Shown here: piece by piece, positions 1 through 64,000 of the stretch | How the letters are laid out: every line of letters starts with the position of its first letter | How positions within the stretch are numbered: position 1 is the first letter of the stretch | Source of the DNA: Gammaproteobacteria bacterium | Lineage (GTDB): Bacteria > Pseudomonadota > Gammaproteobacteria > VBWC01 | Assembly: GCA_023266115.1 (NCBI GenBank) | Contig: JAHFRU010000003.1 | Location: 1-64,000, forward strand | Length of the DNA: 64,000 nt | Reading direction: 5' to 3' | Notes under the pieces: model-generated | The model's database searches: none | The model's input: the letters and a program-made list of their open reading frames with translations, nothing else | Told to the model about the DNA's origin: nothing | Position numbers and translations under genes: made by a program

Positions 1-56
1 GGGCGTATCTTTTCAAACTGTTCACGACTCACATCACTGGGGTAGGTTCTGCGCAT
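1..56 (-). CDS. IS5-family transposase, N-terminal fragment cut by window edge
   Basis: Reading the minus strand from the ATG at 54-56 gives 18 full codons, beginning MRRTYPSDVSREQFEKIRP, before the window ends. This N-terminus is the one I know from small DDE transposases of the IS5 group, which open with a Met-(Arg/Lys)-Arg-Thr-Tyr-Pro-Ser-Asp motif followed by the Gln-Phe-Glu-x-Ile-Arg segment. No catalytic residues are inside the window, so intactness cannot be judged. The call rests on the start motif and on an IS-like end located just upstream. Confidence 0.7.
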   Translation of the reverse strand, partial: MRRTYPSDVSREQFEKIR

Positions 57-115
57 GGTCTCGCTTCGATTAAAACAGAAGCGTAAATCATAGACCAAAG
101 ATCGTGAACAGGTTC
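1..115 (-). mobile_element. End of an IS5-type insertion sequence
   Basis: The transposase start is followed on its upstream side by about 60 bases without genes. Read on the minus strand, these begin GAACCTGTTCACGATC at 115, which resembles the terminal inverted repeats of IS5-group elements. The four bases immediately outside (116-119, TTAG) fit the YTAR target duplication typical of that group. The other end and the second duplication are outside the window, so the boundary at 115 is an inference. Confidence 0.5.
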
Positions 116-168
116 TTAGGCCCGGTGGCTCTGTCGGGAGTCCCGGGTGGCATCACTATTGGTGTCCG

Positions 169-378
169 TTAGTCTTCCAGTGAAAAACCAATCTTCAAGG
201 TAACCTGCCAGCTTTCGACCTGGTCTTTTTTGATAGTGCCGCGGTTCTCCAATACTTCAAACCAGCGCATATGGCGGACCGACTTGGACGCTCGGGCAAT
301 TGCATTCCGGACGGCTTCATCCGACCCCTTGTCTGAGGTCCCGGTAATTTCAATGATTTTGTAAATGTGGTCACTCAT
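169..378 (-). CDS. Dodecin, flavin-binding storage protein
   Basis: The 69-residue product has the length and sequence of dodecins: an N-terminal beta strand ([12 protein letters not shown]), one amphipathic helix rich in Ala and Ser (residues 20-34), then two strands around [12 protein letters not shown] and [10 protein letters not shown]. Dodecins assemble into hollow dodecamers that bind pairs of flavins between Trp side chains; the conserved Trp in the RWFEV segment is present. The start has a G-rich ribosome binding site (GGGGGCG) seven bases upstream. The gene stands alone next to an IS end, so context gives no further clue. Confidence 0.93.
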
Positions 379-727
379 CGTTCGCCCCCTTTTTGGTGTG
401 ACAAATAGCGCCGTGGTTTGACGCCAGCATTATTTCCCAGGCGGTTGTTGGCTAGCGTAGCGGAACGCCCGCACCAACTTCAATCAACCGCGAAAGTCCG
501 CAGGACGTTTTGCTGCGCCTGGCCCGCGAGATCACCCGGGGCCGAGTTTTGATCGTCGGACCTCACAACGGGCGCCGCGGATCTGGCATCAGCCCCAGCA
601 ATCCCGATAACCGGCCCTTTCACAGCTCGCTATCCCCTGTACCCTCATGACGGGGTTGACGTCGGCAACGGAAAGCCGCTGGATGATTGCGAAAAACGCG
701 CGGCTCGGTCAGGTCGCGTCCGCCATG
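379..727. other. Intergenic stretch without a recognisable gene
   Basis: About 350 bases lie between the dodecin start and the stop of the DUF2007 gene. Short open frames on the plus strand from 647 onward mainly overlie the DUF2007 gene and have no recognisable product or ribosome binding site. The dodecin promoter must be at its left end, but I see no convincing -35/-10 pair. Confidence 0.4.
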
Positions 728-1048
728 TCATGTTCTTTCATCCAGCCGCCCGGTCAGGCAGTGCCAGCGCGGGTCGAATTGCCACTCGATCACTTCTTGG
801 CGGCTCGGGCACGCCCAGCGCGTGTGTGTTTCGCCTTTTGGGCCTAAAGCGTGCTCAATGAGCCCGCGCGCCGTGGTCTCGTCCGATTCGTCGCACCAGA
901 GTTCCGGCCAGCATTCGATCGGCGGTAGTTCGCCTGCGCCGCCGGCCAAGGGCTCATGTGCGATCCTGCACCGTACCCCTCCTTGTTCGAGGAGATTTCG
1001 TAAATGATTCGCCAGCAGCGGATCGTGACAACGGTAGATCTTTTTCAC
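728..1048 (-). CDS. DUF2007 family protein
   Basis: The 106-residue protein starts MKKIYRCHDPLLANHLRNLLEQGGVRCRI. This is the opening pattern of DUF2007 proteins (putative signal-transducing domain), in which a ferredoxin-like fold begins with a strand, a helix that 'looks at' a neighbouring protein (ANHLRNLLE), and a second strand. Residues 30-50 carry the usual Gly- and Pro-rich loop followed by PELWCDESDE, which matches the family's 'x-(L/V)-W-V' strand. The C-terminal 35 residues with CPSRQE and two Trp are an extension. The start codon is GTG with a weak ribosome site. No function is established for the family. Confidence 0.8.
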   Translation of the reverse strand: MKKIYRCHDPLLANHLRNLLEQGGVRCRIAHEPLAGGAGELPPIECWPELWCDESDETTARGLIEHALGPKGETHTRWACPSRQEVIEWQFDPRWHCLTGRLDERT

Positions 1049-1150
1049 TAATGCGACTCTGTACGCTGTGTTTGGCGCCGTAGCCCATGTTCCGCCCAGG
1101 GAACAGGCCGCTGCGCTTTGCTCCCCGCGGTGATTTTCCGCCTGGTAATC

Positions 1151-1189
1151 AAAAATTTGGCCAAATCTTGACCATATTTGCCAATTTTT
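1151..1189. promoter_or_regulatory. Imperfect inverted repeat upstream of the MerR gene, possible operator
   Basis: An AT-rich stretch of 39 bases contains AAAAATTTGGCCAAAT followed by ATTTGCCAATTTTT; the arms are complementary apart from small indels. A TTGACT at 1191-1196 could be a -35 box, but I see no good -10 at normal spacing. The position, 65-100 bases upstream of a regulator start, suggests an autoregulatory site. Confidence 0.35.
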
Positions 1190-1253
1190 CTTGACTTTCC
1201 ATGTTTTATTGTCAGACTCGAGCGTTATCGACTCCCTTTGAATTGGGGGCTAT

Positions 1254-1736
1254 ATGACGGAAACCGTGCTTAGCAGCCGTCACGTTCGCCGTATTACCGG
1301 ATTGTCACAACGCCAACTACGTTACTGGCGCCAAACAGAATTAATCGTTCCTTCGCAGCAAACGTCTGGCGGGCACGCGCGCTATTCGTTTCTTGATCTG
1401 ATCGCTCTAAAAGCCGCCAAACGTCTGCTGGATGCCGCTGTACCGCTTCAGCGCATTCGGAAATGTATCGCGTCACTTGTCGAGCGTCTACCGGCTTTAT
1501 CAGTCCCGTTGGCGCAGGTGTCGCTGCTGGTGACCGACGATATCGTGCTCGTGTTTCATCAGGGATCTGTTTTCGATGCCCTTTCTGGACAGGAGTGGAT
1601 ATTTCCTGTCGCCGATCTCCTGCGCGATGTTGAGCAGATATCGGCCAAACCTGCTGTCAGGCCGCTTTACCAACAGGAACTTTTTCCGGACATCGAGTGG
1701 GGCCCTTGGTCAGTGACGCCGGCTGCTGGCGTTTAG
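1254..1736 (+). CDS. MerR-type transcriptional regulator heading the ParA cluster
   Basis: The 160-residue protein has a MerR-type winged helix-turn-helix at residues 6-70 (SSRHVRRITGLSQRQLRYWRQ, then the wing GGHARYSFLDLIALK and the helix pair LLDAAVPLQRIRKCI). It lacks the long dimerisation coiled coil and Cys-rich effector site of metal-responsive MerR proteins. Instead residues 85-130 form a beta-rich segment (VSLLVTDDIVLVFHQGSVFDALSGQ), as in the short MerR proteins found beside ParA genes in various Proteobacteria. A GGGGG ribosome site lies six bases before the ATG. It is 109 bases upstream of the ParA fusion and probably controls it; the ligand is unknown. Confidence 0.85.
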   Translation: MTETVLSSRHVRRITGLSQRQLRYWRQTELIVPSQQTSGGHARYSFLDLIALKAAKRLLDAAVPLQRIRKCIASLVERLPALSVPLAQVSLLVTDDIVLVFHQGSVFDALSGQEWIFPVADLLRDVEQISAKPAVRPLYQQELFPDIEWGPWSVTPAAGV

Positions 1737-1845
1737 GCGGGAGGCTTGCGTGGGATATCGGCCAGGAAGAAAGGGAAGCGATGCTCCTTTGCGACTGTAA
1801 CGGGTCATCGAGCGTTAGACGGACGTAAATCTGGAGGGCAGCATT

Positions 1846-3027
1846 ATGGAAATTATTGCTATTGCTAACCAGAAAGGCGGATGCGGAAAGACGACGACAG
1901 CGATCAATCTGGCGGCGTGCCTCGGGCACAATGGATTGCGCGTATTGCTGCTCGATATGGATCCACAGGGACACGCTTCGCTAGGCCTGGGACAAAAGAC
2001 CAGCGATCTCGCCAGCCTGTACGAAGTATTTCTTGGTGAAACCGCGCTGCCCGACATCATCATTCCCGCTGTGGCGACGGGGGTCGATCTGATTCCTGCC
2101 AATATCTCATTGGCGGCGGTGGAGCACGTGCTGGCCGACAAACCGGAACGTGAACGCCAGCTCGCCATATTTCTGGAAGATATTACACCTCGCTACGATT
2201 ACGTGATTATCGATTGCCCGCCGTCGCTCGGATTGTTGTCAATTAATGCGTTACGTGCGTCAAATCAAGTGCTGGTACCGCTTGAGGCGAGCCGGTTTGC
2301 GCTGGATGGCATCGACCGGCTACATGAAATCATCGACCTTGTGTGCGAACAGTACGGGCTTAATTTGCCGGTAAGAATTCTTCCGACAATGATCGATTTG
2401 CGCACTCGCCTGGCAAAGAAGTTGCTGCAGCTGATCCGCGAGGAGTTCGCGGACGAGGTATCCGAAGTAATGATCCGCTATACGATACGTTTGAAAGAGG
2501 CCGCTTGCGTGGGCCAATCGATTATAGAATTTGCGCCCGAGTCAGGCGGCGCACGGGATTATCAGGCGTTGGCACTGGAAATCATCGAGCGCAGTCAACA
2601 GGTGCATTCAGCACTGATGGACAAGCTGCGCAAGAACTGGATGGCCGAAAACGCCCAGTCGCTTATCAAGGAGTCCGTGCCCGTCCGGGCAATCGAGCAG
2701 TTAGAGCAGCAGAAGGCGAGGTATCCCGCGAAATCTCCACCCCCAGCCCTGCGTATGCATGAGCGCGCCGGCAAACAGGAGGTCATTCTCGATTTCCAGG
2801 AGCTAAACGAATGCGATCTGAAGATTGCCGGCGACTTCAATGACTGGATTCCTGATCAGGGCGTAAGAACGATCTCGATCAACGGTTCGGTAAAAAAGGT
2901 GCTTAATGTCACACCTGGCTCGCATGAGTACCGACTGATCATCGACGGTATCTGGCAGCCGGATCCGACCAATCCCAACAAGGTGCCGAATCCTTTGGGT
3001 GGAATTAATTCCTTGCTTAACGTATAA
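1846..3027 (+). CDS. ParA/MinD-type ATPase fused to a C-terminal glycogen-binding (CBM48/AMPK-beta-like) domain
   Basis: Residues 1-255 are a complete ParA-type ATPase: deviant Walker A KGGCGKTTT with signature Lys10 and Lys15, Walker A' LLLDMDPQG (Asp37, Asp39), and Walker B VIIDCPPS (Asp123). A Lys/Gln-rich helical linker follows (256-305). Residues 310-393 match the early-set glycogen-binding domain of AMPK beta: FNDW (331-334), PGSHEYRLIIDGIW (357-370), DPTNP, and the closing LGGINSLLNV. The positions that contact sugar in AMPK beta are occupied by Trp334, Arg363 (Lys in AMPK), Trp370 and Asn388, so carbohydrate binding looks intact. ParA proteins use ATP-driven, surface-bound gradients to position DNA or protein cargo. 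No ParB is nearby. Coupling to an alpha-glucan is inferred from the fused domain. Confidence 0.93.
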   Translation: MEIIAIANQKGGCGKTTTAINLAACLGHNGLRVLLLDMDPQGHASLGLGQKTSDLASLYEVFLGETALPDIIIPAVATGVDLIPANISLAAVEHVLADKPERERQLAIFLEDITPRYDYVIIDCPPSLGLLSINALRASNQVLVPLEASRFALDGIDRLHEIIDLVCEQYGLNLPVRILPTMIDLRTRLAKKLLQLIREEFADEVSEVMIRYTIRLKEAACVGQSIIEFAPESGGARDYQALALEIIERSQQVHSALMDKLRKNWMAENAQSLIKESVPVRAIEQLEQQKARYPAKSPPPALRMHERAGKQEVILDFQELNECDLKIAGDFNDWIPDQGVRTISINGSVKKVLNVTPGSHEYRLIIDGIWQPDPTNPNKVPNPLGGINSLLNV

Positions 3028-3056
3028 ACAGGTTTTTATGATGCCTGCGTTTGCAT

Positions 3057-3833
3057 ATGGTTGAAAAAAACGATCGCCGTACGCCTGGATCAAAAGAAAG
3101 GCTGGCCGAGATCAGTCACCATTTTCTCAGTGAACCGGCGGTGGTCGTGGATACCCGGCATCGTCCTTCGTTCATGCCGGTGTTGCTGGATGACGTCGCT
3201 GACGTCTGGGCTGCCCATTGTATTGCCAGGGCGTTGACGACGCGTAAACGTCCGTCAACGGTCGTGTATGTCGAGCGCGAGATGCAACAGGCAGCGCTCG
3301 ATACGCTCGCCAATATCGACCGGCGCGGACTCGTAGTGCCACTGACACGACGCGGCGACTGGAACAATCACAATGCGGCGCAATTGCGCTTGCTAAAAGC
3401 GATGGGCACACAGAACTCACTGCACAAGTTTTGCCTGATCCCGATCAGCAACCTGCAAACGCCCGTGCTGGATATATTCGACCGGCTGTTGATGACGGTA
3501 GCGCCGGGGCTCGCCGCGCTGCGTAGTGCCTATCTGCGCGTAAAGCGACTGTCGAGTAATGCGAATCCGACGATCGGCGTGACTGTTATCGATTGTAACA
3601 ATCAGGAAGACGCGCGGCTCTATTTTGACAAGCTCGCCGTCGCCGCGTTGCGCTTTCTCGGCCAGCGACTCATCTATTGCGGTTATATTCCGCGCCATTT
3701 CGCGCAAGGAGCCGGCGTTGAGCCCGCCGTCCGCATAGCGGAAGGTATCCCGTCGGAACTGCGTGATGTGACCGATCATATTCTCACCAATAAACTTTAT
3801 GTGTCATTAACAACATCGGATAGTCAGCCATGA
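3057..3833 (+). CDS. ParA/FlhG-like protein lacking the P-loop (probable pseudo-ATPase)
   Basis: The 258-residue product has no Walker A or Walker B motif. Its second half nevertheless resembles the C-terminal half of MinD/FlhG-type ATPases: LRSAYLRVKRLSS where those proteins have 'DAYALIKLL', then IGVTVIDCNNQEDARLYFDKL, RFLGQRLIYCGYIPRH and a final AVRIAEGIPSEL. The N-terminal half (VLLDDVADVWAAHCIARAL) is compatible with the same fold. It follows the ParA-CBM gene by 29 bases and its stop overlaps the next start (ATGA), so the three are one operon. A partner or decoy subunit for the upstream ATPase is plausible. The ATG at 3057 is preferred over an in-frame TTG at 3051. The fold assignment is my reading of motifs, not a search result. 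Confidence 0.7.
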   Translation: MVEKNDRRTPGSKERLAEISHHFLSEPAVVVDTRHRPSFMPVLLDDVADVWAAHCIARALTTRKRPSTVVYVEREMQQAALDTLANIDRRGLVVPLTRRGDWNNHNAAQLRLLKAMGTQNSLHKFCLIPISNLQTPVLDIFDRLLMTVAPGLAALRSAYLRVKRLSSNANPTIGVTVIDCNNQEDARLYFDKLAVAALRFLGQRLIYCGYIPRHFAQGAGVEPAVRIAEGIPSELRDVTDHILTNKLYVSLTTSDSQP

Positions 3834-4411
3834 GCATACAGATACGTGCTGTGCCGTTGTCTGCGGCGCATGAGCTTCGGCAACTGGTCATTAATGCGTT
3901 AGGACAGATAGTCGAAGCTCCGCAGTTGCTGGATACAGAGTTACCGTGGGAAGGTGGGCCGTTGCTTGTTATCGATGCGAAGCAACAGCCGGTTTTAATA
4001 AGCTTTGATGAGCGTGAACCCACCCGGGCCGTGTTTAACGGATTGGCGGCTCTGGACAAGTTCGAAAGCAATTATGCATTGCTGGCGCGTCTGCACCCGA
4101 AGCTGGGGGAACCGTCAATCGCGAGCACGCCCCGCCTTGTTATTCTTGTTGGCGAGCAAACGGCATCGATACGGAATCTGGGGCGATCAATGCCGCACGC
4201 GGAACTACTGGCCTTCCGGGTGTTCCAGGTGAATGGCCAGACGGGTTTGTTCATCGAACCCTTGGCCACGGGCGCATCACAGACCCGCTATCGCATTCCG
4301 ACGGAAGAGCGTGAGGCCAATCTGTTCAAGTTCGAACCCGAGCGCTCGCACGAAACGCAGCGGGAAACCGAACTGTCAGCGCAGGAAGAAACGTATTTCC
4401 GCTCATTATAG
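3830..4411 (+). CDS. Unknown protein of the ParA cluster, possible degenerate nuclease (DUF91-like) fold
   Basis: This 193-residue protein has no signal peptide or membrane segment. Residues 35-75 (LPWEGGPLLVIDAKQQPVLI and onward through FDEREPTRAVFNGLAALDKF) follow the layout of the PD-(D/E)xK nuclease core seen in DUF91/NucS-like proteins: an acidic strand, a 'gxpVLIxx' strand, then a helix. Residues 98-140 (PRLVILVGEQ, AELLAFRVFQVNGQTGLFIEP) match the following strands of that group. The catalytic E-x-K is replaced by SFDE, so nuclease activity is unlikely. The C-terminus is charged and Glu-rich. The start overlaps the previous stop by four bases. The fold call is tentative; the gene is certainly real from operon context. 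Confidence 0.6.
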   Translation: MSIQIRAVPLSAAHELRQLVINALGQIVEAPQLLDTELPWEGGPLLVIDAKQQPVLISFDEREPTRAVFNGLAALDKFESNYALLARLHPKLGEPSIASTPRLVILVGEQTASIRNLGRSMPHAELLAFRVFQVNGQTGLFIEPLATGASQTRYRIPTEEREANLFKFEPERSHETQRETELSAQEETYFRSL

Positions 4412-4472
4412 GTTTATGCCACGTGCTGTGGAACGTGATTTGAACCGGCGCCACCCGGGCTCGGCACAATAA

Positions 4473-7400
4473 TCACGGTGCGGCGGGTGGGGTATTGAAT
4501 TGCCGCTGTTGCAGCGCCTTCTCAAGATCGTCGAGCGAAAATTTTGGCTTCGAGAAGCTCGGCATTTGAACGGTTATCGCGTTGTGCTTGCGTGACATTG
4601 ATCCGTCCGCGGACGTGATTAACAGGTCGTATGCACCTAACGGTAGTGCCGGCGACACAGGCAAGTGAAGACGGTCGCGTTCCATCGGCATGACCCGTGT
4701 TGCGGGAAGCAGCTGAACTGCCGTTACGGCCTCGCTGCCAGCGAAATATGCCACGTCCCGATAAACAAAAACCCGGTCGACCGGATTGGCCAGTGTATAT
4801 GTAGCGCCGGGTATGGGCGTCGCGTTGGATGAGACATTCCAGGTAAGAAGCTCACCGTCCGCGACAGTGGCGAAAAGCTGACCGCCTTTCGCCACAACCG
4901 ACCGCGCACCGTTGAGGCGCATGGCAAGCCCGGTCGGCATTATCGACGACTCGCGACGGGAAAAGATCGATAATTGCTGCTGGTCGTAGCTGACCAGATG
5001 TTCTTTCGTCGCCGTCAGCCGCGCGGGTTCATAGGCGAGTTGCACTCGCTGTTTGAGAAGAAGATTTTGCGGATCCGCCGCATCAAACATCAGAATTTCC
5101 CGGTTCGGCATGGCCGTGAATAACGCAGCGCCATCGGTGAAGAAATCATTTATTCGTCCCGGATATCCGCCGACGCGTACCGGGCGGCGACGCTGCTGAG
5201 TATCGAATATTGCTAGGCCGGTTGAACGGTCGAGGACATACAACCAGTGCCCCGCCGCCTGCATGCGTTCGACATCACCTGTGTACTCGAGCGTACCAAT
5301 CTGGTTAGCCTCAAACGGATTGTGTAAATCGATAATGGCGATCGCACCGTTTCTAAGTGCAACGTAGGCGACGTCATCGAATACGCTCAAGCGCATCGCG
5401 TCCGAGGCGAGTTCCACTGTAGTTACCCAGGTCGGATTCAGCGCATTATTAATATCGAATACCTGCAGTCCTCCGGCACCGTGGGCGGTGACAAGAAAAT
5501 TACCGAGCGCCGAAATCTGGCTGATCCTGCCGCGCAGGCTATATTGCGACGATAGCCGAGGGCTGGCGGGATCGGTAACGTCCAGCATCACTAGGCCGCC
5601 CCACCAGTCCAGCACGACCGCATGTTCACCGGCGACCCTGATGCCCCAGGCAGCGCCGTCCGTGTCATAACTGGCGATGATCTCCGGCTTGTCCGGTTGA
5701 CTGACGTCGACAATGTGTATGCCCGCCAGCCAGTCCGCGACGTATAATTTTTTTCCGTGCAAATCCAGTCCGCGCGCATTGCCGGGAGTCGCAAGGTGTG
5801 CGATCTGTTGCGGCTGATCGGGTCTGCTGATATCAAGAATATAGACGCCGTCGTTGAACGAGGTGATATAGGCGTAGTTGCCTCCGACGACGATCTCCTC
5901 CACCTGTCCGCCGGGCACAAACGACCCGACGAGTAACGGCTGCGCCGGGTCGTGAACGTCAAAGACGAGCAGCCCGGCATCGTCATCGGCGACGAAGGCG
6001 AATCCATCCTTGATATCGAGCGACCAGGCCTTGCCCGGGGTATCGTATTCGCCGACCAGTCGCGGTGCCTGGGGGACCGCGATATCGATCACCTGGAAAC
6101 CGCCACGGTGGCTCGCCAGATAGAGCAGGTCGCCAGAGATTTTCGGCGTGTATGCGAGACCGTTTACCGGTAGATTACCGACCTGTCGAGGATGGCGCGG
6201 ATCCTGAACATCGAGCACCTGCAAGCCGTGGTCGTCGTCAGCGACATAGGCGATGTCGTTTCTGACCACGACACCCTTCGGTGAACCAGGTGTGTGAAAG
6301 CTGGATAGCAACCGCGGCCTGTCGGGAGCCGAGATATCATATATATGTATGCCGGAGAACCAGTCCGCCACGTAGACGATATCCCCGTCAATAAATGCAC
6401 GACGCTGACCGCCAAAATTAACGCCTTGTCCGATATCGAGCAGTTCATTCGATAGAGACGGCGGTTCGGCGGAAAAATCGATGTGCACCACGTCGGAAGA
6501 CATCGCCACCATCGCCTGTCGTCGATCGAGGGTGACAGCTTGCACGTTGCCTTTCGGTTTGTAGCCGGACACTATCGTCGGCATCGCCGGTAGCGCGATA
6601 TCCAGCAGTAACAGAGCTCCGTTCTCCCGGAGCAACAGTGCGTCGTCGCCCTGAACGACTATTTGCTTTATGACGCCGACACGATGGTGGCTGGCTAACC
6701 AGCGCGGTGCCTGCGGGTCCGACACGTCAATCACGGTTAGCCCACTACGACGGCCGGCCACCAGCAATAGATCATCCCGTTTGGCGAGCACACCGGCGCC
6801 GTCTATCATCCTGAATATCCCGGCGGCCCCGAACTGCGCCGGGTCACGCAGGTCGTACGTCAGCAGGCCACGGGTGGTCGCGGCAAAAACAAATCCTCTG
6901 TGGATGACGATATGATCGATCGTATCTTCCGGACGTATATTAATTGTCTGCCTGATTTTCGCGGGGTTCTCGGTGTTCACAACAACGAGTTCGTTGTCGC
7001 GGTACAGCAGGGCGACGAGACCATCGCCGGCGGCGTAATCTTTGACGTCGTCCCGCAGGGGGTAGCGGGAGCGCGGCGCTGACTGGATCGGTCGTGACAG
7101 ATCGAATATCAACAACTCACGATCGCCGGACAGGACGTATGCCGTGTCGCCGGCGATACGGACCGCGAGGCTGTTAATGTCGGAAAGCGCCCTGCCCTCC
7201 CCGGCGCCGTCGTTCTTGTCATCGATGAATCGCGTCAGCAGACCAGCCGCGCCGGCGGCGATAATCAATTGTTCCTTGTAGAACGCGATGTCACGGACGC
7301 CATCAGCGAACGAAAACCGTGTGAGCGGTTGAGGACCGCCGGGGCTCAGCGTCGCATATAACGGGCTCTGCGCGGCGGCCGACACGCCGATAGAAATATC

Positions 7401-7517
7401 CGTCGCCTTGCCAAATACCACGGACTGCGGTTCGACGGATTCGATCACAGGTGACTCGACGGCATATGCCATGAGCGGCAATACGACCGCGCAAACGGTT
7501 GTCAGAAGTCTCTGCAT
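4473..7517 (-). CDS. Exported LVIVD-repeat beta-propeller protein, about 1000 residues
   Basis: The 1014-residue product starts with a signal peptide (MQRLLTTVCAVVLPLMAYA). The body consists of about 40-residue repeats with the LVIVD signature 'LxVxDVSDPxxPxLVG'; clear examples read IHIYDISAPDRPRLLSSF, LQVLDVQDPRHPRQVGNL, FQVIDIAVPQAPRLVGEY and IHIVDVSQPDKPEIIASY. I count at least eleven good units and several degenerate ones, enough for two propellers. The C-terminus (residues 930-1000) has a short beta domain and a Gln-rich tail. LVIVD proteins are surface or periplasmic proteins usually of unknown ligand. The gene is convergent with the ParA cluster (61-base gap) and lies 117 bases downstream of hemL, probably with its own promoter. 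Confidence 0.88.
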   Translation of the reverse strand: MQRLLTTVCAVVLPLMAYAVESPVIESVEPQSVVFGKATDISIGVSAAAQSPLYATLSPGGPQPLTRFSFADGVRDIAFYKEQLIIAAGAAGLLTRFIDDKNDGAGEGRALSDINSLAVRIAGDTAYVLSGDRELLIFDLSRPIQSAPRSRYPLRDDVKDYAAGDGLVALLYRDNELVVVNTENPAKIRQTINIRPEDTIDHIVIHRGFVFAATTRGLLTYDLRDPAQFGAAGIFRMIDGAGVLAKRDDLLLVAGRRSGLTVIDVSDPQAPRWLASHHRVGVIKQIVVQGDDALLLRENGALLLLDIALPAMPTIVSGYKPKGNVQAVTLDRRQAMVAMSSDVVHIDFSAEPPSLSNELLDIGQGVNFGGQRRAFIDGDIVYVADWFSGIHIYDISAPDRPRLLSSFHTPGSPKGVVVRNDIAYVADDDHGLQVLDVQDPRHPRQVGNLPVNGLAYTPKISGDLLYLASHRGGFQVIDIAVPQAPRLVGEYDTPGKAWSLDIKDGFAFVADDDAGLLVFDVHDPAQPLLVGSFVPGGQVEEIVVGGNYAYITSFNDGVYILDISRPDQPQQIAHLATPGNARGLDLHGKKLYVADWLAGIHIVDVSQPDKPEIIASYDTDGAAWGIRVAGEHAVVLDWWGGLVMLDVTDPASPRLSSQYSLRGRISQISALGNFLVTAHGAGGLQVFDINNALNPTWVTTVELASDAMRLSVFDDVAYVALRNGAIAIIDLHNPFEANQIGTLEYTGDVERMQAAGHWLYVLDRSTGLAIFDTQQRRRPVRVGGYPGRINDFFTDGAALFTAMPNREILMFDAADPQNLLLKQRVQLAYEPARLTATKEHLVSYDQQQLSIFSRRESSIMPTGLAMRLNGARSVVAKGGQLFATVADGELLTWNVSSNATPIPGATYTLANPVDRVFVYRDVAYFAGSEAVTAVQLLPATRVMPMERDRLHLPVSPALPLGAYDLLITSADGSMSRKHNAITVQMPSFSKPKFSLDDLEKALQQRQFNTPPAAP

Positions 7518-7634
7518 AGGGTGGTGCTAGGTGTGGTTAAGCGTGCCCATGCTAACTCCGGGAGTGACGGTAGCATCGCGCGCAATCCTGCCACGGAGCG
7601 TGGCGGGATGCCAGCGGTTTGTGTCCCCCGCTGG

Positions 7635-8915
7635 TTACATCCGGCCGAAAACGTACTCTGCGCTGTCCAGCGTGGCGTCAATTTCCGAATCACCGTGGGC
7701 GCTGGAGACAAACCCTGCTTCGAACGCCGACGGTGCGAGATAAACGCCCTGTTCAAGCATGCCGTGGAAAAAAGACTGAAAACGCTCGATCTGGCAGTTG
7801 ACGACCTGACGGTAGTAATCGACCCGTGCTTCGTCGGTGAAGAACAACCCGAACATCCCGCCGACGCTATTGGCCGTCAGCGGAATCCCCGCGCTTCGTG
7901 CGCGTTCCACCATACCGTCGGCGAGGCGTCGGGTGGCGCGGGCCAGCCGGTCATGGAAGCCTGGTACGGCGAGCGCCTTCAAGGTCGCGAGTCCCGCCGC
8001 CATGGCGATCGGGTTGCCCGACAAGGTGCCGGCCTGATACACCGGTCCGAGTGGCGCGATCTGTTCCATGATTTCACGCCGACCGCCGAACGCACCAACC
8101 GGCAGCCCGCCCCCGATAATCTTACCCAGCGTCGTTAAGTCGGGCATGACGCCATAAAGTTGCTGGGCGCCGCCAGGCGCGACGCGGAATCCGGTCATTA
8201 CTTCATCGAAAACGAGCACGCTGCCGTATTCGCTGCAAATTTCGCGCAGCCCCTCGAGAAAGCCCGGCAACGGCGGAACGCAATTCATGTTACCCGCGAC
8301 GGGTTCGACAATGACGCAGGCGATCTGACCGCCGACATGCGCGAACGCTTCGCGCACCTGGTCGATGTCGTTATAGGCGAGTGTGATGGTATGTTCCGCC
8401 AGCGCGACCGGGACACCGGGTGATGTCGGTACACCGAGCGTCAGCGCACCGGAACCGGCTTTTACCAGCAGCGAATCGGAATGGCCGTGATAGCAGCCTT
8501 CAAATTTTACGATCTTGTCCCGCCCCGTATAGCCACGCGCCAGCCGGATCGCGCTCATCGTCGCTTCCGTTCCGGAACTCACCATGCGCACCAGTTCGAT
8601 CGACGGTACCAGCTCGCATACTTTGTCGGCCATGGTGGTTTCAATGGCGGTAGGCGCGCCAAAACCCAACCCGCTGGTAACGGCGTCCTGAACTGCCCGA
8701 ACCACGTCCGGATGAGCGTGCCCGAGAATCATAGGCCCCCACGACGCGACGTAGTCTATATATTTTCTATCGTCTTCATCGAACAGCCAGGCGCCCTCAC
8801 CGCGTTTGAAAAATATCGGGTCACCGCCGACGCCACGAAATGCACGAACCGGCGAGTTGACGCCGCCGGGAATATGCTGTTGCGCGCTCTGGAATAATTC
8901 GTGCGATCGGGTCAT
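7635..8915 (-). CDS. hemL: Glutamate-1-semialdehyde 2,1-aminomutase
   Basis: A PLP enzyme of class III aminotransferase fold that converts glutamate-1-semialdehyde to 5-aminolevulinate, the last step of the C5 route to tetrapyrroles. The 426-residue protein has the full family pattern: [23 protein letters not shown] at the start, the cofactor-binding segments [20 protein letters not shown] and [10 protein letters not shown], the lysine segment [17 protein letters not shown] and the closing region with [13 protein letters not shown]. The ATG at 8915 is chosen because the family begins there; the open frame continues 37 codons upstream without homology. It is the third gene of a thiD-thiE-hemL run, 28 bases after thiE. 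hemE lies elsewhere in the window. Confidence 0.97.
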
Positions 8916-8943
8916 GACGGCGTTCCTTGATCGAATAATAATA

Positions 8944-9597
8944 TTACCGCCCAACGGGCGATTCACGATGTGTTTGGAACAGCCGGGCGAACCGTCTCGC
9001 TGTTCCCGCAGGATCGGGTTGCGCAAACAGGCCGTGGATCACCGCGACCGCGTCCGCGCCGGCTTCTATTAATTGCGCGGCATTATCTATCGTTATACCG
9101 CCGATTGCGACAACCGGAATTTTCAGCCGCGCCTTGACGGCGCGTAATAGATCCAGGGTGGCCTCGGCTGCATCCGGTTTCGTGTACGAAGAAAAGAAGC
9201 GGCCTATCGCGACATAATCCGCGCCATCTTGTTCCGCTGCGACCGCTCGCTCGAGGCTGTGATAGCAAGACACGCCGATCAGCGCATGGTCGCCCAGCAC
9301 CCTTCTTGCCTCGGTGACCAGGCGATCGTGCCGGCCGAGATGCACGCCGTCGGCATGAACCGAATCCGCAACAGCAATATCGTCGTTGACGATCAGAGGG
9401 ACGTGATAGCCGCGACACAGCTTGACGAGCTCGAGCGCCTGATGCTCACGCACGTGGCGATCATCCGTCTTGTTACGGTACTGAATAACCCGCGCGCCAT
9501 TTTGTATGACGCCGCGCACGCCGTCGACCAGTACATGAGCATCAATCAGTTCCGGATCCGTTATTGCGTACAGACCCTCGATCCGCGAGGTACTCAC
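8944..9597 (-). CDS. thiE: Thiamine-phosphate synthase
   Basis: The 217-residue TIM barrel joins HMP-pyrophosphate with thiazole phosphate to give thiamine phosphate. Diagnostic segments are [11 protein letters not shown] at the N-terminus, [12 protein letters not shown] (pyrophosphate/substrate loop), [60 protein letters not shown], and [32 protein letters not shown] with the phosphate-binding glycines. The start is GTG and shares one base with the thiD stop (TAGTG), indicating translational coupling. No TPP riboswitch motif is visible upstream of the operon. Confidence 0.95.
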
Positions 9598-10409
9598 TAA
9601 TCGCTTTCCTCGTCCGGATCGCGCGCCCAGAAAAACCGGTTGGGTACGTATTGTCCCATGCCGATCCGGTACCCGTATTTGAGCGTTTCCCAGGTATATT
9701 CCTGCGCCTGCCGGATCGCCGTGAGCGGATCAACTTCCTGGGCTATCAATCCAGCGATACTCGCGGCGAGCGTGCATCCGGATCCGTGATAACTGCCGGG
9801 CAGGCGTTCCCACTTGAACGATTCGACCCGTCGGCCATTGTTGTAAAGATTGTTGATAACATAGGGGGTGTTTTCGTGGGTGCCCGTCACCAGGAGATAC
9901 TCGCATCCCTCTTCGAGTATTGAGTAGCCGCAGGCTTCAAGGCTGTCGGCTTCCGGCGCCAGCAGGCGGGCCTCGATACTGTTGGGTGTGAGAACCGTGG
10001 TCAGCGGAAACAGCAGCGGCACCATGGCCTCAATCACGTCGTCGTCAGCGAGTGATCCGCCACCGCCCGCCTTGATGACCGGATCGAGTATTACCGGAAT
10101 ATCCGGGTAATCAACCAGCAGCGTATGAATTATTTCGACGACCTGGACGCTACCCAGCATGCCGATCTTGAACGCGGCGACGGGCATATCCTCAAGTACC
10201 GCGCGGGCCTGCTCGATCAATAACACCGGATCTATGATGGAATAGGCTTTGACATCGTGCGTGTCCTGCGCGGTGACCGCCGTAATCACCGGTGCCGCAT
10301 GACAACCCATGCTTGCCAGCGTCTCGATATCGGCCTGGATCCCGGCGCCACCGGTGGGGTCTGTTCCCGCGAAGGCCATGACGACGGGGATGGGCGGATG
10401 CGCGGTCAT
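9597..10409 (-). CDS. thiD: Hydroxymethylpyrimidine/phosphomethylpyrimidine kinase
   Basis: A ribokinase-fold enzyme that phosphorylates HMP twice to give HMP pyrophosphate, the partner of ThiE. The 270-residue protein shows the N-terminal substrate motif AGTDPTGGAGIQADIETLASMGCHAAPVITAVTAQDTHDV, the central LDPVIKAGGGGSL and VLTPNSIEARLL segments, and the anion-hole/catalytic motif PGSYHGSGCTLAASIAGLIA with the catalytic Asp position altered within a YHGSGC context. It is shifted toward the 'ThiD-like' kinases found in sulfur-oxidising gammaproteobacteria rather than E. coli ThiD. First gene of the thiD-thiE-hemL operon, divergent from rubredoxin. Confidence 0.9.
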   Translation of the reverse strand: MTAHPPIPVVMAFAGTDPTGGAGIQADIETLASMGCHAAPVITAVTAQDTHDVKAYSIIDPVLLIEQARAVLEDMPVAAFKIGMLGSVQVVEIIHTLLVDYPDIPVILDPVIKAGGGGSLADDDVIEAMVPLLFPLTTVLTPNSIEARLLAPEADSLEACGYSILEEGCEYLLVTGTHENTPYVINNLYNNGRRVESFKWERLPGSYHGSGCTLAASIAGLIAQEVDPLTAIRQAQEYTWETLKYGYRIGMGQYVPNRFFWARDPDEESD

Positions 10410-10587
10410 ATAACGATTCCTCGTTGCGACGCCGCACGCGTGGCACAGCGGTGCTTTACGAACATTTCGGAACTATCTGTGAGTTTTCGGGTTAAATTCC
10501 AGAGATGCCGTACGATTGATGATGCATTTTATCACCACAATAACTACCGTTAATACGAAGACGTGAAATGAGAAGTATTGATCGACA

Positions 10588-10616
10588 TTAGCATGAATCG
10601 TTTCTTATGTTATAAA
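10588..10616 (+). promoter_or_regulatory. Probable sigma-70 promoter of the rubredoxin gene
   Basis: An extended -10 (TG at 10608-10609, then T, then TATAAA at 10611-10616) is preceded at 17-base spacing by TTAGCA (10588-10593, four matches to TTGACA). It is 54 bases upstream of the rubredoxin ATG. The region is clearly AT-rich compared with its surroundings. Confidence 0.5.
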
Positions 10617-10669
10617 ATTATCGCTCTCACTCAACGGACGATGAGCGTCTTGTAACCGGAAGAAACAGC

Positions 10670-10834
10670 ATGAAGACCTATATGTGTGTAGTTTGTGGCT
10701 TTGTATACGAAGAAGCAAAAGGCTTGGCAGATGAAGGTATCGCGCCGGGAACCCGCTGGGAAGATATCCCCGACGGCTGGCGTTGTCCGGAGTGCGGTGT
10801 AGGCAAGGAAGATTTCGAGATGGTCGAGATTTAG
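10670..10834 (+). CDS. Rubredoxin
   Basis: A 54-residue iron protein with two CxxC(G) knuckles: Cys6-Cys9 (MCVVCGFVYEE) and Cys39-Cys42 (WRCPECGVGKEDFE), the four ligands of the Fe(SCys)4 site. The conserved aromatic core (Tyr4, Tyr13, Trp30, Trp37, Phe49) is complete. Rubredoxins carry single electrons to oxygenases, oxidases or peroxide/superoxide reductases. It is monocistronic: its own promoter lies upstream and a strong hairpin terminator begins 37 bases after the stop. The family often sits beside thiD/hemL in gammaproteobacteria, as here. Confidence 0.97.
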   Translation: MKTYMCVVCGFVYEEAKGLADEGIAPGTRWEDIPDGWRCPECGVGKEDFEMVEI

Positions 10835-10871
10835 ACTTTTTCCACCCCGGCCCGGGTATCCGGCCGCAAAA

Positions 10872-10907
10872 AACAAGAAAGCCGGCCGTAAGGCCGGCTT
10901 TCTTGTT
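10872..10907. terminator. Bidirectional hairpin terminator between rubredoxin and cytochrome c
   Basis: A perfect 16-bp stem (AACAAGAAAGCCGGCC at 10872-10887 against GGCCGGCTTTCTTGTT at 10892-10907) closes a GTAA loop. It is flanked by A-rich sequence on the left and T/A on the right. It sits between convergent genes and can serve both. Confidence 0.85.
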
Positions 10908-10921
10908 ATCAAACGGCCGTA

Positions 10922-11248
10922 CTAGAGGCCGAGAACGAAATCTACCAGTTTTTCAATGTCAGCATCAGCGACACGTGGCGCATAGGGCGGCATCGGAACG
11001 CCACCGGTCACGTCGGTCCAGTTGCCTCTGCCGCCGGCCTTAACCTTGGCAACCAGTGCATCTTTTGCCGTAGGGTCGCCCTTATATTTAGCGGCGACAT
11101 CTTTCCATGCCGGACCGACAACTTTGGCGTCTACGCTGTGGCAGGCGAGACAACCGCTTTTCTTGGCCAGTTCCAGATCGGCACTAGCCTGACCCGCGCC
11201 AAACAGAAACGCGGTTGCGACAGGAATACTCAACCAACGTGCTTTCAT
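10922..11248 (-). CDS. Small periplasmic class I cytochrome c (c551/c5-like)
   Basis: A 108-residue precursor with a cleavable signal peptide (residues 1-23, ending GAGQASA). The single heme site is CLACH at Cys33-Cys36-His37. The distal ligand is most likely Met86 in GGVPMPPYAP, as in c8/c551-type cytochromes, and the final helix DADIEKLVDFVLGL packs on the heme in that family. Such proteins shuttle electrons in the periplasm to oxidases or reductases. The ribosome site GAGGAG is eight bases before the ATG. It converges on the rubredoxin gene. Confidence 0.94.
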   Translation of the reverse strand: MKARWLSIPVATAFLFGAGQASADLELAKKSGCLACHSVDAKVVGPAWKDVAAKYKGDPTAKDALVAKVKAGGRGNWTDVTGGVPMPPYAPRVADADIEKLVDFVLGL

Positions 11249-11568
11249 AGCATTCTCCTCATTGAATTTTTGACAACAACTATCGTCTTTGCCATTCCCT
11301 TAATGGACAGCAAAGTGCAGCGCAAACGGCGAGCCTGGCAGAACAAAGCCACGGACCCTGCCAAACAGGCAAGATTACGGGGCTGTGGAAGTACGCTGTT
11401 TCAGAGCGACGCATTTTATGCCATATGGCCGGGGAACCAGTCAAGGCAGGCTTCCCCGAGGGGGCCTGACAGCCAGCACCTAATAACATAGCGTGTTACT
11501 CCGGGAATAAGCCGGGCATGCTGTAGAGTATCTGCTGCGCTAGAAATGATTAAGCGGCAATCTGCGGC
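11249..11568. other. Intergenic region upstream of cytochrome c
   Basis: About 320 bases lie between the cytochrome c start and the stop of the fatty-acid-hydroxylase-family gene. It must carry the cytochrome c promoter. A 69-codon minus-strand frame here (11280-11489) has no recognisable family, and I do not consider it a gene. I see no RNA gene. Confidence 0.4.
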
Positions 11569-12399
11569 TTATTTGTTATCGTCACCGCGGTGATTGATCG
11601 CATAGCCGCCGGTGGTGGAAATGAATGGCAGGATCAGCAGCCACGGTAGTGACAGGCGCGCCGGATCACGGAACTGCTGCAGACCAATAGTAATGTGATC
11701 CTGACCCGATGCCGGTTGGTTGCGATAGGTGCCGAACAGTCGATCCCACCAGGGAAGGTTGAAGCCGAAGTTGCTGTTGGTTTCGTTTTTGACGACAGAA
11801 TGATGGATGCGATGCATGTCGGGCGTGACGATTATCCGCCTCAGGTAACGGTCAAGCGCGCGCGGCAAGCGGACGTTGCTGTGATTGAACAGCGACGTCG
11901 CGTTCAAGGTGATTTCAAAAACCAGCACCGCCAGCACCGGCGGACCGGTTAGCATGATGACCGAGAATTTGATGAGCATGGATAACAGTATCTCCACCGG
12001 GTGGAAACGCACCCCTGTAGTGACATCGAAGTCCATATCGGAGTGATGCACCATATGCAGACGCCAGAACAGCGGTACCGCGTGAAACATGACGTGTTGA
12101 AGGTATATGGCTAGATCGAGCAGCAGCAGCGCGACGATCACTGCTACGTAATCCGTGAGGACAAATTGATGGAGCAGTCCCCAGCCGCGCTGATCCGCCA
12201 TGGCGGCGAGGCCGACCGCCGCCAACGGGAAGACAATACGAACCGCCGCCGAATTGATGATGACGATGCCGAGATTGCTGAGCCAGCGTTTCGCCCGCGG
12301 CGTCGCCATCGTGCTACGGGGTGCCCACGTTTCCCAGGCCGCAAACATGCAGAAGAATCCGACAAACGCGCCGAGGCGTAGACTGATTTCGTGGTCCAT
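11569..12399 (-). CDS. Membrane fatty acid hydroxylase / sterol desaturase family protein
   Basis: The 276-residue membrane protein has about five hydrophobic segments and the histidine clusters of the di-iron membrane hydroxylases: QHVMFH, HMVHHSD, VRFHPVE, LFNHSNV and DMHRIHHSV. These ligate two irons on the cytoplasmic face and catalyse O2-dependent hydroxylation or desaturation of a lipid. The substrate cannot be read from sequence; bacterial members act on fatty acids, carotenoids, hopanoids or alkylglycerols. The ATG at 12399 has GGGAG nine bases upstream and is preferred to the longer frame starting at 12468. Its neighbours rubredoxin and cytochrome c could supply electrons, but that is only suggested by proximity. 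Confidence 0.88.
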   Translation of the reverse strand: MDHEISLRLGAFVGFFCMFAAWETWAPRSTMATPRAKRWLSNLGIVIINSAAVRIVFPLAAVGLAAMADQRGWGLLHQFVLTDYVAVIVALLLLDLAIYLQHVMFHAVPLFWRLHMVHHSDMDFDVTTGVRFHPVEILLSMLIKFSVIMLTGPPVLAVLVFEITLNATSLFNHSNVRLPRALDRYLRRIIVTPDMHRIHHSVVKNETNSNFGFNLPWWDRLFGTYRNQPASGQDHITIGLQQFRDPARLSLPWLLILPFISTTGGYAINHRGDDNK

Positions 12400-12848
12400 C
12401 GACGGAAGCTCCCGATCTACTCTGGTTATCTTAACCGGATCAACGGATGCATGCCGTCTGCTGATCAACGCCGTATGTCAGCCGAAGGCCGCTCGCACTT
12501 CGGGTACATGATCGTTAGAGGTACCGTTTCACCGTTCGGACGAGCCTTGTCCGTGCGGCGCTCGCCAGCCCGCTGTTGAAAAACGGTGGCGAGACCTTAT
12601 CCTATATATATGTATGAATGGTCAAAGCCCCCGGTCTCGTGATTATGTTTGTCCCCAAGGCGGTCCAAATCCCGTATTGCGCATTCCGGGGCGCCTTCAG
12701 CGTAGTGGAGCGTTGCCAAACGCGGTATACAGGCCGCGGTCCGGTTATGGGGCTTGCAATCAACTTGGGATTACGATGAAATGGCCTCAGGCAGTAATGA
12801 CCAGCCAATAGACCGTCGACAGGTCGGCGACCGGTAACGTACAGCCCA
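12400..12848. other. Intergenic region between hydroxylase-family gene and trxA
   Basis: About 450 bases contain no frame with a recognisable product. The left end must hold the promoter for the minus-strand hydroxylase gene. Short frames on both strands overlap one another and lack ribosome sites. Confidence 0.4.
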
Positions 12849-12877
12849 TTGCGAGACGCTTTTTACCCTGTTACAGA
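12849..12877 (+). promoter_or_regulatory. Probable trxA promoter
   Basis: TTGCGA (12849-12854) and TACAGA (12872-12877) are 17 bases apart, and a TG at 12869-12870 makes an extended -10. It is 42 bases upstream of the GTG start of trxA. Confidence 0.45.
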
Positions 12878-12918
12878 GCAAAGAAACCGGTTATTGGTTC
12901 ATATTATGGAGGCGACTT

Positions 12919-13245
12919 GTGAGTGACAATATTTTCCCCGTCACGGATACCGCGTTCGAAAAAGACGTATTGCAGGCAAGTATTCCGGTTCTAGTGGATT
13001 TCTGGGCCGATTGGTGCGGCCCATGCAAAGTGATCGCGCCGATTCTTGAGGATATCGCCCGGGATTATTCGGGACGCCTGAAAATCGCCAAGTTTAACAT
13101 TGACGAAAATCCGGCCACACCACCGCGTTACGGTATTCGCGGTATCCCGACGCTGATGCTGTTTAAAAATGGTAACGTGGAAGCCACCAAGGTTGGTGCC
13201 CTATCGAAGTCCCAGCTCACCGCGTTTCTTGACAGCAATCTGTGA
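12919..13245 (+). CDS. trxA: Thioredoxin 1
   Basis: The 108-residue protein is a standard thioredoxin: [14 protein letters not shown] with redox Cys33 and Cys36, buried Asp27, and the cis-proline loop [14 protein letters not shown]. It reduces disulfides in ribonucleotide reductase, PAPS reductase, methionine sulfoxide reductase and others in the cytoplasm, using thioredoxin reductase. One unusual residue run is [15 protein letters not shown], where most homologues have a Tyr or Ala in place of the first Pro. The start is GTG with TGGAGG eight bases upstream. The trxA-rho order matches E. coli and Pseudomonas. Confidence 0.98.
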
Positions 13246-13274
13246 ATCGATGAACTGGCCGCAAGAAAATGTTG

Positions 13275-13302
13275 GACGCTGCCTTTTTTTCGTGGTAGCG
13301 TC
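13275..13302 (+). promoter_or_regulatory. Hairpin in the trxA-rho intergenic leader
   Basis: A 9-bp stem (GACGCTGCC at 13275-13283 with GGTAGCGTC at 13294-13302, one G-T pair) encloses a T-rich 10-base loop. The T-run is inside the loop rather than after the stem, so it is not a normal intrinsic terminator. The rho gene of E. coli is autoregulated in its leader; a similar role here is inference. Confidence 0.35.
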
Positions 13303-13421
13303 ATCAAAAGAATAGCAATATCTACCGCTGTTGTCGGCATCCTTCCAAGCAATTAACCTGGGCTTAGCAAGCGCCCGCAGCTGTATCCGTCCCTCGTCTT
13401 AACGATTATCTCTCCAAAACT

Positions 13422-14687
13422 ATGAATGAAATGAATCTTACTGAACTCAAGAAACAGTCCGCGGCCGAACTGATAGAAATTGCGCAGTCTACCGGCATCG
13501 AAGGCATGGCCCGGTCGCGCAAGCAGGACGTCATATTCTCGATTCTCAAAGCGCACGCCAAGAAGGGCGAAAGTATTTTCGGCGACGGCGTGTTGGAAAT
13601 ATTACAGGATGGTTTCGGGTTTCTGCGTTCCGCGGACAGCTCGTACCTTGCCGGTCCTGACGACATCTACGTATCACCGAGCCAGATTCGCCGCTTCAAT
13701 CTGCGTACTGGCGACACGGTGTCGGGCAAGATCCGCCCGCCCAAGGAAGGCGAGCGTTATTTTGCCTTGCTAAAGGTCAACGAGATCAATTTTGAAGCCC
13801 CCGAGAACGCGAAAAACAAGGTGTTGTTTGAAAACCTGACCCCATTATTCCCCAACAAGCGATTCAAAATGGAGCAGGGCAACGGCAGTACCGAGGACAT
13901 TACCTCGCGCATCATTGATCTGGTCTCGCCGATCGGCAAAGGCCAGCGCGGTATGCTCCTCTCGCCGCCCAAGGCTGGCAAAACGATGATGCTGCAAAAT
14001 ATTGCGCAGTCGATCGCGAACCAGCATCCCGAGTGTTATTTGATTGTGTTGTTGATTGACGAGCGCCCCGAAGAGGTGACGGAAATGGCGCGGTCCGTCA
14101 AAGGAGAGGTGATTTCCAGCACGTTTGATGAACCCGCGAGTCGGCATGTCCAGGTCGCCGAAATGGTGATCGAGAAGGCCAAGCGTCTGGTCGAGCATAA
14201 ACTCGACGTCGTGATTCTGCTCGATTCAATTACGCGTCTGGCGCGTGCCTACAACACGGTCATCCCGTCATCCGGCAAGGTATTGACCGGCGGTGTCGAC
14301 GCCAACGCGTTGCAACGGCCGAAACGGTTCTTCGGTGCGGCACGTAATATTGAGGAAGGCGGTAGTCTGACGATCATTGCGACGGCATTGATCGACACCG
14401 GCTCACGTATGGACGACGTCATCTACGAAGAATTCAAGGGCACCGGCAACATGGAATTGCACCTTGACCGAAAGATCGCCGAGAAGCGCATTTATCCGTC
14501 GATTAATCTCAATCGCTCCGGCACGCGGCGCGAAGAATTGCTCACCAGCCCAGACGAGCTGCAAAAGATGTGGATACTCCGCAAGATCCTGCACCCGATG
14601 GATGAGATATCCTCGATGGAATTCCTGCTCGACAAACTCAAGGCGACAAAAACAAACGCCGAGTTTTTCGAATCTATGAAACGCTAG
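13422..14687 (+). CDS. rho: Transcription termination factor Rho
   Basis: Hexameric RNA-dependent ATPase that terminates transcription. The sequence follows E. coli Rho almost without gaps: N-terminal helical domain, the RNA-binding cold-shock domain ([20 protein letters not shown] and [16 protein letters not shown]), Walker [11 protein letters not shown], Walker [17 protein letters not shown], the Q-loop, and the R-loop [25 protein letters not shown]. The ATG at 13431 gives the E. coli-like start MNLTELKK (418 residues). The ATG at 13422 adds MNE, and neither has a strong ribosome site. It is 176 bases downstream of trxA with a long leader between them. Confidence 0.98.
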
Positions 14688-14726
14688 GCTGTCGTCAGTT
14701 ATCGCGGACACATGCAACAACTGGCG

Positions 14727-17240
14727 TCAGCGTTCAGGAACCGCGGTTGCATCCGGCAGATGTACCTTGACCGGGGACACGTGCCAGATATCTTCGGCGT
14801 ATTCGCGTATCGTGCGGTCGCTGGAAAACTTGCCCATGTGCGCAACGTTTATGATGGCCTTGCGCGTCCACTCTTCCTGGTTGCCATATAACGCTGCCAC
14901 ATCATTATGGCAGTTGATATACGACTCATAATCCGCGAGCAGCATGTGCGCGTCGCCGTGGTGCAGCAGCGCATTTACGACAGGCTCATAAAGCCGGGGC
15001 TGCTCGCGGTTAAAGAATCCTGAGCCAATCATATCGATCGCAAGCCTCAGCGCGTTGTCCCGATCATAATAGGTCCGCGGATCGTAACCGCCGGCACGTA
15101 ACTGCGCTATCCCATCGGTCGTGTGGCCGAATATGAAGATATTCTCGTGTCCGACTTCTTCGCGAATTTCGATGTTGGCACCATCCAGTGTGCCAATGGT
15201 CAGCGCCCCATTCAGCGCAAACTTCATGTTGCTGGTCCCGGACGCCTCCATGCCCGCCATCGATATTTGTTGCGACAGGTCGCAGGCCGGAATAATGTCC
15301 TCCGCCAGTGACACGTTGTAGTTCGGAATAAACGCTACCTTGAGTATGTCCGATACCGCAGGATCGTGGTTCACGACGCCGGCAACGTCATTGATCAGCT
15401 TGATAATGAGCTTTGCCATGGTGTAGCCGGGAGCCGCCTTGCCGGCGAATATCACCGTACGAGGTGTCGTGTCGCCGCCAGAATTGGCGCGAATCCGGTT
15501 GTATAGCGTAATTACGTGCAGCAGGTTCAGCAGCTGGCGCTTATATTCGTGAATCCGTTTGACGTGTATATCAAATATTGAACTGCTATCAACGCTGATG
15601 CCAAGCTGCGACTTAATCAATGCTGCGAGGCGCTCCTTGTTGGCACGTTTTACTGCGCGAAACTCTTCGCGGAACCTGGCGTCGTTGGCGAGTGGGACCA
15701 GTTTGTTTAATTCGTCCAGGTTCTTGAGCCAGGCGTCACCGATGTGTCGGCGGATCAAGGTGGACAACTGAGGATTGGCCTGATTCAGCCAGCGTCTCGG
15801 CGTGACTCCGTTGGTCTTGTTGACGAATTTTTCCGGCTGCAGCCGGTAGAAATCCGCAAATATGGTTTTTTTCATCAGATGGGTGTGGAGTTCGGCAACG
15901 CCATTCACACGATGACTGCCAATGATCGCAAGATACGCCATGCGCACACGACGCCCGCCCTCTTCGTCGATGATAGACAGGCGGCGCAGCAGATCGGTAT
16001 CGCCAGGGTGGCGGTGACCGACCTCGGTCAGGAAGCGCTGGTTAATCTCGAAGATAATCTCCAGATGCCTCGGCAGCAGTTTTGAAAATGTCGCCACTGG
16101 CCAGGTTTCGAGCGCCTCCGGCATCAACGTATGGTTGGTATAGGAAAACGTTCGGGTTGTGACCGACCACGCCTCGTCCCAAGGCGTACGGTGTACATCG
16201 ACCAGTAGCCGCATCATTTCCGGTATGGCAATAGACGGATGAGTATCATTGAGCTGAATCGCGATCTGGTCCGGCAGCTCGTCGAAAAACTCATGATGTT
16301 TTTTGTACCGGAAAATAATGTCCTGTAACGACGCGCTGACAAACAGGTACTCCTGCTTCAAACGCAACTCCTTACCCATATATGTGGTGTCGTCCGGGTA
16401 CAGCACCTTGGAGATTGTTTCCGATCCGCTCTTGTGTTCGACAGCCTTGATGTAATTGCCGCGGTTGAAGTCGCGCAGTTCGAAATCGCGCGACGATTTG
16501 GCGGCCCACAACCGCATGTTGTTGACCGTATGCGTGCCATAACCCGGAATCGGCGTGTCGTAGGCCATCGCCATGATATCGTCCGTATCGACCCAATGAT
16601 GACGGACCTTGCCGCTCTCATCGGGATACTGCACGGTGTGGCCGTAGAATTTTATCGGGTACAGCACCTCCGGCCGTGGAAACTCCCATGGGTTGCCGTA
16701 GCGTAACCAGTTATCCGGATGCTCCACCTGGTAACCGTTTTCGATGTACTGATAAAACATCCCGTACTCGTAGCGTATGCCGTAGCCATAGCCCGGTATG
16801 CCAAGCGTCGCCATCGAATCGAGGAAACACGCCGCCAGTCTGCCAAGACCACCGTTGCCCAGCGCCGCCTCCGGTTCCATATCGTCGATCTGTTCGAGAG
16901 TGACGCCAATACTTTCGATCGCGTGCTTGAATACATCAAGGATGCCCATGTTAAGCAGACTGTTGATCAACGTTCTGCCCATCAGGAATTCCAGCGAAAA
17001 GTAATAGACGCGCTTGGTTTCTACACGGTAGTAGGTGCGCATCGTCTCCATCCAGCGATCAACGAGGCGGTCGCGAATCACATAGGCCGCTACGTGATAC
17101 CAGTCGCGCGCTGTGACCGTATTCAGGTCCTTGCCGATGAAATAGTGAAGACGTGACGCGAGCGAGCGTTTAATAGACTCCTCGTCCAGCCCCAGCGGTT
17201 TGTTCCCCAGCGTACCGGCATCCTTGTCTTTGGCCGCCAT
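14727..17240 (-). CDS. glgP: Glycogen/starch/alpha-glucan phosphorylase
   Basis: The 837-residue enzyme releases glucose-1-phosphate from alpha-1,4-glucans using PLP. It has the GT35 family layout: LNTVTARDWYHVAAYVIRDRL and RVYYFSLEFLMGRTL at the N-terminus, ALGNGGLGRLAACFLDSMATL, the FNRGNYIKAVEHK segment, NDTHPSIAIPEMMRLL, TNGVTPRRW, and the PLP-lysine region EASGTSNMKFALNGALTIGTLDGANIEI. Length is normal for bacterial GlgP. No other glycogen gene (glgA, glgB, glgC) is in the window. It is convergent with rho and divergent from rpmE. It is relevant to the glycogen-binding ParA fusion at 1846. Confidence 0.98.
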   Translation of the reverse strand: MAAKDKDAGTLGNKPLGLDEESIKRSLASRLHYFIGKDLNTVTARDWYHVAAYVIRDRLVDRWMETMRTYYRVETKRVYYFSLEFLMGRTLINSLLNMGILDVFKHAIESIGVTLEQIDDMEPEAALGNGGLGRLAACFLDSMATLGIPGYGYGIRYEYGMFYQYIENGYQVEHPDNWLRYGNPWEFPRPEVLYPIKFYGHTVQYPDESGKVRHHWVDTDDIMAMAYDTPIPGYGTHTVNNMRLWAAKSSRDFELRDFNRGNYIKAVEHKSGSETISKVLYPDDTTYMGKELRLKQEYLFVSASLQDIIFRYKKHHEFFDELPDQIAIQLNDTHPSIAIPEMMRLLVDVHRTPWDEAWSVTTRTFSYTNHTLMPEALETWPVATFSKLLPRHLEIIFEINQRFLTEVGHRHPGDTDLLRRLSIIDEEGGRRVRMAYLAIIGSHRVNGVAELHTHLMKKTIFADFYRLQPEKFVNKTNGVTPRRWLNQANPQLSTLIRRHIGDAWLKNLDELNKLVPLANDARFREEFRAVKRANKERLAALIKSQLGISVDSSSIFDIHVKRIHEYKRQLLNLLHVITLYNRIRANSGGDTTPRTVIFAGKAAPGYTMAKLIIKLINDVAGVVNHDPAVSDILKVAFIPNYNVSLAEDIIPACDLSQQISMAGMEASGTSNMKFALNGALTIGTLDGANIEIREEVGHENIFIFGHTTDGIAQLRAGGYDPRTYYDRDNALRLAIDMIGSGFFNREQPRLYEPVVNALLHHGDAHMLLADYESYINCHNDVAALYGNQEEWTRKAIINVAHMGKFSSDRTIREYAEDIWHVSPVKVHLPDATAVPER

Positions 17241-17348
17241 AATCTGCTCTCCCGGCTAAAACGCCGATCACGTCAGGCGTCTTTAGTATTTGATTTCTAA
17301 AGCGTCATTTGCGTCCAGCGACGGGCGGCCCCAAGCTCCGCCACGTTG

Positions 17349-17376
17349 TTGACAGATGGAGTACCATGCAAACAAT
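17349..17376 (+). promoter_or_regulatory. Candidate rpmE promoter
   Basis: A perfect TTGACA at 17349-17354 is followed after 17 bases by a poor -10 (ACAATA). It lies about 106 bases before the rpmE ATG in the 241-base gap between rpmE and the divergent glgP. Only the -35 is convincing. Confidence 0.35.
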
Positions 17377-17481
17377 ACACCAAGCTTGCTGTTTTGACGC
17401 CGGTTTCCTAAAATGGCGCCCCTTCCGGCCAATTCCGGAAAATCAGGCAGGAATATCATCTACGTTATTTGAGGCTTTACC

Positions 17482-17688
17482 ATGAAACCCGACATTCAGC
17501 CGACCTACGAGGAAGTGAAGGTCTCCTGCAGTTGTGGCAACACGTTTACGACGCGTTCGACGACCTGCAAGGATCTCCAGGTAGAAATATGCTCGGTCTG
17601 CCATCCGTTTTACACTGGCAAGCAGAAAATTGTCGACACCGCTGGCCGGGTCGATCGTTTCCGTCAGAGATATGGGTTGAGTAAATAA
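17482..17688 (+). CDS. rpmE: 50S ribosomal protein L31, zinc-containing form
   Basis: The 68-residue protein is L31 of the Cys-containing type: [22 protein letters not shown] carries Cys16 and Cys18, and [15 protein letters not shown] carries Cys37 and Cys40. Together these form the zinc knuckle that the paralogue YkgM-type L31 lacks. The C-terminal [13 protein letters not shown] is also conserved. L31 links the subunits through the central protuberance. A strong hairpin terminator starts 33 bases after the stop. rpmE followed by a nuclease and malic enzyme is the order in Pseudomonas aeruginosa. Confidence 0.97.
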
Positions 17689-17695
17689 TCGGGCA

Positions 17696-18535
17696 ATGAG
17701 CCCGGTTGTACGCCACGTCGGGGCGCCCGATACGGGCGCCCTTTTTGTTTCCCGTGTCCCGGTAAGGCATTTTGCGTTGTCAGTAGTGCTGACTGTTGTC
17801 TGGTCAGCGGCTGCTTTCGCGTACTCGTGTCCGCCAGATCGTATCGATGAAACGGTGCGGGTTGCCTACGTTCATGATGGCGATACCGTGGCCTTGGCCG
17901 ATGGACGAAAACTGCGGATTGTCGGTATAAACACACCGGAGCTGGGTTTCAAGGGCGCGTCTCCTGAGGCATTTGCGACAGAGGCCCGCGACGCATTGCG
18001 AGCGCAGCTGGCGTCCCGCCGCGAAATCGGTTTACGCTTCGACCAGCAGCAAAAAGACCGCTATGGACGCGTGTTGGCCCATGTATTTCTGGAAAATGGC
18101 GTGAGCCTGACGGCGCAGCTGCTCGAGCAGGGTTACGGGTCTGCGCTCGCGGTACCGCCGAACCTGTGGAATGCAGACTGCTACCGGGCGGCGGAACGGG
18201 AAGCGCGTACACGGCGGCGCGGCATCTGGGTGCTGCCGGCCTATCAACACACTGACGCCGCCGTGGTGGATCTTGACGCTTCCGGTTACAAGATCCTGCA
18301 AGGTCGCGTTAGCCGGTGGGTCGCCAGGGGCGGCGCCACCGCTCTGTATCTCGACGGAAACGTCGTTTTGCGTGTCCACGACGCGGACGCCGGGTACTTT
18401 GAGCCTGGATTTTTTCAAAGAGGTCCCGGTTACTGGCAAGGCCGAGAAATAGAGTTCCGTGGCTGGTTGCACCGTTACAAGGACCACCTGTATATGCGAA
18501 TTCGCCATCCCGCCGCGTTGACGATCCTTGAATGA
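17696..18535 (+). CDS. Exported staphylococcal-nuclease-like (SNase/TNase) protein
   Basis: A signal-peptide-like segment (HFALSVVLTVVWSAAAFA) is followed by a complete SNase OB-fold domain: VRVAYVHDGDTVALADGRKLRIVGINTPELG supplies the catalytic Asp, Arg and Glu, and QQKDRYGRVLAHVFLENG supplies the second catalytic Arg. It is therefore a calcium-dependent, secreted or periplasmic nuclease candidate. A further 90 residues at the C-terminus (ILQGRVSRWVARGGATALYLDG and onward) form an extra beta domain. The first ATG at 17696 puts the rpmE terminator inside the gene. A TTG at 17777 with TAAGG upstream is an alternative start, giving a signal peptide with no charged n-region. The homologous position in P. 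aeruginosa also holds a nuclease gene. Confidence 0.85.
   Translation: MSPVVRHVGAPDTGALFVSRVPVRHFALSVVLTVVWSAAAFAYSCPPDRIDETVRVAYVHDGDTVALADGRKLRIVGINTPELGFKGASPEAFATEARDALRAQLASRREIGLRFDQQQKDRYGRVLAHVFLENGVSLTAQLLEQGYGSALAVPPNLWNADCYRAAEREARTRRRGIWVLPAYQHTDAAVVDLDASGYKILQGRVSRWVARGGATALYLDGNVVLRVHDADAGYFEPGFFQRGPGYWQGREIEFRGWLHRYKDHLYMRIRHPAALTILE
17721..17746 (+). terminator. Intrinsic terminator of rpmE
   Basis: GGGCGCCC (17721-17728) pairs with GGGCGCCC (17734-17741) around the loop GATAC and is followed by five T. It lies inside the upstream part of the next open frame, which bears on where that gene starts. Confidence 0.88.
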
Positions 18536-18819
18536 GTCGTCCTCGCAAGCGACCGGAAGACAGTTAGCCAGCCTTGTTATTCCAGTTGTTGCGGTGCCGG
18601 TGGTTATGCCGTGGTATGCCGAACCGTTCTGGACTCACTGCGCGCAGGGGAATAACTACGGCCGCCAAACCATTTTTTTTCCCAGCGGGTGACCAGGAAC
18701 ACAGGGCATTGATCAAGATCGTAGCGTAAAATAGTCTGGCATCAGTACAGCTAGGGGTTATACAACGTTTCCGTGCAAACCATAGTTCCTGCGCCAACTG
18801 CTTTCTGGAATTACGAAAA

Positions 18820-20112
18820 ATGAGCGATGAATTGAAACGGGCCGCTCTGGAATATCATGCTTTTCCGCGGCCTGGCAAGATTGGTATTGCGATCACGAAA
18901 CCGTGTGCTACCCAGTATGATCTGGGGCTGGCGTATACCCCTGGCGTTGCTGCGCCGGTGCGCGAGATTGCGAAAGACCCGGAGGCGGCGTATCGCTACA
19001 CAGCAAAGGGCAACCTGGTTGCGGTGATCACGGATGGCAGCGCGGTTCTGGGGCTCGGGGCCGCCGGCGCGCTCGCCAGCAAGCCGGTGATGGAGGGCAA
19101 GGCGATTCTGTTCAAAAAGTTCGCCGACATAGATGTGTTCGATATCGAGGTTAACGCAGAATCCCCGCAGGCGTTTATTGATACTGTGGTAAGGATATCG
19201 CCGACTTTTGGCGGCATTAATCTCGAGGATATCGCGGCGCCGCATTGTTTTGAAATCGAGCGCGCGCTAATTGAGCGTCTGGACATCCCGGTATTTCACG
19301 ATGACCAGCACGGCACGGCAATTATCATCGGCGCCGCGTTGCTGAATGCGCTCGATCTGCAGGAAAAGAACCTCGCTGAGGTGCGTATAGTCTGTCTCGG
19401 TGCCGGCGCGGCCGGGCTTGCGTCGATGAACCTGTTGATTTCCCTTGGTGCGAAGCCCGAAAACATTTTTGTGGTTGACCGCAAGGGTGTTATTCACAGC
19501 GGCCGTCTGGATATCAATACCTACAAGCAGCGCTTCGCAACGGAAACGGATCGACACACGTTGGCCGCAGCAGTCGAGGGAGCGGATGTTTTCGTTGGCC
19601 TGTCCGGCCCTGATTTGCTGACACGGGAGATGCTGGCATCAATGGCGCCCAGACCGATAGTGTTCGCGCTATCCAACCCGGATCCGGAAATCCAGCCGTC
19701 CATAGCTTACGCGGTGCGCAAGGATTTGATCATGGCGACGGGCCGCAGCGACTATCCAAACCAGGTAAATAACGTGCTTGGGTTCCCGTTCATTTTTCGT
19801 GGCGCACTGGATGTGCGTGCCAAAACGATCAATGAGGAAATGCAGATCGCCGCCGTTCGAGCCTTGATTAAGCTGGCGCACGAACCCGTACCCGTCGACG
19901 TGCTGCGCGCCTACCGGCTTGATTCCTTGTCTTACGGGCCAGACTATATCATCCCTAAACCAGTGGACCGTCGCCTGATCCGCTATATTGCCCCTGCGGT
20001 CGCCCGCGCCGCGGTCGATTCCGGTGTTGCGCGGCTTGGTTATCCCGAGAATTACGGGGAGCGCCTAAACGCCGGAAATCACGCGCAGCTGCTTAAGGAA
20101 GCTGTAGTGTAG
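18820..20112 (+). CDS. Malic enzyme (oxaloacetate-decarboxylating), short form
   Basis: The 430-residue enzyme decarboxylates malate to pyruvate with NAD(P). Family motifs are clear: [44 protein letters not shown], the metal/substrate site [37 protein letters not shown], the nucleotide fold [16 protein letters not shown], and [10 protein letters not shown]. The C-terminal phosphotransacetylase-like domain of long MaeB is absent, so this is the short form. Dinucleotide preference cannot be settled by eye. It begins a run with malate dehydrogenase and citrate synthase (62- and 41-base gaps), which suggests co-expression of the malate/oxaloacetate node. Confidence 0.95.
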
Positions 20113-20174
20113 CCCGATACACTGGTTTGCCGCGGAAGCGGATATACAGTGAGACGACGGACAAGGGAGTGACG

Positions 20175-21098
20175 ATGAGGAAAATCACGGTTGTCGGGGC
20201 GGGGCGCGTCGGCGAGTCGACCGCCCAGATTCTGGCGAAGGAAGAGTTTTGCCGCGAGATTATGTTGATCGATGTCCGGGAGGGTGCTGCTCAAGGTACA
20301 GCGCTGGACGTTCAGGAATGTGCCCCATTATTTCGTTTTGACACGATAGTTCGAGGCAGTGACGATTCTGCCGCAATGCGCGATTCTGACCTGATTATTG
20401 TCACCGCCGGTTTGCCGCGCAAACCCGGAATGTCACGATCGGATGTGTTGGACGCCAATGTCGCGGTTATCGATGGCATCGTAGACGATGCATTGAAATA
20501 TGCTCCGGATGCGATGCTGTTGCTCGTCACCAACCCGGTTGACGTACTGACCTACCATGCGTGGAAGCGTTCCGGCTGGCCGCGCCATCGCGTGTTCGGC
20601 CAGGCCGGCGTGCTCGATGCTGCCCGTATGGCCGCTTTCGTCGCGATGGAGACAGGCTTCTCCGCCAAGGATATTACCGCGATGGTACTTGGTGGCCATG
20701 GCGATCTGATGGTGCCGATGACCCGCTACACGTGCGTCAACGGCATTCCCATTGCGAATTTCCTCGGCAAGGAGGCTATTCAACGAATTGTCGAGCGTAC
20801 GCGCCAGGGCGGAGCCGAAATCCTTGCGCTGAAAAAAAACAGCAGCGCCTATGACGCACCGGCGGCGGCTGTCGCCGCAATGGTGGATGCGATCCGCAGT
20901 GATCGTAAACGCATTTTGCCGTGCGTATCGATTCTTGATGGCGAGTATGGTGAAAAGAATGTCGCGATGGGGGTGCCGGCAGTACTGGGTGCCGGCGGGC
21001 TGGAAAAAGTGGTCGACCTGACGCTGAATGATGAAGAACAAGCGTGGTTTCGTCAGTCGGTCGCGCAGATCCGCGCCGATATCAGCAAGCTGGTATGA
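20175..21098 (+). CDS. mdh: Malate dehydrogenase (LDH-like type)
   Basis: The 307-residue NAD-dependent enzyme oxidises malate to oxaloacetate. It has the Rossmann motif VVGAGRVGESTAQ, the MDH-specific substrate loop TAGLPRKPGMSR (Arg pair that selects dicarboxylate), VTNPVDVLTYHAWKRSG, and the catalytic His in VLGGHGDLMVPMTRY. It belongs to the tetrameric LDH-like group rather than the E. coli dimeric type. The ATG at 20175 has GGGAG six bases before it; the frame runs upstream but without homology. It lies between malic enzyme and citrate synthase. Confidence 0.96.
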   Translation: MRKITVVGAGRVGESTAQILAKEEFCREIMLIDVREGAAQGTALDVQECAPLFRFDTIVRGSDDSAAMRDSDLIIVTAGLPRKPGMSRSDVLDANVAVIDGIVDDALKYAPDAMLLLVTNPVDVLTYHAWKRSGWPRHRVFGQAGVLDAARMAAFVAMETGFSAKDITAMVLGGHGDLMVPMTRYTCVNGIPIANFLGKEAIQRIVERTRQGGAEILALKKNSSAYDAPAAAVAAMVDAIRSDRKRILPCVSILDGEYGEKNVAMGVPAVLGAGGLEKVVDLTLNDEEQAWFRQSVAQIRADISKLV

Positions 21099-21139
21099 CT
21101 GCATGATGACTACAACGGACTGACAAACAGAGGTGTGAG

Positions 21140-22438
21140 ATGGCGAAGGAAACCGTCACCATCATTGACAACGTGACCGGCAAAAGCATCGAGCTGCCGC
21201 TACGCACGGGGACCATTGGCCCACCGGCGATCGACATCACGACCCTTTACAAAAAGCTGGGTTATTTCACGTATGACCCCGGCTTTATGGCCACCGCGAG
21301 CTGTCGCAGCAACATAACCTATATCGATGGCGACAAGGGTGTATTGTTGTATCGCGGCTATCCGATAGAACAACTGGCCGGAAAGAGCACGTTCCTAGAG
21401 GTAGCCTATCTGCTGCTGTATGGGGACTTGCCGACGAGGCCGCGGCTCGACGAATTTACCAAAGTCATCAGTCGGCACACGATGATTAATGAAAGTTTGA
21501 AAAATTTCTATAGCGGCTTCTATCATGACGCGCACCCAATGGCGAGCATGGTGGGTGTCGTCGGTTCGCTGTCAGCGTTCTATCACGATTCGACGGACAT
21601 ACATGATCCTAAACACCGCGATATCGCCGCACACCGCATGATTGCCAAGATGCCGACGATCGCGGGGGCAAGTTATAAGCACTCCATCGGCGAGCCGTTT
21701 GTTTATCCGAAGAACAGTCTCAGTTATTGCGCCAATCTGTTGCATATGATGTTTTCGGTGCCCAGCGAGGAATACCAAATCGATGCCGTCGCAGAACAGG
21801 CACTTGATCTGATATTTATTTTACATGTTGATCATGAGCAGAACGCCAGCACCTCAACGGTTCGACTGGCCGGGAGTTCCGGCGCGAATCCGTTTGCCTG
21901 CATATCGTCCGGCATTACGGCGCTTTGGGGTCCGGCCCACGGTGGCGCCAATGAAGCAGTATTGCTGATGCTCGAGGAGATTGGAGACGCCAAGGAAATT
22001 CCGAAATATATCGCCAAGGCGAAAGACAAGGACGACCCCTTCCGGCTGATGGGTTTCGGGCATCGCATTTACAAGAATTATGATCCCCGTGCGCGCATTA
22101 TCCGTGAGATGTGTCACCGGGTGTTGAAGCGGCTGGGCGATGAAAATGACCCATTCTTCGAGTTGGCGTTGAAGCTCGAAGAATTGGCGTTGCAGGATGA
22201 CTATTTCATCGAGCGCAAGCTATATCCCAATGTCGATTTTTATTCGGGCATCATCTATAAGGTGCTGGGTATCCCGACCAACATGTTTACGGTGATGTTT
22301 GCGATCGCCCGTACTGCTGGATGGGTTGCGCAGTGGACGGAAATGATCGCTGAGCCGGACCAGCGCATTGCCAGGCCGCGTCAGGTGTACGATGGCTCTC
22401 CGGAACGAGACTACGTGCCTATAGAACTGCGCAAATAG
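21140..22438 (+). CDS. gltA: Citrate synthase (type II, hexameric class)
   Basis: The 432-residue enzyme condenses acetyl-CoA and oxaloacetate. It contains the N-terminal beta domain typical of Gram-negative type II enzymes ([20 protein letters not shown]), the loop [21 protein letters not shown], active-site His in [38 protein letters not shown], and [15 protein letters not shown]. The type II class is usually inhibited allosterically by NADH. It follows mdh by 41 bases with a modest ribosome site and is the last gene before the convergent PBP1A gene. Confidence 0.97.
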
Positions 22439-22485
22439 CAGGCTACAAGCGGCGCGGGTTGGTTGTCAGGTTCCATATGGATGTT

Positions 22486-24912
22486 TCAAAAAAGCTGCTC
22501 GGGCATGCCGCTAAACCCGGTCGCGCCTGAATCCTTTGCCGCGGCCGGCCCTGTCTGAGACTTGGGAGCGTTGTCAGCCGGAAACGTCTCATAAATCGCT
22601 TTCTTGTTGTCGGTTCCAGCAAGCAGGCCGGTATCGGCGTCAATACGAACGGTAACCAGCCCCGGGGGCCGTTCGATCGTGCGCTCAGCGGAATCCTGCA
22701 GCGCCACCTTCATAAAACCGATCCACATCGGTAGCGCCGCGCGGCCACCGGTTTCAGTACTGCCAAGTGACCTCGCCTGATCGAATCCGACCCAGCAGAT
22801 AGTCACAATATCCGAGTTGAATCCGGCGAACCAAGCGTCATGCGCTTCATTGGTTGTGCCCGTCTTGCCGGCGAGATCATGACGATTAAGTTGCCGCGCC
22901 CGTCGGGCAGTACCTTCCTGAATAACGTCCCGCATCATGCTGGTCATCATGTAGGTATTCTGGGCGGTAATCACGCGCGGCGCTGGCCGTATCAGCGGCT
23001 TTGATTCGTCTGCCGGAACTTGCCCGATACTGGCGTCAACATTCGACACATTCTCATCACAGTCAGGGCAGACCTGTAACGGATTTGGCTGCATCACGGT
23101 ATTTCCGCTGATATCTTCCACGCGGTCGACAAAGTACGGACTGATCAGGTGTCCTCCGTTGGCGAAAGTCGCGTACGCCCTGCCCAGATCGAGCGGTGTT
23201 ATTGCAGCACTGCCCAGCGCCAGCGATAGATTGCGAGGCAACTCATCTATATTGAACGCGAACCGGGAAAGATAATCTACGGCATATGGAATCCCGATCG
23301 CGCGTAACAGGCGCACGGATACCAGATTTCTAGACTCGGTCAACGCGACACGTAAGCGCGTCGGGCCTAAGAATTTTCCGCTGTAGTTTTCCGGGCGCCA
23401 GAAGCTTTCCAGTGCCGAGTCTTCAAAAACGACAGGCGCGTCATTGATGAGTGATGCCGGCGTAAAGCCCTTTTCCAGCGCCGCGGAGTAAATAAACGGC
23501 TTCAGCGCAGAGCCAGCCTGGCGTTTTGCCTGAATCACGCGATTAAACTTGCTGCGCTGGAAATCGAAACCGCCAGTGAGCGCGACTATCGCACCGTTAT
23601 TCGGGTTGATGGACACCAAAGCGCCCTCAACCGTCGGTATCTGAGCGAGGCGCCACTGATTGTCGGATAACGCCACCAGGCGGACAATGTCGCCCTTGTG
23701 GAGAATATCGCCAGCGTTCTGTGGTGCCTTGCCTACGCGATCGTCGTCGATATACGGGCGAGCCCAGGAAAGTTGATCCCATCCTACCTCGACCGATCGC
23801 CCATCCCGTGTGTAGGCAACGATTGATCGTTCGTTAACCCGCGTGACAATGGCTGGTAACAGATTTCCTACCCGGAGATATCCGGCTAGGATGTTCTGCC
23901 ACGGTTGTTCATCGGTATCCTCGCCAAGCTCCGCGTGACCCTCGGGTCCACGATAGCCGTGGCGGGCGTCATACTCAATCAGGGCGCCACGTAACGTGTT
24001 GTTCGCGGCCCGTTGCAGGTTGGCGCTTACCGTCGTAAAGACGTTATAGCCATTAACATACGCGTCCTCGCCATAAATACTCACGAGCTGCGCGCGCACC
24101 ATTTCCGCGACATACGGTGCGTTGACTTCGATGTCGAGGCCATGATGTTTTGCAGCGACGGGTTCGCCACGCGCCATCTCGTAAACCTCGTTACTTATGT
24201 AGTTAAGTTCCCGCATACGTACCAGCACATAGTTTCGGCGAGAAACCGCCCGCACCGGATTTGCCAGCGGGTTATAGGATGACGGGGCTTTCGGCAAGCC
24301 GGCTATCATGGCCACTTGCGCAACACTGAGCCGATCGAGCGTCGTACCGTAATAAATCTGGGCGGCGGCGGCAACGCCGTAGGCACGTTTGCCCAAGTAT
24401 ATTTTGTTCAGGTAAAGCTCAAGAATCTCCTCTTTGGATAATTCCTGCTCAATCTTGAGTGCCAGGAAAATTTCGTTAAGCTTACGCAGGTAGGTTTTTT
24501 CGTTGCTCAGAAAAAAATTACGGGCCACCTGCATGGTAATCGTACTGCCGCCTTGGCGTTTTTCGCCGGTGCGCACAAGTTCGAACATAGCCCGCAGAAT
24601 ACCTTGATAATCCACGCCGGGGTGTTTAAAGAAACGGTCGTCCTCGGCCGCCAGCACGGCCTTGATCATTAACTCCGGAATTTCTCGATAAGATACGGGG
24701 GTGCGCTTCATCTCGCCGAATTCCGCGATGAGCTGGCCTTCCCGGCTGAACACGCGCAACGGTACCTGCAAACGTACATCCCGGAGACCCTCAGCCGAGG
24801 GTAACGAAGGTACTATGTACAGATATGCCGCGAGTGTCATGATTGCACCGACCGCAGAAAAAATTACCAGCGTATACAGGCCCGCGCGTGCGATTCTGAC
24901 TAAGGGGTTCAT
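22486..24912 (-). CDS. mrcA: Penicillin-binding protein 1A (class A PBP)
   Basis: The 808-residue bifunctional murein synthase has an N-terminal membrane anchor (residues 9-31) and a glycosyltransferase-51 domain with catalytic Glu in VLAAEDDRFFKHPGVDYQG and the motifs GGSTITMQVARNFFL and EILELYLNKIYLG. An OB-like insert follows, then a transpeptidase domain with the nucleophile motif SALK, SRN and AGKTGTTNEAHDAWFAGF. It builds and cross-links peptidoglycan in the periplasm during elongation. It is divergent from pilM, the arrangement found in many gammaproteobacteria (ponA-pilMNOPQ). Confidence 0.97.
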   Translation of the reverse strand: MNPLVRIARAGLYTLVIFSAVGAIMTLAAYLYIVPSLPSAEGLRDVRLQVPLRVFSREGQLIAEFGEMKRTPVSYREIPELMIKAVLAAEDDRFFKHPGVDYQGILRAMFELVRTGEKRQGGSTITMQVARNFFLSNEKTYLRKLNEIFLALKIEQELSKEEILELYLNKIYLGKRAYGVAAAAQIYYGTTLDRLSVAQVAMIAGLPKAPSSYNPLANPVRAVSRRNYVLVRMRELNYISNEVYEMARGEPVAAKHHGLDIEVNAPYVAEMVRAQLVSIYGEDAYVNGYNVFTTVSANLQRAANNTLRGALIEYDARHGYRGPEGHAELGEDTDEQPWQNILAGYLRVGNLLPAIVTRVNERSIVAYTRDGRSVEVGWDQLSWARPYIDDDRVGKAPQNAGDILHKGDIVRLVALSDNQWRLAQIPTVEGALVSINPNNGAIVALTGGFDFQRSKFNRVIQAKRQAGSALKPFIYSAALEKGFTPASLINDAPVVFEDSALESFWRPENYSGKFLGPTRLRVALTESRNLVSVRLLRAIGIPYAVDYLSRFAFNIDELPRNLSLALGSAAITPLDLGRAYATFANGGHLISPYFVDRVEDISGNTVMQPNPLQVCPDCDENVSNVDASIGQVPADESKPLIRPAPRVITAQNTYMMTSMMRDVIQEGTARRARQLNRHDLAGKTGTTNEAHDAWFAGFNSDIVTICWVGFDQARSLGSTETGGRAALPMWIGFMKVALQDSAERTIERPPGLVTVRIDADTGLLAGTDNKKAIYETFPADNAPKSQTGPAAAKDSGATGFSGMPEQLF

Positions 24913-25045
24913 TTCAGTCGGTAACTGTGATCGGGTTCAAAGGTTTGATTTCTAATGTTTAGTATAAAATTTCCGATAACGAGAAACGAATTCGCGGGTG
25001 GCAGAGAAAAATAACATCGGGAAACGCAAACTTATTGTGTTTTAA

Positions 25046-26832
<1,787 letters not shown>

Positions 26833-26838
26833 GCGACC

Positions 26839-27423
26839 ATGAAACTTGCGGATTTACAGAATCTGGATTTCAGCGATGTCGGCGGTTGGCCGCTGGCAGC
26901 GAAAGCTGCGGCGATACTGGCGATATCTGTAGCGGTGCTTGCGGCAGGCTTCTGGTTCGATACCCGCACACAGCTGGAGGATCTTGACAAGCTTCGCGCC
27001 GAAGAGCCGCAGTTCAAGCAGACGTTCGAGTCGCGGCAGAACAAGGCAGCAAATCTTGATCAATACAAGTCTCAAATGGAGGAGATGGAGCGTTCGTTCG
27101 GTGCGATGCTGCGGCAGTTGCCGAGTAAAACCGAGGTCGCGGAGTTGCTGGTCGATATATCTCAGGCGGGGCTGGCCAACGGACTACAGTTTGAGTATTT
27201 CAAGCCTCAGGAAGAAAAACCTGCGGAGTTTTATGCAGAGTTGCCAATCACGATTCGTGTGACCGGAAATTATCATGAGTTCGGTAAATTCGTCAGCGAT
27301 ATCGCTGCCTTGCCACGTATCGTCACACTGCATGATTTTTCGATTACGCCGTCGGGCGACAAGCTGGTGATGGACGTGACGGCAAAGACCTATCGTTATC
27401 TCGAGGTCGATGGCAGTCAATAA
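26839..27423 (+). CDS. pilO: Type IV pilus assembly protein PilO
   Basis: The 194-residue protein has a short cytoplasmic tail (LADLQNLDFSDVGGWPLAAK), one membrane helix (residues 23-42), a coiled coil and a ferredoxin-like periplasmic domain ending with the conserved LVMDVTAKTYRYLE. It is the PilN partner. The gap to pilN is six bases and to pilP 49 bases. Confidence 0.94.
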   Translation: MKLADLQNLDFSDVGGWPLAAKAAAILAISVAVLAAGFWFDTRTQLEDLDKLRAEEPQFKQTFESRQNKAANLDQYKSQMEEMERSFGAMLRQLPSKTEVAELLVDISQAGLANGLQFEYFKPQEEKPAEFYAELPITIRVTGNYHEFGKFVSDIAALPRIVTLHDFSITPSGDKLVMDVTAKTYRYLEVDGSQ

Positions 27424-27472
27424 TAGAGCAAAAACCGGTGCGGGATAATTCCGAGTCATTGTAACGGACAAA

Positions 27473-28036
27473 ATGATTGACGATATGTTGACGGTAACTA
27501 AGGGGGTCAAACGTGGCGCATTAACGTTCGCGATGGCGCTCGTTTTGCTGTCCGGGTTAACTGCTTGCAGCAGTGACAACTTGGGTGATTTGCGTTCCTA
27601 TATAGATGGGGTCAAGGCCAGAAAAGGTGGCAGGATCGACCCGGTTCCCGAGTTCAGGCCTTTTGAAACCGCCGCGTATGGTCTGGAAGGACAGCGCGAC
27701 CCGTTCACGCCATCGGTGCTGAGAAAGCCGGATCAGGTAGCGGCGAGCACCGGTCAGGGCCTGCAACCTGACTTGACCCGGCGCAAGGAGGCGCTCGAGG
27801 ATTTTCCGCTCGATTCGCTGAAAATGGCGGGCGTGCTCGAGTCCGGAAATCAGCGGTGGGCGATTATTACAGCTCCTGACGGTGTTATATACCGCGTCAG
27901 GAACGGCAACTATATCGGGCAAAACAACGGCAAAATTGTCGAAGTGACCGAACAAAAAATGTCAGTCACCGAAATTGTGCCTGATGGCTTAGGCGGATGG
28001 CGCATTCGTGAGTCCACGGTGGCGTTGATCCAATAA
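27473..28036 (+). CDS. pilP: Type IV pilus assembly lipoprotein PilP
   Basis: The 187-residue precursor has a lipoprotein signal (LVLLSGLTACSS; lipid Cys in the LTAC lipobox) and the family core DPVPEFRPFETAAYGLEGQRDPFTPS and DSLKMAGVLESGNQRWAIITAPDGVIYRVRNGNYIGQNNGKI. PilP connects PilN/PilO to the secretin PilQ across the periplasm. Two in-frame ATGs at 27473 and 27485 are possible starts. Confidence 0.94.
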   Translation: MIDDMLTVTKGVKRGALTFAMALVLLSGLTACSSDNLGDLRSYIDGVKARKGGRIDPVPEFRPFETAAYGLEGQRDPFTPSVLRKPDQVAASTGQGLQPDLTRRKEALEDFPLDSLKMAGVLESGNQRWAIITAPDGVIYRVRNGNYIGQNNGKIVEVTEQKMSVTEIVPDGLGGWRIRESTVALIQ

Positions 28037-28057
28037 TCCCAGCGAGGTCAAAGAATA

Positions 28058-30205
28058 ATGTGGACGAGTAACATGCTACCGATCGCTTTAAACTCATCAG
28101 CGCAGCGCGATAAAGCGAGGCTTGTGACCAGGCAAATAACCTGGTTGCTGGTATCTTTTGTGTTGCTGGTGACTTCAACCGGGATATTCGCTGCCGATGG
28201 GGATGCGACGTCTACCGCCGGACGCTCGCTTAAGAGCATCTCGTATTCATCTTTGGGTGGAGATCGCGTCCAGATCAAGTTGACATTCTCAGGCGCAGCG
28301 CCCGAGCCGGTTAGTTTTACCGTCGATAATCCGGCAAGAATCGCCCTTGATTTGCCTGACACCGCGAGCGCGATACCGAAGAAGGCGCAGGATATATCGA
28401 TTGGCGTTGCCCAAAGCATCAGTGCCGTTGAAGTCAAGGGCCGTACACGAGTGGTGTTGAATCTGGTGGAGCTTGTTCCTTATCGGGCCCATGTCGAAGG
28501 CAATGATTTATTTCTGACGCTGGAAAGCGGATCGTCAGGGCAGCAGAAGATCCAGGGTGCGCCGGTGGCCGCTGCCGCCATGGCAAAGCGTGGTGATACG
28601 ACGCAAAGCATCTCCAAAATTGACTTTCGTCGTGGTAAGGACGGGGCCGGCCAAGTGCTGGTGTCCGTGTCTGACCCTGCGGTTAATATCGATGTCAGAC
28701 AACAATCGAACCGCGTGATTATTGACCTGCCGGGCGTTACGTTGCCGGACGCCCTGCTGCAGCGTTTTGACGTAGTTGATTTTGCGACCCCCGTGCAAAC
28801 CATGGACGTGACCCGGCTTCCGGATAAGGTTCGGGTTGTAATCACAGCCACCGGCGATTTCGAATATCTGGCGTATCAGACTGACAAGCTGTTGACCGTT
28901 GAATTACGCAAGGTTTCGAAGGAAGCGGCGGCAGCACTTTCTGCCGAAAAAGAATATACGGGTCAGCGTCTGACGTTCAATTTCCAAAGTATCGAGATTC
29001 GCGCCGTTCTACAGCTGATCGCCGATTTCACTGACCGGAATCTGGTCGCCAGCGACAGCGTTCAGGGTACGATCACGCTGCGCCTGAAGAACGTACCATG
29101 GGACCAGTCGTTGGATATTATTCTGAAAACCAAAGGTTTGGCGATGCGCGAAACCGGTAACGTAATGCTGGTTGCGCCAGCGGCGGAGCTGGCGACCATC
29201 CTGCAACAGGAACAGAAGGTGGCTGAGGCGGCGCCCTTGAAGTCGGAGCTGATTCAGATCAATTACGCGAAGGCGTCGGAGATTGCGGGACTGCTGCGGT
29301 CGGAAAGCAGCTCTGTCATGTCGGCGCGGGGTAGCATTGCGATCGATGAGCGGACCAACACCCTGATCGTGCAAGACACCACCGACAAGATCGACGAGAT
29401 GCGCAAACTGGTTGCCAAGCTCGATATTCCGGTACGGCAGGTGCTCATTGAGTCACGTATTGTTATTGCGAATAACGACTTCAATAAGGAGCTGGGAATA
29501 CGGTTTGGCGGCTCGGCGGTCACCACGACAAGCCGTGGCGCCACTGTCGCGACCGCGGGAAATATTACTGCTTCTGGAAACGCAGCGCTGCTCAATGCAC
29601 CGCAGAGCGGCATGAACGTGAATCTGCCGGTGGCTTCGCCCTCGGGCTCAATTGCGCTGTCAGTGCTCGATACGAAGTATCTGCTGGATCTTGAGCTTTC
29701 GGCACTTCAAGCGGAAGGCAGGGGCGAGATCATCTCCAGCCCGCGTGTCATTACCGCAAATCAAAAAGAAGCGACCATCCAGCAAGGTGTGGAGATTCCG
29801 TATCAGGAGGCTTCATCGAGTGGTGCGACGTCGGTCTCGTTCAAATCCGCAGTACTCAGTCTGCAGGTAACGCCGCAAATAACACCGGACGACCGTATTA
29901 TCCTGGACCTGACGGTGCATAAAGATAGCGTCGGTGAAATATTCACGGTTGCGAATGGGAGCGGTGTTCCCAGCATCGACACGCGCCAGGTGGTGACACA
30001 GGTGCTTGTAAACAACGGTGAAACCGTCGTTCTCGGTGGTGTCTACGAGCAGCAGCGGCGGACCGACACGACAAAAGTCCCGTTTTTTGGCGACCTGCCG
30101 ATTATCGGTGCGCTGTTCAGAAGGACCGGGAACATCGATGACAAGGAAGAATTACTAATCTTTGTGACGCCGAAGATCCTGAAGGAAAATCTGACCACTA
30201 AATAG
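28058..30205 (+). CDS. pilQ: Type IV pilus secretin PilQ
   Basis: The 715-residue outer-membrane secretin has a signal peptide (LLVSFVLLVTSTGIFA), two AMIN domains that bind peptidoglycan (about residues 50-150 and 175-275), an STN domain (ISFNFQSIEIRAVLQLIADFT region), a secretin N1 domain and the secretin beta domain (VRQVLIESRIVIANNDFNKELGIRFGG to the C-terminus), with the signature VPFFGDLPIIGALFRR. It forms the gated pore for the pilus. pilMNOPQ is a single operon; the tandem repeat at 30234 separates it from aroK. Confidence 0.97.
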   Translation: MWTSNMLPIALNSSAQRDKARLVTRQITWLLVSFVLLVTSTGIFAADGDATSTAGRSLKSISYSSLGGDRVQIKLTFSGAAPEPVSFTVDNPARIALDLPDTASAIPKKAQDISIGVAQSISAVEVKGRTRVVLNLVELVPYRAHVEGNDLFLTLESGSSGQQKIQGAPVAAAAMAKRGDTTQSISKIDFRRGKDGAGQVLVSVSDPAVNIDVRQQSNRVIIDLPGVTLPDALLQRFDVVDFATPVQTMDVTRLPDKVRVVITATGDFEYLAYQTDKLLTVELRKVSKEAAAALSAEKEYTGQRLTFNFQSIEIRAVLQLIADFTDRNLVASDSVQGTITLRLKNVPWDQSLDIILKTKGLAMRETGNVMLVAPAAELATILQQEQKVAEAAPLKSELIQINYAKASEIAGLLRSESSSVMSARGSIAIDERTNTLIVQDTTDKIDEMRKLVAKLDIPVRQVLIESRIVIANNDFNKELGIRFGGSAVTTTSRGATVATAGNITASGNAALLNAPQSGMNVNLPVASPSGSIALSVLDTKYLLDLELSALQAEGRGEIISSPRVITANQKEATIQQGVEIPYQEASSSGATSVSFKSAVLSLQVTPQITPDDRIILDLTVHKDSVGEIFTVANGSGVPSIDTRQVVTQVLVNNGETVVLGGVYEQQRRTDTTKVPFFGDLPIIGALFRRTGNIDDKEELLIFVTPKILKENLTTK

Positions 30206-30233
30206 TTGAAAGAAAGATTGCAAAGTCCCGCTT

Positions 30234-30261
30234 CCGGTGCCCGGTGCCCGGTGCCCGGTGC
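30234..30261. repeat. Four tandem copies of a 7-base unit
   Basis: CCGGTGC occurs four times head to tail (30234-30240, 30241-30247, 30248-30254, 30255-30261) in the 121-base gap between pilQ and aroK. It is a small tandem array that could vary in copy number. Confidence 0.9.
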
Positions 30262-30326
30262 GAGGGGCGCATTGAGTGCCCGCTTTTATATTGCTTTAAA
30301 CTGCCGGCACTATAAGATTCGCGGCG

Positions 30327-30869
30327 ATGGCAGGATCTATTAACATTTTTCTTATCGGTCCGATGGGGGTTGGCAAAACTACTATCGGCCGCAAACTCGC
30401 CAAGGCGTTGAAGCTGGAGTTTGTTGACAGCGATCACGAGATCGAGCAACGGACCGGTGCCGATATTCCGTGGATTTTCGATATCGAAGGTGAAGCGGGA
30501 TTCCGCAAACGCGAGCGCGAGGTCATCAATGATCTGACGCGCCGTGACGGCATCGTGCTCGCCACTGGCGGCGGCGCGGTGCTCGACAAGCGCAATCGGC
30601 GTCGGCTGGCGGAGCGCGGCATCGTGATTTATCTCCAAGCCGACATCGAGCGCCTGCTTACCCGTACAGCGCGTGATAAAACCCGGCCACTGTTACGCAC
30701 CGACGACCAACGCAGCCGCCTTGAAGACATCATAAAGTTGCGTGATCCGCTGTATCGCGAGATTGCCGACGAAATCATCAGTACCGACAAATGCACGGTA
30801 CCGATGGCCGTTCGGACCATCCAGTCCAAACTGGAATCCCTGGCCGAGAAGAAGCGTCTCAACGCGTAG
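30327..30869 (+). CDS. aroK: Shikimate kinase
   Basis: The 180-residue P-loop kinase phosphorylates shikimate in the aromatic amino-acid pathway. Motifs: Walker [17 protein letters not shown], shikimate-binding [41 protein letters not shown], and the lid [14 protein letters not shown]. The frame continues to 30869 with a normal family C-terminus. pilQ-aroK-aroB is a conserved order in gammaproteobacteria. Confidence 0.97.
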
Positions 30870-30970
30870 CCGCCGCGGCTGCCTGGTGTATCGGTCTCGC
30901 CAAAGTTTGCGTTTTATCTGCCCAGTTCATACCATCACCGGATGTTTGGGAATCCTGTCGATCACGCTCC

Positions 30971-32050
30971 ATGAAGACGTTACAAGTCGATCTCGGGGCG
31001 CGTAGTTATCCGATCCATATTGGCCGACGCCTGCTGGGCAGTGAGCCTTTGCTGTCGCCGCATATCGTCGGCCCGCAGGTCATGATCGTCAGCAACGAGA
31101 CCATCGCGCCGTTGTACCTGGACAAGGTGCTTGCCGGCCTGGGGAAGTATCAATGCCATGCCCATGTGCTTCCCGACGGCGAGCAATATAAGACGCTGGA
31201 TGTTCTAAAGACGATCTTCGACGAGCTGCTGGGGCGGCGTTTTGACAGGACCGCCACGTTGGTGGCGCTGGGCGGCGGTGTGATCGGCGACATGACCGGT
31301 TTTGCGGCAGCGTGCTTCCAGCGTGGTGTGCCGTTCCTGCAAATCCCGACGACATTGCTTGCCCAGGTCGATTCTTCCGTCGGTGGCAAGACAGGCGTCA
31401 ATCATCCGCTCGGCAAGAACATGATTGGCGCGTTCTATCAGCCACGTTGCGTCGTCATCGACACAGACACATTGAGTACGCTCGACGACCGCCAGTTACG
31501 GGCTGGACTCGCGGAGGTGATCAAGTACGGCATTATCCGCGACCCGGCGCTTTTCACCTGGCTGGAGCACAATATCGGTAGTCTGCTGGCCCGCGATGCG
31601 TCGGCCCTTGCCCATGCGATTGAGCAATCCTGTCGCAACAAGGCGGAAGTCGTGGTGCTTGATGAACGCGAAGGCGGGTTGCGGGCGATTCTGAACCTCG
31701 GTCACACGTTCGGTCATGCGATTGAAACCGCGATGGACTATCAGGGCTGGCTACACGGCGAGGCGGTGGCGGCGGGTATGTACATGGCTGCCGACCTGTC
31801 TGTACGTTTGGGTTGGCTGGCCGCGTCCGACCAGAAGCGCATCGCCGCGTTGCTGGAAAAGGCCGGTCTGCCGCTGGTACCGCCGCCGCTCCCGCGCGAT
31901 CGGATCATCGAATTGATGGCGGTCGACAAAAAGGTCCAGCAGGGCCGGCTCAGGCTGGTGCTGTTGAAGGGGATAGGCGAGGCCGTGGTTACCGCGGATT
32001 ATGGTGCCGATCACTTGCGCGCAACACTGGCAACGTATTTCGAGGCCTGA
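30971..32050 (+). CDS. aroB: 3-dehydroquinate synthase
   Basis: The 359-residue NAD- and zinc-dependent enzyme makes 3-dehydroquinate from DAHP. Conserved parts: [96 protein letters not shown], and the zinc ligands in [12 protein letters not shown] and [11 protein letters not shown]. The ATG at 30971 fits the family start. The open frame that begins at 30791 overlaps aroK and is not expected to be used. Confidence 0.97.
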
Positions 32051-32125
32051 ACATCGCGTGGGCCAGTACTGACGGCCGGAGTGGCCGGTCCGCCGGATAA
32101 AGGCGGTTTTTCAAGGGCCGAAGAC

Positions 32126-33304
32126 ATGGGCGACAAACCGACCGTTCAATCACTGACGATGCTGGCGCCCTACGCGGCGGATCCGCTCAGAACACGTGGC
32201 CGGCGCTTCAGCGAGCCGCCGCCGGCGTATCGCAACGAATATCAGCGCGACCGCGATCGCGTCGTACACTCGGCCGGGTTCCGCCGTCTCGAGTACAAGA
32301 CGCAGGTGTTTGTAAATCACGAGGGCGATCTGTTTCGTACGCGGCTGACCCATTCGATCGAGGTCGCCCAGATCGGGCGGGCGATTGCGCGCACGTTGCG
32401 GTTGAATGAGGATCTGACGGAAGCGATAGCGCTGGCGCATGACCTTGGCCATACGCCGTTTGGCCATGCGGGCCAGGGCGCGTTAAACGAATGCATGCGT
32501 GAATTCGGCGGGTTCGAACACAATCTTCAGTCGCTGCGCGTCGTTGACGTGCTTGAGGAGCGGTATGCCGAATTCGAGGGTCTGAACCTGACGTTCGAGG
32601 CGCGCGAGGGCATCCTCAAGCATTGTTCGCTGAAGAGTGCCCGCGAACTCGGCGAGCTCGGTGAGCGCTTTCTTAACCCGCGGCAGCCGGGGCTGGAGGC
32701 GCAGCTTGCCAATCTGGCCGACGAAATCGCCTACAATAACCACGACATCGACGACGGGCTGCGTTCGGGTCTGATTACCGTCGATGAGTTGCGTGATGTC
32801 GATTTGTTTGCGGAACATTTCCGCGAGGTTCGCAAAAGCTATCCCGCACTGTCCGAGCGGCGCTCGATACACGAGGTCGTGCGGCGCATGATTAATCGCC
32901 AGGTGGTGGACCTGACCGAAACCAGCCGGGCACAGCTGCTCACGGCCGCCCTGACCGACAGCGATGCCGCCCGCACCCTCACCGAGCCGCTGATCAGCTT
33001 CAGTGCGCCGATGTGGCAGCAGAATCTTGTGTTGAAACAGTTTCTGCGCAAGCATCTTTATCAGCATTACCGGGTTTGCCGGATGACCGCAAAGGCCGAG
33101 CAGGTCATTCGCCGGCTGTTTGACGCGTTTTTCGGTCAGCCGCGGCTATTGCCGCCGGAGGCGGCGCAAAAGGCGCGCAAGTACGAAGCCGCCGGCGGCG
33201 AGACCGGTCGGGCGCGGGCCATTGCCGATTACATTGCCGGGATGACCGACCGTTACGCGATCGGCGAGTACCAGCGGCTGTTCGATCCGTCGCAGCTGGC
33301 CTGA
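32126..33304 (+). CDS. dGTPase-like HD-domain phosphohydrolase
   Basis: The 392-residue protein belongs to the dGTPase-like (Dgt) family that removes triphosphate from dNTPs. Metal ligands are present: [22 protein letters not shown] (first His), [21 protein letters not shown] (HD motif and following His residues), and [17 protein letters not shown] (distal Asp). The N-terminal motif [30 protein letters not shown] is typical of the short type, as opposed to E. coli Dgt. I take the ATG at 32126, with 32081 and an ATG near 32159 as alternatives. It is inserted between aroB and the damX-like gene relative to Pseudomonas. Confidence 0.92.
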
Positions 33305-33384
33305 CGCCTATGTCAGCGACGACATGAACCAATCTGATAAATTATGGTTAAATCATTGTTTAGCGACTGGCAGTCAACCAGAGC

Positions 33385-33639
33385 ATGCGCATCTACATGC
33401 AGATACCGGCGAATGATCAGCACGCCCACCGTTTTTATCATTTGCTGCTGCAACCGGACCTGTTGGGCGGATGGACGCTGGTGCGCGAGTGGGGCGTGCA
33501 GGGGGCGGCGGGGCGCATAAAGAAGTCCTATTTCGAAACGCGCGAGCATGCGCAAGCAGCATTGGTCAACGCCCGCGATGCGCAGCTTGGCAAGGGTTAC
33601 CGGGTCGTGTTTGTTCAGGGGCAGGAGAAATCGCTATGA
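33385..33639 (+). CDS. Stand-alone WGR domain protein
   Basis: The 84-residue protein is essentially one WGR domain: HAHRFYHLLLQPDLLGGWTLVREWGVQGAAGRIKKSYF followed by the helix EHAQAALVNARDAQLGKGYRVV. The WGR signature reads WGVQG here. WGR domains bind nucleic acid in eukaryotic PARPs and occur in bacteria alone or fused to nucleases and toxin-like proteins; the function of stand-alone versions is unknown. Its stop overlaps the start of the DamX-like gene by four bases (ATGA), so the two are translationally coupled. Confidence 0.9.
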   Translation: MRIYMQIPANDQHAHRFYHLLLQPDLLGGWTLVREWGVQGAAGRIKKSYFETREHAQAALVNARDAQLGKGYRVVFVQGQEKSL

Positions 33640-35405
33640 AAAAACGTGGCGTGCCGGACGAGCCGGACTACATCGTCAACCTCTCCTCTCTCGAGCACGG
33701 CCGCGAACCTTTTGCGGAGACCATTGACGACGAACTGTTTTGTTTTGACTCAGGCCGCAATCAGCGCCTGAATCTATTGCTGCATCTGGCGCCGTACAGT
33801 GAGCTGCTGCTCGTCACCGGCGAGCCTGGTAGCGGCAAGACCAGCCTGTTACGCCAATTCGCATTGCGTGCCGCCAGCCGCTGGAAAATCGCCCGGGTGG
33901 TTGCCGATGCGACGATGAGTGTCGGGATGCTGGTACGGCGCATCTGCGACGAAGCCGGCGTTGTCCTGAACGACGTCGGTGAGGAACCGGTCACGCTGCT
34001 GGCCGACCATATACACCTGCTTGGGTTGGGCGACAAGTCACTCATTCTGATTATTGACGATGCGCACGAGCTCACCGGCGAGGCACTGGCAATCATCGAT
34101 CAACTGCTCACGGTATCGGATTCCTGCGGCCGGCCGTTGACGGTGATACTGTCCGGAGGGCCGCAGACGCAGGATCTGATTAATCATCCTGATCGCAAGA
34201 CGCTCGCCAGGCGTTGTTCTCATACGCTCGATCTCCCGCCATTGACCGAAGAAGAAACCGGCGCCTACGTCCGGCACCGGCTGACGGTCTGCGGATACGA
34301 TCCTGCCGTCCTGTCGACGGCGATGATCAGGAAGATACACAAGGCGTCGGGCGGCGTTCCCGCGCGCATCAATCAATTTGCCGGTGCAGAGCTCGCAAAA
34401 CTGGACAGCATGCCGCTGGGGCTGGTCCGGCGTACCGAGACTTCGCCGCGCCGCGCATTTGGCCGTTTTCATTGGCTGGCGCTCGCGGCCGTGCTGGCGG
34501 TGGCGTTCTTTTACTGGCCAAGGGGTGTCGACGGGCCGCCATCGCCGCCGGCCGGCCCCGCGCGTATGCCGGAACAGGCGCGAGTCGAACGGCCGGGTAA
34601 TGCGCCGGTCGTCGTGGATCGGGATCCACCGGTCGCGGCGCAACCGCCTGACACGTCGACGGTCGCTGGCGACGCCGATAGTGCAGCCGCGACCGCCGGG
34701 GAAGATATTCTTGTTGAAGTACCGCCAGCGGTTGAAGTAACGGCTGTGTCTGAGGCAGAGCCGCTTGACGCCGCGGAGATCATGCCGGAACCGGCGTCGC
34801 CGCCACCGCTGGAGGTTGCTGCAGCGCCGCTAAAGGCGAGCGGTGAAACGGCGGCGGTGACAGAGCCAGGTGTACTGCCGCCCGTTGTTAGCCAGCCGTC
34901 CGTTCCAGCCGCCGCCGAACCCGCGATCGCGCCGGTGCCGCCCGTCGCCGTTACGCCAAACTTGCCAGCCGCGAAAGCACCGGAAATACTTGACGCACCG
35001 CCGGGCAAGATGGCCGGGCCGTCCGGGGTAAGCACCGAGAAACCCGCGATTGCCGTCGCATCGTCTGAACCGCCGCGTTCGGCCAGGGCAGGCGCGCCGA
35101 ACCGTGAGGCCTGGCTGCTACAGCAGCCGCCGGGCCACTTCACACTGCAACTGATGTCATCGGGTAAAGAGGCGTCGATCGTCAGTTTTATCAAAAAACG
35201 CCGGCTGGAATCCGATACGGCCTATTTCCGTACACTGCGTAACGGCAAAGACTGGTATGCGGTGGTGTACTCGGTATACCCGTCACGCGACGCAGCGGTC
35301 GCGGCGGCGAGCCAGCTGCCCGACAGCCTGTCCGACATCAAACCCTGGATCAGAGGCATGGACAGTATCCACGCTGATATTACGGCGGCGGGCCCGGCAA
35401 GATAG
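33636..35405 (+). CDS. DamX-like AAA-ATPase with membrane helix and SPOR domain
   Basis: The 589-residue protein has four parts. Residues 1-265 are an ExeA-type AAA ATPase (Walker A GEPGSGKTS at 62-70, Walker B SLILIIDDAHEL). A membrane helix follows (FHWLALAAVLAVAFFYWP, about 280-297). A long Pro/Ala-rich periplasmic linker comes next. A C-terminal SPOR domain (HFTLQLMSSG ... YAVVYSVYPSRDAA) binds denuded glycan strands at the division septum. Its place between aroB and gltB is that of PA5037 in Pseudomonas and DamX in E. coli. A cell-division role is therefore likely. The ATG at 33636 is set by the overlap with the WGR gene. Confidence 0.92.
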   Translation: MKKRGVPDEPDYIVNLSSLEHGREPFAETIDDELFCFDSGRNQRLNLLLHLAPYSELLLVTGEPGSGKTSLLRQFALRAASRWKIARVVADATMSVGMLVRRICDEAGVVLNDVGEEPVTLLADHIHLLGLGDKSLILIIDDAHELTGEALAIIDQLLTVSDSCGRPLTVILSGGPQTQDLINHPDRKTLARRCSHTLDLPPLTEEETGAYVRHRLTVCGYDPAVLSTAMIRKIHKASGGVPARINQFAGAELAKLDSMPLGLVRRTETSPRRAFGRFHWLALAAVLAVAFFYWPRGVDGPPSPPAGPARMPEQARVERPGNAPVVVDRDPPVAAQPPDTSTVAGDADSAAATAGEDILVEVPPAVEVTAVSEAEPLDAAEIMPEPASPPPLEVAAAPLKASGETAAVTEPGVLPPVVSQPSVPAAAEPAIAPVPPVAVTPNLPAAKAPEILDAPPGKMAGPSGVSTEKPAIAVASSEPPRSARAGAPNREAWLLQQPPGHFTLQLMSSGKEASIVSFIKKRRLESDTAYFRTLRNGKDWYAVVYSVYPSRDAAVAAASQLPDSLSDIKPWIRGMDSIHADITAAGPAR

Positions 35406-35592
35406 AGCGCTCTATTGATTCCGGTGGCGGTGCGTTAGAGGCATGAATTGGCATTAGCAAATATACGGTCGGCAGCGCCGTATCGACCACCCTGTCGATT
35501 GAGGCCTGCAGGATGTTTCGGTATACTCCCTTCCCCTTTTGCCACTGATTTATGGAGGCCAAAACGCTTCCAGGCTGTTGCATGGTCATGAC

Positions 35593-41523
<5,931 letters not shown>

Positions 41524-41536
41524 AAGGCGGGCTCCT

Positions 41537-42622
41537 ATGACAACGCTAAAAAACGATCGACTGTTACGGGCCCTGTTGCGTCAGCCGGTCGATGTCACGC
41601 CGGTCTGGGTGATGCGTCAGGCCGGCCGCTATCTGCCCGAGTATCGCGCGACGCGTGCCCGGGCCGGCAGCTTCATGCAGCTGTGCACGACGCCGGAACT
41701 GGCGTGCGAGGTGACGCTGCAACCGCTGGAGAGGTTTGATCTCGATGCGGCGATCCTGTTCTCCGACATACTGACGATCCCGCACGCGATGGGTCTTGGT
41801 CTGCATTTCGTCGAGGGCGAGGGCCCGCAGTTCGAGCGTCCCGTGGCATCGCCACAGGACGTTGCACGCCTGGGGGTGCCCGATCCGGAAGTCGAGCTCC
41901 GGTATGTCATGGATGCGGTGCGCGTGATCCGTCGCCAGTTGTCCGGTCGCGTGCCGCTGATCGGCTTTTCCGGCAGCCCGTGGACGTTGGCGACGTATAT
42001 GGTCGAAGGCCGTGGCACCAAGGAATTCGCCAAGGTCAAAGGCATGATGTTCGAACAGCCGGCGGTAATGCATCGTCTGCTTGAGGTGCTGGCGCGTTCG
42101 GTCACCAGCTATCTCAACGCACAGATCGCTGCCGGTGCACAGGTCGTCATGGTGTTCGATACCTGGGGCGGCGTCCTGACGCCACGCGACTACCGCGAGT
42201 TTTCGTTGCGTTATATGGAGCAGATCGTCAGCGGCCTGACGCGCGAAAATGACGGCCGACGCGTCCCCGTCGTGCTGTTTACCAAGGGCGGCGGTGCATG
42301 GTTGGAGGCGATGGCGGACACGGGTTGTGATGCGCTCGGCATCGACTGGACGCAGGATATCGGGGAGGCGCGCCGGCGCGTCGGCGACCGAGTTGCCCTG
42401 CAGGGCAATATGGACCCCTGCGTTCTGTACAGCTCACCGGAACGCATCAAGAGTGAAGTCCGCACGATACTCGACAGCTTCGGCGCCGGGCCCGGTCATG
42501 TGTTCAATCTCGGCCATGGCATACATCAGCATGTAAATCCTGATCATATGAAGGTGCTGGTCGATGCTGTGCATGAACAGAGCGCTGCCGGACGGCAGGG
42601 GCGCGCGGCGAAAACCCGATGA
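41537..42622 (+). CDS. hemE: Uroporphyrinogen decarboxylase
   Basis: The 361-residue TIM-barrel enzyme decarboxylates uroporphyrinogen III to coproporphyrinogen III. The N-terminal signature [34 protein letters not shown] with the catalytic Asp, [28 protein letters not shown], and the C-terminal [15 protein letters not shown] are all present. The ATG at 41537 is 13 bases after the gltD stop. gltB-gltD-hemE is the order in Pseudomonas. The next gene overlaps its stop by four bases. Confidence 0.97.
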
Positions 42623-43473
42623 GTTTCGAGAAACTGCGTGACATGGATACGTTTACCGATGCGATGTTCAATCGCATCGTTGCCTTCCAGGAACGCAAGC
42701 ATCCAGCCTGGGATCAGTCGTTACCGTTTGACGAGCGGATCCGGGATTTGCCGCTGCATTACCTGATCTTCAGCAATGCCGATCGTGACCCGGCCAGATA
42801 TCGTCAGACCGTCGCGCCGTACTATCCGCTGAGTGACGAGATCCGCCGGATCGCGGGTTATGTGCGTCTGGTGGCTGACGCAGCAGTCGTTGCGGATATG
42901 CACGGCGGCAACGGATTTATCGGCAGTCTGATCGGGCGCGAGGGCGCGAAGGTGATAGGGGTGCGTGATCCGTCCGCCAAACCGAACCAGATAGAAGATT
43001 TTTACGATCCGGCTTGTTACGCGGTTCGGCAAACGACGATCGCCGGAATCGATTTTGCGTTCGATGTCGCGTTCTCGTCATGGATGCCGGCCGGGGTGAA
43101 TCAGACGCCCGACATAGTCAAACACAGGCCGAAGTTGATCGTGTTCGTTTTCACCGATCACGTGGACAACGACGGTAAACCGCAGACCGGTGTGCCGGCG
43201 GCCTTTACTCACTTGCCCGAGCAGTACCGGATGATTGAGGAGTGGTCGATTACGCGTCCGCGGAATATCCTGCATGACATCTGGCCCGACCTGACGCCGA
43301 GCCTTGAAGAAATACGCCATACGCGCATCTATGCCGACGCGCCTTACCACGCCATTTGTTTGCCGGACGAACAGTCTCCCGGCGGGTCGTACGACTGGGA
43401 GAGCGAGCTCGAAATGGCTCTGCTCGCACTGCAAGCGAAACACTCCCTGCGGGCGACCGGCCTCGCAAGCTAG
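42619..43473 (+). CDS. Unknown protein, possible SAM-dependent methyltransferase fold
   Basis: The 284-residue protein is not one I can name. Residues 85-115 ([20 protein letters not shown] then [12 protein letters not shown]) have the strand-glycine loop-strand pattern of a Rossmann-like methyltransferase motif I and [40 protein letters not shown] resembles motif IV with the following strand. The C-terminal part [29 protein letters not shown] is unusual. The ATGA overlap with hemE indicates translational coupling, which hints at a link with tetrapyrrole or glutamate metabolism but proves nothing. Confidence 0.7.
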
Positions 43474-43483
43474 TGTAAGGAGC

Positions 43484-43828
43484 TTATCGCGAGTCGCCGC
43501 GCGTCGGATACAGCGGCGTCGGGAACGGCGTCACCTTGTCGCCGGCAGCGCCTTCGATGATCTTGTTGGCGCCCTCCTTTTCAACCTCGTCGACGCGTAT
43601 CACCGCATGCATTGGCACGTAGGTGCGCGTAACGCCTGAGAACTCCGCCTTCAGGCGCTCTTCCGAGGGATCGACGACGACGGCGGATCTTTCGCCAAAG
43701 ATCAAACCTTCGATCTCGACGAATCCAAGCATGGCGCTTTGATGTACGCCGCGCGCATACAGCTCGTAAATCTTGCCCTGATTGTGAAACAGAATTTTGT
43801 ATACCCGCTTGCTACGTTTGCCTGCCAT
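43484..43828 (-). CDS. DUF1820 family protein
   Basis: The 114-residue protein matches the gammaproteobacterial DUF1820 family: RVYKILFHNQGKIYELYARGVHQSAMLGFVEIEGLIFGE, VVDPSEERLKAEFSGVTRTYVPMHAVIRVDEVEKEG and the basic, Pro-rich tail. Family members are encoded near DNA- or RNA-related genes without known function. It is the last gene of the tal-fructosamine kinase-DUF1820 minus-strand run (18 bases after the kinase) and converges on the previous gene with a 10-base gap. Confidence 0.93.
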   Translation of the reverse strand: MAGKRSKRVYKILFHNQGKIYELYARGVHQSAMLGFVEIEGLIFGERSAVVVDPSEERLKAEFSGVTRTYVPMHAVIRVDEVEKEGANKIIEGAAGDKVTPFPTPLYPTRGDSR

Positions 43829-43846
43829 GACGTTGACCTGTTTTCC

Positions 43847-44716
43847 TCAGTACAACAGTGTATCCATCATATGTTCGGCCTGGGAAAGGTACCCGCCGCC
43901 AAACAGATTCAGATGGTTCAAGACGTGATAAAGATTATAGAGCGTTTTCCGGACGGCGTAGCCACGATTCAGCGGATACTCGTCCTCGTAGGCATCGTAG
44001 AATGCCGCCGGGTAGCCGCCGAACAGTTCGGTCATCGCCATATCGGTTTCGCGGTCACCATAATAGACGGCTGGATCGAAAATAACCGGGGTTCCGTCGG
44101 GCATGATGCCGTAATTACCCGCCCACAGGTCGCCGTGCGATAGCGACGCCGCGGGTTCATGATTTACAAAGAAACGGTCGATATCTGCCAGCAGGCGTTC
44201 ACCCTTGCGTTGCAGATTGCCCCCGTAACCGTTGTGTGCAGCCAGTTGCAATTGAAATCCGAGCCGCTGTTCGCGCCAGAACCCAGCCCATTGGTTAGAC
44301 GGTGTATTCAGTTGGCGCGTCGCTCCGATCGTGTTGTCCATGCGCCAGCCGTAGGTATCGCTGGTTGTTCGGTGCATGCGTGCAAGTTGCCGGCCCAGTT
44401 CAGCAACGCCGCCGGTACCACCCTTGCCAAATTCGATGTGTTCGAGAACCAGAAAGGCCGTGTCGCCAGTGGTGCCGTGACAGGCAGGAAACGGCACCCG
44501 GATCGTTTTGGATCGTGCGATTTCTTGAAGGCCGGCGGACTCTGCGGCGAACATCGATACCTTGTCCGCCGTATTGGTTTTGACGAAATAGCGGCGCTCG
44601 CCTTGCTCAAGACTGTAGGCCGCATTAATACACCCGCCGCCGATGGGCGTAGGATGCTGTGCCGAAAATCGTCGGCCGGTAGCCTCGCTGATGCGATCGC
44701 TGATGACATTCCACAT
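43847..44716 (-). CDS. Fructosamine kinase family protein
   Basis: The 289-residue protein has the aminoglycoside-phosphotransferase-like kinase fold. Key parts are GGGCINAAYSLEQGERRYFVKTN (nucleotide loop and ATP-binding Lys), ESAGLQEIARS, FLVLEHIEFG, the catalytic loop SLSHGDLWAGNYGIMPDGTPVIFDPAVYYGDRETDMAM (HGD and DPA metal site), and the C-terminal LYNLYHVLNHLNLFGGGYL. Bacterial members phosphorylate ribulosamines or fructosamines on glycated proteins, priming deglycation. It follows transaldolase by 127 bases on the same strand. Confidence 0.94.
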   Translation of the reverse strand: MWNVISDRISEATGRRFSAQHPTPIGGGCINAAYSLEQGERRYFVKTNTADKVSMFAAESAGLQEIARSKTIRVPFPACHGTTGDTAFLVLEHIEFGKGGTGGVAELGRQLARMHRTTSDTYGWRMDNTIGATRQLNTPSNQWAGFWREQRLGFQLQLAAHNGYGGNLQRKGERLLADIDRFFVNHEPAASLSHGDLWAGNYGIMPDGTPVIFDPAVYYGDRETDMAMTELFGGYPAAFYDAYEDEYPLNRGYAVRKTLYNLYHVLNHLNLFGGGYLSQAEHMMDTLLY

Positions 44717-44843
44717 GACGTGTCGCTGTTGACTGGCTGGCGGAATTAGTCCGGACCGGGGAGAACCCGGACCGTCATTTTATTTCATTGAGAATATTAT
44801 GCCACCGGGCGTGAGTCGGGGGCGGTACTGCGGGGCAGGTCGG

Positions 44844-46028
44844 TCAGGAAGACGTGCCGAACGGCGTCTTCAGTTTTGCCTGCGCGCTGGTATAGGCGGC
44901 CTGATTGATCGCGATCGCCTTGCTTTCCATCGCGCTCAGCAAGGACTGGAAAGAATCGGAAAAACTGGCCATGCCCTGGGTGAGCAACTCAGCGGTAACC
45001 GTATCCATATCAATGCCCAGTGTCTTAAGCGAGGCGAGCTGGTCGCGGGCCTCCTGAACGTTGCCGGGTAATGAAGGCTGCGGTTCGCCATGATCGCGAA
45101 ACGCCCGGTAGGTGGCCGGCGGCAGTGTGTTAACCGTGCCGTCGCCGATCAATGACGAGACGTACAGAATGTCGCTGAGTGCGGGATTTTTGGTGCCAGT
45201 GCTCGCCCACAACAGTCGTTGTGCCTGCGCATTGGACTCGCGCAAGGTTGCGAACCGGCTGGAGGCGAACTGCTCGCGGTATAAGTCGTAAGCGACCCGG
45301 CAATTCGCAATGGCAATCTTGCCTTTAAGTTGCTCCAGCGACTGGCGCTCTGTCGGGGATGTGGACTTGATCTTATGGTCAAGTGATTTATCGACGGCCT
45401 GGTCGACGCGGCTGACGAAGAAACTGGCAACCGAGGCAACGTTGTTCAATACCTGCCCGCGTTTCACCCGTGATTCGAGTCCCAGCATGTATGCGTTAAT
45501 CACCTGTTTATATCGCTCGACGGAGAACAGCAGTGTGACGTTGATATTTATACCGTCCGCAATCAGTGCCTGAATGGCCGGCAAGCCTTCCTGCGTCGCC
45601 GGCACCTTGATCATCAGGTTTGGCCGCGCTACACGCCGCCACAACTGCCGTGCTTCCGTGACCGTGCCTTTGGTGTCATGGGCCAGGTCCGGCGATACTT
45701 CGAGGCTGACGTAACCATCGACACCCCCGGTATCGATATAGACCGGCTCCAGCAGATCGGCGACGGCTCGTATGTCCTGAATCGCCATCTCGAAGAACAG
45801 GTTCCTGCCGTTGAAATCAGGGTGTCGCTTAAGAATATCGTCGAGTATCGCGTCGTAATCGTGAGTGCCGTTTATGGCCTTTTCGAAAATCGTCGGATTC
45901 GACGTCACGCCCGTCAGGCCGTCTTCGCTGATCATGCGCCGAAGTTCGCCAGAGACAATCATCGAATGTTCGAGATTGTCGTACCAGATGCTTTGATTGC
46001 AGCCCTGAAGTTTCCGAAGAGGATTCAT
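44844..46028 (-). CDS. tal: Transaldolase (long bacterial type)
   Basis: The 394-residue enzyme of the pentose phosphate pathway transfers dihydroxyacetone units. Typical segments are QSIWYDNLEHSMI, GLTGVTSNPTIFEKAI, VDGYVSLEVSPDLAHDTKGTV, the Schiff-base lysine in RPNLMIKVPATQEGL, and INVTLLFSVERYKQVINAYMLGLE. The length is that of the long group found in cyanobacteria, actinobacteria and some gammaproteobacteria, without the fused glucose-6-phosphate isomerase domain. It is the first gene of a minus-strand run and divergent from the small gene at 46299. Confidence 0.95.
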   Translation of the reverse strand: MNPLRKLQGCNQSIWYDNLEHSMIVSGELRRMISEDGLTGVTSNPTIFEKAINGTHDYDAILDDILKRHPDFNGRNLFFEMAIQDIRAVADLLEPVYIDTGGVDGYVSLEVSPDLAHDTKGTVTEARQLWRRVARPNLMIKVPATQEGLPAIQALIADGININVTLLFSVERYKQVINAYMLGLESRVKRGQVLNNVASVASFFVSRVDQAVDKSLDHKIKSTSPTERQSLEQLKGKIAIANCRVAYDLYREQFASSRFATLRESNAQAQRLLWASTGTKNPALSDILYVSSLIGDGTVNTLPPATYRAFRDHGEPQPSLPGNVQEARDQLASLKTLGIDMDTVTAELLTQGMASFSDSFQSLLSAMESKAIAINQAAYTSAQAKLKTPFGTSS

Positions 46029-46298
46029 GCCTTAAGCGCCATCGTTGCGTTGTTGTATTGCCGTGGAGTATAGGACGTCCCCGTACAGAAGCCGTTATCG
46101 GCCGGAATGTCCGGTAGTTTACTTTCTGATGTCGCGGAGAAAAAACTTATCCAGATTTCGTTCACCCGGCACGAATTGCGTCAGCAAACGGGCGGGAGTA
46201 AGATCAAATCAACAGGAATACAACCACCATCCGGCAGGTTATTGACCCCAGGAACTGCCGAATCAACCACCTGCCTGTCTGCAACACAAGGAGGCGAT

Positions 46299-46505
46299 AT
46301 GTACCTCAAACACATACCCAGCGGCGACCTCGTCGAGATACTCAATGTGGGGATTCTGACCAACCCATCGGAGCCGTCAGTGTCCGGCCGGTTTCATGTT
46401 GGCGAGGAAATGCAGGAGCCGGCCAAATTCGCCAAAAGGGAGCTGGCATTTCCGTCGGACGAACGGTTGCCCCAGTGCTGGATTGATCCGGACTACAAGC
46501 ATTAG
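46299..46505 (+). CDS. Small conserved-looking protein, function unknown
   Basis: The 68-residue protein has a strong ribosome site (AAGGAGG) six bases before ATG 46299, which decides the start over the longer frame from 46107. It opens MYLKHIPSGDLVEILNVGIL and includes VSGRFHVGEEMQEPAKFAKR and RLPQCWIDPDYKH. I have seen similar short proteins annotated as 'acetyltransferase', but it is far too short for that fold. It looks soluble and acidic. Function unknown. Confidence 0.75.
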   Translation: MYLKHIPSGDLVEILNVGILTNPSEPSVSGRFHVGEEMQEPAKFAKRELAFPSDERLPQCWIDPDYKH

Positions 46506-46764
46506 GCGGCCGTTGGTGATCCGCTCAGGTGCCGCGTGGCCGCACCGGACGGCGCAGAGTTGGTAGCTGTTCGTTTATAAAAGCACGACCCGCCAGTCTT
46601 CCCGCCCCAGTCCTCCCGTTTCGCGACAAGTGGCTGAAACTGTGAGCAAGCTCGCGGGCCGGAGCGTGCCGATTACCGATACCTAGTACAAGTGCACACC
46701 CCCTAGCTGCACTTCCTCAAACCGATATAAGCCAGGGACGGCTTAAGGCGCAGCCGCGAAGATA

Positions 46765-47061
46765 ATGCAGAAACGAAGCCCCGATCTGATAGTTATGCTG
46801 GCCTTGTTCGTCGGGCTTGGCGTTGTGGTAACGGCGACCGTGCAGGGCGCCGAGTTTGCGCCGGCAGGATTCGGCGATGCGCGCAACGAGTTCACGCACG
46901 CACCGCATCACCATCCCATGGCGTCCTATGCTTCGGCGGCTAATCCTTTGAAATGGGTGTTGAGCGCTCTGCCGCTAAGGCCGACGCTAATGCCCGGTGA
47001 AATCAGCGTCGACCTGTATGGCGTTGATATTGGATTCCGCGACGACGAAAACTTCACCTAG
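46765..47061 (+). CDS. Small hypothetical membrane-anchored or exported protein
   Basis: The 98-residue product has a hydrophobic segment (LIVMLALFVGLGVVVTATVQGA, residues 8-29) that may be a signal peptide or anchor, then a His-rich stretch (HAPHHHP) and a polar end. The ribosome site is weak (GAAG). No family is recognised. The gap of 259 bases before it contains nothing I can identify. Confidence 0.45.
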   Translation: MQKRSPDLIVMLALFVGLGVVVTATVQGAEFAPAGFGDARNEFTHAPHHHPMASYASAANPLKWVLSALPLRPTLMPGEISVDLYGVDIGFRDDENFT

Positions 47062-47156
47062 GCGACGGGCGGGTCATACTGGTTCGTCGGCGTCGAACGC
47101 CGCTGGTAATCCTGTTTGATTCTGTGACGGTGTGACGTCTGGAGGAATCGGCAGTA

Positions 47157-47360
47157 TCAGCGCGCTGTCTTCGGTCCCTGCTGTCCGCAGGTAGACGCAC
47201 CGAGAAGAAAATACGCCGGGCACCATCCGGCAAACGCGGTGAAAAGAAACACCAGTCCGATGGCGCCCCACCAGCTACCGAAATAGATCCCGGCGCCGAT
47301 AACCGCCAGCCCCGCGACGACTCGTACGACGCGATCTGTTTTTCCGACGTTGCATTTCAT
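47157..47360 (-). CDS. DUF2892 (YgaP-like) small membrane protein
   Basis: The 67-residue protein starts MKCNVGKTDRVVRVVAGLAVIGAG and has two membrane helices (residues 12-27 and 31-47) followed by CPAYFLLGASTC, the hallmark of DUF2892. In YgaP the same domain anchors a rhodanese; here it stands alone. A second DUF2892 protein is in the RND operon at 49405. The start has GGAGGGAACC upstream. Confidence 0.9.
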   Translation of the reverse strand: MKCNVGKTDRVVRVVAGLAVIGAGIYFGSWWGAIGLVFLFTAFAGWCPAYFLLGASTCGQQGPKTAR

Positions 47361-47694
47361 GATGGTTCCCTCCTGCCGGTTTGTGCGAGCTCACAATTTC
47401 CCACTTGCATCGCCTGCCATATATTTGAGAGTTCGTTTGTGGTTTGATTCGCTTCGTTGATTTTATCCAACGGAGAAAGAATGGGGTAAGATTAGGTTCG
47501 AATTAACGGGGAAGCGGGGCAGGCGATCGCCTCCGGATCGATGCTGGAGAGGTTAAGGAGGACGCGGGGCACGAAGGTGCGCAAGAGTATTATCGTTATA
47601 GGAAAATCAAAAACTCAAGAAGTACTACGCGCCCTTTTTTGGGTTCTGGGTTAGCTCACTCTGAACCTGATTTCTCGTGCTGAATTAATTTCGG
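47361..47694. other. AT-richer intergenic region between DUF2892 and Mrr genes
   Basis: About 330 bases with visibly more A and T than the neighbouring chromosome. I found no frame, tRNA or hairpin with good support. The left end must hold the promoter of the DUF2892 gene. Confidence 0.45.
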
Positions 47695-48576
47695 CTAGTC
47701 TGCCGGAGCCAAGAAATATATCGGCCGGAGCGGCAATGCATTGCGCTTGTCAGGCGCCACTTTGTCCTGATATTCGATCCAGAGATCAACCAACCTCTGA
47801 TGATCTATCAAGGTAATACTTCTCCGCTCTTGGTGACGAGCAAGATCTGCTGCGTCCTTTGAGAACCCGCCAGTTGTAACGAAAATACCTACATCATCTT
47901 CGTTCACTAAAGAAATAAACGACCGCAATTCTTCAACGCCGATTGTGTCCTTGCGACGTTTCACTTGTACTTTAATTCGCGGTGGTTTCGTCCCGAGCGG
48001 ATCAACATAAGCAACGATATCTAGCCCCGCATCCTTGCCCCTTGGCGAGATCCAACTAACGTGATACCCCATTGCTTCCAATAATGCCGCAACCAATTCT
48101 TGCAGGTTATAAGGGTCTATATTTTCTAGGTAGGTACCAATTTCCTTCCAGGCTTGTTCTTCAGCCTCCTCAAAAGTAATGGCCGCCACACGTTCTTCTG
48201 AGGGCTCCGTGGTTACTTCCTCTACGGGATTACTACGCCGCCATTTCCAATAAAGCCGCGACGCCTCGCGGTAAAATTCTTCTGGCTTTGGATAAGTCTT
48301 TAGCGCATCCTGCCCGGCTTCGGTAATCGTCCATACACCTTTACTTTTCGTCATCCAGCCTGCTTTCACGGCATCAACCGTGGCGAACCGTAATATCTTA
48401 TCGAAGCGCCGTCCACCGGTTTCATACTCCCCTGCTTCGTGCTCAGTAAGTTCAATCATACTTGCAACCGTATCAAGGGCTCCCCGCGCCGGAATTCCAT
48501 CTGGATGAGCTAACAACACCCGAAATAAGGTTTGAAGCAAAAGCCCTGTCCGCTCTCTCGTTATACCTTTGCTCAT
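47695..48576 (-). CDS. Mrr-type restriction endonuclease
   Basis: The 293-residue protein has an N-terminal winged-helix domain (residues 1-105, ending WTITEAGQDALKTYP). Its C-terminal Mrr catalytic domain reads LQELVAALLEAMGYHVSWISPRGKDAGLDIVAYVDPLG, then IKVQVKRRKDTIGVEELRSFISLVNEDDVGIFVTTGGFSKDA. The active site is D(x)n-QxK: Asp in the DAGLDIVAY strand with Gln and Lys in QVKRR, as in Mrr_cat proteins. Mrr enzymes cut DNA with methylated bases, so it is a stand-alone type IV restriction candidate. No methylase or other restriction gene is adjacent. The surrounding sequence is AT-richer than the chromosome, suggesting transfer. Confidence 0.93.
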   Translation of the reverse strand: MSKGITRERTGLLLQTLFRVLLAHPDGIPARGALDTVASMIELTEHEAGEYETGGRRFDKILRFATVDAVKAGWMTKSKGVWTITEAGQDALKTYPKPEEFYREASRLYWKWRRSNPVEEVTTEPSEERVAAITFEEAEEQAWKEIGTYLENIDPYNLQELVAALLEAMGYHVSWISPRGKDAGLDIVAYVDPLGTKPPRIKVQVKRRKDTIGVEELRSFISLVNEDDVGIFVTTGGFSKDAADLARHQERRSITLIDHQRLVDLWIEYQDKVAPDKRNALPLRPIYFLAPAD

Positions 48577-49087
48577 TGCTATTCACTCCATTAGCCTGCT
48601 TGTTAAAGGGAAGCGTCCCAATTAAGGCAAAGCGGTAGCTCTCATCTCAAAACCCTCGGAGGTGTAACGGGTAACGGCCCCATCAACCCTTCTGATAACC
48701 GCCTACTTCACCAACGCGGGTAAGGCGCTTTCGGTAGGGCGCCAACAAGCGTAGCGCATTGCGCCGGATGAGAACACTCTCCCGTACGAGTGGCATAGAA
48801 AAGCAGGCAATGTTTTTAGTGACACAGCACATACAAAGGCGATCACTGGCGCCGGGCTGGTTTGCAGGTATTCGCCGGTTCACGGCCGGACTGTTCAGCG
48901 CGTGCCTGATGCTTACCTCCCGCTATGCTGCAGCGAAGATGTGCACGGCAAACGACGGCGTGTCTGAATTTAGCAAGCTTATGGCGATGGCACCAGCCAT
49001 GCCGATGATTTGAGTATTGTCGTCGCGCCGTGATGGTCGTGGGTTGTAAGTGCTGCTGAATATCAGGGACGACCCATCTGTTCCTTG
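48577..49087. other. Intergenic region with a hairpin repeat
   Basis: About 510 bases without a convincing gene. The frames at 48683-48883, 48759-49013 and 48843-49106 overlap one another and show no family. A repeat-like hairpin lies at 48734-48770. Confidence 0.45.
48734..48770. repeat. Dispersed hairpin repeat of the 'GTAGGGCG...GCGCATTGCGCC' type
   Basis: GGCGCCAA (48738-48745) pairs with TTGCGCC (48759-48765) around AGCGTAGCGCA-like sequence. I know this motif as a common intergenic repeat in gammaproteobacterial genomes. Only one copy is evident in this window. Confidence 0.5.
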
Positions 49088-49387
49088 CTAACAGTAATCC
49101 GGGCAATAGATCGACTGCAGCGCCTTGATGACGCGCTTGAAGCCGGGCTGCGCCAGGCGATAGTAAACCTGTGTTCCGTGCCGTTCCGGCACAACGATGT
49201 TCAGCAGCCTCATCTTCGCAAGATGTTGCGAGAGGTTGGACTGCGATGTGCCGGTCGCCTCGACCAGTTCGCTGACATTCATCGGCCGGTCGGCGAGATA
49301 GCAGAGAATCGCCAACCTGACTTCATGGGCAATCGCACGCAGACCTTCCGCTGCGTCATCGATGCTGCCTTTCGGAAACTGCTTCAT
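49088..49387 (-). CDS. ArsR-family repressor, resembling persulfide sensors BigR/SqrR
   Basis: The 99-residue winged-helix protein has the ArsR recognition helix TGTSQSNLSQHLAKMR and wing PERHGTQVYYR. The metal site ELCVCDL is missing. Cysteines are Cys29 in helix 2 (LAILCYLADR), Cys95 and Cys99 at the C-terminus (YCPDYC). BigR and SqrR use one Cys in helix 2 and one in the last helix to form a disulfide or polysulfide bridge; Cys29 and Cys95 occupy comparable positions. It is the last gene of the RND operon, 17 bases after the DUF2892 gene. A palindrome at 54175 is a likely operator. Confidence 0.88.
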   Translation of the reverse strand: MKQFPKGSIDDAAEGLRAIAHEVRLAILCYLADRPMNVSELVEATGTSQSNLSQHLAKMRLLNIVVPERHGTQVYYRLAQPGFKRVIKALQSIYCPDYC

Positions 49388-49404
49388 TATCTGTTGTTAT
49401 CCTC

Positions 49405-49638
49405 TCAATGCTGGGTTGCCGTGTCTGCGCAACCCGACTTGATACCGAGCCGTAGCAGAATCTGCTCCATCAGACACCAGCGCGTGAAGCCGGACTGAAA
49501 CAGATTCAATCCAACAAATGCGGTGAACCACAGCCAGGTCGGTTGTGTGAGCACGACATCGTTATAGATAGCTGCGAGCGCCAGTGACAGCAGGATGATG
49601 CTGCCGGCAATGATGCGTATCAGGCGTTCTGTATTCAT
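49405..49638 (-). CDS. DUF2892 (YgaP-like) membrane protein of the RND operon
   Basis: The 77-residue protein starts MNTERLIRIIAGSIILLSLALA and has two membrane helices; FVGLNLFQSGFTRWCLMEQILLRLGI is the conserved second half of DUF2892, with a single Cys in the TRWCLME motif. It sits between the RND permease and the ArsR gene. The domain often accompanies sulfur-transfer and persulfide-responsive genes. Confidence 0.93.
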   Translation of the reverse strand: MNTERLIRIIAGSIILLSLALAAIYNDVVLTQPTWLWFTAFVGLNLFQSGFTRWCLMEQILLRLGIKSGCADTATQH

Positions 49639-49671
49639 GGGATTTACCTCTTGGTTGACAACAAATTATTT

Positions 49672-52600
49672 TCAGGTTTTCTGGCGTTGCCATAAGTAGT
49701 AGATCAGCGGAATCACGAACAACGTCAGCACGGTTGACGCCAGTGTGCCGAATGCCATCGATACACCGAGCCCGCCGAACACTGGGTCCGTGATCAGGAT
49801 GGAGCTGCCCGCGATAATGGCCAGCGCGGTCAGCAGGATCGGACGCGCACGCACCGCACCTGCCTCGCGTACGGCGTCTTCCAGGCTCGCGCCTTGCGCG
49901 CGATAAGCCAGAATGAAATCGATCAGCAGAAGAGAATTACGCACGACAATCCCGGCCAGTGCGATCATGCCGATCATCGACGTCGCCGTGAACGGCTGTT
50001 GTGTAATCCAGTGCCCGGGAAATATGCCGATCATCGTCAACGGAATGGCGCCCATCACGATCAACGGCATGATGAAGCCGCCATAGTATGCAACGAGCAA
50101 AAGATAGATCAGTACCAGCGCGACGATGAACGCGGCACCGAGATCGCGGAATACATCCAGCGTCAGGCGCATCTCGCCATCCCATAACAACTGGTAACCG
50201 AAGGTGTTGTCGGGAACCGAGCGCGTGAAGCCCATCCCGCCAGTGGTCAGACGTGAACCCGCGGCGATATCCATGCCATCAAGCTGCGCGTCCATCGCGA
50301 GCAGCGGGTAGACCTGTGAACGTGTCGCCGGTTCGGCGCTGACGTATGCGACCGGATTCATATCCTTGGTATACATCGGCTTGTCGGCCACCACTTCCTC
50401 GATCCGTGCCACGGCTGCCGCAGGAATCTGGTCGCCCTTGTCATTGGTAATGAACAGACGGTCGAAGTCGCGCGGCGCGATGCGAAAATGCCGCGGCATT
50501 TGAATGCGGATCGGCACCGGTTCACGTGCGGTGGGTACCTGAAGCTTGCCTATGTCATGACCGGCGACGAAGTTTCGCATGAGTTCGCCGAGCTGCCCGG
50601 CGTCCACACCGGCAAGCGCCGCCTTTTCCTTGTCGACCATCACGCGGTATTCAATCTGGTCGTCGCCAATGGAATCATCATGATCGACGACATCCCATGT
50701 TGCGGAAAACTGCTGTCTTACGCGCCTGGCGATGTCGCGTATCCTGTCATAATCCGGCCCGTATACTTCAGCGAGAAAGGTCGCCCGTACCGGCGGGCCA
50801 GGTGGATCCTCGACGAGTTTTATGTTCGCGCCCGGCCATGCTGCGTAAACTGGCTCAAGCTGCCGACGCAACCCAAGGACAATATCTTCCGACGGCATCC
50901 GGCGATCGCGTTTATCAACCAGGTTGACACGTATTTCAGCGACATGCATACCGCGTTTGTTGACAGCACCTCTCAGCATGCCGTTGAAATCGACCGGTCC
51001 GGCGATGCCGACGTAGGTTTCATAGTCAGTGATCATCGGTTGGCGGCGCAGCACATTACCGACGTCACGGGCGACGGCGTCGGTAATTTCAAGCGGCGTG
51101 CCTTCCGGCATATCAATGGTGATATTGAATGTGTTCTTGTCCGCCTTCGGCAGCATCTTCAATTCCACGGTGCCGGGTGTCGGTGGTCCATTGATACCGG
51201 TAGGCCGAACGAACTGCCACACGACCTGCCACATGGCGAGCATCATCAACACGCCGGTCACTGCGAAGAAGATCGTGCGCCGGCGTCGCGAATCAAACAG
51301 CGGTGAAGACAACCGCGTATAAAGACGTTGCAACCAATCCTGCCGGGTGGCTTGCGTTGATTCGTGGCGACTAGTCTGGACCGGCAGCCAACGCAACGCG
51401 ATCCACGGCGTCAGCAGATAGGCGATGATCAACGATGCCAGCATGGCAATCGGTACGTTGAACGGGATCGGCCCCATGTACGGCCCCATCATGCCGGTGA
51501 CAAACGCCATCGGAATAAACGCGAGTATCACCGTTAACGTTGCCATGATGGTCGGCCGACCGGTTTCGTTGGTCGCCTCGATAATGACACGGGCCTTGTC
51601 CGCGGCCGTGTCTGTTATCGCCGTCAGGCCTTTGGCCAGGTGCCGATGGATATTTTCGACGACGACGATCGCATCATCGACAAGCAGGCCAAGAGACAGG
51701 ATCAGCGCGAACAGCGTGATCCGGTTGATCGTCTGGTCGGCAAGCAGTCCTGCCGCGAGCACGATAAACAGTATCAGGGGGATGTTCAGCGTGACTATGG
51801 CGGCTTCGCGCCAGCCAAGAAACACCAGCAGGATGACAATAACGCTGGCGATTGCGATGCCCAAATGCTCGATCAGTATGTTGACGGCGGCGTTGGCCTC
51901 GGCGCCGGAGTCGCGTGTGACGGTGACCGTCACATCATCCGGAATGAAGTCGTCCTGCAGCGCAGCAACGCGAGCACGGATACGCGCGGCGATCGCCACG
52001 GCGTTTGTGCCGCGTTTCTTCGCCAGCGTCAGCGTAACGGCCGCATGTTCCGGCTCGCTGGCGGTAGCGACACCGGTTTTCGCCCCCGCACCGAAACCGA
52101 TACGATGCACATGTTCGATCTCCCCGGCACCGTCGCGTATGTCCGCGACATCACTCAGATACACCAACCGGTTATTGCGCGTGGCGACCACAATGTTCTC
52201 GATGTCACTGACCGAAGCAAGAGCGCCCTTGAGCCGGATGGTTTTGACGCGATTGGCATCAACTGCGTAACCGGCAGGCAGGTCGCTATTCTCCGCGCCG
52301 AGGCGCTTGTGCAGCGTGGTCAGTGATACCTCGTGCGCCTCAAGCCGCGCGGGATCGATCTCGACCGTGATCTGGCGGTTACGCCCGCCGATCACGTCCA
52401 GCACCGACACGCCGGGCACCTGGGCCAGCTGTTCCCTGACGCGGACGGCGAGTTCCTTGAGGGCGAGTTCGTTATGCGTATCGCTCGATAATGTGATCGC
52501 GACGATTGGCACGTCGTCGACGTCGATCGGTTTTATGAGCGGCTCGGATGCGCCCGATGGAATCCGGTCAAGGTTATGCATCAGGCGATCATAGAGTTTG

Positions 52601-52938
52601 ACGAGGCTGGCTTCCTTGTTCTCGCCAACATTAAATTGCACCGTCACGATGCCGAGTGAATCCAGCGCTATGCCGAACGTGTGATCGACGCCGGGCATCT
52701 CGCGCAACACCATCTCCATCGGTCGGACAACAAGATTCAATATTTCCTCTACGGTCGCGCCCGGCATCGATACAGAAACTTTTGCCGTTGGTACATCAAT
52801 CTGCGGATTTTCCTCGCGCGGCGTCACAAACAACGCGACGAGGCCGAGCAGAAAGATCACAAGGCTCAGCAGCGGTGTGATATGCGAGCTCATCGCCGCG
52901 CGCCCCAGCCGGCCCGCGATGTTGAGTTTGTTACTCAT
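49672..52938 (-). CDS. RND-family efflux permease
   Basis: The 1088-residue inner-membrane pump belongs to the AcrB/CusA-type superfamily. It has the N-terminal helix LLSLVIFLLGLVALFV, the large periplasmic loop with PREENPQIDVPTAKVSVSMPGATVEEILNLV, the TM4 proton-relay motif LILSLGLLVDDAIVVVENIHRHLAKG, and the second half with TIIAL... ending LLTALAIIAGSSILITDPVFGGL. The relay Asp pair 'DD' is intact and the HME-specific Met pattern is not obvious, so the substrate is unknown. Its start overlaps the adaptor stop by eight bases. It works with the adaptor and an outer-membrane channel that is not encoded here. Confidence 0.96.
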   Translation of the reverse strand: MSNKLNIAGRLGRAAMSSHITPLLSLVIFLLGLVALFVTPREENPQIDVPTAKVSVSMPGATVEEILNLVVRPMEMVLREMPGVDHTFGIALDSLGIVTVQFNVGENKEASLVKLYDRLMHNLDRIPSGASEPLIKPIDVDDVPIVAITLSSDTHNELALKELAVRVREQLAQVPGVSVLDVIGGRNRQITVEIDPARLEAHEVSLTTLHKRLGAENSDLPAGYAVDANRVKTIRLKGALASVSDIENIVVATRNNRLVYLSDVADIRDGAGEIEHVHRIGFGAGAKTGVATASEPEHAAVTLTLAKKRGTNAVAIAARIRARVAALQDDFIPDDVTVTVTRDSGAEANAAVNILIEHLGIAIASVIVILLVFLGWREAAIVTLNIPLILFIVLAAGLLADQTINRITLFALILSLGLLVDDAIVVVENIHRHLAKGLTAITDTAADKARVIIEATNETGRPTIMATLTVILAFIPMAFVTGMMGPYMGPIPFNVPIAMLASLIIAYLLTPWIALRWLPVQTSRHESTQATRQDWLQRLYTRLSSPLFDSRRRRTIFFAVTGVLMMLAMWQVVWQFVRPTGINGPPTPGTVELKMLPKADKNTFNITIDMPEGTPLEITDAVARDVGNVLRRQPMITDYETYVGIAGPVDFNGMLRGAVNKRGMHVAEIRVNLVDKRDRRMPSEDIVLGLRRQLEPVYAAWPGANIKLVEDPPGPPVRATFLAEVYGPDYDRIRDIARRVRQQFSATWDVVDHDDSIGDDQIEYRVMVDKEKAALAGVDAGQLGELMRNFVAGHDIGKLQVPTAREPVPIRIQMPRHFRIAPRDFDRLFITNDKGDQIPAAAVARIEEVVADKPMYTKDMNPVAYVSAEPATRSQVYPLLAMDAQLDGMDIAAGSRLTTGGMGFTRSVPDNTFGYQLLWDGEMRLTLDVFRDLGAAFIVALVLIYLLLVAYYGGFIMPLIVMGAIPLTMIGIFPGHWITQQPFTATSMIGMIALAGIVVRNSLLLIDFILAYRAQGASLEDAVREAGAVRARPILLTALAIIAGSSILITDPVFGGLGVSMAFGTLASTVLTLFVIPLIYYLWQRQKT

Positions 52939-54121
52939 TGCTGTCCTGTCCAGGAACTGGCGTTGCGCCCTGAAGTAGTGAGGGGGATATCGCTTCTATG
53001 CGATCGCCGGTACGCAATGTCGCCGTGTTGGTGATCGCAATACGATCGTTTGCACTCAGTCCAGAGACGATTTCTGTCTGATCCTGCCAATGGCGTCCCG
53101 TGCGCACCATGCGAAAGTGCGCAATGGCGTTTTCGTCGACGATATACACACCCGGGATGTCCGAGCGCTCGATGATCGCGGTGTTCGGTATTGCGATGCC
53201 GGCCTTTTCGCCAATCGGGAATTCCACGCGGGCGAACATGCCGGCGCGTAGATCGCTGATATCACTCAGCACCATCTTGACCAGATAGCGGTAAGTCCCC
53301 GTCTCGCCGGAGCGCACCACACGGGTTACCGTGCCGGAAACCTGTCTTCGCAGCGCGTCGATGGAAACCTGCACCTTGTCGCCGGGGTTGACCTGATTGA
53401 CGTAACTCTCCTTGATAAATGTCTCGACCTCGATGTTCGATGGATCTTCAATGGTCAGTATCGGCGCGCCCGGTGTGGCCATGTCGCCATTTTGCTTATG
53501 CTTGGTTACCACGACGCCGGTGACGGGTGAGCGGATGTCCGTGTATTCAAGTTGTGCGCGTATCTGGCTCGTGGCGGCGTCGGCAGCACGTACGCTTTCG
53601 CGCGTGACGTCATAATGCAGCCGAGCCTGTTCGACGGCGCGTTCGGATATCGCTTTCTGGGAAAGCAGCTTCTGATGGCGCTCAAGGTCGGCACGCGCTT
53701 CGTCAGCCTGGGCGCGCGCCTCCGAAAGGCGCGCCTGCACTTCATTCAACCGGTTGGTGATTTCGGTGGCATCGACCGTCAGCAGACGCTGCCCCTTTGT
53801 TACAGCCTGACCTTCGCGTACTGCAAGATTGCGTATCTCACCGAGTAAGCGTGACGCAATGTCAACGCGTTCGTTGGCGACGAGCGTCCCGGCTGTCGTA
53901 TAGGTTTCCGGAATTGCCTGCGCAACAACGTTGATGGCGTCGGCTGTCACGGTTCCTGCCGCCGGCTTACTTTCGCTGTCCGTCCCGGCGCCGCATCCGC
54001 TGGTCAACAGCGTGACGACGATAACGCCGGTGAGGCCGGCGATCGCAAATCGCCCCAGTGAGCGTGGACCAGTAGCGCTCGCTGTGTCGGAGGATTCCTG
54101 TCGCCTGTCAGATGCTCTCAT
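52931..54121 (-). CDS. RND efflux periplasmic adaptor lipoprotein
   Basis: The 396-residue membrane-fusion protein has a lipoprotein signal (GLTGVIVVTLLTSGCGAG, lipobox LTSGC), a split lipoyl domain (VDIASRLLGEIRNLAVREGQAVTKGQRLL and DIRSPVTGVVVTKHKQNGDMATPG), a helical hairpin between (LNEVQARLSEARAQADEARADLERHQKLL), and beta-barrel and membrane-proximal domains. It bridges pump and outer-membrane channel. It is the first gene of the operon, 53 bases downstream of the palindrome at 54175-54194. Confidence 0.95.
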   Translation of the reverse strand: MRASDRRQESSDTASATGPRSLGRFAIAGLTGVIVVTLLTSGCGAGTDSESKPAAGTVTADAINVVAQAIPETYTTAGTLVANERVDIASRLLGEIRNLAVREGQAVTKGQRLLTVDATEITNRLNEVQARLSEARAQADEARADLERHQKLLSQKAISERAVEQARLHYDVTRESVRAADAATSQIRAQLEYTDIRSPVTGVVVTKHKQNGDMATPGAPILTIEDPSNIEVETFIKESYVNQVNPGDKVQVSIDALRRQVSGTVTRVVRSGETGTYRYLVKMVLSDISDLRAGMFARVEFPIGEKAGIAIPNTAIIERSDIPGVYIVDENAIAHFRMVRTGRHWQDQTEIVSGLSANDRIAITNTATLRTGDRIEAISPSLLQGATPVPGQDSNE

Positions 54122-54174
54122 GGCCGGGTTCCCTGTGGGATATGAAGTGAAAAAACTGTCTCACTGGTTCCAAT

Positions 54175-54194
54175 ATATTAGAATTATCTAATAT
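54175..54194. promoter_or_regulatory. Perfect palindrome, candidate ArsR operator of the RND operon
   Basis: ATATTAGA (54175-54182), ATTA, then TCTAATAT (54187-54194): a perfect 8-4-8 inverted repeat. It is AT-rich, 53 bases upstream of the adaptor start, and placed where the promoter should be. ArsR-family dimers bind such 20-base palindromes. Its link to the ArsR gene at the operon's far end is inference. Confidence 0.7.
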
Positions 54195-54233
54195 AGTAAA
54201 GCGAGGTTTTCACTAGGGAAGCTCTGATGTGTC

Positions 54234-54368
54234 GTCATTCCGGGCGGAGCGTAGCGGAGACCCGGAATCCAGCGCTTTCGAAACAGGGTGTTACTGGATT
54301 CCTCGGCGGCCGTTCCCGACACCGCCCTACCTCGTCCATCCGTGGACTCGCGCTTTCGCTGGAATGAC
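54234..54368. repeat. Dispersed repeat copy A with inverted termini
   Basis: The stretch begins GTCATTCC (54234-54241) and ends GGAATGAC (54361-54368), perfect 8-base inverted ends around 119 bases. Its reverse complement contains GCGCGAGTCCACGGATGGAC and GTCGGGAACGG followed by CCGCCGAGGAAT, which also occur in the copy near 63.2 kb. A short frame across it is not a gene. Confidence 0.7.
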
Positions 54369-54564
54369 AACAAGATGATTAAGTCAGAGTTTCCTCGGCG
54401 TTGCTACTGGGCACGGATTACAGAGCCATCCCGTTCATTTGATGTATACGCCGCAGGTTGGCGACCCTGCACCGTTGCTGTTCCGCCGCGCAGGCGGAAT
54501 GTTTATAGCGTGGCTGCGGCGTACGCCGAAATTTTGAATAATCGCTTCCGTGCGCTGACTGGTG

Positions 54565-55359
54565 TTAATGCCGCGCGGAGTCGTCGATAGCGAATGCCGG
54601 GAAACCCCTGCCATGGGCAGCATGGCGGCTAATCTGCCGGGCGCCTTCCTCGTAGAAAAGAATATCCAGCCCCTCGGACAACAGTCTGACGCAGTCGTCC
54701 AATGACGCATAACCGAATCCCGATGTCGCATTCACATCGATTAGATACCACTGGTCGCCGATGACCCAGTCCAGACCGCCCCAGACCAGGCCGAAATCAC
54801 CCAGCACTTTTCTGCCAAGCGCGGAAATATAGTCGGGAATGTCGACGCTCTTGCGCGTCAGTTCGTCTGCGCCGATAAACTTGCCGAGCTGTATATGGCC
54901 GTAGCATTTCACGACTTGCCCGGCGATGCGTTCCTGCGCCAACAGGTCGGCAGGTGCGAAGGGATTGACGACGCTGTTATTGCTGCCCGCGGTCCGCTTG
55001 AAGACAAAATCTTCGAGTAAATCTTCGGCACGTACTGTGTCCGGCGTCGGAATTTCGTGCTCCAGACAGTAGTTGTGCAACATCCACTTGTTCTTGCTGC
55101 GCTGCCTGACCTGTTCGCCTGGATAGACGGAGTATTCCTGTTCGATCAGCGCCGTCGGTAATTCCGAATTCCGCACCAGGATCAGTGAGTCCTTCTCCGG
55201 CCGGTGTTCGGCACGCAGCGGGTAGGTAAAGCTCTCGACAGCGTACTGCTTCTGCCGGGCGATAACGCCGATCGCCCGATCAAAAACCGAGTCTCTTACC
55301 TTTCCGTGATAAAGCAGCGAAATGGGTCGCATCAGGGCCTCGCTGGCACTTGTTTTCAT
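54565..55359 (-). CDS. ATP-grasp family protein
   Basis: The 264-residue protein carries an ATP-grasp fold of the RimK-like kind. The central part has KNKWMLHNYCLEHEIPTPDT (preATP-grasp/ATP helix), EDFVFKRTAGSNNS (nucleotide Lys), and the metal-binding segment LDWVIGDQWYLIDVNATSGFGYASLDD with the Asp-x-Asn pair. ATP-grasp enzymes join carboxylates to amines or thiols; the substrate here cannot be deduced. The 3' end has AFAIDDSARH. The start at 55359 has AAGGACG upstream. It stands alone between a repeat and the divergent mpl cluster. Confidence 0.85.
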   Translation of the reverse strand: MKTSASEALMRPISLLYHGKVRDSVFDRAIGVIARQKQYAVESFTYPLRAEHRPEKDSLILVRNSELPTALIEQEYSVYPGEQVRQRSKNKWMLHNYCLEHEIPTPDTVRAEDLLEDFVFKRTAGSNNSVVNPFAPADLLAQERIAGQVVKCYGHIQLGKFIGADELTRKSVDIPDYISALGRKVLGDFGLVWGGLDWVIGDQWYLIDVNATSGFGYASLDDCVRLLSEGLDILFYEEGARQISRHAAHGRGFPAFAIDDSARH

Positions 55360-55496
55360 GGTGTCGTCCTTATCACACGGTATTCACACACGCGGCGGAC
55401 CACTCTGCTGCGAGTATACGTCAGCAGTGGTATTACACGATACGATGGTCCGTGTTAACGTGTTGCCCTTCTGGACACATTACATTATTGGTCGAA

Positions 55497-56012
55497 ATGA
55501 CACGCATTCTCCATATCGTGCTGGACATCTGCCTGTTGCGCGCCGGCCCGCAGGATTTGCCGGGATCGTCGGCTGTGTTTGGGCCGGCGCTGGCCGCGTA
55601 CGCCTTCACCAGCTGGCTGGTATCAGCGATTGAACTCGGCGGGACGAACGCATTATGGCTCGCCGTCGCCGATGTCGTCATGCTCATCGTGCTGGTGCAT
55701 TTCGTACTGTTGGTGCGGAATTTCCCGCATCGGCAGCTTCAGACGCTGACCGCGTTGATGGCCTGTGGCGCGTTGTTCGGCGCCGTCGGCTGGATTTTGC
55801 TGCTGTGGCGCGACGGCGTGGGTGACGAGATCGAGGCCATGGTCCTGCCGACGTTGCTGTTGATGACATTGACCTTGTGGAACCTCGTCGTGACAGGCCA
55901 TATCCTGCGTCACGCATTGTCGAGTTCGCTGTTTAACGGTATCTTGCTGTCCATCCTGTATATGCTGATTTCACTGACGATCTACGAGACGGTGTTTACG
56001 CCTCCGGCCTGA
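55497..56012 (+). CDS. Integral membrane protein upstream of mpl, function unknown
   Basis: The 171-residue protein has five hydrophobic helices (about residues 1-15, 28-45, 51-73, 82-104, 115-137 and 145-163, some short), with few charged residues. It opens MTRILHIVLDICLLRAGPQDLPGS. No family is recognised. It is in one operon with mpl, two bases upstream, so it may relate to the cell wall. The ATG at 55497 is preferred to the longer frame starting at 55350. Confidence 0.75.
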   Translation: MTRILHIVLDICLLRAGPQDLPGSSAVFGPALAAYAFTSWLVSAIELGGTNALWLAVADVVMLIVLVHFVLLVRNFPHRQLQTLTALMACGALFGAVGWILLLWRDGVGDEIEAMVLPTLLLMTLTLWNLVVTGHILRHALSSSLFNGILLSILYMLISLTIYETVFTPPA

Positions 56013-56013
56013 T

Positions 56014-57387
56014 ATGCACATACATATTCTCGGCATCTGCGGCACATTTATGGGCGGCCTTGCGATACTCGCGCGTCAGCTGGGGTATCGCGTTACCGGC
56101 TCGGACGCCAATGTCTATCCGCCGATGAGCACGCAGCTCGAACAGGCAGGCATCGAGTTGATGGAAGGGTATCAGGCCGCTCACCTCGAACCGGCGCCTG
56201 ATCTGGTGGTAATCGGCAACGCGTTGTCGCGCGGCAATCCGGCGATCGAGCATGTGCTCGCCAACGGTCTGGCCTATATGTCCGGGCCCGAATTCCTGTC
56301 GCGTCATGCGCTGCACGGTCGCTGGGTGCTGGCCGTGGCGGGGACGCACGGCAAGACGACCACCTCGACGATGCTGGCGTGGATTCTGGAATATGCCGGG
56401 TTGTCGCCGGGTTTCCTGATCGGTGGCGTACCGCTGGATTTCGGCCTGTCGGCACGTCTCGGTGAGGCGCCGTTCTTTGTCGTCGAGGCTGATGAATACG
56501 ACACCGCTTTTTTCGACAAGCGTTCGAAATTCGTTCATTACCGGCCGCGTACGCTGGTGATGAATAATCTCGAATACGATCACGCGGATATCTTCGCGGA
56601 TATCGACGCGATCAAGCAGCAGTTCCATCATCTCGTGCGTATCGTCCCCGGTAACGGACTGATTATCACGCCCGCTGCCGATGCCAACCTGAACGATGTA
56701 CTGGCCAAGGGCTGCTGGACGCCCGTCGAACGATTTCTGGCGCCCGGTAGCGGTATCACGCCAGGCGCATGGCGGGTCGACAACTTCACACCGGATGGCA
56801 GTGCGTTCGACGTCTGTCTGGGCAACGACAGTCTGGGCAGGGTGAGCTGGCAACTGACTGGCCATCACAACATGGAGAATGCGCTCGCCGCAATTGCCGC
56901 GGCGCGGCATGCGGGTGTCGCGCCAAAGCACGCGATTGACGCATTAAGCCGCTTCCGCGGCGTCAAGCGGCGCATGGAAGAACGCGCCAACGTCGACGGA
57001 ATCACCATCTATGATGACTTCGCGCACCACCCGACGGCCATCGCGAAGACCCTCGATGGCCTGCGCAAGCGTGTCCACGGCGCGCGCATCATCGCGGTAT
57101 TGGAGCCGCGCTCCAATACCATGCGTCTCGGTGTGCACAAGCATACCCTCGCACCGTCGCTGAACGCGGCCGATCGCGTGCTGCTGTTCCAGCCCCCCGA
57201 TCTGGGCTGGCCGCTGGACTCCATCGCGCGCGAACTGGGTGACAAGGGACGGGTATTCGAAACCGTGCCGGCGATCGTCGATCACATCAACACAATCGCC
57301 CGTCCGGGTGACCATATACTCATCATGAGCAACGGCGCATTTGGCGGCATTCATGATCTATTGATAACGGCCCTGGAAAAACGATGA
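56014..57387 (+). CDS. mpl: UDP-MurNAc:L-alanyl-gamma-D-glutamyl-meso-DAP ligase
   Basis: The 457-residue Mur-ligase-family enzyme reattaches recycled tripeptide to UDP-MurNAc, salvaging peptidoglycan. Motifs: MHIHILGICGTFMGGLAILARQLGYRVTGSD at the N-terminus, P-loop VAGTHGKTTTSTMLAWIL, VVEADEYDTAFFDKRSKFVHY, HNMENALAAIAAARHAGV and DDFAHHPTAI with catalytic residues, and the C-terminal domain. It is followed by ubiX with an ATGA overlap, an order shared with Pseudomonas and Thioalkalivibrio. Confidence 0.97.
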   Translation: MHIHILGICGTFMGGLAILARQLGYRVTGSDANVYPPMSTQLEQAGIELMEGYQAAHLEPAPDLVVIGNALSRGNPAIEHVLANGLAYMSGPEFLSRHALHGRWVLAVAGTHGKTTTSTMLAWILEYAGLSPGFLIGGVPLDFGLSARLGEAPFFVVEADEYDTAFFDKRSKFVHYRPRTLVMNNLEYDHADIFADIDAIKQQFHHLVRIVPGNGLIITPAADANLNDVLAKGCWTPVERFLAPGSGITPGAWRVDNFTPDGSAFDVCLGNDSLGRVSWQLTGHHNMENALAAIAAARHAGVAPKHAIDALSRFRGVKRRMEERANVDGITIYDDFAHHPTAIAKTLDGLRKRVHGARIIAVLEPRSNTMRLGVHKHTLAPSLNAADRVLLFQPPDLGWPLDSIARELGDKGRVFETVPAIVDHINTIARPGDHILIMSNGAFGGIHDLLITALEKR

Positions 57388-58010
57388 ATCGCAAACCGAT
57401 AGCCCTGGCGATGACCGGCGCCTCCGGCGCCGTGTATGGATTGCGGTTGCTCGAGTGTCTGTTGCAGGCGGGCGAACCGGTCTATCTGATGCTGTCTCAA
57501 CCCGGTCAAATCGTCATCGGCATGGAAACCGATCTGAAACTACCGGCACGGCCGAAGGAAATTGAGGACTTTCTGTCGCAGCATTACAAAGCACCGGCGG
57601 GGCAGCTGCGGGTGTTTGGCCGGGACCAGTGGACGGCGCCGGTCGCCAGCGGCTCGCACGCGCCGCGCGCGATGGTTGTCTGCCCGTGCACCAGCGGTAC
57701 GCTGGCATCGATAGCCAACGGCGCCAGCAAGGATCTGCTGGAGCGCGCCGCCGACGTTGTGCTGAAGGAGCAGCGCAAACTGATTCTGGTGCTGCGCGAA
57801 ACACCGTTATCGGCGATACATCTGGAAAACGCGTTGAAGCTCGCGCGGCTGGGCGTCACCATCATGCCGGCCTGTCCGGGATTCTATAACCAGCCGCAGT
57901 CGGTCAATGACCTGGTCGATTTCATGGTGGCGCGCGTGCTCGATCACCTTGATGTCGAACATCGGCTGATACCGCGCTGGGGCGGCGAGACGGAAACGCA
58001 TCTTGCCTGA
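57384..58010 (+). CDS. ubiX: Flavin prenyltransferase
   Basis: The 208-residue enzyme makes the prenylated FMN cofactor of UbiD decarboxylase in ubiquinone synthesis. Motifs: IALAMTGASGAVYGLRLLECLLQ (FMN phosphate loop), PVASGSHAPRAMVVCPCTSGTLASIANGASKDLLERAADVVLKEQRKLILVLRETPLSAIHLENALKLA. UbiD is not in the window. It is coupled to mpl by a four-base overlap. Confidence 0.96.
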   Translation: MNRKPIALAMTGASGAVYGLRLLECLLQAGEPVYLMLSQPGQIVIGMETDLKLPARPKEIEDFLSQHYKAPAGQLRVFGRDQWTAPVASGSHAPRAMVVCPCTSGTLASIANGASKDLLERAADVVLKEQRKLILVLRETPLSAIHLENALKLARLGVTIMPACPGFYNQPQSVNDLVDFMVARVLDHLDVEHRLIPRWGGETETHLA

Positions 58011-58021
58011 CGGGCCGCGAC

Positions 58022-58711
58022 CTATTCGCTGGGCCGGAACGACAACGCCATCTGGTTGAAGCGCTGCCATTTGCCGGCGCGTAGTTCCTGTTCGATACGG
58101 TACGATTGCGCCGGGTCTACTCTGGCCATGATGTTTGCAGCGCCTGCGTCGTAATTAATCAGGCAGAATACCAGGTAGTGACGCGTGGAACCGGTCATCG
58201 TCAACTCGTTCAGTTCCAGTGAATCCAGCGCATAGACCGCATATATCGCCGCCTTGCCATTGATCCAGGTTTTCTTGAACGTCACTTGCTGTGGCGCTAT
58301 GTTCTCGCTGCCGGCGATGGTTTGCATCTGGTTGTCGAAGACCCGTTGCGCCCATATCGGCAACAGTTCGCTTTCAAAATTTGCCGGGTGCTCGACGAAC
58401 GTCGCGCTATACAGGTTGTTATCCGATATCTGTGGCCCGATCACCGGTCCCTGTACCGGGCCGAATTCGACATAGGTCAGCCGTCCGCCGTCTCGCCCTT
58501 CGTTGACCTTCATGTACTGCCACTCGGGAGATTTTTCCGCATAGGGCAGCGCGACAGTGAAGCTTTTGTCCGGCGCGGTATAGCGACCGTTGGCTACCAT
58601 GCCCTTGAGATTCTTGCCGGCGGTTGCCACATGGTTTGCGCCGCCGGAGCTGGCACAACCCGCGACAAACAGAATTCCCAACCACATCAATACCACTGCA
58701 TAACGATGCAT
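58022..58711 (-). CDS. Hypothetical lipoprotein
   Basis: The 229-residue precursor has a lipoprotein signal (AVVLMWLGILFVAGCASS, lipobox VAGC). The mature part (GRYTAPDKSFTVALPYAEKSPEWQYMKV to ALSFRPSE) looks like one globular mixed domain. It has sequence similarity to small lipoproteins with a 'DUF'-like name in Pseudomonas, but I cannot identify the family. The ATG at 58711 has AAGGGAG before it; the frame reaches back to 58762. Confidence 0.75.
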   Translation of the reverse strand: MHRYAVVLMWLGILFVAGCASSGGANHVATAGKNLKGMVANGRYTAPDKSFTVALPYAEKSPEWQYMKVNEGRDGGRLTYVEFGPVQGPVIGPQISDNNLYSATFVEHPANFESELLPIWAQRVFDNQMQTIAGSENIAPQQVTFKKTWINGKAAIYAVYALDSLELNELTMTGSTRHYLVFCLINYDAGAANIMARVDPAQSYRIEQELRAGKWQRFNQMALSFRPSE

Positions 58712-58856
58712 CTGCTCCCTTCCCCTCATCACCAACAAATTCGAATACGCCGGTATCGGCACCGGAAATTTTTATTAAAGCATTCTACGCAATGCGGCTC
58801 CCATGCGGCAAAATTTGCCGCATGGGAGCGATAACTATCTGGGTCGGAAGAAAAAA

Positions 58857-59255
58857 TCAGTTCAGATCGGCGGCATAGTCACGCAGAATTTCCAGCGGCA
58901 CAATACCCAGCGCGCGGATATGGGTGCGCGACAGGAACACCTTTGGCGCCATTCCGTCCCGCTGCGCCTCCAGCCAGCGTGCGGCACACAGGCACCAGCG
59001 GTTGCCCGGCTTCAGTCCGGCAAACCCCCATTCCGGCACCGGTGTCGACAGGTCGTTGCCCTTGAAGCGCGAATATTCAAGGAACTCCTGCGTGACCTCG
59101 ATGCAGACTGTATGGGAGCCGACGTCGTGATCGCTGGTATTGCAGCAACCATCACGAAAAAACCCGGTGACCGGCTTGTTGCTGCAGGTCTGCAGCGCCT
59201 CGCCAAAGACGTTGATCGATTCATCCTGTTCGACAATTTTCATAACGCTACTCAT
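58857..59255 (-). CDS. DUF2237 family protein
   Basis: The 132-residue protein has the family signature: NVFGEALQTCSNKPVTGFFRDGCCNTSDHDVGSHTVCIEVTQEFLEYSRFKGNDLSTPVPEWGFAGLKPGNRWCLCAARWLEA. It has seven cysteines, including a CC pair and CLC, and could bind metal, but function is unknown. The start is at 59255 or the second Met 12 bases in. Its neighbours do not suggest a role. Confidence 0.94.
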   Translation of the reverse strand: MSSVMKIVEQDESINVFGEALQTCSNKPVTGFFRDGCCNTSDHDVGSHTVCIEVTQEFLEYSRFKGNDLSTPVPEWGFAGLKPGNRWCLCAARWLEAQRDGMAPKVFLSRTHIRALGIVPLEILRDYAADLN

Positions 59256-59335
59256 TATAACGGTGAACCGGCGTTACGGTAGCCCCAATACGGCATTAGC
59301 ATGTCCGTATCGGGTAGCCACGCCGAAAACCGCCG

Positions 59336-59821
59336 TTATTTTCCGGATTGCCCATTGGTGTTCCAGATATCCCGCACAATGCGCCACTGACCGTCGGCCT
59401 GTTTCTTCCATATCTCAATATACTTTCCGGTTACCGTTACCGGCCTGGCGCCGGCCTCCGGTGCCATCGTGAAACTGAAAGTGCCGCGGGCAAACGCCAG
59501 ATCGCCACGTCCGTCGATCTCCAGCTGCACCACTGTCAGGTCGGTCATCTTGGGAGAGGAGTCGAAATCGCCCCGGATTGCGGCGCGCCCTTGCAGCATC
59601 GGCGCCTGCTCCGGCAGATACAACGCGTCTTCCGCGTACACCGCGACCATCGTGTTCCAGTCGCCGGCCTGCGCAGCCTTCACCCATGCTGCACTGTGTT
59701 TTTTGATGGCCGTTACGTCCGCATCAGTTAATCCGGCGGCAGGCGCTGCCGACACCGGCGCTATGGGTACTAACAGCAGCATGAGCAGTACGTATAACAA
59801 CGTCTTCATTTTTGTTTTCAT
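59336..59821 (-). CDS. Exported NTF2/SnoaL-like protein (DUF4440-type)
   Basis: The 161-residue precursor has a signal peptide (LLYVLLMLLLVPIAPVSAA). The rest has the cone-shaped NTF2-like fold of DUF4440/SnoaL proteins: DADVTAIKKHSAAWVKAAQAGDWNTMVAVYAEDALYLPEQAPMLQGRAAIRGDF and the strands ARGTFSFTMAPE and YIEIWKKQADGQWRIVRDIWN. The substrate is unknown. The ATG at 59821 has AAAGGG upstream; the frame reaches 59872. Confidence 0.88.
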   Translation of the reverse strand: MKTKMKTLLYVLLMLLLVPIAPVSAAPAAGLTDADVTAIKKHSAAWVKAAQAGDWNTMVAVYAEDALYLPEQAPMLQGRAAIRGDFDSSPKMTDLTVVQLEIDGRGDLAFARGTFSFTMAPEAGARPVTVTGKYIEIWKKQADGQWRIVRDIWNTNGQSGK

Positions 59822-59961
59822 GGTGGTGCCCTTTCTCGTCGGGTTAAACGCTGAATACGGGCCACCAGTCATACCGGTGGCCGGCGGGACAACGTAGCAG
59901 CTGTGCTATCGCGTTGGCAACCGGTTTTGCCTGGTGGTGCTGCATCCGGCAAAAATCCCGG

Positions 59962-61995
59962 TTACGGCCGGATCAACAGTACACTCCCATCCCAGGCCGG
60001 AGTTTGTGGCGCCGCTTTTACCTCCGCCAATGAACGGGTGACGACACGCGCATCGAGGCCGGTAACATCCTCCCGGACCACGGTCTGTGGCGCGATAAAG
60101 TCTTCTCCTGTCGCGGCCATGGCGAAATAAGGCACCAGTTTGACACGCTGATAATACGATACGTTGCCGACCCATAATGGCAGGGTTTCCTCGTCACGTG
60201 TATTCAGATCGACGTGCGCCGCCCACAGGCGCAGCACTACACGACGCCCAGGTGATCCGCTGTCGCGCACCAGCACCAGTGACTCGTGCCAGCCGTCGTG
60301 TACCTGCGGCAGTACCGGCAGTTGATCGATGGTGGCACTTGCGCTGAGCCAGTAAAGCGCGGTGACGAATGACAACGACGCCGGTTGCTGCCAGCCCTGC
60401 TGTTCGAGCCGGGCCCGCAATGCGGGCAGTGGCCCTGCATACTGCACCGTCAAGGGATGATCATGTCGCCCGCGCAGATCGGCACGGTAGGCGGGCAGGG
60501 TGATCCAGTCCTTCGCCCACCAATCGGCCGCATCCATCTGTATGGTCTCGATGACCGGCGCATAGCGCTGTATCTCCTCCGCATGATGACGGCCGACATG
60601 CCAGCCACCGGCGATCAGGAACACGCTGCCGGCGATGAGCGTCAGCCTGCCGGTCGCCAGCGACGGCGGCCGGTGCCGCCGATAGGCGATGCCCAGCAGC
60701 GCGATCCACGCGAGCCCGAGCGTGATGCCGCCGAGTACATCGGTCAGCCAGTGCGCGCCGAGATAGAGCCGCGACAGCGCCACCATTGCGACCCAGCTGC
60801 CGGCGGCAACGTATGGCAGCCAGCGCACCGGGCCGGCGCGTTCGCGGGCGATCATCACCGCAAGAAAACCGTAGATGACGACACTCATCGTCGCGTGGCC
60901 GCTGGGAAATGCATAGTCGGCGATTTCCGCATAAAGCGTCGGCGGACGTTCAACGTGCAGCAGTGCCTTCATTGCCGATGCCATCAGCGTGCCGAAAATT
61001 ACGGCACCCATCCAGTGTCCGGCGGCCAGCCAGCGCCGCTGCCACGCCAGCCAGCCGAGCACGGCGACAAATACCGGCACGTTGACGCGCGAACTGCTAA
61101 GTTGGGAAACGGCGACCATGATCCTGTCGGCAAACGGCGTGCGCAGGCCTTCGAAGAAATGAAACACTATCGTGTTGACGCGTGTGATCGAGTGGCCGCC
61201 CAGACTTTCGACGACAATAAAAAATGCCGTCGCCGCGACAATCAGCACCGTGCCCAGGATCAACAGTCCGCGCAGTTCCGGGTGATTCGGATCGATGACC
61301 GACGCGGTCAGCGGACCCAGCACGCGGTGCGAGTGGCTCCATGCCAGTGAGCGTTGCAGCATGTCATTGGCGCGCGGCTGGATGAATATAGCCACCTTGC
61401 GTACCATCCATTGCACGAGCCACAGCGCCGTCACCAGTACGATCACCAGGATAGCGAGCCGCGCGGCCACCTCCGAGGCGAGACCGAGTGACGCGCCGAA
61501 CGCCATGCCGGGCAGGATATTCGCGGGAGCCCATACGAGGGCCGATGACACATTGATGAGCAGAAAATAACCCGGCGACATGCCGGCCATGCCAGCGACC
61601 GCCGGGACGATCGGGCGCACCGGTCCGACGAAACGCCCGAACAGAATGCTTTTACCGCCGTGTTTTTCGAAAAACCTCTCGCCGCGCTCCATCAACCGCG
61701 GATAGCGGCGAAACGGCCACATTGTGCGCAGCCCCTCCTTGTAGTGATAACCGATCCAGAAACTGATGCCGTCACCGGCGATCGCGCCGGCGATCGCCCA
61801 GGCCAGCGTGCTCCACAGATTCATGCTGCCGGTCGCGATCAGCGCGCCAACACCGAAGATCAGCGTCGCGCCCGGAACGAACAACCCGATGATTACCAGC
61901 GACTCGGTCAGCGCAATCAAGAACACGAGCAAACTGGCCCAGGTCGGATGATGCGCAACCCAGTCGAGCAGCGCCTGGAGAAAGGAGGTGTCCAT
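59962..61995 (-). CDS. DedA-PAP2-LssY fusion, membrane phosphatase
   Basis: The 677-residue membrane protein fuses three domains. Residues 1-200 are a DedA (SNARE-associated) transporter-like domain: TEEFGLFVPG-type glycines replaced by FVPGATLIFGVGAL, then GRFVGPVRPIVPAVAGMAGMSPGYF. Residues 225-440 are a PAP2 acid phosphatase with KALLHVERPP, YAFPSGHATMSVVIYGF and ARLYLGAHWLTDVLGG. Residues 460-677 are a LssY-like C-terminal domain. PAP2 phosphatases remove phosphate from undecaprenyl pyrophosphate, phosphatidate or lipid A precursors; DedA proteins move lipid carriers. A role in recycling the lipid carrier is inferred. Confidence 0.9.
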   Translation of the reverse strand: MDTSFLQALLDWVAHHPTWASLLVFLIALTESLVIIGLFVPGATLIFGVGALIATGSMNLWSTLAWAIAGAIAGDGISFWIGYHYKEGLRTMWPFRRYPRLMERGERFFEKHGGKSILFGRFVGPVRPIVPAVAGMAGMSPGYFLLINVSSALVWAPANILPGMAFGASLGLASEVAARLAILVIVLVTALWLVQWMVRKVAIFIQPRANDMLQRSLAWSHSHRVLGPLTASVIDPNHPELRGLLILGTVLIVAATAFFIVVESLGGHSITRVNTIVFHFFEGLRTPFADRIMVAVSQLSSSRVNVPVFVAVLGWLAWQRRWLAAGHWMGAVIFGTLMASAMKALLHVERPPTLYAEIADYAFPSGHATMSVVIYGFLAVMIARERAGPVRWLPYVAAGSWVAMVALSRLYLGAHWLTDVLGGITLGLAWIALLGIAYRRHRPPSLATGRLTLIAGSVFLIAGGWHVGRHHAEEIQRYAPVIETIQMDAADWWAKDWITLPAYRADLRGRHDHPLTVQYAGPLPALRARLEQQGWQQPASLSFVTALYWLSASATIDQLPVLPQVHDGWHESLVLVRDSGSPGRRVVLRLWAAHVDLNTRDEETLPLWVGNVSYYQRVKLVPYFAMAATGEDFIAPQTVVREDVTGLDARVVTRSLAEVKAAPQTPAWDGSVLLIRP

Positions 61996-62027
61996 CGGGC
62001 GGCGATTATACCCGTTCGCTCAGCGAA

Positions 62028-63023
62028 CTATAGCCGCCAGCCCCAGTATTCAAGAAAGTCGGCGAACGGCCACATGTCCGATGCCTCGCGGCGCCAGGGC
62101 TTGAGGCTGGTATAAAACACAGTGCCGGTCTCGTTGGCGGGTCCGTACTCCTTGTCGATACCGACGCGCGGGTCCAGCGCCCACCAGCTCATCAACAGAA
62201 ACTCGAACGGTTTGTGCGCGTTTTTTACATAGCCCTGACTCCGGCCGGACGGTTCGTAGAACGAGGCGGTCCCTTGCGCCAGCGGTAACTGCTTCAGCGC
62301 CGCCATCGGCGCAATGGTCGCCGGAATGATGCGGTAGTTCGCGGCGACCTGTGTCGGTGACACGACCTGGATATCCATGACCCGGTGCGTGCCGCTGCGC
62401 AGGTAGACGACGATACGCTGGTCAGGCGTGGACGCGTCCGGGTAATCCAGACGTGCCGGCAACTCCTCACCGAACACCTGCTGCGTGTAGGCCGGCCAGT
62501 CCGCCGGGTAGGCGCGGCGATCGAGGTAACTGGTCGGGACGAAGGCCAGGTAACAGCCGCAGGTATGCACGGTAGTAATCAGCAACGGCTGTTGTCTTTC
62601 ATCCAGGGTGACAATGACGAACAGGCCACCGTTACGGCCTGCCGTGAGGTGAAACGGCCACAGGCTGAAGGGCACGCGCTCGAAATGAACGCGGTAGATC
62701 AGGTTGATGTAAGTGCTGTTGCCGGCGGTGAACTCGCGCTGCTGCACATAGTAAACCGGCTGCGCCGGATCGACGTACACCTGTTCCGTGCCATCGTCAT
62801 CGGTGCGCGCGCTGGCGCGGCCGACGCGATTGAACGATTGCCGCTGATCCTGCGGCACGATGAGCGGCGCGTAACGCGTCAACAGATCGCGGTGGTCGGC
62901 CGCGTCATAGGCGGCTGCGGGGCCGGGCAGCAACGGCGGCTGCGACGCGCACGCCGACAACAGCACCAGCCAGGCGAGCACCGCGGCGGCAAACGCCGCC
63001 CGGCCCGGGTTAGCGCAGCGCAC
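62028..63023 (-). CDS. Hypothetical lipoprotein, about 330 residues
   Basis: The 331-residue precursor has a lipoprotein signal (AAVLAWLVLLSACASQ, lipobox LSAC). The mature part has one domain (PVYYVQQREFTAGNSTYINLIYRVHFERVPFSLWPFHLTAGRNGGLFVIVTLDERQQPLLITTVHTCGCYLAFVPTSYL) and ends YKKxx-free with YWGWRL. I do not recognise the family. It is 32 bases upstream of the stop of the DedA fusion on the same strand. Confidence 0.75.
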   Translation of the reverse strand: MRCANPGRAAFAAAVLAWLVLLSACASQPPLLPGPAAAYDAADHRDLLTRYAPLIVPQDQRQSFNRVGRASARTDDDGTEQVYVDPAQPVYYVQQREFTAGNSTYINLIYRVHFERVPFSLWPFHLTAGRNGGLFVIVTLDERQQPLLITTVHTCGCYLAFVPTSYLDRRAYPADWPAYTQQVFGEELPARLDYPDASTPDQRIVVYLRSGTHRVMDIQVVSPTQVAANYRIIPATIAPMAALKQLPLAQGTASFYEPSGRSQGYVKNAHKPFEFLLMSWWALDPRVGIDKEYGPANETGTVFYTSLKPWRREASDMWPFADFLEYWGWRL

Positions 63024-63402
63024 CTGGCTGCCCGGTTGTGACTGTCCGTCGTATGGCGTTGTTTAACATCTTGCCCAAAAATTCCGTGGTGCGGTTGTTG
63101 TATATCGTTATGCTAGATTACCTTACCATGTTATCGCGGTGTTGCCGGGCCGTACGCAAGGGCGCGTCTGATCGGTTTTCGGTCCGTCATTCCCGGGCAT
63201 GCGCGAGCCCATGGATGGACAGATTGCGTCCTGCCGGGAGCAAGGACCGAGAACGGCGTCGGGAACGGCTGCCGAGGAATGCAGTAAACCGTTGAATTTT
63301 GTAGTACACGATACGCGCGCCCGCCAGGCGAAACCCGCTCCGCGCAGGTGAGAGGCTGGATTGACAACATCAAGCAGGTTTCCCTGGCTGTAAACCGAAG
63401 GA
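63024..63402. other. Intergenic region with repeat copy B
   Basis: The gap of about 380 bases between the lipoprotein and the membrane protein gene contains the repeat copy at 63186-63287 and promoters for the two divergent genes. No frame here is convincing. Confidence 0.45.
63186..63287. repeat. Dispersed repeat copy B (half-length)
   Basis: Starts GTCATTCC at 63186 and runs GCGCGAGCCCATGGATGGAC, then a diverged middle, then GGCGTCGGGAACGGCTGCC with GAGGAATGCAGTAA. These blocks match the reverse complement of copy A at 54234-54368 in the same order. The second half of copy A, including its second terminal GGAATGAC, is missing. Confidence 0.65.
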
Positions 63403-63816
63403 ATGACGTCCGTGGAAGATATGGTCTATGCGCTGGTTCAGGTGGCACACAATTTCGGTGCCGCGATGGTCGTCGGCGGCAGCGCGGCGGCGGTCTGGTT
63501 TGTCAGTGACGACGCGATATTGCGCCGCCTGGCGCTGCTCATCGCCGTCGGCTGGGCGCTGCAGGCCGCCAGCGGCGCCGCGTTCGGCGCGACCAGTTTC
63601 TACTATTACGGTGAATTTCCGGATATCCATGGAACCGCCATTGCTGCGCTGGTGATCAAGGTGCTGTGTGCCATGACCGGTTTTGTTCTCGCGGTGCTCT
63701 ATATGAAATGGGCCGCCGACTGGGAGGAATATCAGCGCTACGTCGCGCGGCACACGCTGTTCGGTCTGGGTGCGCTGGCATTCACTGCCGCGGCATTTCT
63801 GCGCTGGTTTTCGTAA
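63403..63816 (+). CDS. Small integral membrane protein, function unknown
   Basis: The 137-residue protein has four hydrophobic helices (ALVQVAHNFGAAMVVGGSAAAVWFV, LLIAVGWALQAASGAAFG, ALVIKVLCAMTGFVLAVLYM, HTLFGLGALAFTAAAFLRWF) and HNFG/YYYGEFPDIHG motifs with two histidines that might be heme or metal ligands. I do not recognise the family. It ends 15 bases before a hairpin terminator. Confidence 0.75.
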   Translation: MTSVEDMVYALVQVAHNFGAAMVVGGSAAAVWFVSDDAILRRLALLIAVGWALQAASGAAFGATSFYYYGEFPDIHGTAIAALVIKVLCAMTGFVLAVLYMKWAADWEEYQRYVARHTLFGLGALAFTAAAFLRWFS

Positions 63817-63831
63817 TCGTCCAGCGGGCTG

Positions 63832-63862
63832 TTTTTCAAACAGATCAAATCTGTTTGAAAAA
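63832..63862. terminator. Bidirectional hairpin terminator
   Basis: TTTTTCAAACAGA (63832-63844) pairs with TCTGTTTGAAAAA (63850-63862), a perfect 13-bp stem with the loop TCAAA. The A/T ends allow use in both directions, for the membrane protein gene and the gene entering from the right. Confidence 0.8.
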
Positions 63863-63952
63863 TGAAGCAAAGCACCCCAATTAATTTGATAGGGTCACAC
63901 TTTTTGTTTTGCGTGTTGCAAAAGGCCATGGACGGACTTTTTCAACGTCCTG

Positions 63953-64000
63953 TTAGCGGCGCAGCACGGCGATCCAGCGCGCCATATTGAGCAGGCCGGC
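63953..64000 (-). CDS. C-terminal fragment of an unidentified gene at the right edge
   Basis: Read on the minus strand from the window's end, 15 codons AGLLNMARWIAVLRR are followed by TAA at 63953-63955. This has the look of a real gene end (basic C-terminus, terminator 90 bases further on), but no family can be named from so few residues. Confidence 0.45.
   Translation of the reverse strand, partial: AGLLNMARWIAVLRR

Follow-up and report, generated by a model that had tools for sequence, protein, structure and literature searches.

A Conserved Gene Cassette Encoding a ParA-Type ATPase Fused to an AMPK-Type Carbohydrate-Binding Domain, a Candidate System for the Positioning or Sensing of Glycogen Stores

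We describe a gene cassette, conserved in several phyla, in which a ParA-type ATPase, from the group of ATPases by which bacteria position chromosomes and organelles, carries a C-terminal carbohydrate-binding domain (CBM) of the AMPK-β type, and we regard this ParA-CBM cassette as a candidate system by which glycogen stores may be positioned or sensed. The window, which is the whole stretch of 64,000 nt from a gammaproteobacterial genome that was analyzed here, encodes, in this order, a MerR-type regulator, ParA-CBM, ORF3, and ORF4 (table 1), and the same order recurs in many genomes. The parts belong to known families; their combination and the cassette appear to be undescribed. An initial annotation of the ParA-CBM gene knew of no characterized example, and in the open-access literature, to which our search was confined (subscription papers being outside its scope), we likewise found no paper linking ParA with an AMPK-type CBM. 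The placing and sharing of glycogen by bacteria is a live question, which a conserved ParA with a putative glycogen-binding domain makes testable. We know of no glycogen positioner in Escherichia coli. Glycogen in this species gathers at the old pole, where it pushes the nucleoid aside and renders division unequal (PMC12706056, PMC4836754). In a review from 2025 on how organelles are positioned, glycogen receives no mention (PMC13052382).

Table 1. Positions of the cassette genes, their domains, and a glycogen phosphorylase gene in the window
Feature	Position	Strand	Basis or remark
MerR-type regulator, 160 aa, first cassette gene	1254..1736	+	Pfam MerR_1, 8.9e-14
ParA-type ATPase ending in an AMPK-type carbohydrate-binding domain, 393 aa	1846..3027	+	Pfam AAA_31 and AMPK1_CBM; full length kept in relatives
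ParA ATPase half, residues 1–255, deviant Walker A KGGCGKT	1846..2610	+	Closest solved chain 8ray
AMPK-β/CBM48-type domain, residues 310–393, with W334, R363, W370, and N388	2773..3024	+	Profile matches; contact residues per PMC4032982
ORF3, pseudo-FlhG/MinD-fold partner candidate, 258 aa	3057..3833	+	Profile, AF2 model, Foldseek; TTG at 3051 as an alternative start
Motif KERLAEISHHFLS at the ORF3 N-terminus, candidate peptide for contact with ParA	3093..3131	+	Conserved across phyla
ORF4, probable degenerate PD-(D/E)XK nuclease-fold protein, 193 aa	3830..4411	+	AF2, Foldseek; ATGA overlap with ORF3 stop
Glycogen phosphorylase GlgP, outside the cassette	14727..17240	-	Family judged from translated sequence

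Domain Architecture and Conserved Residues of ParA-CBM

The ParA-CBM gene has an ATG start with GGAGG upstream and is free of frameshifts. Pfam model AAA_31 matches residues 1–170 of the protein (e value 1e-53) and AMPK1_CBM (PF16561) matches residues 326–393 (e value 5e-6; 27.1 bits, cut-off 26.8); genome-wide, PF16561 matches only this protein (31.8 bits). A phmmer search with ParA-CBM alone linked the N-terminal half to Soj/ParA chains, the closest solved chain (8ray) matching the ATPase half at 1.9e-52, and the C-terminus to AMPK-β structures (4y0g, 1.6e-6). A family profile of 12 members reached AMPK-β structures at an e value of 3e-12 and also matched the CBM48 of the plant glucan phosphatases SEX4/LSF1, which bears out the proposal of the initial annotation that the last ~84 residues are an AMPK-β/CBM48 domain. 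With a profile built without the window's protein, its C-terminus scored 126 bits versus 8.5 bits for the best of 2,000 shuffles. Profile homology to solved CBMs thus points to an early-set fold for this region.

The ATPase half had been credited with every ParA motif including the signature lysine, and K10 and K15 of the deviant Walker A motif as well as D37, D39, and D123 are indeed identical in all 72 members of the clade delineated below. Walker B and the ParA fold are present as well. K191 and R215, which align with Lys199 and Lys230 of HpParA, are arginine or lysine in 60 and 65 of these 72 sequences, respectively, and the positions of HpParA Lys227 and Lys247 are occupied in the window by Tyr and Glu and are not basic. 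HpParA has four DNA-binding lysines, namely K199, K227, K230, and K247 (PMC11229316), and nucleoid binding by ParA-CBM is plausible on the basis of this alignment.

In the CBM, W334, R363, W370, and N388 align with W100, K126 (a conservative change), W133, and N150 of AMPK-β, in agreement with the sugar-contact positions to which they had been assigned. These four residues are critical for glycogen binding by AMPK β1 (PMC4032982), which is abolished by the AMPK-β substitutions W100G and K126Q (PMC6274970). The four positions are kept across several phyla, including Myxococcota, Rokubacteria, and Phycisphaerales lineages without glycogen markers, and neither tryptophan has been lost in these homologs; this conservation is partly circular for L062–L141, loci that were found with CBM peptide patterns, and circularity is largely avoided for the 14 members from the window's class, which were ranked by full-length similarity arising mostly from the ParA half.

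Distribution and Phylogeny of ParA-CBM

Among the 369 genomes sampled from the window's class, 16 carry one distinct ParA subfamily (more than 240 bits, whereas ordinary ParAs score less than 197 bits), and 14 of these 16 ParAs have the CBM. A scan of named genomes with a CBM alignment retained 80 loci, most with a fused ParA, that span Pseudomonadota, Myxococcota, Nitrospirota, Planctomycetota, Omnitrophota, Rokubacteria, and Auribacterota. The fused proteins, 70 in all, form essentially one ancient ParA clade that stands apart from ordinary chromosomal ParAs. Neighborhood and tree analyses were carried out on a set of 73 loci, 71 of which have the CBM and among which one genome locus is represented twice. 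The ParA halves of the pooled set lie on one side of a branch with 100% support, opposite 30 chromosomal ParAs; when paralogs were included that came from 12 genomes, ten of which belong to other phyla, the tree gave two changes, with the CBM-less L154 inside the clade. The clade members that lack the CBM are L154 (genome G379), L058 (G177), and L059 (G284), and L058 keeps the MerR gene. The simplest reading of these sequences would be one fusion followed by occasional loss of the CBM, although a single origin is more than the sampling can prove.

Early-set domains are frequent mediators of protein contacts, and this, together with the three CBM-less clade members, would suit an explanation in which the CBM-like domain is a protein–protein or dimerization module and the cargo is an ordinary one such as a chemosensory array, a secretion machine, or, via MerR, DNA. 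We consider that explanation quite improbable, given that several phyla have kept both tryptophans along with the basic residue and asparagine, which a pure protein interface would not need.

Several further observations were made in the course of these surveys. Genome G375 has two ParA-CBM paralogs (L156 and L148), and at L063 (positions 7001–7252) a CBM lies beside the remains of a MerR-like frame with no intact ParA open reading frame, possibly as a result of a deletion or an assembly error. Six loci (L097, L105, L121, L130, L133, and L139) encode small proteins in which an AMPK-type CBM stands alone, preceded by a Lys-rich N-terminal tail; these recall the PhaF/AlgP tethers between granule and nucleoid and may be passive glycogen tethers. 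An origin of ParA-CBM from a plasmid or phage was rejected, the C-terminal third having no match in 72,556 plasmid and 50,697 phage records.

A Conserved Four-Gene Cassette

The initial annotation had suggested that ParA–CBM architectures be searched for and their neighborhoods mapped, and many of the 73 loci share a cassette across several phyla. A MerR gene lies directly upstream of ParA-CBM in 25 of the 73 loci (Gammaproteobacteria, Nitrospirota, and Myxococcota), with conservation that extends beyond the HTH into the C-terminal part of this MerR family, and is not adjacent to the Phycisphaerae members. Directly downstream, 40 of the 73 loci have an ORF3-like gene (28 and 12 in two clusters), and in 26 (14 and 12) an ORF4-like gene is next. 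ORF4 follows ORF3 in Gammaproteobacteria, Nitrospirota, Myxococcota, and Omnitrophota, and at 12 Phycisphaerae loci there is a longer downstream protein that, judged by eye, resembles a fusion of ORF3 with an ORF4-like end. The initial annotation had proposed a cargo domain built into the ATPase in place of an adaptor protein. The first part of this proposal stands in that the CBM is fused; the second does not, given that partners are not dispensed with and the ParA-CBM gene lies in a conserved cassette beside genes for a MerR regulator, a pseudo-FlhG, and a protein with what is probably a degenerate nuclease fold.

A promoter/terminator scan and Rfam gave no match. A defense system was considered and rejected: PADLOC returned no relevant match for ORF3 or ORF4, and its matches to MerR and ParA were weak and generic. 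Convergent with the cassette, at window positions 4473–7517 on the reverse strand, is a gene for a 1,014-aa protein with eight LVIVD repeats (PF08309, 2e-71). Response-regulator genes, long multidomain proteins among them, recur downstream of the gammaproteobacterial loci L048, L049, L065, and L075, and L087, L088, L090, L101, and L106 have genes for a GH57 protein and a putative membrane-anchored protein upstream and for a very Lys-rich protein downstream.

ORF3 and ORF4

A profile of the ORF3 family matches FlhG/FleN (1e-11), and the AF2 model of ORF3 (pLDDT 77.5) has FlhG (4rz2) as its best Foldseek match (2.8e-8). L114, the least degenerate member, matches FlhG by sequence alone (2.4e-10). 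A P-loop (KGGxGKT-like motif) is absent from every aligned ORF3 member. The conserved N-terminal motif of ORF3 reads (R/K)xLxxISHHFLS, of which the cross-phylum form is (R/K)xLxx[IV]xHxFL; in Rokubacteria and at L115 this motif sits on the ORF4-like protein instead. The motifs of L114 (LGKGLEDISYLFLS) and L093 look like the LGRGLxALL of ParB. We do not claim a ParB-like identity for ORF3, because a PWM derived from the motifs of 25 cassettes scored a median of 4.8 bits on real ParB N-termini versus 7.3 bits for the 95th percentile of the control, and the likeness of L114 and L093 is not significant in this test.

The AF2 model of ORF4 (pLDDT 80.9) matches EndoMS/NucS (3.2e-3) and Shedu (6.5e-3) in Foldseek, each with probability 1.00 and a moderate e value, and a weak sequence match to NucS agrees with this result. 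ORF4 lacks the catalytic E-x-K and has no obvious active site. On these models, ORF3 and ORF4 look like inactivated folds that have been reused as partners.

FleN/FlhG, the nearest fold to ORF3, doubles as a transcriptional antiactivator, and this brings in the chief rival to a role in positioning, namely that ParA-CBM is a glucan sensor in which glycogen on the CBM alters the complex with ORF3 and ORF4, which would then act on transcription, via MerR or some other target, or on an enzyme, much as AMPK and FleN are regulators that place no cargo. The MerR regulator, as a constant neighbor, would fit such a sensor, and AMPK β senses glycogen with the same domain (PMC6274970). ParA-CBM, however, has no kinase or other output domain, its catalytic residues and two positions of the DNA patch match those of genuine ParAs, and the Phycisphaerae members have no MerR beside them. 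We judge a sensor unlikely on balance.

Association with Glycogen Metabolism

GlgA (TIGR02095, over the cut-off) is encoded in each of the 14 genomes with ParA-CBM in the class sample versus 199 of the 369 genomes overall (hypergeometric P = 1.4e-4; about 2e-3 when each of the 10 families is counted once). PhaC, used as a control, is unassociated (2 of 14 vs. 71 of 369), and PHA was rejected as the cargo. Outside the class, GlgA passes the cut-off in 6 of 15 ParA-CBM genomes; among the nine without it, one has a GT3, one a full GlgP, three have phosphorylase-family matches, and four (two Myxococcota, one Rokubacterium, and one Phycisphaerales) have none of these. A universal co-occurrence with glycogen genes is therefore rejected, as it fails outside Gammaproteobacteria. 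A GH57 α-glucan enzyme is encoded directly upstream of ParA-CBM in five loci, four from Omnitrophota and one filed under Planctomycetales, and in G082 an aldose-epimerase-family gene lies downstream. Besides GlgP, the genome of the window has GlgA (G000:C46:139382). Clustering of the cassette with glycogen genes was rejected, however, because neither GlgP, nor GlgA, nor a 932-aa open reading frame beside GlgA was found close to the cassette of any relative.

The link to glycogen is thus well supported in the window's class and weaker elsewhere, and because some Myxococcota, Rokubacteria, and Phycisphaerales lack every glycogen marker searched, glycogen is the likeliest ligand only in that class. 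The same fusion-bearing lineages, which are without GlgA, GlgP, and GT3, speak for a different ligand, such that the CBM would bind another storage glucan, a precursor of the cell wall or capsule, or an enzyme bound to glucan, and the cargo would be a polysaccharide machine. The four AMPK glucan-contact positions are nevertheless kept in these lineages too, and in the class sample GlgA accompanies the fusion without exception, which makes another carbohydrate improbable. The glucan-related role put forward in the initial annotation fits both the conservation of residues and the co-occurrence with GlgA in the class.

A Possible Mechanism

The reading we prefer, at somewhat less than an even chance, is that ParA-CBM is a spatial-organization ATPase of the ParA type whose cargo is an α-glucan, most likely glycogen in the window's class, and which acts as a nucleoid-bound tether that is released by ORF3/ORF4. 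An ATP-bound dimer would sit on the nucleoid through the basic patch of ParA and its AMPK-type domains would grip glucan chains, so that the dimer would tie glycogen to DNA. ORF3, with its P-loop lost, may bind the dimer through its N-terminal basic/aliphatic helix, trigger ATP hydrolysis, and free the tether, with ORF4 as its putative obligate companion and MerR as the presumed regulator of the operon. Glycogen would then be spread or equally inherited and would not form one polar mass.

ParA/MinD ATPases need a partner that stimulates hydrolysis by means of a short basic peptide at its N-terminus (PMC13170346, PMC12462528), and these partners are very diverse (PMC10241942). Because ORF3 has a conserved N-terminal basic/aliphatic motif and its gene is directly downstream, it is the natural partner candidate, by analogy, since similarity to ParB N-termini in the PWM comparison is not significant. 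The built-in CBM would not simply make a ParA/ParB ratchet, because known systems put cargo recognition on the partner and not on the ATPase. If this reading is correct, ParA-CBM would be a ParA with a built-in cargo domain and the FlhG-fold pseudo-ATPase would be a new type of partner. A further step, which we regard as possible and more doubtful, is that the cassette is a new class of storage-polymer partition system, conserved in several phyla, in which a nucleoid-riding ParA holds glycogen via its fused AMPK-type domain, is driven by a pair of pseudo-FlhG and dead nuclease, and shares glycogen at division.

Comparison with Known Systems

ORF3 shares its fold with FlhG/FleN and differs from them in lacking Walker A and in having an N-terminal HHFLS motif, and ORF4 probably shares its fold with the nuclease domains of NucS/EndoMS and Shedu, at moderate e values, and differs in lacking the catalytic E-x-K. 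ParA-CBM resembles chromosomal ParA/Soj of ParABS in its ATPase fold and its deviant Walker A, and two of the four positions of the DNA-binding patch are mostly basic; however, it falls into a clade of its own, marked by KGGCGKT and a CBM at the C-terminus, and the next gene is ORF3 and not ParB. No cognate ParB is found at ParA-CBM, where the downstream gene encodes a pseudo-FlhG, and the ParB of the genome adjoins a different ParA. In PomXYZ of Myxococcus, two proteins likewise serve as partners of a ParA/MinD ATPase (PMC13170346), but for a different cargo. PhaM, PhaF, and AlgP join a storage granule to DNA (PMC13052382) and, unlike ParA-CBM, have no ATPase and use histone-like or helix-hairpin-helix DNA binding. 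With the glycogen-binding domain of AMPK-β, ParA-CBM has the domain family and the sugar-contact residues in common, whereas K126 is replaced by Arg and T148 by Gly and the domain is carried on a ParA ATPase and not on a kinase scaffold. The McdAB system for carboxysome positioning, in which a ParA-type ATPase organizes a carbon-related body, serves as our working analogy; McdA reaches its cargo via McdB (PMC13052382), whereas ParA-CBM has a carbohydrate domain of its own and a pseudo-FlhG as its partner candidate.
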